In this document: positions 1 through 34,583 of the stretch, in pieces
How positions within the stretch are numbered: the first letter of the stretch is position 1
Layout: each line of letters starts with the position of its first letter
Assembly (NCBI GenBank): GCA_903843125.1
Contig: CAIMOR010000132.1
Coordinates: 1 to 34,583 of the forward strand
Origin: an uncultured Rhodospirillales bacterium
GTDB taxonomy: Bacteria > Pseudomonadota > Alphaproteobacteria > Acetobacterales > Acetobacteraceae
Length of the DNA stretch: 34,583 nucleotides
Direction of reading: 5' to 3'
Notes under the pieces: generated by a model
The model's input: the letters and a program-made list of their open reading frames with translations, nothing else
What the model was told of the DNA's origin: nothing
The model's database searches: none
Position numbers and translations under genes: made by a program

Positions 1-933
1 GGCGACCGGGTGCTGGCGATCGACGGCATCGCGCTGGCGACGCTGGACCTGAACGCCGCGGCGGCGCTGCTGGACGGGCCGGCCGAAACCGAGGTGCTGC
101 TGCGCCTGCAGCGCGGCAACCGCCGGATGGAGGTGAACCTGCTGCGCAGCCTGGTGCCACCCGACTCGGTGCAGTCGGAACGGCATGACGGGGCGCTGTG
201 GCTGCGGGTGCTGGCGTTCTCCTCCGCCACCGACAGCCAGCTGGCCGAGGCCCTGGTGGCGGCCTTCGGCACCCGCGCGCCACCGCCGGCCGGCGTGGTG
301 CTGGACCTGCGCGGCAATCGCGGCGGCCTGCTGGGCCAGGCGGTCTCGGTGGCCGGCGCCTTCCTGCCGGGCGGCGTGGTCGCGCTCACCGGCGGGCGGC
401 ACCCCGGCAGCAACCGCACCTACCAGGCGGTGGGGCCGGACCTGGCCGAGGGCGCGCCGCTGGTGGTGCTGGTGGATGGCCGCACCGCGTCGGCCGCCGA
501 GATCGTTGCCGCCGCGCTGGCGGACCGCGGCCGCGGGGTGGTGGTGGGCAGCGCCAGCATGGGCAAGGGGCTGATCCAGGCGGTGGTGCCGCTGCCGAAT
601 GGCGGGGAGCTGCTGGTCACCTGGTCCCGCGTGCTGGCGCCGCGGGGCTGGCCGTTGCAGGGCCTGGGCGTGCTGCCGGCGCTGTGCACCAGCCTGGGCG
701 CCGAGCAGACCGCGCTGGGGCTGGCGGCGCTGCGCCGGGGCGAGGCACCGATGGGAGCGGCGCTGGCCAGGCTGCATGCCGCCCGCGCGCCGGTGCCGGC
801 CAGCGAAGTGGCGCAGCTGCGCGCCACCTGCCCGCCGGCCGAGGGCCGCGAGGCCGACACCGAGACCGCCAAGGCGTTGCTGGCCTCACCCGAGTCCTAT
901 GCCACGGCGCTGGGGGCGCGGCCGCCGAACTGA
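1..933 (+). CDS. S41 family (C-terminal-processing-type) serine protease, 5' partial
   Basis: The frame is open from base 1 (GDRVLAIDG), so the start lies outside the window; about 310 residues are visible. The first ~50 residues are the end of a PDZ domain, which in this family presents the C-terminus of a substrate. The S41 core follows: LDLRGNRGG at about 99-107, the nucleophile serine in GRTASAAEI at about 160-168, and the general-base lysine in GSASMGKG at about 183-190, giving the Ser/Lys dyad of tail-specific proteases. The exported location usual for the family cannot be checked because the N-terminus is missing. The C-terminal ~90 residues are poorly conserved and alanine-rich. A hairpin follows the stop and rpmG is next on the same strand. 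The family call is firm; the substrate is unknown. Confidence 0.9.
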   Translation, partial: GDRVLAIDGIALATLDLNAAAALLDGPAETEVLLRLQRGNRRMEVNLLRSLVPPDSVQSERHDGALWLRVLAFSSATDSQLAEALVAAFGTRAPPPAGVVLDLRGNRGGLLGQAVSVAGAFLPGGVVALTGGRHPGSNRTYQAVGPDLAEGAPLVVLVDGRTASAAEIVAAALADRGRGVVVGSASMGKGLIQAVVPLPNGGELLVTWSRVLAPRGWPLQGLGVLPALCTSLGAEQTALGLAALRRGEAPMGAALARLHAARAPVPASEVAQLRATCPPAEGREADTETAKALLASPESYATALGARPPN

Positions 934-940
934 CGCCCTG

Positions 941-972
941 CCGCAGGTGCCGGGGGTTCGGCTGCGGGTTTT
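941..972 (+). terminator. Possible intrinsic terminator after the S41 protease
   Basis: CCGCAG (941-946) pairs with CTGCGG (962-967), with an inner CCG/CGG pair after a three-base bulge, and GTTTT follows. It lies 7 bases after the protease stop and just before the rpmG promoter candidate. The short T run makes strength uncertain. Confidence 0.4.
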
Positions 973-974
973 GC

Positions 975-1002
975 TTGACGTGGCGGCGCAGGCGGCTAGG
1001 TT
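975..1002 (+). promoter_or_regulatory. Candidate housekeeping sigma promoter for rpmG
   Basis: TTGACG (975-980) and TAGGTT (997-1002) are separated by 16 bases, an acceptable fit to an alphaproteobacterial -35/-10 pair. Transcription would start near 1009, leaving a leader of about 50 bases before the rpmG ATG. This is a pattern match only. Confidence 0.5.
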
Positions 1003-1060
1003 CCGCTCCCTTCCGCCCGGCCGTTGCCGGGCCGCGCCCGTATGACCGGAACCTGACGCC

Positions 1061-1228
1061 ATGGCCAAGTCGAATACCATTCAGATCAAGTTGGTGAGCA
1101 GCGCCGACACCGGCTTCTTCTACGTCACCACCAAGAACGTGAAGAACATCACCGGCAAGATGGAATTCAAGAAGTACGACCCGGTTGCGCGCAAGCACGT
1201 CGTCTTCAAGGAAGCCAAGATCAAGTAG
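1061..1228 (+). CDS. rpmG: 50S ribosomal protein L33
   Basis: This 55-residue protein begins [20 protein letters not shown] and ends FKEAKIK. Its length, lysine richness and the segments GFFYVTTKN and [15 protein letters not shown] match bacterial L33, a component of the large ribosomal subunit near the E site. It has none of the zinc-binding Cys-x2-Cys pairs of the C+ paralogue, so it is the zinc-independent form usual in alphaproteobacteria. The ATG at 1061 has only a weak upstream purine stretch (GGAACC), but the protein start is typical. It has its own candidate promoter at 975-1002 and converges on pleD, with 27 bases between the two stops. Linkage of rpmG and pleD is common in alphaproteobacteria, usually in the same direction. 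Confidence 0.95.
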
Positions 1229-1255
1229 CCTGCGGGAGCCCTGCGCGGCTGCCGG

Positions 1256-2659
1256 TCAGTCCGCCATCGGCGACGCACCCGCGGTGGCTGCGCTGCTGGC
1301 GGTGGTGAAATCCTCCGGCCTCGCGGTCTCCACCCGGTTCCGGCCGCCGTCCTTGGCGCGGTAAAGCGCCAGGTCGGCCGCCGCGGTTGCGACCGCCGCC
1401 GGGGTGTTCTGCGGCGCTACGGCCAGCCCGATGCTGGCGGTGATGTTCAGCCGCAGCGCGCCGATGACGATGGGGTCCTGCCCCAGCGTTCCCAGCAGGC
1501 GCTCGGCGACAGCGCCGGCGTATTCGGCCGGGGCGCCGGCCAGCACCACCATGAACTCCTCCCCACCGTAGCGGGCCACCACGTCGGCCGCGCGCAGGTC
1601 CGCCTTCAGCCGCTCCGCCACTTCCCGCAGGGCGATGTCGCCGGCGGCGTGGCCGTGGGTGTCGTTGATCAGCTTGAAGCGGTCGACGTCCAGCATCAGC
1701 ACTGCCGCCGGGCCGCCGCGCAGCACGCCCTCCAGGTGGCGCACCACGTAGCGGCGGTTGCGCAGCCCGGTCAGCGGGTCGGTCACCGCCAGTTCCAGCG
1801 ACCGGTCCAGGTCGGCGCGCAGGCGTTCCTGGTACTGCTTGCGGCGGATCTGGTTGCGGGCGCGGGCACGCAGCTCGTTCGGGTCGATCGGACGCAGCAC
1901 GTGGTCGTTGGCACCCAGGTCGAAGCCGCGCAGCACCAGGCCACGCTGCGACGAATCGGCCACCAGCAGCACCGGCATGTCGCGCGTGGTGGCATGCGCC
2001 CGCAGGCGGGAGGCGAAGCGCAGCATGGCGGTACCCTTGGCCGAGAGCGCCAGCACCGCCAGGTCGAAGCCGTGGCTGCTCAGCGCCGTCCAGGCCTGCT
2101 CCAGCGCCGTGGTGCCGGTGCAGACCACACCGTCCTCGCCCAGGATGCGGGAGACCTGGTCTACCTCTGCCTGGTCGCCGGACAGGATCAGGCAGGTGGC
2201 GCCGCGCACGCCGGGCTCCGGCGCCGGCGCCGCCTCGAAGCCTAGGTCGCGGGCGGTTTCTGCGCGCAGGCGCCAGGCGTCCTGCACCTGCTTGACCCGC
2301 AGCAGCGCGCGCAGCCGGGCGAACAGCGTGGGGTCGTCGACCGGCTTGGAGAGGAAGTCGTCGGCGCCCGCCTCCAGCGCGCGGACCCGCTCGGCCGCGT
2401 CGACCAGCGCGGTCACCATCACCACCGGGATGTGGCTGGTAGCCTGGCTTGATTTCAGCCGGCGGCAAACCTCATAGCCGTCCATGCCCGGCATCATCAC
2501 GTCCAGCAGGATGACATCGGGCGCCCAGCGGGTGACCATGGTCAGCGCTTCCGGCCCCGAGGCGGCGAGCGCCACCTCGTAGTATTCCGCCAGCAGCTTG
2601 GCTTCCAGCAGGCGAAGGTTCGCGGCGATGTCGTCCACCACCAGGATGCGTGCGGTCAT
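1256..2659 (-). CDS. pleD: PleD-type response regulator, diguanylate cyclase (REC-REC-GGDEF)
   Basis: The 467-residue protein makes cyclic di-GMP from two GTP. REC1 covers about 3-120, with the acidic pocket VVDD (7-10), phospho-acceptor D53 in LLDVMMPGMDG, T83 and K105. REC2 (about 153-270) is degenerate: alanine (A204) stands where the phospho-Asp would be, as expected for the dimerisation adaptor domain of PleD. The GGDEF domain (about 290-460) has an intact active site GGEEF at 365-369. An inhibitory I-site RAAD (356-359) lies five residues before it, so product inhibition is likely. The ATG at 2659 was chosen because it begins MTARILVVDD as PleD proteins do; no good ribosome binding site is visible. 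No DivK or kinase gene adjoins it. The known role of the family is the motile-to-sessile switch and polar development. Confidence 0.93.
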   Translation of the reverse strand: MTARILVVDDIAANLRLLEAKLLAEYYEVALAASGPEALTMVTRWAPDVILLDVMMPGMDGYEVCRRLKSSQATSHIPVVMVTALVDAAERVRALEAGADDFLSKPVDDPTLFARLRALLRVKQVQDAWRLRAETARDLGFEAAPAPEPGVRGATCLILSGDQAEVDQVSRILGEDGVVCTGTTALEQAWTALSSHGFDLAVLALSAKGTAMLRFASRLRAHATTRDMPVLLVADSSQRGLVLRGFDLGANDHVLRPIDPNELRARARNQIRRKQYQERLRADLDRSLELAVTDPLTGLRNRRYVVRHLEGVLRGGPAAVLMLDVDRFKLINDTHGHAAGDIALREVAERLKADLRAADVVARYGGEEFMVVLAGAPAEYAGAVAERLLGTLGQDPIVIGALRLNITASIGLAVAPQNTPAAVATAAADLALYRAKDGGRNRVETARPEDFTTASSAATAGASPMAD

Positions 2660-2884
2660 GCTGCGACGCACCGGCCTGTGGCGCCACGCCGTGCCTGCAC
2701 GCCGGGGCGGTGCGCCACGTGGCACAGCCTGCCGGGCTCTGGCGTCATCCGCGCACGCGTTGGAAGCACCGGTACCTCACCCCAGGGTTGTCGTAGGGGG
2801 CACCGCGGACAACCGGCACCGGCGGTCCAACTAGCACAGCTTTGCGCACAAGCGGAGCCGGAAGCGGCACTAAATTCGCAACAA

Positions 2885-3523
2885 TCAGCCGCTGCCGAGG
2901 GTCACCTCGGCGCCGTCCGGCCGCACCAGGTGCGCCAGCAGCCGCGGGTGTGGGCTGCGGCGCACCTTCAGCACCTCCTCCAGCCCACGTTCCGCCAGGG
3001 CGGCGCGCACCGCCTGGTCCTCCGGATGCTCGCCTTCCAGCAACCTGAGCCGGCAATGCGAATCCTTCAGGCGGGAGGAGGCGCCGCTGCCGTTCCACTG
3101 GATCAGCGCCGGCACCAGGTTGTCCATGTCCTGGCGCTGCGGCGGGAAGGCCATGCGCCAGTGCAGGTCGCCGCGGCGCATTTCCGTCACCTCGCCGGCG
3201 CGCGGGCCGAGGCGCGCGACCAGCGCGTCGAACACCGGGCTGCGGGCAACCCAGGCCAGCAGCCGCGGCTCGGCTTCCAGCATGGTGCGCACGCCGGGGT
3301 CGTCCAGGTCGAACGGGCGCGGATGCGCCGGCGCCGGCTGGCCCGGGTCGGGCGCGATCACCTCCAGGTAGCAGGCCGGGCCGAGGCCGAGCAGCATGTT
3401 GTGCGTGCCGAAGCCTTCATGCACGCCGCCCTGCTGCGGCCGCACGCCGAGATGGTGTTCCAGGAAGGCGGCCCCCGCCTCCAGGCTGCTGGCGCCCAGC
3501 ACGATGTGGTCGATCTCGGCCAT
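2885..3523 (-). CDS. VOC superfamily (glyoxalase-like domain) protein
   Basis: The 212-residue protein starts MAEIDHIVLGASSLEAGAAF, the first beta-alpha unit of a vicinal-oxygen-chelate fold with a possible metal ligand at H6. Later segments such as GTHNMLLGLG and CYLEVIAPDP resemble the glyoxalase-like families in which a second metal-binding module follows the first. It probably binds a divalent metal and acts on a small substrate, as an isomerase, lyase or dioxygenase, but the reaction cannot be told from sequence. AGGAG sits six bases before the ATG at 3523, supporting that start. It lies 80 bases downstream of the glutathione transferase on the same strand and may share its transcript. 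The 225 bases between it and pleD contain no gene that I can support. Confidence 0.8.
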   Translation of the reverse strand: MAEIDHIVLGASSLEAGAAFLEHHLGVRPQQGGVHEGFGTHNMLLGLGPACYLEVIAPDPGQPAPAHPRPFDLDDPGVRTMLEAEPRLLAWVARSPVFDALVARLGPRAGEVTEMRRGDLHWRMAFPPQRQDMDNLVPALIQWNGSGASSRLKDSHCRLRLLEGEHPEDQAVRAALAERGLEEVLKVRRSPHPRLLAHLVRPDGAEVTLGSG

Positions 3524-3603
3524 TGCGGCTCCTTTTGCCCGGCACCGGCCGGGGGACTGATGTGGTCGACGGGCAGCGCTGCCGCCCCCGGGGCCGTCAG
3601 CCC

Positions 3604-4383
3604 CTAGCGGGCGGTGAACTGGGTCTTGCCAAACATGTTTTCGCGTTCTTCCGGCGTCATGGTGCCGCGCCGCTGGTTCTCGGACAGCACTTCCACGCCC
3701 CGCTGCACGGCGGGCCGTGCGGCGATGGCATCATGCCAACGCTTGACGTTGGGGTAATGCGCCAGATCAATTCCCCGACGATCCGCATTCCGCACCCACG
3801 GGAAGGTGCAGATGTCGGCGATGGTATAGGCCTCGCCGGCCAGGTAGGGCGCCTCGCCGAGCCGCTTTTCCAGCACGCGGTGCAGCCGGGCGACCTCGTT
3901 GGTGTAGCGCTCGATCGCGTAGGGCAGCTTCTCGGTCGCGTAGTTGGCAAAGTGGTTGTACTGGCCGAACATCGGCCCGACGCCGCCCATCTGGAACATC
4001 ACCCATTGCAGGCAGGTGTAGCGCGCCACCGGCTCCTGCGGCAGCAGGTCCGAGCCGGTCTTCTCCGCCAGGTAGATCAGGATGGCGGCGCTCTCGAACA
4101 GCTTCAGCGGCTGGCCGCCGGGGCCGTCGGGGTCGATGATGGCGGGGATGCGGTGGTTCGGCGTTATCGCCAGGAACTCGGGCTTGAACTGCTCGCCCTT
4201 GCCGATGGCGACCGGCACCACCGTGTAGGGCAGGCCGAGCTCCTCCAGCATGATGTGGACCTTGTGGCCGTTCGGTGTCGGCCAGGTCCAGGCTTCGATA
4301 GGCTTGCGCCCCTCCGGGGGGACGGGCTTGCGCCCCTCCGGGGCGACGGGCTTGCGCCCCTCCGGGGCGACGGGCTGCGGCAT
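3604..4383 (-). CDS. Glutathione S-transferase, YfcG/YghU-like, with repeat N-terminus
   Basis: The 259-residue cytosolic protein has a thioredoxin-fold N-domain from about residue 28. It contains TPNGHKV (the Thr-Pro-Asn active-site region of YfcG-type enzymes), an IPAI cis-proline loop and the glutathione-binding FESAAIL. An all-helical C-domain follows, including LQWVMFQMGGVGPMFGQ and the YTIADI motif. YfcG-type proteins act as glutathione-dependent disulfide reductases, so a role in thiol redox or detoxification is inferred. Ahead of the domain lies an unusual extension of near-identical VAPEGRKP octapeptides encoded by three 24-bp tandem repeats. AGGAG eight bases upstream of the ATG at 4383, and the absence of another usable start before the fold, indicate that the repeats are translated. 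Confidence 0.9.
   Translation of the reverse strand: MPQPVAPEGRKPVAPEGRKPVPPEGRKPIEAWTWPTPNGHKVHIMLEELGLPYTVVPVAIGKGEQFKPEFLAITPNHRIPAIIDPDGPGGQPLKLFESAAILIYLAEKTGSDLLPQEPVARYTCLQWVMFQMGGVGPMFGQYNHFANYATEKLPYAIERYTNEVARLHRVLEKRLGEAPYLAGEAYTIADICTFPWVRNADRRGIDLAHYPNVKRWHDAIAARPAVQRGVEVLSENQRRGTMTPEERENMFGKTQFTAR
4301..4372 (-). repeat. Three 24-bp tandem repeats coding V-A/P-P-E-G-R-K-P
   Basis: Units lie at 4301-4324, 4325-4348 and 4349-4372. The last two are identical and the first differs at one base inside the unit, giving PPEGRKP instead of APEGRKP. Each coding-strand unit contains CCCCGGAGGGG and a GGCGCAAGCC palindrome, so the mRNA could fold just downstream of the start codon. The 24-base period keeps the reading frame whatever the copy number. 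Confidence 0.95.
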
Positions 4384-4430
4384 GACAGCATCTCCTGGCG
4401 CGGTTGCCGCAGCTTGGCGAGGTTGCGGCG

Positions 4431-4446
4431 CCGGGCGCAAGCCCGG
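4431..4446 (-). terminator. GC hairpin after the full-length porin reading frame
   Basis: CCGGGC and GCCCGG form a perfect six-pair stem around a four-base loop. It begins five bases past the TGA (4452-4454) that would end the full-length porin, and it lies upstream of the glutathione transferase start. There is no T run, so intrinsic termination is doubtful. It shares the GGGCGCAAGCCC core, inverted, with the 24-bp repeats. Confidence 0.35.
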
Positions 4447-4451
4447 GCTGC

Positions 4452-4748
4452 TCAGAACCGGAACGTCGCCGAGATCAGGCCGCGATGGGAGGCGCCGCTC
4501 TTGGCGGATTCGGTCGTGGCGCTGCCGGGCGTGGGCCGCAGCAGGCTGCGCGTGGTGCCGAGATATTCGATGCCGACATCGACGCGGGGCACCGGGCTCC
4601 ACACCAGGTTGATGACGCCCTGGCCGATGTCGCGGTTCAGCAGGCCCGCGCCGGCGGCGGCGAAGCTGCGGGCATAGGACGGGTAGGACAGCGAGGCCCA
4701 GCCGATGGTGGCGTTGCTGCGGATGGTCGGCGCCCAATAGTGGGTCTA
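4452..4748 (-). pseudogene. C-terminal barrel segment of the porin, beyond an in-frame TAG
   Basis: Reading the minus strand in the same frame past the TAG at 4746-4748 gives 97 further residues before TGA at 4452-4454. They begin THYWAPTIRSNATIGW and include RSFAAAGAGLLNRDIGQG, NLVWSPVPRVDVGIEY and the ending GLISATFRF. These are amphipathic beta-strand-like segments with the terminal aromatic residue (Phe) recognised by the outer-membrane BAM machinery. There is no frameshift, no second stop and no start codon with a ribosome binding site, so this is the missing end of the upstream porin rather than a separate gene. The simplest ancestral codon is Tyr (TAC or TAT) giving GYTHYW, but Trp, Gln and others are one change away. 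A sequencing error, a recent nonsense mutation or suppression could each explain it. Confidence 0.85.
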
Positions 4749-6068
4749 GCCCAGCAGCGCCGCCACCATCGGCACCTCGTTGATGCGCACCTGCGTGGTG
4801 CCGATGCCGGTGAGGCCGGCATTGGTCACCGCGCCCTGGCCGTTCGCGGTGCTGTCCAGGTAGCGGCCGACGCCCTGGCCGTAGACGAAGCGCAGGAAGG
4901 CGCGGTCGCGCTCGAACAGCCGGGCCATCGCCGCGACCTGGAAGCCCCAGCCGGTGGTGGACTGGTGGTAGCGCAGCGCCGGGTTGGTGTCGCCGACATT
5001 GGTCAGCTCCATGCTCGGCCGCAGCAGGCCGGTCAGCGCCACGCTGCCGACCTTCTCGTCCTGCCAGTGCAGCCGGGCGAGGAAGTCGGGCGTGCGGTCG
5101 ATGGTCAGCGGCGGGGCGGTGCCCGTATCCACATCGGCGTAGCGCACGCCGCCGCTGCTGGTCAGGTCGGTGTAGGGCTGCTCGACGCTGCCGGCCAGGC
5201 TCAGCCCATGCCCGAAGCTGTGGGTGTAGCGGAACTGCGCCTGGCGCACGTTGGAGGTGGCGAAGGGCGTCGCGTAGTCCAGCCGCTGGGGGTAGTTCTC
5301 GTCATAGAACAGCGACCAGTTCTGCCCGGCCAGGAACGGCCCCAGCTCGCCATAGGCCAGGCGCAGGCGCGGGATGTAGCTGTTGGTGCTGGCCTGGGAT
5401 TGCAGCGATGCCGTGCTCTGGCTGCCGGCGAAATCCATCTCCAGCACCGTACGCAGCCGGCCCCAATCCGTGTCGCTGACGGTCTCCAGCCCCAGGCGGG
5501 AGCGGCGGCCGCTGAACAGCAGCTCGCCACCCTGGCGGGAGGCGGCGCTGGGACTGAGCGGAATGCCCTGCGCGGTGACCGCGTCCGAGCGGTTCCGCGG
5601 CCCGCCGTCCCGCGTCATGATGCCGACCGCGAAGCCGTAGAGCCGCACCGCGGTGTTGCTGCCGGGCACGCCGATGAAGCCGGGCAGCGTGCCGAGCGTC
5701 GCCGCCTGTTCCGGCGGCTGCTGCGACCCCTGGGACGGCACCGGGCCCGCATTGGCCGGCGCCGCAGCGGTGGCGTTGGCGGTGCCGGGCGGCGTGCCTG
5801 GCCGGGCCGGCGGCAGCGGTGTGGCCTGCTGCGGCAGCGGGCGGATTCCGGCCTGCGGCTGCGGCGTGGCGGCGTTGGGGGCCGGTGCGGCTGCCGCGGC
5901 CGGCACGAGTTGGCGCTGGCGCGCTTCCAACGCGTCCAGCCGCCGCTGCAACTGCTGCATCTGCCGGCGCAGTTCGCGCACCGTTTCCGCATCCGACTGG
6001 GCCAGTGCCGGCCCGGCCGTGACGAAACCCAGGGCCAAGGCCGCCGGAAGGATATACGTCCGCTGCAT
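4746..6068 (-). CDS. DcaP-like trimeric outer-membrane porin, truncated by amber codon
   Basis: From the ATG at 6068 the protein has a signal peptide (MQRTYILPAALALGF... with ALA before Q24). A short coiled coil follows (about 28-55, ETVRELRRQMQQLQRRLDAL), then a Pro/Ala/Gln-rich linker to about 135 and a beta-barrel starting near VRLYGFAVG. Barrel features include RRSRLGLET, LEMDFAGSQ and LRLAYGELGPFLAGQNWSLF, typical of the DcaP-like porins that take up small anionic compounds. GGAG six bases before 6068 favours this ATG over the one at 6083. As read, the protein stops after 440 residues at TAG 4746-4748, lacking the last strands and C-terminal Phe. Such a product would be expected to misfold and be degraded. 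It is probably monocistronic. Confidence 0.88.
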   Translation of the reverse strand: MQRTYILPAALALGFVTAGPALAQSDAETVRELRRQMQQLQRRLDALEARQRQLVPAAAAAPAPNAATPQPQAGIRPLPQQATPLPPARPGTPPGTANATAAAPANAGPVPSQGSQQPPEQAATLGTLPGFIGVPGSNTAVRLYGFAVGIMTRDGGPRNRSDAVTAQGIPLSPSAASRQGGELLFSGRRSRLGLETVSDTDWGRLRTVLEMDFAGSQSTASLQSQASTNSYIPRLRLAYGELGPFLAGQNWSLFYDENYPQRLDYATPFATSNVRQAQFRYTHSFGHGLSLAGSVEQPYTDLTSSGGVRYADVDTGTAPPLTIDRTPDFLARLHWQDEKVGSVALTGLLRPSMELTNVGDTNPALRYHQSTTGWGFQVAAMARLFERDRAFLRFVYGQGVGRYLDSTANGQGAVTNAGLTGIGTTQVRINEVPMVAALLG

Positions 6069-6135
6069 GGGATTCTCCGCCATGGACCCGTGCTGGGTCG
6101 CTGGGGCTATCCGACACAGCCGGCAGCGGGCGGAT

Positions 6136-6152
6136 CAACCGCGGGACGGTTG
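6136..6152. other. Small hairpin upstream of the porin gene
   Basis: CAACCG (6136-6141) and CGGTTG (6147-6152) form a six-pair stem with a five-base loop between the aminotransferase stop and the porin start. It could be part of a terminator pair with 6166-6185, or an operator for the porin. No clear sign favours either. Confidence 0.25.
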
Positions 6153-6165
6153 CCCTGACGCCATC

Positions 6166-6185
6166 GTGAGCAACGGCGCGCTCAC
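6166..6185 (-). terminator. Possible terminator after the aminotransferase
   Basis: GTGAGC and GCTCAC form a six-pair stem with an eight-base loop, three bases past the aminotransferase stop on the minus strand. No T run follows, so termination would be weak or Rho-assisted. Confidence 0.35.
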
Positions 6186-6188
6186 AGC

Positions 6189-7373
6189 TCAGGCATTGCC
6201 ATTCAGCCAGTCCATCGCCTTCTGCACGCCGCCCGGGGTGATCGGCACGCCGGCGGCGCGCAGCCCCATCTCCACGCCGCTCAGCGCACCGACCAGGTGC
6301 AGGTCGCCGATGTCGCCGAGGTGGCCGATGCGGAACACCCGGTCGTTCAGCTGGCCGAGGCCGTTGCCCAGGCTCATGTTGAACTTCTCCAGGATGGTGG
6401 CGCGCAGCGCGTTGGCGCTGTGGCCCTCGGGCAGGCGTACCGCGGTCAGCACGCTGGAATAGTGCCGCGGCTCGACGCATTGCACCTCCAGCCCCCAGTG
6501 CCGCACCGCGCGGCGGGTCGCCTCGGCCAGGCGGTCGTGCCGGGCGAAGACGTTGTCGAGGCCTTCCTCCAGCAGCATGTCGACGGCCGCGTCCAGCCCG
6601 TACAGCAGGTTGGTGGCGGGGGTGGAGGGGAAGAAGCCGGTGGCGTTGCTGGCCAGCATCGGCCGCCAGTCCCAGTAGCTGCGCGGCAGCTTCGCGTTCT
6701 CGGCCGCCTTCAGCGCCTTCGGGCTGACCGCGTTGAAGCTGAGGCCTGGCGGCAGCATCAGGCCCTTCTGGCTGCCGCTGACGGTGACATCCACGCCCCA
6801 TTCGTCGTGCCGGTAGTCGATGCTGCCCAGGCCGCTGATGGTGTCCACCAGCAGCAGCGCCGGGTGGCCGGCGGCGTCGATGGCGCGGCGGACCTCATCG
6901 ATGCGCGAAGTCGCACCGGTGCTGGTCTCGTTGTGGACCACGGCGACGACCTTGATCTCGTGCGCCTTGTCGTCGCGCAGGCGCTGCTCGATGGCGGCGA
7001 CATCGGCGCCGCGGCGCCAGTCGGTCCTGATGAGTTCCGGCTTCAGCGTCAGCCGCTCGGCCATTTCCTGCCACAGATGGGCGAACCAGCCGGTCTCGCA
7101 CATCAGCACGCGGTCGCCGGGGGAGCAGGTGTTGCTCAGCGCGGCCTCCCAGGCGCCGGTGCCGCTGGCGGGGTAGATCACCACCGGGCCGGCGGTGCGG
7201 AACACCAGGCGGATCTTTTCCAGCAGCTGCTTGCCCAGCTTGCCGAAATCCGGCCCGCGATGGTCCATGGTCGGGTTGTCCATGGCGCGCAGCACGCGGT
7301 CCGGCACGTTGCTCGGCCCTGGAATCTGCAGGAAGTGGCGGCCCGAGACAGGCTTGGACTGGTAGTAGGCCAT
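6189..7373 (-). CDS. sgaA: Class V aminotransferase, serine--glyoxylate type
   Basis: This 394-residue cytosolic PLP enzyme belongs to the alanine/serine-glyoxylate aminotransferase family. Visible features are IPGPSNVP near the N-terminus, the phosphate-binding ASGTGAWEAAL (69-79), HNETSTG (147-153), D177 in LLVDTISGLGS contacting the PLP ring nitrogen, and the Schiff-base lysine K203 in SGSQKGLMLPPGL. The C-terminal domain has LGNGLGQLNDRVFRIGHLGD, close to serine-glyoxylate enzymes of the serine cycle. The likely reaction is serine plus glyoxylate to hydroxypyruvate plus glycine. No other serine-cycle gene (hpr, glyA, mtk) is in the window, so a role in photorespiration-like glyoxylate disposal is equally possible. 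A purine-rich stretch (GGGGGGAAAA) precedes the ATG. The LuxR-type gene lies 77 bases upstream on the same strand. Confidence 0.88.
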   Translation of the reverse strand: MAYYQSKPVSGRHFLQIPGPSNVPDRVLRAMDNPTMDHRGPDFGKLGKQLLEKIRLVFRTAGPVVIYPASGTGAWEAALSNTCSPGDRVLMCETGWFAHLWQEMAERLTLKPELIRTDWRRGADVAAIEQRLRDDKAHEIKVVAVVHNETSTGATSRIDEVRRAIDAAGHPALLLVDTISGLGSIDYRHDEWGVDVTVSGSQKGLMLPPGLSFNAVSPKALKAAENAKLPRSYWDWRPMLASNATGFFPSTPATNLLYGLDAAVDMLLEEGLDNVFARHDRLAEATRRAVRHWGLEVQCVEPRHYSSVLTAVRLPEGHSANALRATILEKFNMSLGNGLGQLNDRVFRIGHLGDIGDLHLVGALSGVEMGLRAAGVPITPGGVQKAMDWLNGNA

Positions 7374-7435
7374 GTGGGTTTTCCCCCCGTTTGCGTGGCC
7401 GCCTTATCGCCCGATCCCCCCGGCGGCGCCAATGA

Positions 7436-7452
7436 GATCGGCTGTTCCGATC
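7436..7452 (-). terminator. Hairpin at the 3' end of the LuxR-type gene
   Basis: GATCGG (7436-7441) and CCGATC (7447-7452) form a six-pair stem with a five-base loop overlapping the LuxR-type stop codon. There is no T run, so it may only be a weak terminator or a barrier to 3' decay. Confidence 0.3.
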
Positions 7453-7801
7453 AATGAGGATCGGCGATCCCGACCGCGGCCACCAGCCGGGCGACCTGTT
7501 CGCGGCTGGAGACGCCGAGCCGGTTCAGCACGGCGGCCACATGCAGCTTGGCGGTGCCTTCCCGGATGCCGAGCACCACGGCGATGCCGCGGTTGCTGAC
7601 CCCTTCGGCCAGCAGGCGGGCAACCTGGCGCTGGCGCGTGGTCAGCCGTGAGAGCGGCGAGGCGCTGCCGCCGAGCACGGCCAGGCGCAGCCGCTCCAGC
7701 GCCGCGCGGCCGGCCGCGCTGAGCGGCTCGGCCTCCAGCACCGCCACGGCGTCGACAAGGTCTGCAAGGGATGGCGCCGGCGCGGGTTGGGTCGAACTCA
7801 T
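7451..7801 (-). CDS. Small LuxR-type helix-turn-helix transcriptional regulator
   Basis: The 116-residue protein is essentially a DNA-binding domain. Residues 1-50 form a short Ala/Leu-rich helical N-terminus. Residues ~52-108 form a LuxR/FixJ HTH: LTTRQRQVARLLAEGVSNRGIA, then VLGIREGTAKLHVAAVLNRLGVSSREQ. The glutamate usual in 'LTxRExEVL' is Gln here. No receiver or autoinducer domain is present, so it is GerE-like and how its activity is controlled is unknown. It is transcribed toward sgaA, 77 bases away, and could regulate or be co-transcribed with it. No strong ribosome binding site precedes the ATG at 7801. Confidence 0.82.
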   Translation of the reverse strand: MSSTQPAPAPSLADLVDAVAVLEAEPLSAAGRAALERLRLAVLGGSASPLSRLTTRQRQVARLLAEGVSNRGIAVVLGIREGTAKLHVAAVLNRLGVSSREQVARLVAAVGIADPH

Positions 7802-7934
7802 GCCATCGCATAGCGCGAAGATCGTGAGGATTACATCTCGCTTCGGCTGAAAACCACGTCAGTTGCAGCCGCGCGGCCGCTGGCAACAGCGGCGTGGCCG
7901 CTGCGTTGGGCCTGCTGCAGCACGGAGACCGCAG

Positions 7935-8081
7935 ATGTCCGACCCGACCCCGCCCGAAATGCCGCCGACCCCGCCGCAACCGGCCCCGGCAGACCCCTCC
8001 CCGGCGCCTGGCGGTCCGGGCACCGAGATACCGCCGGTGGCGCCACCGGGGCCACGGGACATGCCGCCGCCGCAGGCGTGA
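7935..8081 (+). CDS. Small proline-rich hypothetical protein (48 aa)
   Basis: The frame encodes 48 residues starting MSDPTPPEMPPTPPQPAPAD and is about 40% proline, with no cysteine, no signal peptide and no membrane segment. GGAG seven bases before the ATG supports translation. Such short Pro/Ala/Gly-rich proteins are common in Acetobacteraceae genomes and have no known function that I can name. It is divergent from the LuxR-type gene (134 bases between starts) and 175 bases upstream of the KGG-repeat gene. A spurious frame in GC-rich DNA remains possible. Confidence 0.5.
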   Translation: MSDPTPPEMPPTPPQPAPADPSPAPGGPGTEIPPVAPPGPRDMPPPQA

Positions 8082-8256
8082 CGGCGGGCTTCGGTGGCGC
8101 GGATGGCCGCGCTGCCGCTGCCGTTGCCAAGTTCGCCCTGCGGAATCATGGCCGCCGCCGGGCAGCAGCCGGCATCCATTCACGGCTCACGGCGTTGTTT
8201 GGGGGCAGGTCGCCCTCACCGGCGGCCCGCTAACAGAAATCAGGAGCGCTATCGTC

Positions 8257-8601
8257 ATGGCCAACCAGCATTCCGGCAGCGGCAACAGCAACCCCGGCAA
8301 CTTCGCCAACGACCCGAAGAAGGCGAGCGAGGCCGGGCATGTCGGCGGCACCCACCAGGGCAAGGAAAACAACCCCGGCAACTTCGCCAATGACCGCCAG
8401 AAGGCCAGCGAGGCCGGCCACGCCGGCGGCACGCACCAGGGCAAGGAAAACAATCCGGCGAACTTCGCCAACGACCGCCAGAAGGCCAGCGAAGCCGGGA
8501 ACACCGGTGGCCAGCACAGCGGCGGCAACTTCGCCAACGACCGCGAGAAGGCCAGCGAGGCCGGGCGCAAGGGCGGCCAGTCCAGCCGCAGCAAGGACTG
8601 A
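8257..8601 (+). CDS. KGG-repeat general stress protein (GsiB/con-10-like)
   Basis: The 114-residue, highly hydrophilic protein consists of four repeats of N-x-x-NFAND-x-x-KASEAG-x-x-GG at residues 12-38, 39-65, 66-88 and 89-110. The ends are short MANQHSGSGNS and SRSKD tails. It has no hydrophobic core, cysteine or signal peptide and is probably intrinsically disordered. The KASEAGxxGG unit is the 'stress-induced KGG' motif of B. subtilis GsiB and fungal con-10, linked to desiccation and general stress. AGGAG at 8242-8246, ten bases before the ATG, sets the start. A strong intrinsic terminator follows 25 bases after the stop, so it is probably monocistronic. I looked for a sigma-EcfG promoter (GGAAC...CGTT) upstream and found no convincing one. 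Confidence 0.88.
   Translation: MANQHSGSGNSNPGNFANDPKKASEAGHVGGTHQGKENNPGNFANDRQKASEAGHAGGTHQGKENNPANFANDRQKASEAGNTGGQHSGGNFANDREKASEAGRKGGQSSRSKD
8290..8586 (+). repeat. Four tandem coding repeats of the KGG protein
   Basis: Units are 8290-8370 and 8371-8451 (81 bp each), 8452-8520 (69 bp) and 8521-8586 (66 bp). The first three are close at DNA level while the last is shorter and more diverged, suggesting growth by duplication within the gene. Confidence 0.9.
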
Positions 8602-8626
8602 CCTGATCCCCGGCTGAGCTGAATGG

Positions 8627-8657
8627 GGCGGAACGGTGCAAGCCGTTCCGCCTTTTT
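8627..8657 (+). terminator. Strong intrinsic terminator after the KGG gene
   Basis: GGCGGAACGG (8627-8636) pairs perfectly over ten bases with CCGTTCCGCC (8643-8652) around a six-base loop, followed by TTTTT (8653-8657). It is the clearest Rho-independent terminator in the window. Confidence 0.92.
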
Positions 8658-8716
8658 CGCGTGCCCGGTTCGGTGGGGCGGGACGATGCGTGGGCGGCAT
8701 GGCAGGATGCCGGACC

Positions 8717-10399
8717 ATGCAAGCCAGCCCCTTCGCCGACCTTCTGCTGCCGACGCCGCTCGGCACCCTCATCGCCAGCCTGGTGGTCTTCGGTGGCCTG
8801 ATGGCCGTGGTGGTCCTGTCCGGCCTCGCCGTGCGCCTGGCGCCGAGGCGCGAGCGCCCGGGGCTCGGCACCCGGCTGCTGCTGGCCCTGCGCGCGGTGG
8901 ACCGCCGGATGGTCCGCGGCGGTAGCCTGGTCATCGGCACCGCCATGCAGCATTCCTGGCAGCGCGTGCCGCGATTGCTGCTGACCTTCGCGCTGCTCAC
9001 CGCCGGCGGGGTGGCGCTGCCGTTCCCGGCCGCCATGGTTTCGCTGACCCTGGGGCTGCTGGCGATACTGCTGGTGTTCCGCCACTGGTCGCGCGACGAG
9101 ACCGAGCGGGCCGCCGTACCCCCAGGCAGCACCCAGCCGCCGCGCATGACCGTGCCGATCGAGGGCGATCTCACGATCGAGATGGCGCTGGCCTGCGGCT
9201 ACCTGCTGTTCGTGGTGCCGCTGGCCTTCGCCCGGCTGCACGCCGCGGACATGGGGTTCGAGCTGACCAAGGGCGCCGGGCCGTTCGCCTTCGTGTTCTA
9301 CATGATCATCGAGCTGCTCAAGCTCGGCACCGTGGTGGACTACTACGACCTGTTCGCCGACCAGATCGCCTTCGGCCCGCTGGCCCAGGCACAGCACCCC
9401 TCGGCGGTGGCGAAGTACGTCACGCTCGGCTTCCGCGGGGTGTTCGACCTGATCATCCTGACCGCGCTGAAGCGGATGTTCGAGATCGCCGGCCGCATCT
9501 CGGCCGGGCAGGACCTGCGCGACGTGCGCGCGCCGCTGGAATCGCCGAACGAGGACGACGACCCGCCGGCGATCGCCCGGCTTGGCCGGCTGACCCGGGA
9601 CGGCAACCTCAACGCCCGGCTGCTGCTGGAGCAGGTGGCCCGCGGCGAGCTGATCCTGAACGAGGAGCGGACCAAGCTGTTCAGCTCGGAGCTGCGGCTG
9701 GCCGCGGCCGCGACCCTGCGGGAGGCCGGCCAGTTCGGGCCGGCGGTGGCCGCGCTGGAAGCGCTGGAGAACGAGAGCGCCGAAAGCGACCCCGACCTGC
9801 ACGCCCGCGCCGCCGAGCAACTGCAGCTGGCGCGGCGCGAGTTCCGCCGCCAGGCGCTGGAACAGCGCCGGCAGCAGGTGGGCGCCCAGGTGGAGCGGCT
9901 GCGCGCGCGGCTGCGCCAGGGCGAAACCACGGCGCTGCGGCAGGAGCTGGCCCGGGCCCTGCGCTCGCTGGCCACGCTGACCCGGCAGCCGGCGCTGCTG
10001 CGGGAAGCCGCGGAGACGCTGCGGACGGCGCTGGCCGGCGTTCCGCAGACATCGCGGCCGTTGGAATGGGCGGCGCTGCAACGCGACCTGGCCGGCGTGC
10101 TGCGGCGCCTGGGCGAACGGGAACGCGATGCCGCGACGCTGGAGGAGGCGGCCCAGGCGTTTCGCGCCGCGCTGGCGCCGATGCCGGAGGGGTCCGCGGC
10201 CGCGCCGGCCGCCGCGCTGCACTACGAACTGGCGCAGACCCTGCGCAAGCTGCACCGCCTGCGACCCGCGCCGGAAACCCTGGCGGCGGCGCGGGAGGCC
10301 TTGGCGGCGGCTCTGGCGGCCCGCCCCGGCAATGCTGCCTGGCTTGGCCTGCAGAGCCAGCTGGAGCGCGAGGCCGCGACGGCATCGGCGGCGGCCTGA
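8717..10399 (+). CDS. Membrane-anchored protein with C-terminal alpha-helical (TPR-like) repeats, unknown function
   Basis: This 560-residue protein has no family I can name. The N-terminal half has hydrophobic segments at about 10-40, 90-125, 155-175 and 195-215, the third and fourth separated by FARLHAADMGFELTKGAGP. The middle contains a short acidic linker (SPNEDDDPP). The C-terminal ~270 residues are Ala/Leu/Arg/Glu-rich helices with repeated patterns such as AATLREAGQFGPAVAALEAL, PLEWAALQRDLAGVLRRLGE and AALHYELAQTLRKLHRL, resembling tetratricopeptide pairs. It is probably an inner-membrane protein with a soluble scaffold domain. The ATG at 8717 follows AGGA by ten bases; a longer frame would begin inside the terminator hairpin. 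It is separated from its neighbours by that terminator and by convergence with the dehydrogenase gene. Confidence 0.75.
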   Translation: MQASPFADLLLPTPLGTLIASLVVFGGLMAVVVLSGLAVRLAPRRERPGLGTRLLLALRAVDRRMVRGGSLVIGTAMQHSWQRVPRLLLTFALLTAGGVALPFPAAMVSLTLGLLAILLVFRHWSRDETERAAVPPGSTQPPRMTVPIEGDLTIEMALACGYLLFVVPLAFARLHAADMGFELTKGAGPFAFVFYMIIELLKLGTVVDYYDLFADQIAFGPLAQAQHPSAVAKYVTLGFRGVFDLIILTALKRMFEIAGRISAGQDLRDVRAPLESPNEDDDPPAIARLGRLTRDGNLNARLLLEQVARGELILNEERTKLFSSELRLAAAATLREAGQFGPAVAALEALENESAESDPDLHARAAEQLQLARREFRRQALEQRRQQVGAQVERLRARLRQGETTALRQELARALRSLATLTRQPALLREAAETLRTALAGVPQTSRPLEWAALQRDLAGVLRRLGERERDAATLEEAAQAFRAALAPMPEGSAAAPAAALHYELAQTLRKLHRLRPAPETLAAAREALAAALAARPGNAAWLGLQSQLEREAATASAAA

Positions 10400-10444
10400 C
10401 GCCGCCATACCGCCCGGCAGCCGCGCGGGCTGACGACGCCTGTC

Positions 10445-11575
10445 CTACCCGTTCGGCCGCAGCAGCTGGCGCAGCACGGTGCCCTCGGCCAGTCGGTCGA
10501 AGCCCTCGTTGATCTGCGCCAGGCTGACATTGCCGGCCTTCAGCTTGTCCACCGGCAGCTTGCCGCGCTTGTACAGGCCGAGGAAGCGCGGGATGTCGCG
10601 TTCCGCCACGCAGCTGCCCATGTAGCTGCCGCGGATGCTCTTCTCGGCGCCGACCAGCTCGGCGTGCAGGTAGCTGAATTTGGCATCCTGCGCCGGCAGC
10701 CCGGCGCTGAACACGCTGCCGCCGCGGCAGCAGATGTCGTAGGCCAGCGCCATCGCCGGCACCGTGCCGGCGGTCTCGATCACCGTGTCGAGGCCGCCAT
10801 CGGTCGCGTCCCGCACTGCCTTGGCGCAATCGGCGTTGCCGGCCAGGAACACGTCCGTGGCGCCCCATTCCTTGGCCAGGCGCAGTTTCTCGGCGTTGGT
10901 GTCCACGGCAATGATGCGCTCCGCCCCGGCCGCCACGGCGGCGAACAGCGCGTTCATGCCAACCCCGCCGAGGCCCACCACCGCGATGTTCTCGCCGGGC
11001 TGGAGCTTCGCGGTGTTGAACACCGCGCCGGCGCCGGTCATCACCGCACAGCCGAAGATGGCCGCGACATCCAGCGGCACGTCCTTGTCGATCTTGACCA
11101 CCGCATTGCGGCTGACGACGCAGAACTGCGCGAACAGGCTGAGCCCGCTGCCGTGGTTGATCGACTGGCCGTTGACCTTGATGCGCTTGGCGCCGCTCAG
11201 CAGCGTGCCGGCGGCGCGTGCCGCGGTGCCACTGGCACAGATGTTCGGCCGGCCGCGCACGCAGTAGCGGCAATGGCCGCAGCTGGGCACGAACACGGTA
11301 ATGACGTGGTCGCCGGGCACGATGCCCTCCACACCTGGGCCGCATTCGCGCACGATGCCGGCGCCCTCGTGGCCGATGACGATCGGCAGCGGGCGCGGGC
11401 GCAGGCCCTCGATGGCCGAGAGGTCGCTGTGGCACAGCCCGGCGGCGGCCACCTCGATCAGCAGCTCGCCGGGGCCGGGGCCGTCCAGGTCGCATTCCTC
11501 GATCACCAGCGGCTTCGACTGCGCGAAGGGGTGCGGCAGCCCCTGCTGGTACATCACCGCGGCCTGCATCTTCAT
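10445..11575 (-). CDS. Zinc-dependent alcohol dehydrogenase (MDR superfamily)
   Basis: The 376-residue cytosolic enzyme oxidises an alcohol, or reduces an aldehyde, with NAD(P). The catalytic zinc ligands are C48 (GLCHSD), H69/E70 (GHEGAG) and C176 (FGCAVMTG). The structural zinc ligands are C99, C102, C105 and C113 in CGHCRYCVRGRPNIC. The Rossmann glycine motif is GLGGVG at 201-206. The pattern is nearest class III-like and aryl/benzyl alcohol dehydrogenases; the exact substrate cannot be told, and no formaldehyde-specific context is present. AGGA eight bases before the ATG at 11575 supports the start. It lies 35 bases downstream of the Bug-type binding protein gene, so the two are probably one operon. 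Confidence 0.9.
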   Translation of the reverse strand: MKMQAAVMYQQGLPHPFAQSKPLVIEECDLDGPGPGELLIEVAAAGLCHSDLSAIEGLRPRPLPIVIGHEGAGIVRECGPGVEGIVPGDHVITVFVPSCGHCRYCVRGRPNICASGTAARAAGTLLSGAKRIKVNGQSINHGSGLSLFAQFCVVSRNAVVKIDKDVPLDVAAIFGCAVMTGAGAVFNTAKLQPGENIAVVGLGGVGMNALFAAVAAGAERIIAVDTNAEKLRLAKEWGATDVFLAGNADCAKAVRDATDGGLDTVIETAGTVPAMALAYDICCRGGSVFSAGLPAQDAKFSYLHAELVGAEKSIRGSYMGSCVAERDIPRFLGLYKRGKLPVDKLKAGNVSLAQINEGFDRLAEGTVLRQLLRPNG

Positions 11576-11610
11576 CGGCTGCTTCCTCTCATCCGGCGGC
11601 GCGCACGGGG

Positions 11611-12585
11611 TTATTCGGACCGGATATTGGCGTCGCGCGCCACCGCGGCGGTCTCCGCCATCTCGTGCGAGATGCGCGCGGCGAAGGCGGCCGGACCCTC
11701 GGCCATGATGATGCCGCCCTGGTCGATGATGCGCCGCGCGATCTCCGGCCGCTGCAGCACGCCCTGCACGTCGTGCGCGATACGCTCCACCAGCGCCGGC
11801 GCCATGCCGGCGGGACCGATGAAGCCATACCAGGGGCTGGTATCGGGAATGCCGAGGCCAACCTCGTCCAGCGTCGGCACGCCGGGCAGCACCTCCACCC
11901 GCTGCGCGCCGCAGATGGCCAGCGCCCGCAGCTTGCCGTCCCGCGCCAGCGGCAGTGCGCCCGACAGGGTGGAGAAGGTCATCGGCACGCGGCCGGTCAT
12001 GACGTCCTGGAAGGCCGGGCTGGCGCCGCGATAGGCGACATGGGTGAGCTCCACGTGCTGCCGCAGCGAGAACATCGCCGCGGCGAAGTGGCCGGAGGTG
12101 CCGTTGCCGGAGGTGGCGTAGACCATGCCCGGGGTGCGGCGCATCTCGGCCATCAGCTCCTGCATCGTGTGCCAGGGGCTGTCCGGGGCCACGAACAGCA
12201 CGGTGGGGCTGTTGTAGATCGCCACGATGGGGGTGAAGTCGCGCACCGTGTCGAACGGCAGCCGCGGATAGACGGCGGGGTTGGACGCATGGGTGCTGGC
12301 GCCCATCAGCAGCGAATAGCCATCCGGCGCGGCCTTGGCGACGACCTCGGCGGCCAGGATGCCGCTGGCGCCAGCGCGGTTTTCGATGACGATCGGCTGG
12401 CCCCACAGGCGCTGGAGCGGTTCCTGCAGCAGCCGGGCGGGGAAATCCGTCGGGCCGCCGGCGGGAAAGCCGACCACCACGCGCACCGGCCGGTCCGGCC
12501 AGGCCGCCTGGCCGTTGCCCTGGCCCCAGGCCGGCGCCGCCAGCGCCATTGCCGCCGCGCCGAACATGCCGCGCCTGCCGATCAT
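11611..12585 (-). CDS. Bug/TctC family periplasmic solute-binding protein
   Basis: The 324-residue protein starts with a twin-arginine-like signal (MIGRRGMFGAAAMALAAPAWGQ). The Bug fold follows: WPDRPVRVVVGFPAGGPTD, the first ligand loop, then IVIENRAGASG, GYSLLMGASTHASNP, YATSGNGTSGHFAAAMF and AYRGASPAFQDVMTGRV. Bug proteins bind small carboxylates or related organic acids and are often far more numerous than the TctAB membrane partners they may serve. No tctA or tctB is in the window, so it is an orphan here. CGGAGGAAAC a few bases before the ATG at 12585 is a strong ribosome binding site. It precedes and is probably co-transcribed with the alcohol dehydrogenase, suggesting its ligand is linked to that enzyme's substrate. 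Confidence 0.92.
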   Translation of the reverse strand: MIGRRGMFGAAAMALAAPAWGQGNGQAAWPDRPVRVVVGFPAGGPTDFPARLLQEPLQRLWGQPIVIENRAGASGILAAEVVAKAAPDGYSLLMGASTHASNPAVYPRLPFDTVRDFTPIVAIYNSPTVLFVAPDSPWHTMQELMAEMRRTPGMVYATSGNGTSGHFAAAMFSLRQHVELTHVAYRGASPAFQDVMTGRVPMTFSTLSGALPLARDGKLRALAICGAQRVEVLPGVPTLDEVGLGIPDTSPWYGFIGPAGMAPALVERIAHDVQGVLQRPEIARRIIDQGGIIMAEGPAAFAARISHEMAETAAVARDANIRSE

Positions 12586-12765
12586 CCGTTTCCTCCGTCG
12601 CAATGCGGCGGAGCGGACCACCCGCCTCCCCCGCCGTCAAGCGCGGTGGACGCAACCCAGCCGATCCCCGGCACCAAGGTGTGATCGACCGCAGATTACA
12701 ACGCCAAGTCGAATTCATCGTCGCCCCTTCTCGACATGAGGGTGATTCTGCTAGGATCGTCCACT

Positions 12766-13902
12766 GTGGTGAGACGACGCGAAACACTCCGATTGGGAAG
12801 CCTCGGCCTGCTGGCGGGGTTGCAGGGCTGTGGCGGCCGCGCCCCGGCCGACCTGGACGCGCCCGAGGCACCCTGGCCGGTGCCGACGGACTACCCGCAG
12901 GCCTTCCACACCGACGGCAACCGCATCCTGGACAGCCTGGGGCACGCCCGGGTGTTCCGCGGCGTGGCGGTGCCGGAGGTGGTCTGGGTGGCGCAGCGCC
13001 AGGATGACCGGCTGGGCTACTTCGACCGCCGCATGTTCCGCGCCGCCGCCGAATGGCGGGCCGACGTGCTGCGGCTCTCGGTGATGCCCGCGGTCTGGCG
13101 CCGGCACGGCGATACCGAGATGTTCCGCGTGCTGGACGCCGCCGTGGCCTACGCCCGGCGCTACGGCCAGTACCTGATCCTGTGCTTCCACAGCATCGGC
13201 TTTCCGCCCGATGGCGCCTATGTCTCGCTGAAGGACTGGTACTACGGCGAGCTGTTCCGCACCGACGGCGCCGAGATCTACCGCTTCTGGCAGCGCGTGG
13301 CGCAGCGCTATGCCGGTGAACCCGCGGTGGCATTCTATGAACTGCTGAACGAGCCGGCGCGCATCCTGGCCAGCGGCGCCTTCGCCACCGACGACCGGGC
13401 CGAGCACTGGGAGCGCTGGCGCGCCTGGTCCGAGCAGCTGATCGACGGCATCCGGGTGTTCGACCCGCGCAAGCCGGTGCTCGTTGGCGGGTTGCAGTTC
13501 GGCTACAACCTGACCTGGGCGGAGGCCGCGCCGGTGCGGCGGCCGAACGTGATCTACGCCACGCATCCCTATGCCGGCGCCGACTGGCGGTTCAGCTGGG
13601 AGGACGCCTTCCTCAGGCTGTCCCGCCGGCTGCCGGTGATGGCGACCGAGTTCGGCTGGGACGCCGACCGCCACCCCGAAAGCGCCCACAAGGGGCCGCT
13701 GCCGTATCGCGAAGCCATCTTCCAGGCCTTCGACGCGGCCAATATCGGCTGGTGCGCCTGGTCCTTCAGCCACGACTTCCCGCCCAGCCTGCTGGCCGAG
13801 CCCCGCAACTTCACCCCCAGCGCCTACGGCCAGTTGGTGCGCGCGGCGCTGCAGGCCAGGGCGGCACCGCTCGGCCCCGGGCTGCGCGTTTCGGCACGTT
13901 GA
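12766..13902 (+). CDS. Glycoside hydrolase family 5 (cellulase-like), predicted lipoprotein
   Basis: From the GTG at 12766 the protein has 378 residues. It begins with an Arg-rich stretch and hydrophobic segment ending in lipobox LQGC (19-22), so a lipid-anchored, possibly Tat-exported, enzyme is likely. The (beta/alpha)8 domain has FRGVAVPEVVW, the acid/base glutamate in YELLNEP (about E196) and the nucleophile glutamate in MATEFGWD (about E295), with HPYAG and WCAWSFSHD as further aromatic/His subsite elements. It should cut beta-1,4-type glucan or mannan; the substrate is not fixed by sequence. AGGA ten bases before 12766 supports this start, while an in-frame ATG at 12736 has no ribosome binding site. 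It leads the plus half of the acetylation locus, suggesting trimming or length control of the same polymer. Confidence 0.88.
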   Translation: MVRRRETLRLGSLGLLAGLQGCGGRAPADLDAPEAPWPVPTDYPQAFHTDGNRILDSLGHARVFRGVAVPEVVWVAQRQDDRLGYFDRRMFRAAAEWRADVLRLSVMPAVWRRHGDTEMFRVLDAAVAYARRYGQYLILCFHSIGFPPDGAYVSLKDWYYGELFRTDGAEIYRFWQRVAQRYAGEPAVAFYELLNEPARILASGAFATDDRAEHWERWRAWSEQLIDGIRVFDPRKPVLVGGLQFGYNLTWAEAAPVRRPNVIYATHPYAGADWRFSWEDAFLRLSRRLPVMATEFGWDADRHPESAHKGPLPYREAIFQAFDAANIGWCAWSFSHDFPPSLLAEPRNFTPSAYGQLVRAALQARAAPLGPGLRVSAR

Positions 13903-13926
13903 AATCCACTGGAGGCGCCGGTAAGA

Positions 13927-13949
13927 GCCTCGCCTGACGCGCGCGAGGC
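13927..13949 (+). terminator. Hairpin between the GH5 and AlgX-like genes
   Basis: GCCTCGC (13927-13933) pairs with GCGAGGC (13943-13949) over seven bases with a nine-base loop. It lies in the 74-base spacer ahead of the AlgX-like gene and lacks a T run, so partial termination or transcript processing is more likely than full termination. Confidence 0.3.
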
Positions 13950-13976
13950 CGCTGCCGAGCACCCGGGAGACGATCC

Positions 13977-14987
13977 ATGACCCCTGCCCCAAGCCGCCGC
14001 CACGCCTTGCGCAGTCTCGGCGCCGCCGCGCTGTCCATCCCCTTCCTGCCGCGTCCGGCCGCAGCCGAGATCCGCGGCCAGATCGTGGTCGGCAAGGATG
14101 GCTGGCTGTTCGGTCTGTGGGAGGATATCCGCCGGGTGAACCTGGCGCGCAGCCGCGCCGCCGGCGCCTTCGTCACCCAGGCCGCCGGCGAGTTCCGCCG
14201 CGCCGGGATTGACCTGGTGCTGACCGTGGCGCCCGGCCGCTACCGCACCTATGAGGACATGCTGCCGCCGGAGTTCCAGATGAACCCGGACGCGAAGGAC
14301 CGCTACCGCACCCTGCTGCTGGAGTTCCGCCGCTCTGGCGCGCTGGTGCCGGACCTGGGCGCCAGCTTCGCCGCGCTGCGCCGTGCCCAGCCCGAGCTGC
14401 TGTTCTTCAAGGCCGATACCCACTGGACCGGCATCGGCGCCGAGGGCGCGGCGACCGAGGTGGCCAAGGCCATCAAGGACCGCTTCCACCTGGCGCCCGC
14501 GCAGAAGCACGGCACCCAGATCGGCGATTGGGAAACCCGGCAGAACCCCGGCGAGTTCCGCCGCCTGATGACCGCGGCCGAAGCCGCCAAGGTGCCGGCG
14601 GCGGAAGCCTACCGGGTGCACAAGTCGGCGGCCCGCTTCGCCAGCGCGCAGGGCGAACTGGTGGAGGACGACGCGAACGACGTCGTCATCGTCGGCAACA
14701 GCTACATGCTGCCGCAGTTCGGCTTCCCGCAGATGCTGTCCAACCAGCTGGACCGGCCGATCGGGCTTTCGCTGAAGGCGCAGCGGATCGGCCCGTACAA
14801 GATCATGCTGGACTACCTGGGCAGCAGCCAGTTCAAGGGCCAGCCGAAGCCGAAGCTGATCATCTGGCACTTCCTGGAAGGCAGCGCCGACCAGTTGCCG
14901 GATGCGCGGGAATGGTGGGGCGATGCCGGCGCGATGGCGCCCGATGCCTTCATGGCCGGGCTGCGCAGCGCGCTGGCGGGGCGCTGA
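13977..14987 (+). CDS. AlgX/AlgJ-like SGNH O-acetyltransferase, periplasmic
   Basis: The 336-residue protein has a Tat-type signal (SRRHALRSLGAAALSIPFLPRPAAA) and then the AlgX/AlgJ SGNH-like domain. IVVGKDGWLF is the conserved early 'GKDGWLF' motif. Catalytic Asp and His are D147 and H149 in KADTHWTG. The nucleophile serine S242 lies in VGNSYML. Such proteins take acetyl groups delivered across the membrane by an MBOAT protein and place them on sugars of an exopolysaccharide, classically alginate. GGGAG seven bases upstream sets the ATG. The stop overlaps the AlgF-like ATG by one base (TGATG), showing translational coupling. This is the first of two SGNH proteins at the locus; the other is at 15775-16893. 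Confidence 0.85.
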   Translation: MTPAPSRRHALRSLGAAALSIPFLPRPAAAEIRGQIVVGKDGWLFGLWEDIRRVNLARSRAAGAFVTQAAGEFRRAGIDLVLTVAPGRYRTYEDMLPPEFQMNPDAKDRYRTLLLEFRRSGALVPDLGASFAALRRAQPELLFFKADTHWTGIGAEGAATEVAKAIKDRFHLAPAQKHGTQIGDWETRQNPGEFRRLMTAAEAAKVPAAEAYRVHKSAARFASAQGELVEDDANDVVIVGNSYMLPQFGFPQMLSNQLDRPIGLSLKAQRIGPYKIMLDYLGSSQFKGQPKPKLIIWHFLEGSADQLPDAREWWGDAGAMAPDAFMAGLRSALAGR

Positions 14988-15640
14988 TGCGCACCGTCGC
15001 GCTTGCCCTGGCGCTGCTGGCCGGCCCCGCCGCCGCGCAGCAGGTGCTGTACGAGCCGCCGCCGCCGCCCGGCGCGGCGCAGGTGCGCTTCGTCAATGCC
15101 GCGGCCATGCCGCTGACGCTGCGGCCGAGCTTCGGCGCCGCCGTGACGCTGGGCACCGCGCCGGGCGAGCGGGTTGGCCGCTATGCGGTGGTGCCGGCGG
15201 TGGCGGGCAAGGCCTTCACGCTGGGCGTGGGCGCGCAGCAACTGCCGCTGACCCTGCCGCCGAACAGCCAAGTGACGGTGGTGCTGGTGCCGGACGCCGC
15301 CGGGCTGCGCGCCCAGGCCATTACCGACGAGGTGGAGTTCAACCAGACCCGCGCCCGGCTGCGCTTCTACAACGCCACGGCGGCGTGTGCCGGGGCCGGG
15401 CTGGCGGTGCAGCCTTCCGGCACCCGCGTGTTCGGCGAGGTCCCGCCGGGCGAGGCGCGGATGCGCGCGGTGAACCCGGTGACCGCCGAGGTGCAGGCCG
15501 GCTGCGCCACGGGCCAGGCGCCGGTGGTGCCGCTGCGCGGGCTGGAGGTGGGCGCCGGCTATTCGATCTGGCTGATGGCGCCGGGCGGGGCGCTGGTTGC
15601 CTTCGTCACCGCGGATGGCAACAAGCCCTACGCGCCGTAG
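14987..15640 (+). CDS. AlgF-like O-acetylation accessory protein, periplasmic
   Basis: The 217-residue protein has a clear signal peptide (MRTVALALALLAGPAAAQ). It continues with LYEPPPPPGAAQVRFVNAAAMPL, close in arrangement to AlgF, followed by a beta-rich domain and a second RLRFYNATAAC repeat-like segment near residue 125. Two cysteines (about 131 and 171) may form a disulfide. AlgF is an adaptor needed for alginate acetylation, linking the SGNH transferases. Co-translation with the AlgX-like gene supports that role. The product ends NKPYAP; the stop TAG lies at the TA-flanked edge of the hairpin element that follows. Confidence 0.75.
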   Translation: MRTVALALALLAGPAAAQQVLYEPPPPPGAAQVRFVNAAAMPLTLRPSFGAAVTLGTAPGERVGRYAVVPAVAGKAFTLGVGAQQLPLTLPPNSQVTVVLVPDAAGLRAQAITDEVEFNQTRARLRFYNATAACAGAGLAVQPSGTRVFGEVPPGEARMRAVNPVTAEVQAGCATGQAPVVPLRGLEVGAGYSIWLMAPGGALVAFVTADGNKPYAP

Positions 15641-15739
15641 GGCATATCCGTTCTGATGAAGCATCAGAACGGATATGTTGGCCTGGTTGCAATCAGTCAT
15701 GGAGCACGAAATGCGCCCGACAGGGCGCATAATGCCCTA
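15638..15739. repeat. Hairpin-rich, TA-flanked inverted-repeat element
   Basis: TAGGGCAT (15638-15645) is inverted as ATGCCCTA (15732-15739). Inside are a perfect 16-bp inverted repeat, CATATCCGTTCTGATG (15643-15658) with its complement at 15662-15677 around a three-base loop, and an 8-bp pair ATGCGCCC/GGGCGCAT (15711-15718 and 15723-15730). The stretch is visibly richer in A/T than its surroundings. It lies between convergent algF-like and algJ-like genes. It can be read as a bidirectional terminator or as a miniature mobile element with GGGCAT ends and a TA duplication; removing it would leave the same TAG stop for the algF-like gene. Confidence 0.7.
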
Positions 15740-15774
15740 GCGAAGCGGCGCCGCCGGGGCGTTGCATCGGCGCG

Positions 15775-16893
15775 TCAAGAGACCGGCGCAGCCAGGAAGG
15801 CGTGTTCCTCGGCGCTGATCGGCTGGGCGAGTGCGCGTTCCAGCACTTCCCACACCACCAGCCTGGGCGGCGTCTCGCGCCAGGCCGCGCTGGCGAAATA
15901 GTCCCGCGCGCTGCCGGCGAAGCCGCCGCCGGCCTTGCCGAAATTGGCCACGCGGGCGCCGAGCGCCTGTTGCAGCGCGCCGTGGAAATTCGCGTTGACC
16001 GAATAGCTGCTGCCCAGCAGCACCACCTGCGGGCCGGGCGCCTCGTCCAGCAGGTCGCCGCCGGCGGCCTCGGCCTCCACGGTGCGGGCCAGGTGCTGGC
16101 GGTCCGGGCGCGGGCGCAGCCAGGGCGGCAGGCGTTCCAGGCTCATCAGGCGCACCAGGTCGCCGGGGCCGTCGCTAGCCTCGGCCGCGGCCTCGGTGTG
16201 GAAGCTGGCGTCGCGCGGCGGCGGCAGCGTGGCGGCGGCCTGGGCGATGGCGGCGGCGACCAGCGCGGCGCCGCGCTGGTTCCAGTGCGTGTCGGTGCGC
16301 CAGTACACGTCGCCCGCGGCCTTGCCGGCCAGCAGCGCCCCCAGCGCATCCACCGGCTGCACGCCCTGTTCACGCAGCAGCGCATCGAACGCCGCATGCC
16401 GGCCCTGCGCCTGTGCCGACCAGGGGGCGCCGCACAGCGCCTCGGCCTGCACACGGGCCTTGTCCGGCGTCACCGCCACCACCAGCGCAATGCCGCGCGC
16501 GCGCAACGCCGCGGCCAGGCGGCCAAGGCCGGCGGCGCGCTCCGCCATGGCGGTCTCGGCGCCGGGCCAGGGGCGCAGTTCCTCGGTCAGGAACAGCCAG
16601 TTGTCGCAGCCCAGCCGCAGCTGCGGGCCGCCCGAGCCGAACACGCCCCAGCGCAGCAGCCCGCCGGCGGCGCGCAGCGCGTAGTCGGCCGGCAGGGCGT
16701 GGGCCATCACGTGGTTCACCGCCGCGGCGGTGCGGCCGCCGAGGAAGCCCTGCGCGTTCAGCGTCTCCCGCAGCCGCGCCAGGCTTTCCGGCGCCGAAAG
16801 CGCGGCGATGCCCTGCCAGACGCCCCACAGCATCACCAGCGCCATGGCGATGCCCTGGCCCCGTGCCGCCGCCCTCGCGCCTTTCCAGTCCAT
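15775..16893 (-). CDS. AlgJ-like SGNH O-acetyltransferase, membrane-anchored
   Basis: The 372-residue protein has an N-terminal membrane anchor (about 13-33, GIAMALVMLWGVWQGIAAL) and then the AlgJ/AlgX SGNH-like domain. Motifs are GCDNWLFLTEEL (95-106), VVAVTPDK (138-145), catalytic Asp/His D201 and H203 in RTDTHWNQRG, and the nucleophile region LLGSSYSVN (about S296). It should act in the periplasm, taking acetyl groups moved by the MBOAT protein encoded 11 bases upstream, with which it is surely co-transcribed. It differs clearly in sequence from the plus-strand SGNH protein, so the two are not a recent duplication. The alginate system likewise has two such proteins (AlgJ and AlgX). The downstream end faces the inverted-repeat element. 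Confidence 0.86.
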   Translation of the reverse strand: MDWKGARAAARGQGIAMALVMLWGVWQGIAALSAPESLARLRETLNAQGFLGGRTAAAVNHVMAHALPADYALRAAGGLLRWGVFGSGGPQLRLGCDNWLFLTEELRPWPGAETAMAERAAGLGRLAAALRARGIALVVAVTPDKARVQAEALCGAPWSAQAQGRHAAFDALLREQGVQPVDALGALLAGKAAGDVYWRTDTHWNQRGAALVAAAIAQAAATLPPPRDASFHTEAAAEASDGPGDLVRLMSLERLPPWLRPRPDRQHLARTVEAEAAGGDLLDEAPGPQVVLLGSSYSVNANFHGALQQALGARVANFGKAGGGFAGSARDYFASAAWRETPPRLVVWEVLERALAQPISAEEHAFLAAPVS

Positions 16894-16904
16894 CGCCCGG
16901 CTCC

Positions 16905-18350
16905 TCAGAACTGGAAGTACAGGAAGGGTACGGCGGCGCGGCTGTACAGCAGCACCAGGCCGAGCAGGAAGCCCAGCGTCGGCGCCGCGACCCAGGCCGC
17001 GCGCCAGGCCGGGTGCATCGCGTCCACCGGCCGTTCCCAGGGCAGCCAGCGGGCGCCGAGCGGGAGCGCGCAGACCAGCAGCGCGATGGCGCCGGTCCAC
17101 CACTGGTCCGGCATCACCTGCCAGGCAAGCATGTCCGACAGGCCGAGCCCGTGCAGCCCGGCCATGCCCGCGTAGACGCGGCAGGCGCTGCCGAGGTCCG
17201 GCGCGCGGAAGGCGACCCAGCCGACGACCACCGCCAGCATGGTCAGCGCCATGCCCGCGGGATAGCGCATCGGGCCATGCCCGGCCGCACGCCCGGCCCC
17301 CTTGGTCCATGCGCTGTACGCGCGATGGGCCGCCAGCAGGCTGCCATGCCAGACCCCCCAAAGCAGGAACGTCCAGTTGGCGCCGTGCCAGAAGCCGCCG
17401 ATCGCCATGGTGGCCAGCAGGTTCAGGTAGGTCCGCACCTCGCCGTGGCGGTTGCCGCCGAGCGGGATGTACAGGTAGTCCCGCAGGAACCGGCTCAGCG
17501 TCATGTGCCAGCGCTGCCAGAATTGCTGGATGCTGCCGGACAGGTAGGGGAAGGCGAAGTTCTCGGGGAAGTGGAAGCCCATCATCAGCGCCAGGCCGAT
17601 CGCCATGGCGGAATAGCCGGCGAAGTCGAAGTACAGCTGCAATGTGTAGGCGATGGCGCCGGTCCAGCTGTCCGCCAGGCTCGGCGCTTCCAGCGCGAAG
17701 ACGGCATCGACCACCGGGGAGAGCGTGTCGGCGAAGCAGACCTTCATGGCGAAGCCGACCATGAAGCGGCGGGCACCCAGGCCGAACAGCTCCAGGCTGT
17801 GGGTGCGGTGCTTCAGCTCCTGCTCGATCTCGGCGTAGCGCACGATGGGACCGGCAATGAGCTGACTGAAGATGGCCTTGTAGGCGGCGTAGTTGACGAA
17901 GCTGCGGCTGACCGGGACATCGCCGCGCCAGACATCCACCAGGTAGCTGACGGATTGCAGCACGTAGAAGCTGAGGCCGATCGGCAGCAGGATCTCGGAC
18001 CAGCCGAGCGGCTGCAGACCGAGGCCGGCCAGCAGGTCGTTGAAGGCGCCGACGCCGAAATTGGCGTACTTGAAGTAGGCCAGCACGCCGAGGTTGCCGA
18101 CCAGGCCCAGCACCAGCAGTCGCGTGCCGGCGCGGGTCCGTGGCCCGACGCGGTCCATCATCATGACGGTGGAATAGGTGAAGACCGTGACCGCCACCAG
18201 CAGCGCCAGGAAATCCACGCGCCACCAGGCGTAGAACCCCCAGGACAGGATCAGCACCGGCCAGTTCCTGTAGCGGAACGGCGTCAGGTAGTAGACCGCG
18301 AAGAACAGCGGCAGGAACAGGAACAGGAACTCGAAGCTGGCGAAGATCAC
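16905..18350 (-). CDS. AlgI-like MBOAT O-acyltransferase, polytopic membrane protein
   Basis: The 481-residue protein starts with GTG at 18350 and MIFASFEFLFLFLPLFFAVYYL, the usual AlgI N-terminus, and has about ten hydrophobic segments. MBOAT hallmarks are FWQRWHMTLSRFLRDYLYIPLGGN (about 277-300, H282) and the catalytic histidine H322 in GGFWHGANWTF. It should move acetyl groups from a cytoplasmic donor across the inner membrane to the AlgJ/AlgX-like proteins. The next gene begins 11 bases after its stop. A candidate promoter overlapping a palindrome lies at 18376-18403. AlgI homologues also serve cellulose and peptidoglycan acetylation, so the acceptor polymer is open. Confidence 0.92.
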   Translation of the reverse strand: MIFASFEFLFLFLPLFFAVYYLTPFRYRNWPVLILSWGFYAWWRVDFLALLVAVTVFTYSTVMMMDRVGPRTRAGTRLLVLGLVGNLGVLAYFKYANFGVGAFNDLLAGLGLQPLGWSEILLPIGLSFYVLQSVSYLVDVWRGDVPVSRSFVNYAAYKAIFSQLIAGPIVRYAEIEQELKHRTHSLELFGLGARRFMVGFAMKVCFADTLSPVVDAVFALEAPSLADSWTGAIAYTLQLYFDFAGYSAMAIGLALMMGFHFPENFAFPYLSGSIQQFWQRWHMTLSRFLRDYLYIPLGGNRHGEVRTYLNLLATMAIGGFWHGANWTFLLWGVWHGSLLAAHRAYSAWTKGAGRAAGHGPMRYPAGMALTMLAVVVGWVAFRAPDLGSACRVYAGMAGLHGLGLSDMLAWQVMPDQWWTGAIALLVCALPLGARWLPWERPVDAMHPAWRAAWVAAPTLGFLLGLVLLYSRAAVPFLYFQF

Positions 18351-18375
18351 GAAGGGGGGTTTTCCCGCGGGCGTA

Positions 18376-18403
18376 TCGTTAGCCTAGGGTAAATTTGCCC
18401 CAA
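18376..18403 (-). promoter_or_regulatory. Candidate promoter with operator-like palindrome for the algI-like gene
   Basis: On the minus strand TTGGGG (18403-18398) and TAACGA (18381-18376) are 16 bases apart. The spacer holds the near-palindrome GGGTAAATTTGCCC (18387-18400, one mismatched pair), overlapping the -35, a position typical for a repressor site. The AT-rich core stands out from its surroundings. This is a pattern match only. Confidence 0.45.
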
Positions 18404-18431
18404 ATGTCGAGACTTCGGCTAATTTTTCGAC

Positions 18432-19070
18432 TCAGCCGCGCAGGAACGGGTTGCTCCGGCGTTCCTCGCCGAAAGTGCCGCCGGGGCCGTGGCCGCAGAG
18501 GAAGCTGATGTCGTCGCCGAGCGGCAGCAGCTTGGTGGTGATGGCCTCGATCAGCGCGGGACCATCGCCATAGGGAAAGTCCGTGCGGCCGACCGAGCCG
18601 CGGAACAGCACGTCGCCCACCAGGGCCACGCGCAGGCCCGCGTTGACGAAGACCACATGCCCAGGGGTGTGGCCGGGGCAATGCAGCACCGAGAACGCCT
18701 CCCCGCCGATCTGCACCGTCTCGCCTTCGGTCAGCCAGCGGTCCGGCGTCACGTTGCGCGCGCCTTCGATGCCGTATTTCGCGCCCTGCTCGGCCAGGCC
18801 GGCCAGCAGGAAGGCGTCGCGCTGGTCGGGCCCGACCACCGGGGCGCCGGTCAGCGCGCGCAACTCGTCGGCGCCGCCGGCATGGTCCATGTGGCCATGG
18901 GTCAGCAGGATGGTGGTCAGCCGCAGCTTCAGGTGCGCCAGCGTCTCCACCAGGTGAGGCACCTCCCCGCCGGGGTCCACCACCACCGCCTCCAGCGTCA
19001 CGTCGTCCCACAGGATGGTGCAGTTCTGCTGGAACGGCGTGACCGGGACGACTGCTGCCTTCAGGGCCAT
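18432..19070 (-). CDS. MBL-fold metallo-hydrolase, GloB/YcbL-like
   Basis: The 212-residue cytosolic protein carries the full metallo-beta-lactamase metal site: THGHMDH (57-63), H134 in HCPGHTPGH, D153 in VGDVLF and H194 in CGHGPGGTFGEER. The GDVLFRGSVGRTD and CGHGP...TFGEER segments are typical of the short YcbL-type branch related to glyoxalase II, which hydrolyses thioesters such as S-lactoylglutathione. It lacks the long C-terminal substrate domain of classical GloB, so the exact substrate is uncertain. GGAG seven bases before the ATG at 19070 favours this start over an in-frame ATG at 19130. It is divergent from the EamA transporter gene, 101 bases away. Confidence 0.9.
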   Translation of the reverse strand: MALKAAVVPVTPFQQNCTILWDDVTLEAVVVDPGGEVPHLVETLAHLKLRLTTILLTHGHMDHAGGADELRALTGAPVVGPDQRDAFLLAGLAEQGAKYGIEGARNVTPDRWLTEGETVQIGGEAFSVLHCPGHTPGHVVFVNAGLRVALVGDVLFRGSVGRTDFPYGDGPALIEAITTKLLPLGDDISFLCGHGPGGTFGEERRSNPFLRG

Positions 19071-19171
19071 GGGGGCGCTCCATCGGAGGGGGTTGCGCAA
19101 GGCTGTGCGGCGGCGGCGCGGCGGCGTCAACCCGGCTGGACCGCCGCCGGCTTCACCCGCAGGGTGGCCGC

Positions 19172-20083
19172 ATGAGGAAACCCAGCGTCGCCGGCGAATC
19201 CGGCCCTTTGCCGCCCGTGGCGGTGGCCACCATGGTCCTGCTCTGCCTGGCCTGGGGGCTGAACATGGTGGCGGTGAAGCTGGGCAATGCCGGCATTCCG
19301 CCGGTGCTGCAGGCTGGGCTGCGCAGCCTGGTGGCGGCGGTGCTGGTGGCGCTGTGGTGCCGGGCGCGCGGCATCTCCCTGGCCGGCTGGCGTGGCGCCG
19401 CGCTGTGGCCGGGCCTGGCGGCGGGGCTGCTGTTCGCGGCGGAGTTCCTGATGATCTTCATCGGGCTGCGCTTCACCACGGCTGCGCGGGCGGTGCTGTT
19501 CCTGTACGCCGCGCCGTTCTTCGTGGCGCTGGGGGCGCATTGGCTGCTGCCGGACGACAGGCTGACCCCGGCGCGGGCCGCGGGGCTGGGGCTGGCCTTC
19601 GCCGGGCTGCTGCTGGCGTTCGGCGACAAGGCCGCGGCCGGCGCCAGCGCTACGGGCGACCTGCTGCTGCTGGGCGGTGGCCTGCTGTGGGGGGCGACGA
19701 CGGTGCTGGTGAAGGCCAGCGCGCTGCGGCGCACGGCGCCCGCGCTGGTGCTGCTGTACCAGCTGGTGGTCTCGGCGGTGCTGCTGCTGGGGGCCTCCCC
19801 GCTGCTGGGGGAGGCCTGGAGGCTGGCACTGACCCCCAGCGTGATGCTGGCCTTCGCCTACCAGTCCATCGGCATCGCCTTCGCCAGCTACACCGCCTGG
19901 TTCTGGTTGGTCGGGCGCTACTCGGCCAGCCGGCTTTCGGCGTTTTCGTTCCTGACGCCGATCTTCGGCGTTGTCGCCGGGGCGGTGCTGCTGGACGAGG
20001 CGCTGGGGCCGCTGCTGCTGGCCGCGATGGCCTTGGTGGCGCTTGGGTTGTGGCTGGTCAACCGGCCAGCCGCGGCATCCTGA
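19172..20083 (+). CDS. EamA/DMT family inner-membrane transporter
   Basis: The 303-residue protein has ten hydrophobic segments arranged as two EamA repeats of five. The first includes VATMVLLCLAWGLNMVAVKLG and FTTAARAVLFLYAAPFFVALG; the second includes LLLLGGGLLWGATTVLVKASA and SRLSAFSFLTPIFGVVAGAVL, whose S-FLTP-GV pattern is a family hallmark. Members export amino acids, nucleotides or other small metabolites, and the substrate here cannot be told. The ATG at 19172 follows AGGGTGG closely. It is divergent from the metallo-hydrolase gene and ends 202 bases before urtA, with that gene's regulatory region between. Confidence 0.88.
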   Translation: MRKPSVAGESGPLPPVAVATMVLLCLAWGLNMVAVKLGNAGIPPVLQAGLRSLVAAVLVALWCRARGISLAGWRGAALWPGLAAGLLFAAEFLMIFIGLRFTTAARAVLFLYAAPFFVALGAHWLLPDDRLTPARAAGLGLAFAGLLLAFGDKAAAGASATGDLLLLGGGLLWGATTVLVKASALRRTAPALVLLYQLVVSAVLLLGASPLLGEAWRLALTPSVMLAFAYQSIGIAFASYTAWFWLVGRYSASRLSAFSFLTPIFGVVAGAVLLDEALGPLLLAAMALVALGLWLVNRPAAAS

Positions 20084-20109
20084 AACTGCTCCTGGCCAGG
20101 CCGCATACG

Positions 20110-20126
20110 TGCCTGTTTCGTGGGCA
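20110..20126. promoter_or_regulatory. Possible NtrC-type binding site upstream of urtA
   Basis: A 17-base stretch begins TGC and ends GCA, with a TGCC-N9-GGCA dyad, matching the outer bases and length of NtrC boxes but not the inner ones. It lies about 85 bases upstream of the sigma-54 promoter candidate, a usual activator distance. A chance match is quite possible. Confidence 0.25.
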
Positions 20127-20197
20127 TTGAACATATTTTGATCACTTCCGCACGGGTTTCCTCACGAAATCGCCAACGCCTCCGCGCCGCTCGCCCG

Positions 20198-20213
20198 TGG
20201 CACGGCACTCGCA
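20198..20213 (+). promoter_or_regulatory. Sigma-54 (RpoN) promoter candidate for urtABCDE
   Basis: TGGCACGGCACTCGCA matches the consensus TGGCACG-N4-TTGCA at 11 of 12 positions. The invariant GG (20199-20200) and GC (20211-20212) are exactly ten bases apart. Transcription would start near 20224, about 60 bases before the urtA ATG. Urea transport under RpoN/NtrC nitrogen control is well known. Confidence 0.6.
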
Positions 20214-20285
20214 TTGGCCGGCGCGGCATGGGCTGCCAGACCAGGCGAACCCAGCCGGAACAAGACCAGCCAAGGAAGGCTTCGA

Positions 20286-21524
20286 ATGACCAACTTCACC
20301 CTCACCCGTCGCGGCGCGATCGCCGGCCTCGGTGCCGCGCTCGCCACGCCGGCGATCCCCTCCGCCTTCGCCCAGGGCGCGCCGATCAAGGTGGGCGTGC
20401 TGCACTCCCTCTCCGGCACCATGGCGATCAGCGAGACCGCGCTGCGCGATACCGTGCTGATGATGGTCGAGGACCAGAACCGCAAGGGTGGCCTGCTCGG
20501 CCGCCGGCTCCAGGCCGTGGTGGTCGACCCCGCGTCCAACTGGCCGCTGTTCGCCGAGAAGGCGCGCGAGCTGCTGCAGGTGGCCAAGGTGGACGTGACC
20601 TTCGGCTGCTGGACCTCGGTTTCGCGCAAGTCCGTGCTGCCGGTGTTCGAGGAACTGAAGGGCCTGCTGTTCTACCCGGTGCAGTACGAGGGCGAGGAAG
20701 AGAGCCCGAACATCTTCTACACCGGCGCGGCGCCGAACCAGCAGGCCATCCCGGCGGTGGACTACCTGCTTGGGCCGGATGGCGGCAACGCCAAGCGCAT
20801 CGCGCTGCTGGGCACCGACTACGTGTATCCGCGCACGACCAACCGCATCCTGCGCAACTACCTGCTGTCGAAGGGCTTCACCGCCGACGACATCATGGAG
20901 GAATACACCCCGTTCGGTCACAGCGACTGGCAGGGCATCGTCAGCCAGGTGAAGCGCTTCGCCTCGGCCGGCAAGAAGACCGCCATCGTCAGCACCATCA
21001 ACGGCGACGCCAACGTGCCGTTCTACCGCGAGCTGGGCAACCAGGGCATCAAGGCCGAGGACATCCCCTGCGTGGCGTTCTCGGTCGGTGAGGAAGAGCT
21101 GGCCGGCATCGACACCAAGCCGCTGGTGGGCCACCTGGCCGCCTGGAACTACTTCATGAGCGTGAAGAGCCAGGTGAACGACCAGTTCCTGGCGATGTGG
21201 CGCGCCTACATCAAGAACCCGCGCCGCGTCACCAACGACCCGATGGAAGCCACCTACACCGGCTTCAAGATGTGGGCCCAGGCCGTGACCGCCGCCGGCA
21301 GCGCCAAGGTCTCCGACGTGATCCCGAAGGTGATCGGCCAGAAGGTCGCCACCCCCTCGGGCTACATCGAGGAGATGCTGCCGAACCACCACCTGAGCAA
21401 GCCGGTCATGATCGGCGAGATCCAGGCCAACGGCCAGTTCAACATCGTCTTCAAGACCCCGAATGCGGTCCCGGCCGAGAACTGGAGCCCGTACATCCCG
21501 GAGAACGCGAGCCGCCGCCGCTAA
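20286..21524 (+). CDS. urtA: Urea ABC transporter substrate-binding protein UrtA
   Basis: The 412-residue protein has a twin-arginine-type signal (LTRRGAIAGLGAALATPAIPSAFA, cleavage near residue 29). A type I periplasmic binding fold follows: IKVGVLHSLSGTMAISE, FGCWTSVSRKSVLPVFEE, LLFYPVQYEGEEESPNIFYTG and PNQQAIPAVDYLL, all typical of UrtA and FmdD-like amide/urea binders. It captures urea in the periplasm and hands it to UrtBC. AGGAAGG seven bases before the ATG at 20286 sets the start. It is the first gene of urtABCDE, behind a sigma-54 promoter candidate. The closely related short-chain amide binder FmdD is the alternative, but the gene order and UrtB/UrtD features favour urea. Confidence 0.95.
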   Translation: MTNFTLTRRGAIAGLGAALATPAIPSAFAQGAPIKVGVLHSLSGTMAISETALRDTVLMMVEDQNRKGGLLGRRLQAVVVDPASNWPLFAEKARELLQVAKVDVTFGCWTSVSRKSVLPVFEELKGLLFYPVQYEGEEESPNIFYTGAAPNQQAIPAVDYLLGPDGGNAKRIALLGTDYVYPRTTNRILRNYLLSKGFTADDIMEEYTPFGHSDWQGIVSQVKRFASAGKKTAIVSTINGDANVPFYRELGNQGIKAEDIPCVAFSVGEEELAGIDTKPLVGHLAAWNYFMSVKSQVNDQFLAMWRAYIKNPRRVTNDPMEATYTGFKMWAQAVTAAGSAKVSDVIPKVIGQKVATPSGYIEEMLPNHHLSKPVMIGEIQANGQFNIVFKTPNAVPAENWSPYIPENASRRR

Positions 21525-21535
21525 GCGGTTCGACC

Positions 21536-21573
21536 AAGGCGGCGCCGGGGTTCTGCCTCGGCGCCGCAGCCTT
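21536..21573 (+). terminator. Attenuating stem-loop between urtA and urtB
   Basis: CGGCGCCG (21540-21547) pairs with CGGCGCCG (21559-21566) around an 11-base loop, extended by AAGG/CCTT with a small bulge. No T run follows. Such hairpins after binding-protein genes commonly protect the upstream message or end part of the transcripts, giving more binding protein than membrane subunits. Confidence 0.5.
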
Positions 21574-21606
21574 GCCTGCGCCTCCCCCTCGCGCCAAGAA
21601 GCAGAA

Positions 21607-23181
21607 ATGAAGCGCCTCATCTTCGGATTCGCCCTTGCCCTGCTGCTGGCCGCCGGTTCCGCCGCGCCGGCCCGGGCGCAGGATGCCTTCACCGCCGCCC
21701 TGCCCGGCCTGGCCGGTGGCTTTGGCCAGATCGCCGAGGCGGTCGAGAAGCTCGGCACCTCCGCCGACCCGCGCGCGCTGCCGCTGCTGCAGGCGCTGCA
21801 GGAGGGCCGCCTGCTGAAGCGCGAGGACGGCACGCTGCTGATCCAGACCGACGCCGGCACCACCGAGGCGCTGACCGGCCGCGCCGCCGAACCAGGCGAC
21901 GCCGAGGCCGTGCGCGTGAACAACCGCGTCCGTGGCGCGCTGCGCGGCGCGCTGGGTTCGTTGCAGATCCTCTCGACCAACCCCGAGGAGCGCCTGAAGG
22001 CGGCCGAGGACGTGTTCCGCAGTCGCAGCGCGCAGAACATCGCGCCGCTGGAAGCCGCGCTGGCGCGGGAGACGGTGCCGGCCATCCGCACCCAGCTGGA
22101 GCTGTCGCTCGCCGCCTCGCGCCTCGCCTCCCCGGACAACGCGGTGCGGCTGCAGGGCATCAACGCGCTGGCCGAGGTGACCGACCAGAACGCCCGCGCC
22201 CTGCTGCTGGAGACCAAGGCCCAGGTGCCCGAGCTAGCGCGGCAGATCGACGCCGCGGTGGCCAAGATCGAAGGCCGGCTGAAGGTTCGCCAGATGGTGG
22301 AGACCTTCTTCCAGGGCCTGTCGCTCGGCTCCGTGCTGCTGCTGGCCGCGCTCGGCCTGGCCGTCACCTTCGGCGTCATGGGCGTCATCAACATGGCGCA
22401 CGGCGAGATGGTCATGCTGGGCGCCTACGCCACCTACATGGTGCAGGAGGCGCTGCACGGCACCTTCCTGGAACCGGCAGCGCTGCCGCTGGCGATCCCC
22501 GCCGCCTTCCTGCTGGCCGCCGCCGTCGGCGCCGTGCTGGAACGCGGGCTGATCCGCTACCTGTACGGCCGCCCGCTGGAGACGCTGCTGATGACCTTCG
22601 GCGTCGGCATGATCCTGCAGCAGGCGGTGCGGCTGATCTTCGGCGCACAGAACCGCGAGGTGACCTCGCCCGCCTGGATGCAGGGCACGCTGACGCTGGG
22701 CGGGCTTTCGCTGACCGCGAACCGCGTCTGGATCATCGTCTTCGGCCTGCTGGTGCTGGGCCTGGTGGTTGCCGCCATCCGCTACACCCGGTTCGGGCTG
22801 GAGATGCGCGCCGTAGTGCAGAACCGCCGCATCGCCGCCACCATGGGCATCCGCACCGGCCGGGTGGATGCGCTGACCTTCGCCTTCGGCAGCGGCATCG
22901 CCGGCATGGCCGGGGTGGCGCTGAGCCAGATCGACAACGTCTCGCCCAACCTCGGCACCGGCTACATCATCGACAGCTTCATGGTGGTGGTGTTCGGCGG
23001 CGTCGGCTCGCTGGCCGGCACGCTGGTGGGCGCGCTGACGCTCGGCGTGCTGAACAAGGTCATGGAACCCTACGCCGGCGCGGTGCTGGCCAAGGTGGTG
23101 GTCCTGGTCGGGATCATGCTGTTCATCCAGCGCCGCCCGCGCGGCATGTTCGCACTCAAGGGACGGGCCGCCGAAGCATGA
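21607..23181 (+). CDS. urtB: Urea ABC transporter permease UrtB
   Basis: The 524-residue protein has a signal-like start (MKRLIFGFALALLLAAGSAAPARAQ) and then a soluble region to about residue 225. That extracytoplasmic extension is characteristic of UrtB and absent from ordinary LivH proteins. A LivH-type permease with about eight hydrophobic segments follows: LSLGSVLLLAALGLAVTFGVMG, NMAHGEMVMLGAY, ETLLMTFGVGMILQQAVRLIFG and VVVFGGVGSLAGTLVGALTLG. With UrtC it forms the inner-membrane channel. The ATG at 21607 follows AGAAG closely. Its last bases overlap the urtC start by four (ATGA). Confidence 0.95.
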   Translation: MKRLIFGFALALLLAAGSAAPARAQDAFTAALPGLAGGFGQIAEAVEKLGTSADPRALPLLQALQEGRLLKREDGTLLIQTDAGTTEALTGRAAEPGDAEAVRVNNRVRGALRGALGSLQILSTNPEERLKAAEDVFRSRSAQNIAPLEAALARETVPAIRTQLELSLAASRLASPDNAVRLQGINALAEVTDQNARALLLETKAQVPELARQIDAAVAKIEGRLKVRQMVETFFQGLSLGSVLLLAALGLAVTFGVMGVINMAHGEMVMLGAYATYMVQEALHGTFLEPAALPLAIPAAFLLAAAVGAVLERGLIRYLYGRPLETLLMTFGVGMILQQAVRLIFGAQNREVTSPAWMQGTLTLGGLSLTANRVWIIVFGLLVLGLVVAAIRYTRFGLEMRAVVQNRRIAATMGIRTGRVDALTFAFGSGIAGMAGVALSQIDNVSPNLGTGYIIDSFMVVVFGGVGSLAGTLVGALTLGVLNKVMEPYAGAVLAKVVVLVGIMLFIQRRPRGMFALKGRAAEA

Positions 23182-24266
23182 GCGCGACCACCGCAACCCT
23201 GCCCGCCATGGGCCGCCTGCCGCTGCGCCTGGTGCTGTGGGGCGCCGTGCTGGTGCTGGCGCTGATCCCGCTGCTGAACCAGCTGCCGGAAAGCTCGGCG
23301 CTGCATGTCGGCGACTTCATCGTCACCGTCACCGGCAAGTGGATCACCTACGCCATCCTGGCGCTGGCGATCGACCTGGCCTGGGGCTACACCGGCATCC
23401 TCTCGCTCGGCCATGGCGCCTTCTTCGCGCTCGGCGGCTACGCCATGGGCATGCACCTGATGCGCCTGATCGGCCCGCGCGGCGCCTATGGCCACCCGGT
23501 GCTGCCGGACTTCATGGTGTTCCTGGGTTATCCGTCGCTGCCCTGGTACTGGCTGGGGTTCGACATGTTCCCCTACGCCTTCTTCATGGCGCTGTTCATC
23601 CCGGGGCTGCTGGCGCTGATCGTCGGCTACCTGGCGTTCCGCAGCCGCATCACCGGCGTCTACCTCAGCATCCTGACCCAGGCGCTGACCTATGCGCTGA
23701 TGCTGGCCTTCTTCCGCAACGACATGGGCTTCGGCGGCAACAACGGCTTCACCGACTTCAAGGAGCTGCTGGGCATGGCGCTGAATACGCCGCTGGCCCG
23801 CGCGGTGCTGTTCTATGCCTCGCTGGTCGCGCTGGTTGGCAGCTATTGGGTGTGCCAGCGCATCTCGGTCAGCAAGCTCGGCCGCGTGCTGGTGGCCATC
23901 CGCGACGCCGAGAGCCGGGTCCGCTTCCTCGGCTACAGCACCACCCAGGTAAAACTGTTCGTCTTCGTGCTCTCGGCCGTGCTGGCCGGGTTGGCGGGCG
24001 CGCTCTACGTGCCGCAGGTGGGCATCATCAACCCCGGCGAGTTCTCGCCCGGCAACAGCATCGAGGCAGTGATCTGGGTCGCCGTCGGTGGCCGCGGCAC
24101 GCTGATCGGCGCGGTGGTCGGTGCCTTCTCGGTCAATGCGCTGAAGACCTGGCTGACCACGGCGGCGCCGGATTTGTGGCTGTTCGCGCTGGGCGGGCTG
24201 TTCGTGGCGGTGACGCTGTTCCTGCCCAAGGGCCTTGTCGGGCTGTTCCGGAAGGCCGAGAAATGA
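23178..24266 (+). CDS. urtC: Urea ABC transporter permease UrtC
   Basis: The 362-residue LivM-type permease has about nine or ten hydrophobic segments. Family motifs include DLAWGYTGILSLGHGAFFALGGYAMG, the long loop with PWYWLGFDMFPYAF typical of UrtC, FRNDMGFGGNNGFTDFKE, LGRVLVAIRDAESRVRFLGY and VIWVAVGGRGTLIGAVVGAF. It pairs with UrtB to form the channel. Both ends overlap neighbours by four bases (ATGA), indicating coupled translation with urtB and urtD. Confidence 0.95.
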   Translation: MSATTATLPAMGRLPLRLVLWGAVLVLALIPLLNQLPESSALHVGDFIVTVTGKWITYAILALAIDLAWGYTGILSLGHGAFFALGGYAMGMHLMRLIGPRGAYGHPVLPDFMVFLGYPSLPWYWLGFDMFPYAFFMALFIPGLLALIVGYLAFRSRITGVYLSILTQALTYALMLAFFRNDMGFGGNNGFTDFKELLGMALNTPLARAVLFYASLVALVGSYWVCQRISVSKLGRVLVAIRDAESRVRFLGYSTTQVKLFVFVLSAVLAGLAGALYVPQVGIINPGEFSPGNSIEAVIWVAVGGRGTLIGAVVGAFSVNALKTWLTTAAPDLWLFALGGLFVAVTLFLPKGLVGLFRKAEK

Positions 24267-25003
24267 CCAGTTCCACCATCCTCTACCTCGACGACGTCTC
24301 GGTGGTGTTCGACGGCTTCCGCGCGCTGAACAACCTGTCGCTGTTCGTCGACCAGGGCGAGCTGCGCGCCATCATCGGCCCGAACGGCGCCGGCAAGACC
24401 ACCATGATGGATGTCATCACCGGCAAGACCAGGCCCAGCGCTGGCACGGTGAAGTTCCGTGACGCCGACCTGACCCAGCTGGACGAAGCCGCCATCGCCA
24501 CCATGGGCATCGGCCGCAAGTTCCAGAAGCCCACGGTGTTCGACGCGCTGACGGTGTTCGAGAACCTTGAGCTGGCCCTGAAGGCGCCGCGCGGCCCATG
24601 GGCCTGCCTCCGTTGGGTGCTCGGCGGCGAAGCGCGCGGCCGCATCGAGACGACGCTGGAGGAAATCGGCCTGACCGCCCGCGCGCATGACCGCGCCGCG
24701 ATCCTCTCGCATGGCCAGCGCCAATGGCTCGAGATCGGCATGCTGCTGATGCAGGACCCGGAGCTGCTGCTGGTGGACGAACCCGTGGCCGGGATGACCG
24801 ACCAGGAAACCGAGCACACCGCGGCCCTGCTGCGCCGCATCGCCGGCACCCGCAGCGTGGTGGTGGTGGAGCACGACCTGGAGTTCGTCCGCGCGCTGGA
24901 CTGCAAGGTGACGGTGCTGTGCGAGGGCAGCGTGCTGAGCGAGGGCGATATCGACCACGTCCAGAACGACCCCAAGGTCGTTGAAGTCTATCTGGGGCGC
25001 TGA
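24263..25003 (+). CDS. urtD: Urea ABC transporter ATP-binding protein UrtD
   Basis: The 246-residue LivG-type ATPase has Walker A GPNGAGKTT (about 39-47), the LivG-specific GIGRKFQKPTVF Q-loop region, the unusual signature LSHGQRQWLEIGM seen in UrtD proteins in place of LSGGQ, Walker B LLLVDEPVAGM and the switch histidine in VVVVEHDLEFV. It powers urea import together with UrtE on the cytoplasmic face. The start overlaps urtC by four bases; urtE starts three bases after its stop. Confidence 0.95.
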   Translation: MTSSTILYLDDVSVVFDGFRALNNLSLFVDQGELRAIIGPNGAGKTTMMDVITGKTRPSAGTVKFRDADLTQLDEAAIATMGIGRKFQKPTVFDALTVFENLELALKAPRGPWACLRWVLGGEARGRIETTLEEIGLTARAHDRAAILSHGQRQWLEIGMLLMQDPELLLVDEPVAGMTDQETEHTAALLRRIAGTRSVVVVEHDLEFVRALDCKVTVLCEGSVLSEGDIDHVQNDPKVVEVYLGR

Positions 25004-25006
25004 CCT

Positions 25007-25699
25007 ATGCTGCGCGTTGAGAACATCGACCTCTCCTACGGCGAAAGCATCTGCCTGCGCGGCGTCTCGCTGCAGGCCGACCCCGGCTCCATCACCTGCG
25101 TCCTTGGCCGCAACGGCGTCGGCAAGTCCTCGCTGATGCGCAGCATCGTGGGGCTGGAGCGCATCCGTGGCGGCAAGATCGTCTGGGAAGGCAAGGACGT
25201 CTCCGCCATGCCGGCCTCCGAACGGGCGCGGGCCGGCATCGGCTACGTACCGCAGGGGCGCGAGATCTTCCCCTTCCTCACCGTGCAGGAGAACCTGGAA
25301 ACCGCGCTGGCCGCCGCGCCGCGCGGCGCCAAGGTGCCGGACGAGATCTTCGAGCTGTTCCCGATCCTGAAGCAGTTCCTCGGCCGTCGCGGCGGCGACC
25401 TCTCGGGCGGCCAGCAGCAGCAGCTCGCCATCGGCCGGGCGCTGACCGCACGGCCCCGCCTGCTGATCCTGGATGAGCCGACCGAAGGCATCCAGCCAAA
25501 CATCATCAAGGACATCGCCCGCGTCATCCGCCTGCTGGCGAAGGACCGCGGCATGGCCGTGGTGCTGGTGGAGCAATACTTCGAATTCGCCCGCGAACTG
25601 GCCGACCGCATCGCGGTGATGGTGCGGGGCGAGGTCGCGCTGGGCGGCCCGGTGGACAGCCTGGACAACGAGGCCGTGCGCAAGCTGCTGACGGTCTAG
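25007..25699 (+). CDS. urtE: Urea ABC transporter ATP-binding protein UrtE
   Basis: The 230-residue LivF-type ATPase has Walker A GRNGVGKSS (about 37-45), GYVPQGREIFPFLTVQENL around the Q-loop, a regular signature LSGGQQQQLAIGRAL, Walker B LLILDEPTEGIQPNI and switch histidine replaced in context by VLVEQYFEFA, as is usual for LivF-type subunits. It is the last gene of the urt operon. No urease (ureABC) or accessory gene follows; the next gene is convergent, with a GC-rich hairpin at 25708-25733 between. Confidence 0.95.
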   Translation: MLRVENIDLSYGESICLRGVSLQADPGSITCVLGRNGVGKSSLMRSIVGLERIRGGKIVWEGKDVSAMPASERARAGIGYVPQGREIFPFLTVQENLETALAAAPRGAKVPDEIFELFPILKQFLGRRGGDLSGGQQQQLAIGRALTARPRLLILDEPTEGIQPNIIKDIARVIRLLAKDRGMAVVLVEQYFEFARELADRIAVMVRGEVALGGPVDSLDNEAVRKLLTV

Positions 25700-25707
25700 C
25701 CGCCGTT

Positions 25708-25733
25708 CGCCGCCGGCACCACCACCGGCGGCG
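25708..25733. terminator. GC-rich bidirectional terminator-like hairpin between urtE and hyuA
   Basis: CGCCGCCGG (25708-25716) and CCGGCGGCG (25725-25733) form a perfect nine-pair stem with an eight-base loop. It fills nearly all of the 34-base gap between the convergent urtE and hyuA stops. No T run is seen on either side. Confidence 0.5.
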
Positions 25734-27806
25734 TCAATCCGCCGCGCGGCCGACAGCCTGCAGCGTCAGCAGCAGCGCACCCGAGGCCAGCACCTCCGCG
25801 TCCCAGCCCGGTGGCACCAGCGTCGTCGCATCCAGCTGCACAAGGATCGCCGGGCCGGTGACCCGCGCGCCTCGGCCCAGCCGGGCGCGCTGATAGACCG
25901 GCGCCGCGACCTCGCCCGCCGGCAGGTGCATCGGCTGCAGGCCAAGCCGCGCTTCGGCCGCAGTGCCCTGCCCTGGCCGCGGCATGGCCGGCGCCGGCAG
26001 CCGGCCGCGTGCCTCCAGCCGCAGGGTCACGATCTCCATGCCGATACCGTCCAGCGTGAAACCGTACAGCGCCTGGTGTGCCGCGGCGAAGCCCGCCGCC
26101 AGGTCGGCAAGGTCGGCGACGAACGGCACCGCCAGCTCGTGGCCCTGTTCCTCGTAGCGCATCAGCGCCACGCGCTGCGTGCTGCGGTCTGCCGGCGGCA
26201 TCGCCTCGGCCGCGAACCACGCCGCGGCCTCGGCTTCGAGTGTCTCGAAGCCGGCCAGCAGCCGGGCCGGCTCGGCGCGGGCCAGCGGCAGCGCCACGGT
26301 GCGGCTGAACTCCGCCTTCAGGTCGGCGGCCAGCAGCCCCTGCGCGCAGAGCACCCCCGGCGCCGGCGGCACCAGCACGCGCGTCATGCCAAGCAGCGCC
26401 GCCAGTGCGCAGCCGTGCAGCGGCCCGGCGCCGCCGAACGGCACCAGCGCAAAGCCACGCGGGTCGTGGCCGCGTTCAACGCTCACCACGCGGATGGCGC
26501 CCACCATGTTGTTGTCGGCTATGGCCAGGATGCCGCGCGCCGCCGCCGCCAGCGAAAGGCCGAGGGGCGCCGCGATGCGCTGCACCGCCGCCACGGCCAG
26601 CGCGCGGTCCAGCGTCATGCGGCCGTCGAGCAGGCTCGGCGTCAGGTGGCCCAGCACCAGGTGGGCGTCGGTGACGGTAGGCTCCGCGCCGCCGCGGCCG
26701 TAGCAGGCCGGGCCGGGCTCGGCCCCGGCGCTCTGCGGGCCAACCGTCAGCGCGCCGCCCTCGATGCGGGCGATGGAGCCGCCGCCGGCGCCGATGGTCA
26801 CCATGTCCAGCATGGGCAGCGGCAGCGGCCAGGGGCCGACGCGGCCGGTCTGGGTCAGCCCGACCTGGCCGCCGGCGATGCAGCAGATATCGGCCGAGGT
26901 GCCGCCGATATCGACGGTGATGATGTCGGCCACGCCCGCGGCGCGCGCCATGGCCAGCGCGCCGACCACGCCGGCGGCGGGCCCCGACAGCGCGGTCTGT
27001 GCCGGCGCCTGGCGAATGCTGGCGGCACCGGCGACGCCGCCATTGCTCTTCATCAGCAGCAGCGGCGCGGCGATGCCGGCGGCGGCCAGCCGCTGCTCCA
27101 GCCGCTGCACATAGGTTGTGACGGCGGGCATGACGGCGGCGTTCAGCACGGTGGCCATGCTGCGTTCGTACTCCCGCACCACCGGCAGCACGTCGCAGGA
27201 CGCGGTGATGGCCAGGCCGGGCGCCAGCGCGCGCACCAGCGCCAGCGCGCGGCGTTCATGCGCGGGGTTGGTGAAGCTGTGCAGGAAGCACACCGCGATG
27301 GCCGTGGCGCCCGCCGCCACCGCGGCCTCGGTCGCCGCCCGCACCGCGGCTTCGTCGAGCGGCTGCAGTTCCGCGCCATCGGCACCGATGCGGCCGGGAA
27401 TCTCGAACACCATGCCGGGCGCGACCGGCCGCTTCGGCTTGACCCAGCTCCACAGGTTGTCGCGCCGCGGCAGGTCGGCGCGGCCGATCTCGAGGACGTG
27501 GCGGAAGCCCTGGGTGGTCAGCAGCGCGGTCGGCGCGGTCTTGCCCTCAAGGATCAGGTTGGTGGCAACGGTGGTGCCGTGCAGCACGCGGCCGATCTCG
27601 GCGGCCTGGCGCCCGGCCTGCGCCAGCGCCAGCGTGACGCCGGTGATGAAGGCCTCCGAGGGGTCGCGCGGCGTGCTGGGCGTCTTCGCCGTCCAGGCTT
27701 CGCCCGTCGCCGCGTCCTGCAGCGTGATGTCGGTGAAGGTGCCACCGATATCGACGGCGATCAGCAGGTCACGTGCCCCATCCGCGCGTCCGTCAGGCGA
27801 CCTCAT
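25734..27806 (-). CDS. hyuA: Hydantoinase/5-oxoprolinase family protein, subunit A (HyuA)
   Basis: The 690-residue protein has an actin-like ATPase fold. VDIGGTFTD (about 18-26) and VDIGGTSAD (near 290) are the two phosphate-binding loops. Other hallmarks are LHGTTVATNLILEGK, FLHSFTNPAHE, ASCDVLPVVREYERS, GPAAGVVGA and FGGAGPLHGCALA. With HyuB it should open a lactam or hydantoin ring with ATP, acting on N-methylhydantoin, 5-oxoproline or a similar cyclic amide (acetone carboxylase is a relative). The precise substrate is not decided by sequence. The start at 27806 lies 14 bases inside the end of hyuB. It is the last gene of a transporter operon, suggesting that the imported solute is its substrate. 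Confidence 0.9.
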   Translation of the reverse strand: MRSPDGRADGARDLLIAVDIGGTFTDITLQDAATGEAWTAKTPSTPRDPSEAFITGVTLALAQAGRQAAEIGRVLHGTTVATNLILEGKTAPTALLTTQGFRHVLEIGRADLPRRDNLWSWVKPKRPVAPGMVFEIPGRIGADGAELQPLDEAAVRAATEAAVAAGATAIAVCFLHSFTNPAHERRALALVRALAPGLAITASCDVLPVVREYERSMATVLNAAVMPAVTTYVQRLEQRLAAAGIAAPLLLMKSNGGVAGAASIRQAPAQTALSGPAAGVVGALAMARAAGVADIITVDIGGTSADICCIAGGQVGLTQTGRVGPWPLPLPMLDMVTIGAGGGSIARIEGGALTVGPQSAGAEPGPACYGRGGAEPTVTDAHLVLGHLTPSLLDGRMTLDRALAVAAVQRIAAPLGLSLAAAARGILAIADNNMVGAIRVVSVERGHDPRGFALVPFGGAGPLHGCALAALLGMTRVLVPPAPGVLCAQGLLAADLKAEFSRTVALPLARAEPARLLAGFETLEAEAAAWFAAEAMPPADRSTQRVALMRYEEQGHELAVPFVADLADLAAGFAAAHQALYGFTLDGIGMEIVTLRLEARGRLPAPAMPRPGQGTAAEARLGLQPMHLPAGEVAAPVYQRARLGRGARVTGPAILVQLDATTLVPPGWDAEVLASGALLLTLQAVGRAAD

Positions 27807-29550
27807 CGCGGTACCCCTTGCGATGGAACCGGCCCACGACAGGCCGTGCCGCGCGCGACGCTGCCGTTGCCGCCGCATCCACCGCGCCGTCGCGCAGCAC
27901 CACGCCGTAGTCGCGGGCCGCCGCCGCGGTGCTGGTGAAGCCACCCAGCACGTCGGCCAGCACCAGCGCCGGCGCACGGTCGAACGGGTGCCCCCAGCCG
28001 CCGCCGCCGCCGGTCTGCAGCCGCACCACGTCGCCGCGCCTGAGCACCGTCCCGTCCGAAAGCGGCGGCAGCACGCGCGCCCCAGCCGTGCCCGGGTTCA
28101 GCACGCAACTGCCGGAGCCACCATTCATGCCGCCGGCCACGCCCCAGGGTGGGTTCTGCACGCTGTCGATCCGCACCGCCAGCACGGCCGTCTCGGCCAG
28201 CACCTCGTACTCGCGCACCACCCCGCAGCCGCCGCGGAACTGGCCGGCACCGCCGCTGTCCAGGTGCATCGCGTATTCGCGGATGCGCACGGGGTAGCCC
28301 AGTTCCATGAACTCCGCCGGGTAGTTTTCCTGTGCGACGAAGTAGACCGCGTCCGTGCCATCGGCGAAGGGCCGGGCGCCGTAGCCGACACCAACGCCAT
28401 CCGTCATCAGGAAGCGCTTGCCGTCGTGTTCGCCGCGCATCGCCAGGATGACGTAGGCGCTGTGCGCGGCCGGTGCCTCTCCGCCACGCGCCACCGCCAC
28501 CAGCCCGTGCAGCGCCGCCAGCAGCCGCATCATGGTCAGCCCGCGCAGGCCAAGCGGCGCCGGCGCGCGCGGCCACAACAGACTGCCCTCGCGCAGCTTC
28601 ACCTCGTCGATGGCGCGCGGACCGCCGGCGTTCAGCACCTGGCCCGGTTCGCCCTGCAGGAAGTACAGGCCCAGCGCCATGCCCGGCACGTCCGGATGCA
28701 TCAGCAGGTTCACCGGGCCGGGCGCCTGGTCGTCGGTGGCCGTCGCATCCAGGATGAAGCGGTCGTCCGCCGTGCGGGTCAGCGCCAGGCGCAGCACGAA
28801 GGGACCGTTGCCGTGGCCATCACTGTCGATGGCGTCGTTGAACCGCGTGGTCCCCACCGGGAAGGCGGCGCGCAGCTTGGCGCGCACCGTGGCTTCCGTG
28901 CGCGCCAGCAGCTGCGCGAAGGCATCCGCCAGCACCGCGGCGCCGAAGCGCCCGGCAATCTCCTCGACGCGCTTCTCGCCCAGCCGCACCGCGGCCATCA
29001 GCGCCCGCGTATCGCCCTGCGACTGGTTGGGAAAGCGGCTGTTGCGCCAGAACGCGCGCAGCAGGTCCGTATTCGTCTCCCCACCCCGTTGCAGCCGTAC
29101 CGGCGGAATGATGATGCCTTCCTGGAAGTGGTCGCTGGCATCGGGGCTCAGCGAGCCCGGCCGCAGTCCGCCGATATCGGAGAAATGCGCCCAGCCCATG
29201 ACGAAGCCGACCCTGGCTTCATCCAGGAACACCGGCGCCAGGAAGACCTGGTCGTTGGAATGCGAGACCGCGCCGCGCGAGCCGTAGCAGTCGTTGTACC
29301 AGTACAGGTCACCCGGCCGCATCGTCTCCAGCGGGAAGTGCCGCGCCACCGGGCCGACGATGTCACCGAAGATCGGCAGGTCCGAGCCGACGGCCATCGC
29401 GCCATCGGCGTCGAAGATGGCGGTGTAGAAATCCTTCTTTTCCCGGATGAAGGCGGACATCGCAGTGCGTTCCAGCAGCGCCTCCATCTCGCCCTGCGCC
29501 GCGCGCGCCGCGCCGCGGATGATCTCCAGCGTCACCGGGTCGCAGCTCAT
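27793..29550 (-). CDS. hyuB: Hydantoinase/5-oxoprolinase family protein, subunit B (HyuB)
   Basis: The 585-residue protein starts DPVTLEIIRGA, the standard HyuB opening. It contains SAFIREKKDFYTAIFDADG, YWYNDCYGSRGAVSHSNDQVF, GWAHFSDIGGLRPGS, FQEGIIIPPVRL, and near the C-terminus GGAGQFRGGCGVVREYE and QTGGGGGWGHP, all typical of this subunit. It partners HyuA in ATP-dependent cyclic amide hydrolysis in the cytoplasm. Length is normal. It overlaps the upstream ATPase gene by four bases (ATGA) and the downstream hyuA by 14, so the ABC transporter and hydrolase are translationally coupled. Confidence 0.9.
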   Translation of the reverse strand: MSCDPVTLEIIRGAARAAQGEMEALLERTAMSAFIREKKDFYTAIFDADGAMAVGSDLPIFGDIVGPVARHFPLETMRPGDLYWYNDCYGSRGAVSHSNDQVFLAPVFLDEARVGFVMGWAHFSDIGGLRPGSLSPDASDHFQEGIIIPPVRLQRGGETNTDLLRAFWRNSRFPNQSQGDTRALMAAVRLGEKRVEEIAGRFGAAVLADAFAQLLARTEATVRAKLRAAFPVGTTRFNDAIDSDGHGNGPFVLRLALTRTADDRFILDATATDDQAPGPVNLLMHPDVPGMALGLYFLQGEPGQVLNAGGPRAIDEVKLREGSLLWPRAPAPLGLRGLTMMRLLAALHGLVAVARGGEAPAAHSAYVILAMRGEHDGKRFLMTDGVGVGYGARPFADGTDAVYFVAQENYPAEFMELGYPVRIREYAMHLDSGGAGQFRGGCGVVREYEVLAETAVLAVRIDSVQNPPWGVAGGMNGGSGSCVLNPGTAGARVLPPLSDGTVLRRGDVVRLQTGGGGGWGHPFDRAPALVLADVLGGFTSTAAAARDYGVVLRDGAVDAAATAASRAARPVVGRFHRKGYRDEVA

Positions 29551-30503
29551 GCGGCGTCTCGCCAGTGATGGCAGCTGACGCCATGCCCGGCGGCCACCGG
29601 CTGCATCACCGGCTCCCGCTCCAGGCAGCTCATGTCCGCGTGCAGGCAGCGCGGGTGGAAGCGGCAGCCGGCGGGTATCGCGCTGAGGCTCGGCGGGTCG
29701 CCACGCAGGGTCGGCGCCACCGGCTGGCCGTCCAGCCGCGGCGCGGCGCCCAGCAGCGCGCGGGTGTACGGGTGGCGCGGCTGGGCGAACAGCTCGGCGG
29801 CCGGCGCCTGCTCGACGATCTGGCCCAGGTACATCACCGCCACCCGGTCGCAGACGCGCTTCACCACGGAAAGGTCGTGGCTGATGAACAGGTAGGTCAG
29901 GCCGAAGCGGTCGCGCAGGTCCCGCAGCAGCCGCAGCACGGCGGCCTGCACCGAAAGGTCCAGGCCGGCGGTGGGTTCGTCGAGGATCACCAGCTTCGGC
30001 CGCAGCAGCAGGATGCGCGCCAGGCCGATGCGGCGCTGCTGGCCACCGGAAAGCTCATGCGGGTAGCGTTCGCCAAAGGCCGGGTCCAGGCCCACCGCGC
30101 GCAGCGTCTCGGCGATGCGCGCCGCGGCCTCGGCGCGGTTGGTCAGCCCCTGGATGCGCAGCCCCTCGGCCAGCGTGGCGCCGACGCGCCACCACGGGTC
30201 CAGCGCTGCGCCGGGGTCCTGGTGGACGTACTGCACCGCCGCGCGCTGCCGTCGCGCCAGGCTGGGCGCCGTGCCGGAAACCACCGCATTCTCCAGCCTG
30301 ATCTCGCCGCTGCTTTCGCGCTGCAGGCCGAGCAGCGTGCGCGCCAGCGTCGTCTTGCCGCAGCCGCTCTCGCCAACCACGCCGAAGGTCTCGCCCGCCT
30401 GGATGGAGAGCGAGACGCCATCCACCGCGCGCACGCCGGCGCGATGCCGCAGCAGCCCGCGTTCGGCGCCGAGTTCCACCACCAGGTCGCGGGCGCCGAT
30501 CAT
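29547..30503 (-). CDS. Peptide-type ABC transporter ATP-binding protein (DppF/OppF-like)
   Basis: The 318-residue protein has Walker A GESGCGKTT, Q-loop QYVHQDPGAALDPWW, signature LSGGQQRRIGLAR, Walker B LVILDEPTAGLD and switch histidine FISHDLSVV. The C-terminal oligopeptide/dipeptide extension carries cysteines in GCRFHPRC, MSC and VSCHHW, the pattern linked to an iron-sulfur cluster in Dpp-type ATPases. It starts one base after the stop of the partner ATPase gene (TGAGATG) and overlaps hyuB by four bases. An in-frame ATG at 30566 would overlap the upstream gene, so 30503 is preferred. Confidence 0.92.
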   Translation of the reverse strand: MIGARDLVVELGAERGLLRHRAGVRAVDGVSLSIQAGETFGVVGESGCGKTTLARTLLGLQRESSGEIRLENAVVSGTAPSLARRQRAAVQYVHQDPGAALDPWWRVGATLAEGLRIQGLTNRAEAAARIAETLRAVGLDPAFGERYPHELSGGQQRRIGLARILLLRPKLVILDEPTAGLDLSVQAAVLRLLRDLRDRFGLTYLFISHDLSVVKRVCDRVAVMYLGQIVEQAPAAELFAQPRHPYTRALLGAAPRLDGQPVAPTLRGDPPSLSAIPAGCRFHPRCLHADMSCLEREPVMQPVAAGHGVSCHHWRDAA

Positions 30504-30504
30504 C

Positions 30505-31494
30505 TCAGCCAAGGGCCACCTCCGGCAACGGGTCGGCGTGGTAGGGGCAGGCGACGCGGCTGCCATCGAAGATCCGCGCCATCTCCGGCACCGTCACCGC
30601 GCAACTGGGCCGCGAAATCGGGCAGCGCGGATGGAAGCGGCAGCCCGGCGGCTGCGCGGTGGCCGCCGGCACGGTGCCGGGAATGCCGATCAGGTCGGTC
30701 GCGCGGTCCGGGTGGCAGGCCAGCAGCATGCGGGTATAGGGGTGGCGCGGGTCGGCCAGCACATTGCCGGTGGGGCCGTATTCCGCCACGCGCCCAGCAT
30801 AGAGCACCGCCACATCCTCGCACACCGCGGACAGCACGCCGAAGTCATGCGTGACGAACAGCAGGCCCATGTTGCGCTCCGCGGTCAGGCCGCGCAGCAG
30901 CGCAAGGATCTCGCGCTGCGTCGTCACGTCCAGCGCCGTGGTGGGTTCGTCAGCCACCACCAGGTCGGGGTCGCAGGCCAGCGCGGCGGCGATCAGCAGG
31001 CGCTGCCGCTGGCCGCCGCTGAACTGATGCGGGTACTTGTCCAGCGCGTTCTGCGGTTCCGGCAACTGCACCGCGTGGAACAGGCCGATGAGCTTCTTCC
31101 GGTGGTCGTCCCGCGTACCGGGGGCGTGGTTGCGCATGCCCTCCAGCAGTTGGTCGCCGGCGCGGAACACCGGGTTCAGCGAGAGGTAGGGGTCCTGCGG
31201 GATGAAGCCGATACGCCCTCGCACCGGCGTCTTCAATATGTCCTGCCCCTGGAACACCACCTGCCCCTGCGGCACCAGCGCGCCCTTCGGCAGGATGCCG
31301 AGGATGGCGCGGAGCAGCGTGGACTTGCCGCACCCGCTCTCGCCGACGATGCCGAGGCTGCCGCCCGGCGGCAGGCTGAAGGAAACGCCATCCAGGATGC
31401 GCGCCAGACCGGCATCGGTGCGGATATGCACGGCCAGGTCGCGCACCGTCATCAGGCTTGGCGCTTCCGGCGCGCTGGCCAGCATGTCGCTCAT
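30505..31494 (-). CDS. Peptide-type ABC transporter ATP-binding protein (DppD/OppD-like)
   Basis: The 329-residue protein has Walker A GESGCGKST, Q-loop GFIPQDPYLSLNP, signature FSGGQRQRLLIAAAL, Walker B LVVADEPTTALD and switch histidine FVTHDFGVL. Its C-terminal extension has cysteines in GCRFHPRCPISRPSC and ACPYH, matching the cluster-binding pattern of the family. It forms the ATPase pair with the next gene product. The ATG at 31494 overlaps the permease stop by four bases; an upstream extension of the frame runs inside the permease gene and is not coding. Confidence 0.92.
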   Translation of the reverse strand: MSDMLASAPEAPSLMTVRDLAVHIRTDAGLARILDGVSFSLPPGGSLGIVGESGCGKSTLLRAILGILPKGALVPQGQVVFQGQDILKTPVRGRIGFIPQDPYLSLNPVFRAGDQLLEGMRNHAPGTRDDHRKKLIGLFHAVQLPEPQNALDKYPHQFSGGQRQRLLIAAALACDPDLVVADEPTTALDVTTQREILALLRGLTAERNMGLLFVTHDFGVLSAVCEDVAVLYAGRVAEYGPTGNVLADPRHPYTRMLLACHPDRATDLIGIPGTVPAATAQPPGCRFHPRCPISRPSCAVTVPEMARIFDGSRVACPYHADPLPEVALG

Positions 31495-32324
31495 TTGCGG
31501 CTCCGCCGCAGGCGCGGGTCGGCCACGTCGCGCAGCCCGTCTCCCAGCAGGTTGAAGCCCAGCACCAGCAGCAGGATGGCAAGCCCCGGGAAGGTGGCGA
31601 ACCACCAGCTTTCCGGCAGGTGCTGCCGCGCCTCGGCCACCGCCAGGCCCCAGTCCGGGCTGGGGGGCGCCGCGCCAACCCCCAGGAAGCCGAGGATCGC
31701 CGCGGTCAGGATGGTGAAGCCCATGCCGATGGTCGCCCGCACCATGATGGCCGGTGCCGCGTTCGGCAGGATGTGCAGCAGCAGGATCCGCGCCGGCGAG
31801 GCGCCCAGCCCCGCCAGCGCATCCACGAACAGCGCGCCGCGCAGCCGCCGCGTCTCGGCATAGACCGTGCGGGCGAAGAACGGCCAATAGGTCAAGGACA
31901 GCGCGACCATCGCCGTGGTCAACCCCGGCGCCATCAACTGGCCCAGCGCCAGCGCCAATATCAGCTGCGGCACGGCCAGGAACACGTCGGTCACGCGCAT
32001 CAGCACGTCCGAGAGCCAATTGTCCCGCCAGCCCGCCACCAGCCCCATCGGCACGCCGATGAGCATGGAGGCCAGCACCACGCTGACCGCGACCACGATG
32101 GCGTTGCGCGTGCCGAGGATGACGCGGGACAGCAGGTCCCGCCCCAGGTAGTCGGTGCCGAACGGGAATTCCGCCGAGGGCGGCTGCAGCCGTTGCAGCA
32201 GATGACTATCAAAAGCGTCGTCCGGGTAGGGCGCCAGCCAGGGCGCGAAGGCCGCCACCACCGCGGCGAAGACCACCAGCAGCAGCCCGAGGCAGGCCAC
32301 GGGGTCGCGCAGCAGCCGCGTCAC
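31491..32324 (-). CDS. Peptide-type ABC transporter permease (DppC/OppC-like)
   Basis: The 277-residue inner-membrane protein begins with GTG at 32324 and a first hydrophobic segment (CLGLLLVVFAAVVAAFAPWLA). The DppC hallmark FPFGTDYLGRDLLSRVILGTRNA follows, then five further hydrophobic segments. The EAA-type loop DALAGLGASPARILLLHILPNA contacts the ATPases. It pairs with the DppB-like protein. Starts and stops overlap both neighbours by four bases. Confidence 0.92.
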   Translation of the reverse strand: MTRLLRDPVACLGLLLVVFAAVVAAFAPWLAPYPDDAFDSHLLQRLQPPSAEFPFGTDYLGRDLLSRVILGTRNAIVVAVSVVLASMLIGVPMGLVAGWRDNWLSDVLMRVTDVFLAVPQLILALALGQLMAPGLTTAMVALSLTYWPFFARTVYAETRRLRGALFVDALAGLGASPARILLLHILPNAAPAIMVRATIGMGFTILTAAILGFLGVGAAPPSPDWGLAVAEARQHLPESWWFATFPGLAILLLVLGFNLLGDGLRDVADPRLRRSRK

Positions 32325-33334
32325 TTCAACTGTTCCGCCACGCGCGGGTCCACCAGCGCCTGGGCCACGTCCACCAGCACGTTCACCACCGCATAGACCA
32401 CGCCGACCACCAGCGTGACCGCCAGCAGCGCCTTGTAGTCGGCGGCCAATATCGCCTGCACCGCATAGGTGCCGAGGCCAGGCCAGTCGAAGATCGCCTC
32501 CACCGCCACGGCGCCCGAGATCAGCGCGCCGAACAGCAGCCCCACCTGCGTCACCGTCACCGTAATGGCGTTGCGCAGCACGTAGATCGTGGCCAGGCGG
32601 AACGGGCTGTAGCCGGCGGCGCGCGCATACAGCACGAAGTCCTTCTGCAGCGTCTCCAGCACGCCCGAGCGGGTGAACCGCGCGATGCTGGCCAGCCCCG
32701 GCAGGCAGAGCGTCACCGCCGGCAGCACCAGGTGCCGCAGCGCGCTGCCGAACATGTCCAGGCGCAGCGCCAGCAGGCTGTCCAGCAGGTACAGCCCGGT
32801 TACCGCCGGCGGCGCGCCCAGCGCGATATCGATGCGGCCGCGCAGCGGCAGCAGGTCCAGCTCCATGCTGAACACCAGCTGCAGCATGATGGCCAGCCAG
32901 AACCCGGCAATGGCCAACCCGCCGACCGAGAGCAGCCGCACGATCTGGTCCACCGGCCCGTTATGGTCCAGCGCCGCCACCAGCCCGAGCGGAATGCCCA
33001 GCACCACCGAGAGGAACAGCGCGGCGAAGGTCAGCTCCAGCGTGGCCGGCAGGCGGAAGCCGATCTCCTCCGCCACCGGGCGCCCGGTGAAGATGCTGCT
33101 GCCGAGGTCGCCGGTCAGCACCTGGCGCACATGCGTCACGGCCTGGCGCCACAGCGGCTGGTCCAGCCCGTAGCGGCTGCGGATATCCGCGATCTGCGCC
33201 GGGGTCGCGGCGTCGCCGGCCAGCATCGCCGCCGGGTCGGCCGGTATCACCCGGGTCAGCACGAAGGTCAGCAGCACCAGACCCAGCAGCGCCGGCAGCG
33301 CCAGCAGCACGCGCCTGACGACGTAGCGGCCCAT
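32321..33334 (-). CDS. Peptide-type ABC transporter permease (DppB/OppB-like)
   Basis: The 337-residue protein has the standard DppB start RRVLLALPALLGLVLLTFVLTRVIPADPA. It also has RSRYGLDQPLWRQ, the conserved GDLGSSIFTGRPVAEEI region, six hydrophobic segments and the ATPase-contact loop LYARAAGYSPFRLATIYVLRNA. It forms the channel with the DppC-like protein. It starts four bases after the stop of the binding-protein gene, so the two are in one transcript. Confidence 0.92.
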   Translation of the reverse strand: MGRYVVRRVLLALPALLGLVLLTFVLTRVIPADPAAMLAGDAATPAQIADIRSRYGLDQPLWRQAVTHVRQVLTGDLGSSIFTGRPVAEEIGFRLPATLELTFAALFLSVVLGIPLGLVAALDHNGPVDQIVRLLSVGGLAIAGFWLAIMLQLVFSMELDLLPLRGRIDIALGAPPAVTGLYLLDSLLALRLDMFGSALRHLVLPAVTLCLPGLASIARFTRSGVLETLQKDFVLYARAAGYSPFRLATIYVLRNAITVTVTQVGLLFGALISGAVAVEAIFDWPGLGTYAVQAILAADYKALLAVTLVVGVVYAVVNVLVDVAQALVDPRVAEQLK

Positions 33335-33338
33335 GCCG

Positions 33339-34583
33339 CTACTCGCTCAGCGACATCAGCCGCAGCTCGCCGCCGCTGCCCACCGGGCTGAAGCTGTAGC
33401 CCTGCACCCGGCGCGAGAGGCCGCGCAGGTTGACGGTGTTGTAGACCCAGATATCCACGCTGTCCCGCACCACGATGCGCGTGGCGGCGGCGTACAGCTC
33501 CTGCCGTTCGGCCTGCACGACGCTGGTGCGGGCGCGGGTCAGCAGGCTGTCCACCTCGGGGTTGGAATACCAGCTGCTGGCCTTCCAGGTGCCATGGAAG
33601 CGGCTGTCGTACATCTGGCCAACCCAGTTCTCCGGGTCGATGAAGTAGGCGCTGACCCAATGCACCCACATGTCCGGCGTGGTGTTGGCCGCGGCCGTGG
33701 CGGTGACGATGCCGGCAAAGGTGTTCGGCACGATCTTGAGGTTCACGCCCACCTTGCGCAGGTCGGCCTGGAACATCTGCGCCGCCTGCACGGTCTGCTC
33801 CAGCTCGGTCTGCACATGCACCTCGATCTCGCGGCCCAGCGGCGCGCCGGCGGCCCGCGCTCGGTCGCAATGCTGGCGGGCCAGCGCCAGGTCGTACTTG
33901 TATGGCTCCAACCCCGGCGGGTTGCCCCACAGGTTGTTCGGGTTGGGGCCGGCGTTGCGCACCACCAGACCCTTCAGGATGATCTCGTTGAAGCCTTCAT
34001 AGTTGAAGGCATGCGCGAAGCAGAGCCGGGCATCCAGGTTGTCGAACGGCGGCTTGCGGTTGTTCATCCGCAGCAGGAACACGCGCATGGACTGGTCCTG
34101 CGCCACGCGGGTGCGCGGGTTGCGGTTGACCCGCTCCACCTGGTCGGTCGGCAGGTAGCTGTCCGTGCTGTCCAGCTCGCCGCGCATCAGGCTCAGCACG
34201 CGGGTGCTGGTCTCCATCACCGGCCGGCTGCGCACCTGGTCGATCGGGTGGGCATTGTGCGACCAGCCCATGAAGTGGCCGGGGAAGCGCGCCATGTCCA
34301 GGCTGACGCGCGCCTGGTAGTTGGCGGGGTTGACCACATAGGCGCCGGAGCCGGCGTCGTTCGCCGCCATCCACTCGGCGCCCCAGTCGTTGTCCTTCAC
34401 GTGCGGCGCAATGGCGCGCGGATTGACGATGGCGACGATCGGCATGGCCGCCAGGAACGGCCCGTAGGACTGGTTCAGCACGAAGCGCACGGTCAGCGGG
34501 TCCACCGCGGTCACGTTCTCCGGCTTCAGCACCGGGCTGAAGGCGGCGGCGGGCGCCCGGTTCAGCGCCAGCAGGCGGCGGAA
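33339..34583 (-). CDS. Peptide-type ABC transporter substrate-binding protein (SBP family 5), 5' partial
   Basis: The frame is open to the window edge (FRRLLALNRAPAAAF), so the signal peptide and N-terminus are outside; 414 residues are visible. It is a class C periplasmic binding protein: VTAVDPLTVRFVLNQSYGPFLAAM, GSGAYVV, VRQFAHAF-like region LCFAHAFNYEGFNEIILKGLV, then NNLWGNPPGLEPYKYDLALARQHCDRA. This fold binds peptides, but also nickel, sugars and other small solutes. It is the first visible gene of the operon that ends in hyuBA, so a cyclic amide or oxoprolyl-like ligand is plausible. There is no sign of frameshift. Confidence 0.93.
   Translation of the reverse strand, partial: FRRLLALNRAPAAAFSPVLKPENVTAVDPLTVRFVLNQSYGPFLAAMPIVAIVNPRAIAPHVKDNDWGAEWMAANDAGSGAYVVNPANYQARVSLDMARFPGHFMGWSHNAHPIDQVRSRPVMETSTRVLSLMRGELDSTDSYLPTDQVERVNRNPRTRVAQDQSMRVFLLRMNNRKPPFDNLDARLCFAHAFNYEGFNEIILKGLVVRNAGPNPNNLWGNPPGLEPYKYDLALARQHCDRARAAGAPLGREIEVHVQTELEQTVQAAQMFQADLRKVGVNLKIVPNTFAGIVTATAAANTTPDMWVHWVSAYFIDPENWVGQMYDSRFHGTWKASSWYSNPEVDSLLTRARTSVVQAERQELYAAATRIVVRDSVDIWVYNTVNLRGLSRRVQGYSFSPVGSGGELRLMSLSE

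Follow-up and report, generated by a model that had tools for sequence, protein, structure and literature searches.

Porins of the DcaP type, represented by the Pfam family PF19577 and by the solved DcaP-like protein 6eus, are described in a preprint as trimeric 16-stranded barrels with an N-terminal coiled coil, and the same preprint reports carboxylate uptake for the Acinetobacter proteins DcaP3 and DcaP4 (PMC12338516). The final strand of an outer-membrane barrel carries a beta-signal that engages BAM, and internal strands hold further signals (PMC10945584). Interruption of bacterial genes by in-frame stop codons has likewise been described: Belinky et al. 2021 (PMC7918605) report many such stops in genes with dN/dS below 1, for which readthrough is suggested, though they also report fairly high dN/dS and stops that are mostly short-lived. 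For instance, in a study of Shigella (PMC11327459) two genes carrying nonsense mutations still gave full-length protein, and readthrough is mentioned there among the possible explanations.

Here we consider a DcaP-type porin gene with one amber codon inside its frame. The sequence analysed, called the window below, is the whole of contig C132 (34,583 bases) from a 5.56-Mb draft genome that is 98% complete and in 572 contigs. Like the described DcaP porins, the frame matches the family over both the head and the tail of the barrel, has an aromatic C-terminal end and, by eye, a coiled-coil-like N-terminus; unlike them, it contains a stop and a long proline/alanine-rich linker. In our judgement the single-copy gene is probably a young pseudogene, the outcome of an ordinary recent nonsense mutation at a loss-prone locus.

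Results

A porin frame interrupted by one amber codon

From an ATG at 6083 on the minus strand, 445 codons run to a TAG at 4746-4748, behind which the same frame continues for 97 sense codons, the last of them spelling GLISATFRF, to a TGA at 4452-4454 (Table 1). Translation thus confirms what a preliminary description of this DNA had reported, a porin frame split at this amber codon with 97 further codons and the same C-terminal end, and bears out its statement that nothing else in the gene is damaged, as there is no second internal stop in the frame 4452-6083. The ATG at 6068 (MQRTYILPAALALGFVTAGPALAQ, by eye resembling a signal peptide) is as good a start, and would make the N-terminus five residues shorter with the signal-like stretch placed first; the start at 6068 given earlier is therefore acceptable, but the 543 codons counted with it run from 6083. 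With either start, the predicted product should have 440-445 residues and lack the last 97 together with the C-terminal strand.

Table 1. Features of the porin locus in the window
Feature	Position	Strand	Basis
Whole DcaP-type porin frame, one interruption	4452..6083	-	Translation, Pfam, 6eus match; alternative start 6068
Part before the stop	4749..6083	-	By eye: signal sequence, coiled-coil-like N-terminal stretch, proline/alanine-rich linker, first part of barrel domain
In-frame TAG stop codon	4746..4748	-	Translation; sense residue in 13/13 aligned relatives
97-codon tail, homologous to the final portion of the barrel, aromatic C-terminus TFRF	4455..4745	-	Homology
Glutathione S-transferase (GST) family gene, downstream neighbour, ends in TAG	3604..4383	-	Domain match; orthologue in G005 ends at the same place
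Class-V aminotransferase, upstream neighbour	6189..7373	-	Domain match; orthologues flank empty sites and an intact porin

The tail is unlikely to be translated separately, as its sole in-frame ATG, GTG or TTG codons are the GTGs at codons 494 and 498, roughly halfway along. We looked for a repeat tract around the TAG and none is present, which leaves the earlier suggestion of phase-like expression unsupported.

Homology of the frame behind the stop

In DNA of 70% GC long open frames behind stops are common by chance, so that the openness of the tail is weak evidence when taken alone. Shuffling the bases left 1023 of 5000 tails free of stops, and at least 97 open codons follow the gene's own stop in 9 of 27 other gene frames of the window (the 28 frames used for comparison were hand-picked from the window's list of open reading frames). 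We count the tail as real on account of its homology, and on this ground reject a chance open frame, though openness itself is at chance level. The Pfam DcaP family (PF19577, curated cut-off 27 bits) matches residues 144-512 of the read-through frame, spanning the stop, with 49.8 bits, compared to 34.5 bits without the tail, and the second of two stretches matching 6eus (residues 376-512; E 6.8e-11) also spans it. The DcaP-like identity proposed earlier is upheld by both matches, and their reach into the tail agrees with the claim that a C-terminal part is missing from the product. Additionally, the tail resembles the head in codon usage, with a mean log-likelihood per codon in frame of -3.47 compared to -3.48, where the five other reading frames give -4.01 to -4.86. 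An NCBIfam search with the porin gave no match, and structure prediction, from an alignment of two sequences only, gave a mean pLDDT of 34.4, too low for the model to be of use.

A second Pfam family, Porin_2 (PF02530, curated cut-off 22 bits), matches with 41.4 bits with the tail and 40.8 without it. The truncated product thus scores above the cut-off and above its own DcaP score, but the match stops at residue 430, before the stop codon, and so excludes the tail, and the read-through frame fits DcaP better. Both cut-offs are passed by the truncated product as well as by the read-through frame, which might suggest that the shortened protein functions as it stands, the more so as internal strands can hold assembly signals too. 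We consider this extremely improbable, given that the beta-signal engaging BAM sits on the final strand (both points from PMC10945584) and that 11 of 12 relatives run to the C-terminal end.

Relatives across the stop position

The first alignment holds 12 relatives, five of which are paralogues from one genome (G042); among the 17 loci scanned, those that matched weakly or only in part (L007, L008, L009, L010 and L012) were left out of it, and L016 was left unscanned. The window protein is about 28-44% identical to these 12. All but one reach a common C-terminal end, the twelfth (L006) being truncated where its locus stops. The possibility that homologues normally end where the window's product does, which the preliminary description had named as a reason to dismiss the downstream frame, does not hold for these relatives. 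At columns conserved to at least 70% among the 11 relatives other than L006, the window protein carries the conserved residue at 59 of 69 head positions and at 14 of 17 tail positions.

A DcaP match was found in 22 of 120 sampled genomes of the family, the window's own genome counted. The best is in G139, a member of another genus, whose protein of 577 residues has no stop and is 69% identical over 480 residues (query 64-543). With G139 added, all 13 relatives that were aligned carry a sense residue where the window has its stop. The other matches in this sample are all free of internal stops, though some fall short of this position. A pattern scan of genome contigs confirmed 1 relative out of 78 pattern matches, and a plasmid search returned 14 records, all below 60% identity. 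The porin's own genome holds no second DcaP match; it also encodes a porin of another family, PF13609 (contig C30), with no internal stop.

The DcaP relative in one further genome of the sample, G142, shows a frame change between query residues 457 and 459 (about 2908-2911 of locus L104), approximately 12 residues beyond the position of the window's stop. This may reflect damage to another copy in the family sample, or else a mistake in the draft assembly of G142.

Constraint on either side of the stop

When the barrel head (residues 139-445) and the tail (447-543) are compared with G139, the two are alike: amino-acid identity is 225 of 307 in the head and 69 of 97 in the tail (Fisher p=0.70), and dN/dS is 0.408 and 0.421, respectively. 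Polarising the changes with six outgroups, drawn from the 12 relatives, assigns 29 to the window lineage and 25 to G139 in the head and 13 and 7 in the tail; with two outgroups the counts are 18 and 13, and 8 and 8. The excess of 13 over 7 leans towards relaxation of the tail on the window lineage, though it is not significant (p=0.26). In a simple neutrality simulation assuming equal branch lengths, the chance of a tail pN so low is 0.038 with neutrality of the tail over half the window's branch and 0.003 with neutrality over 80% of it, and under this model neutrality for more than about half of the branch is unlikely. An old, decayed pseudogene does not fit, as constraint is not clearly relaxed behind the stop. 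The like constraint and the simulation together leave three possibilities for the stop: a recent origin, an artefact, or readthrough.

That the stop is not real, the true genome having an amino-acid codon there and an ordinary intact porin, is the main rival to a recent mutation. One wrong base is enough in a draft of 572 contigs, the frame is undamaged apart from the TAG, and clear decay behind it is absent. Still, false stops are not common in this assembly: among the matches to TctC and to ABC transporters listed for this genome, 150 of each (scored from 263 and 227 candidates, respectively), none has a stop within the matched stretch, though this control is one-sided, being restricted to the matched stretches of families that are likely kept intact, and cannot clear one base. 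On balance we regard an error of sequencing or assembly as rather unlikely, though a serious contender, and infer that the base is real in the organism.

Decoding of the amber codon

The resemblance in constraint between tail and head also fits readthrough, by which the TAG, decoded by a near-cognate or suppressor tRNA, would give a little full-length porin, at low expression, and the tail would be kept under selection. The genes of Belinky et al. (PMC7918605) and of the Shigella study provide precedents, and the window shares with the former a dN/dS below 1 on either side of the stop, but the average constraint across the whole branch can be explained without readthrough, and the stops reported by Belinky et al. 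are, as noted, mostly short-lived. The window's stop, moreover, is unlike theirs in being absent from every relative aligned; conservation of the stop, as expected of programmed readthrough or recoding, is thus not seen. No amber-reading anticodon is found among the 43 tRNA hits of the genome, an incomplete set in which no tRNA is named Ile, and the suppressed expression considered in the preliminary description accordingly finds no support; 42 of the 43 were named by ARAGORN, and the last, cut by a contig end, carries TTG by eye.

TAG also serves as an ordinary terminator next door, where it ends the GST-family gene at the same place as the G005 orthologue ends. The 28 gene frames picked in the window stop with TGA (22), TAG (4) or TAA (2), and reassignment of the stop codon is rejected on the ground that ordinary genes here end with TAG. 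We therefore hold readthrough to be improbable, and a variant of it, in which the amber is a standing, tolerated brake with slight readthrough setting the channel very low and selection keeping the tail, to be more improbable still.

The locus in related genomes

No porin match was found in any of five other genomes of the genus, two of which are drafts 85% and 89% complete, and a dramatic loss is for this reason less plausible. The GST gene and the aminotransferase are adjacent in G003 and G005, with no porin between them. G001 has a match to no more than a short piece of the GST gene, followed at a distance of about 50 bases or less by the aminotransferase, which means that the missing DNA extends beyond the porin. 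The flank matches in G002 and G004 are more distant (best-scoring 67% and 66% identity) and uninformative on the locus. The porin is thus absent at this locus in at least three of five congeners (G003, G005 and G001).

A different picture emerges for G139, where the intact porin lies beside the orthologous aminotransferase, and where genes assigned by eye as response-regulator/GGDEF-like and VOC-like occur together with the aminotransferase in the same order, on one strand, as in the window. An NCBIfam search with the VOC-like protein gave no match, and the 14 kb covered at the G139 locus contain no match to the GST gene. The shared neighbours argue for common ancestry of the two porins, although divergence between the window and G139 is greater in the porin (63.5% identity) than in the aminotransferase (84%). 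A recent horizontal gain, which the porin-free loci had suggested, is opposed by the G139 orthologue at the same aminotransferase and by the unremarkable GC content, both short of decisive, and independent gains in the window genome and G139 could also have occurred. As we read the order of gain and loss from these loci, the simplest history would be an old porin locus that was lost repeatedly.

In the window, a 24-bp unit repeated 3.2 times with 98% matches (4301-4376) adds PVAPEGRK/PVPPEGRK copies to the start of the GST-family protein, which has a short, unlike N-terminal stretch in G005 and none in G003 (by eye). The VOC-like gene beside the intact G139 porin (about 5830-6010 of locus L103) starts with tandem nine-residue units ETRLRRDG(S/L), by eye a 27-bp repeat, and so is another array near a porin. 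Elsewhere in the window, a frame at 8390-8601 has recurring FANDRQKASEAGHAGG-like motifs, which we take to resemble KGG stress-induced repeats.

Discussion

Among the three readings offered in the preliminary description, a recent nonsense mutation fits best, and phase variation and suppression lack support. The gene resembles known nonsense-interrupted genes and young pseudogenes in having a single stop that is premature relative to its orthologues, a homologous frame behind it, an intact orthologue elsewhere and no counterpart in close relatives, and we found no feature that sets it apart from them. As a counterpoint, the lack of clear decay in the tail is also expected under a base error or efficient readthrough.

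The course of events under a recent mutation would be as follows. One recent substitution would have created the amber codon, so that translation ends after 440-445 residues and the last 97 are lost, among them the final, aromatic-ended strand, which bears the main BAM assembly signal. As this strand bears the signal engaging BAM, the product should assemble poorly; we infer that it would fail to assemble and be degraded, leaving the gene a young pseudogene.

By analogy with the Acinetobacter proteins, the intact porin would be predicted to act in carboxylate uptake. The genome whose only DcaP match is interrupted also holds a large set of likely parts for carboxylate uptake, with at least 150 matches to the TctC family of tricarboxylate-type binding proteins and no stop inside those listed.

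In kind, this looks like nothing new, but like a commonplace case of a gene lost recently, or else like an error of sequencing. The case is useful as a note for annotation, in that an open frame behind a stop in DNA of 70% GC means little until homology backs it. If the base is real, the locus would offer a snapshot of porin loss, with the gene intact in one genus, freshly interrupted here and absent from three congeners.
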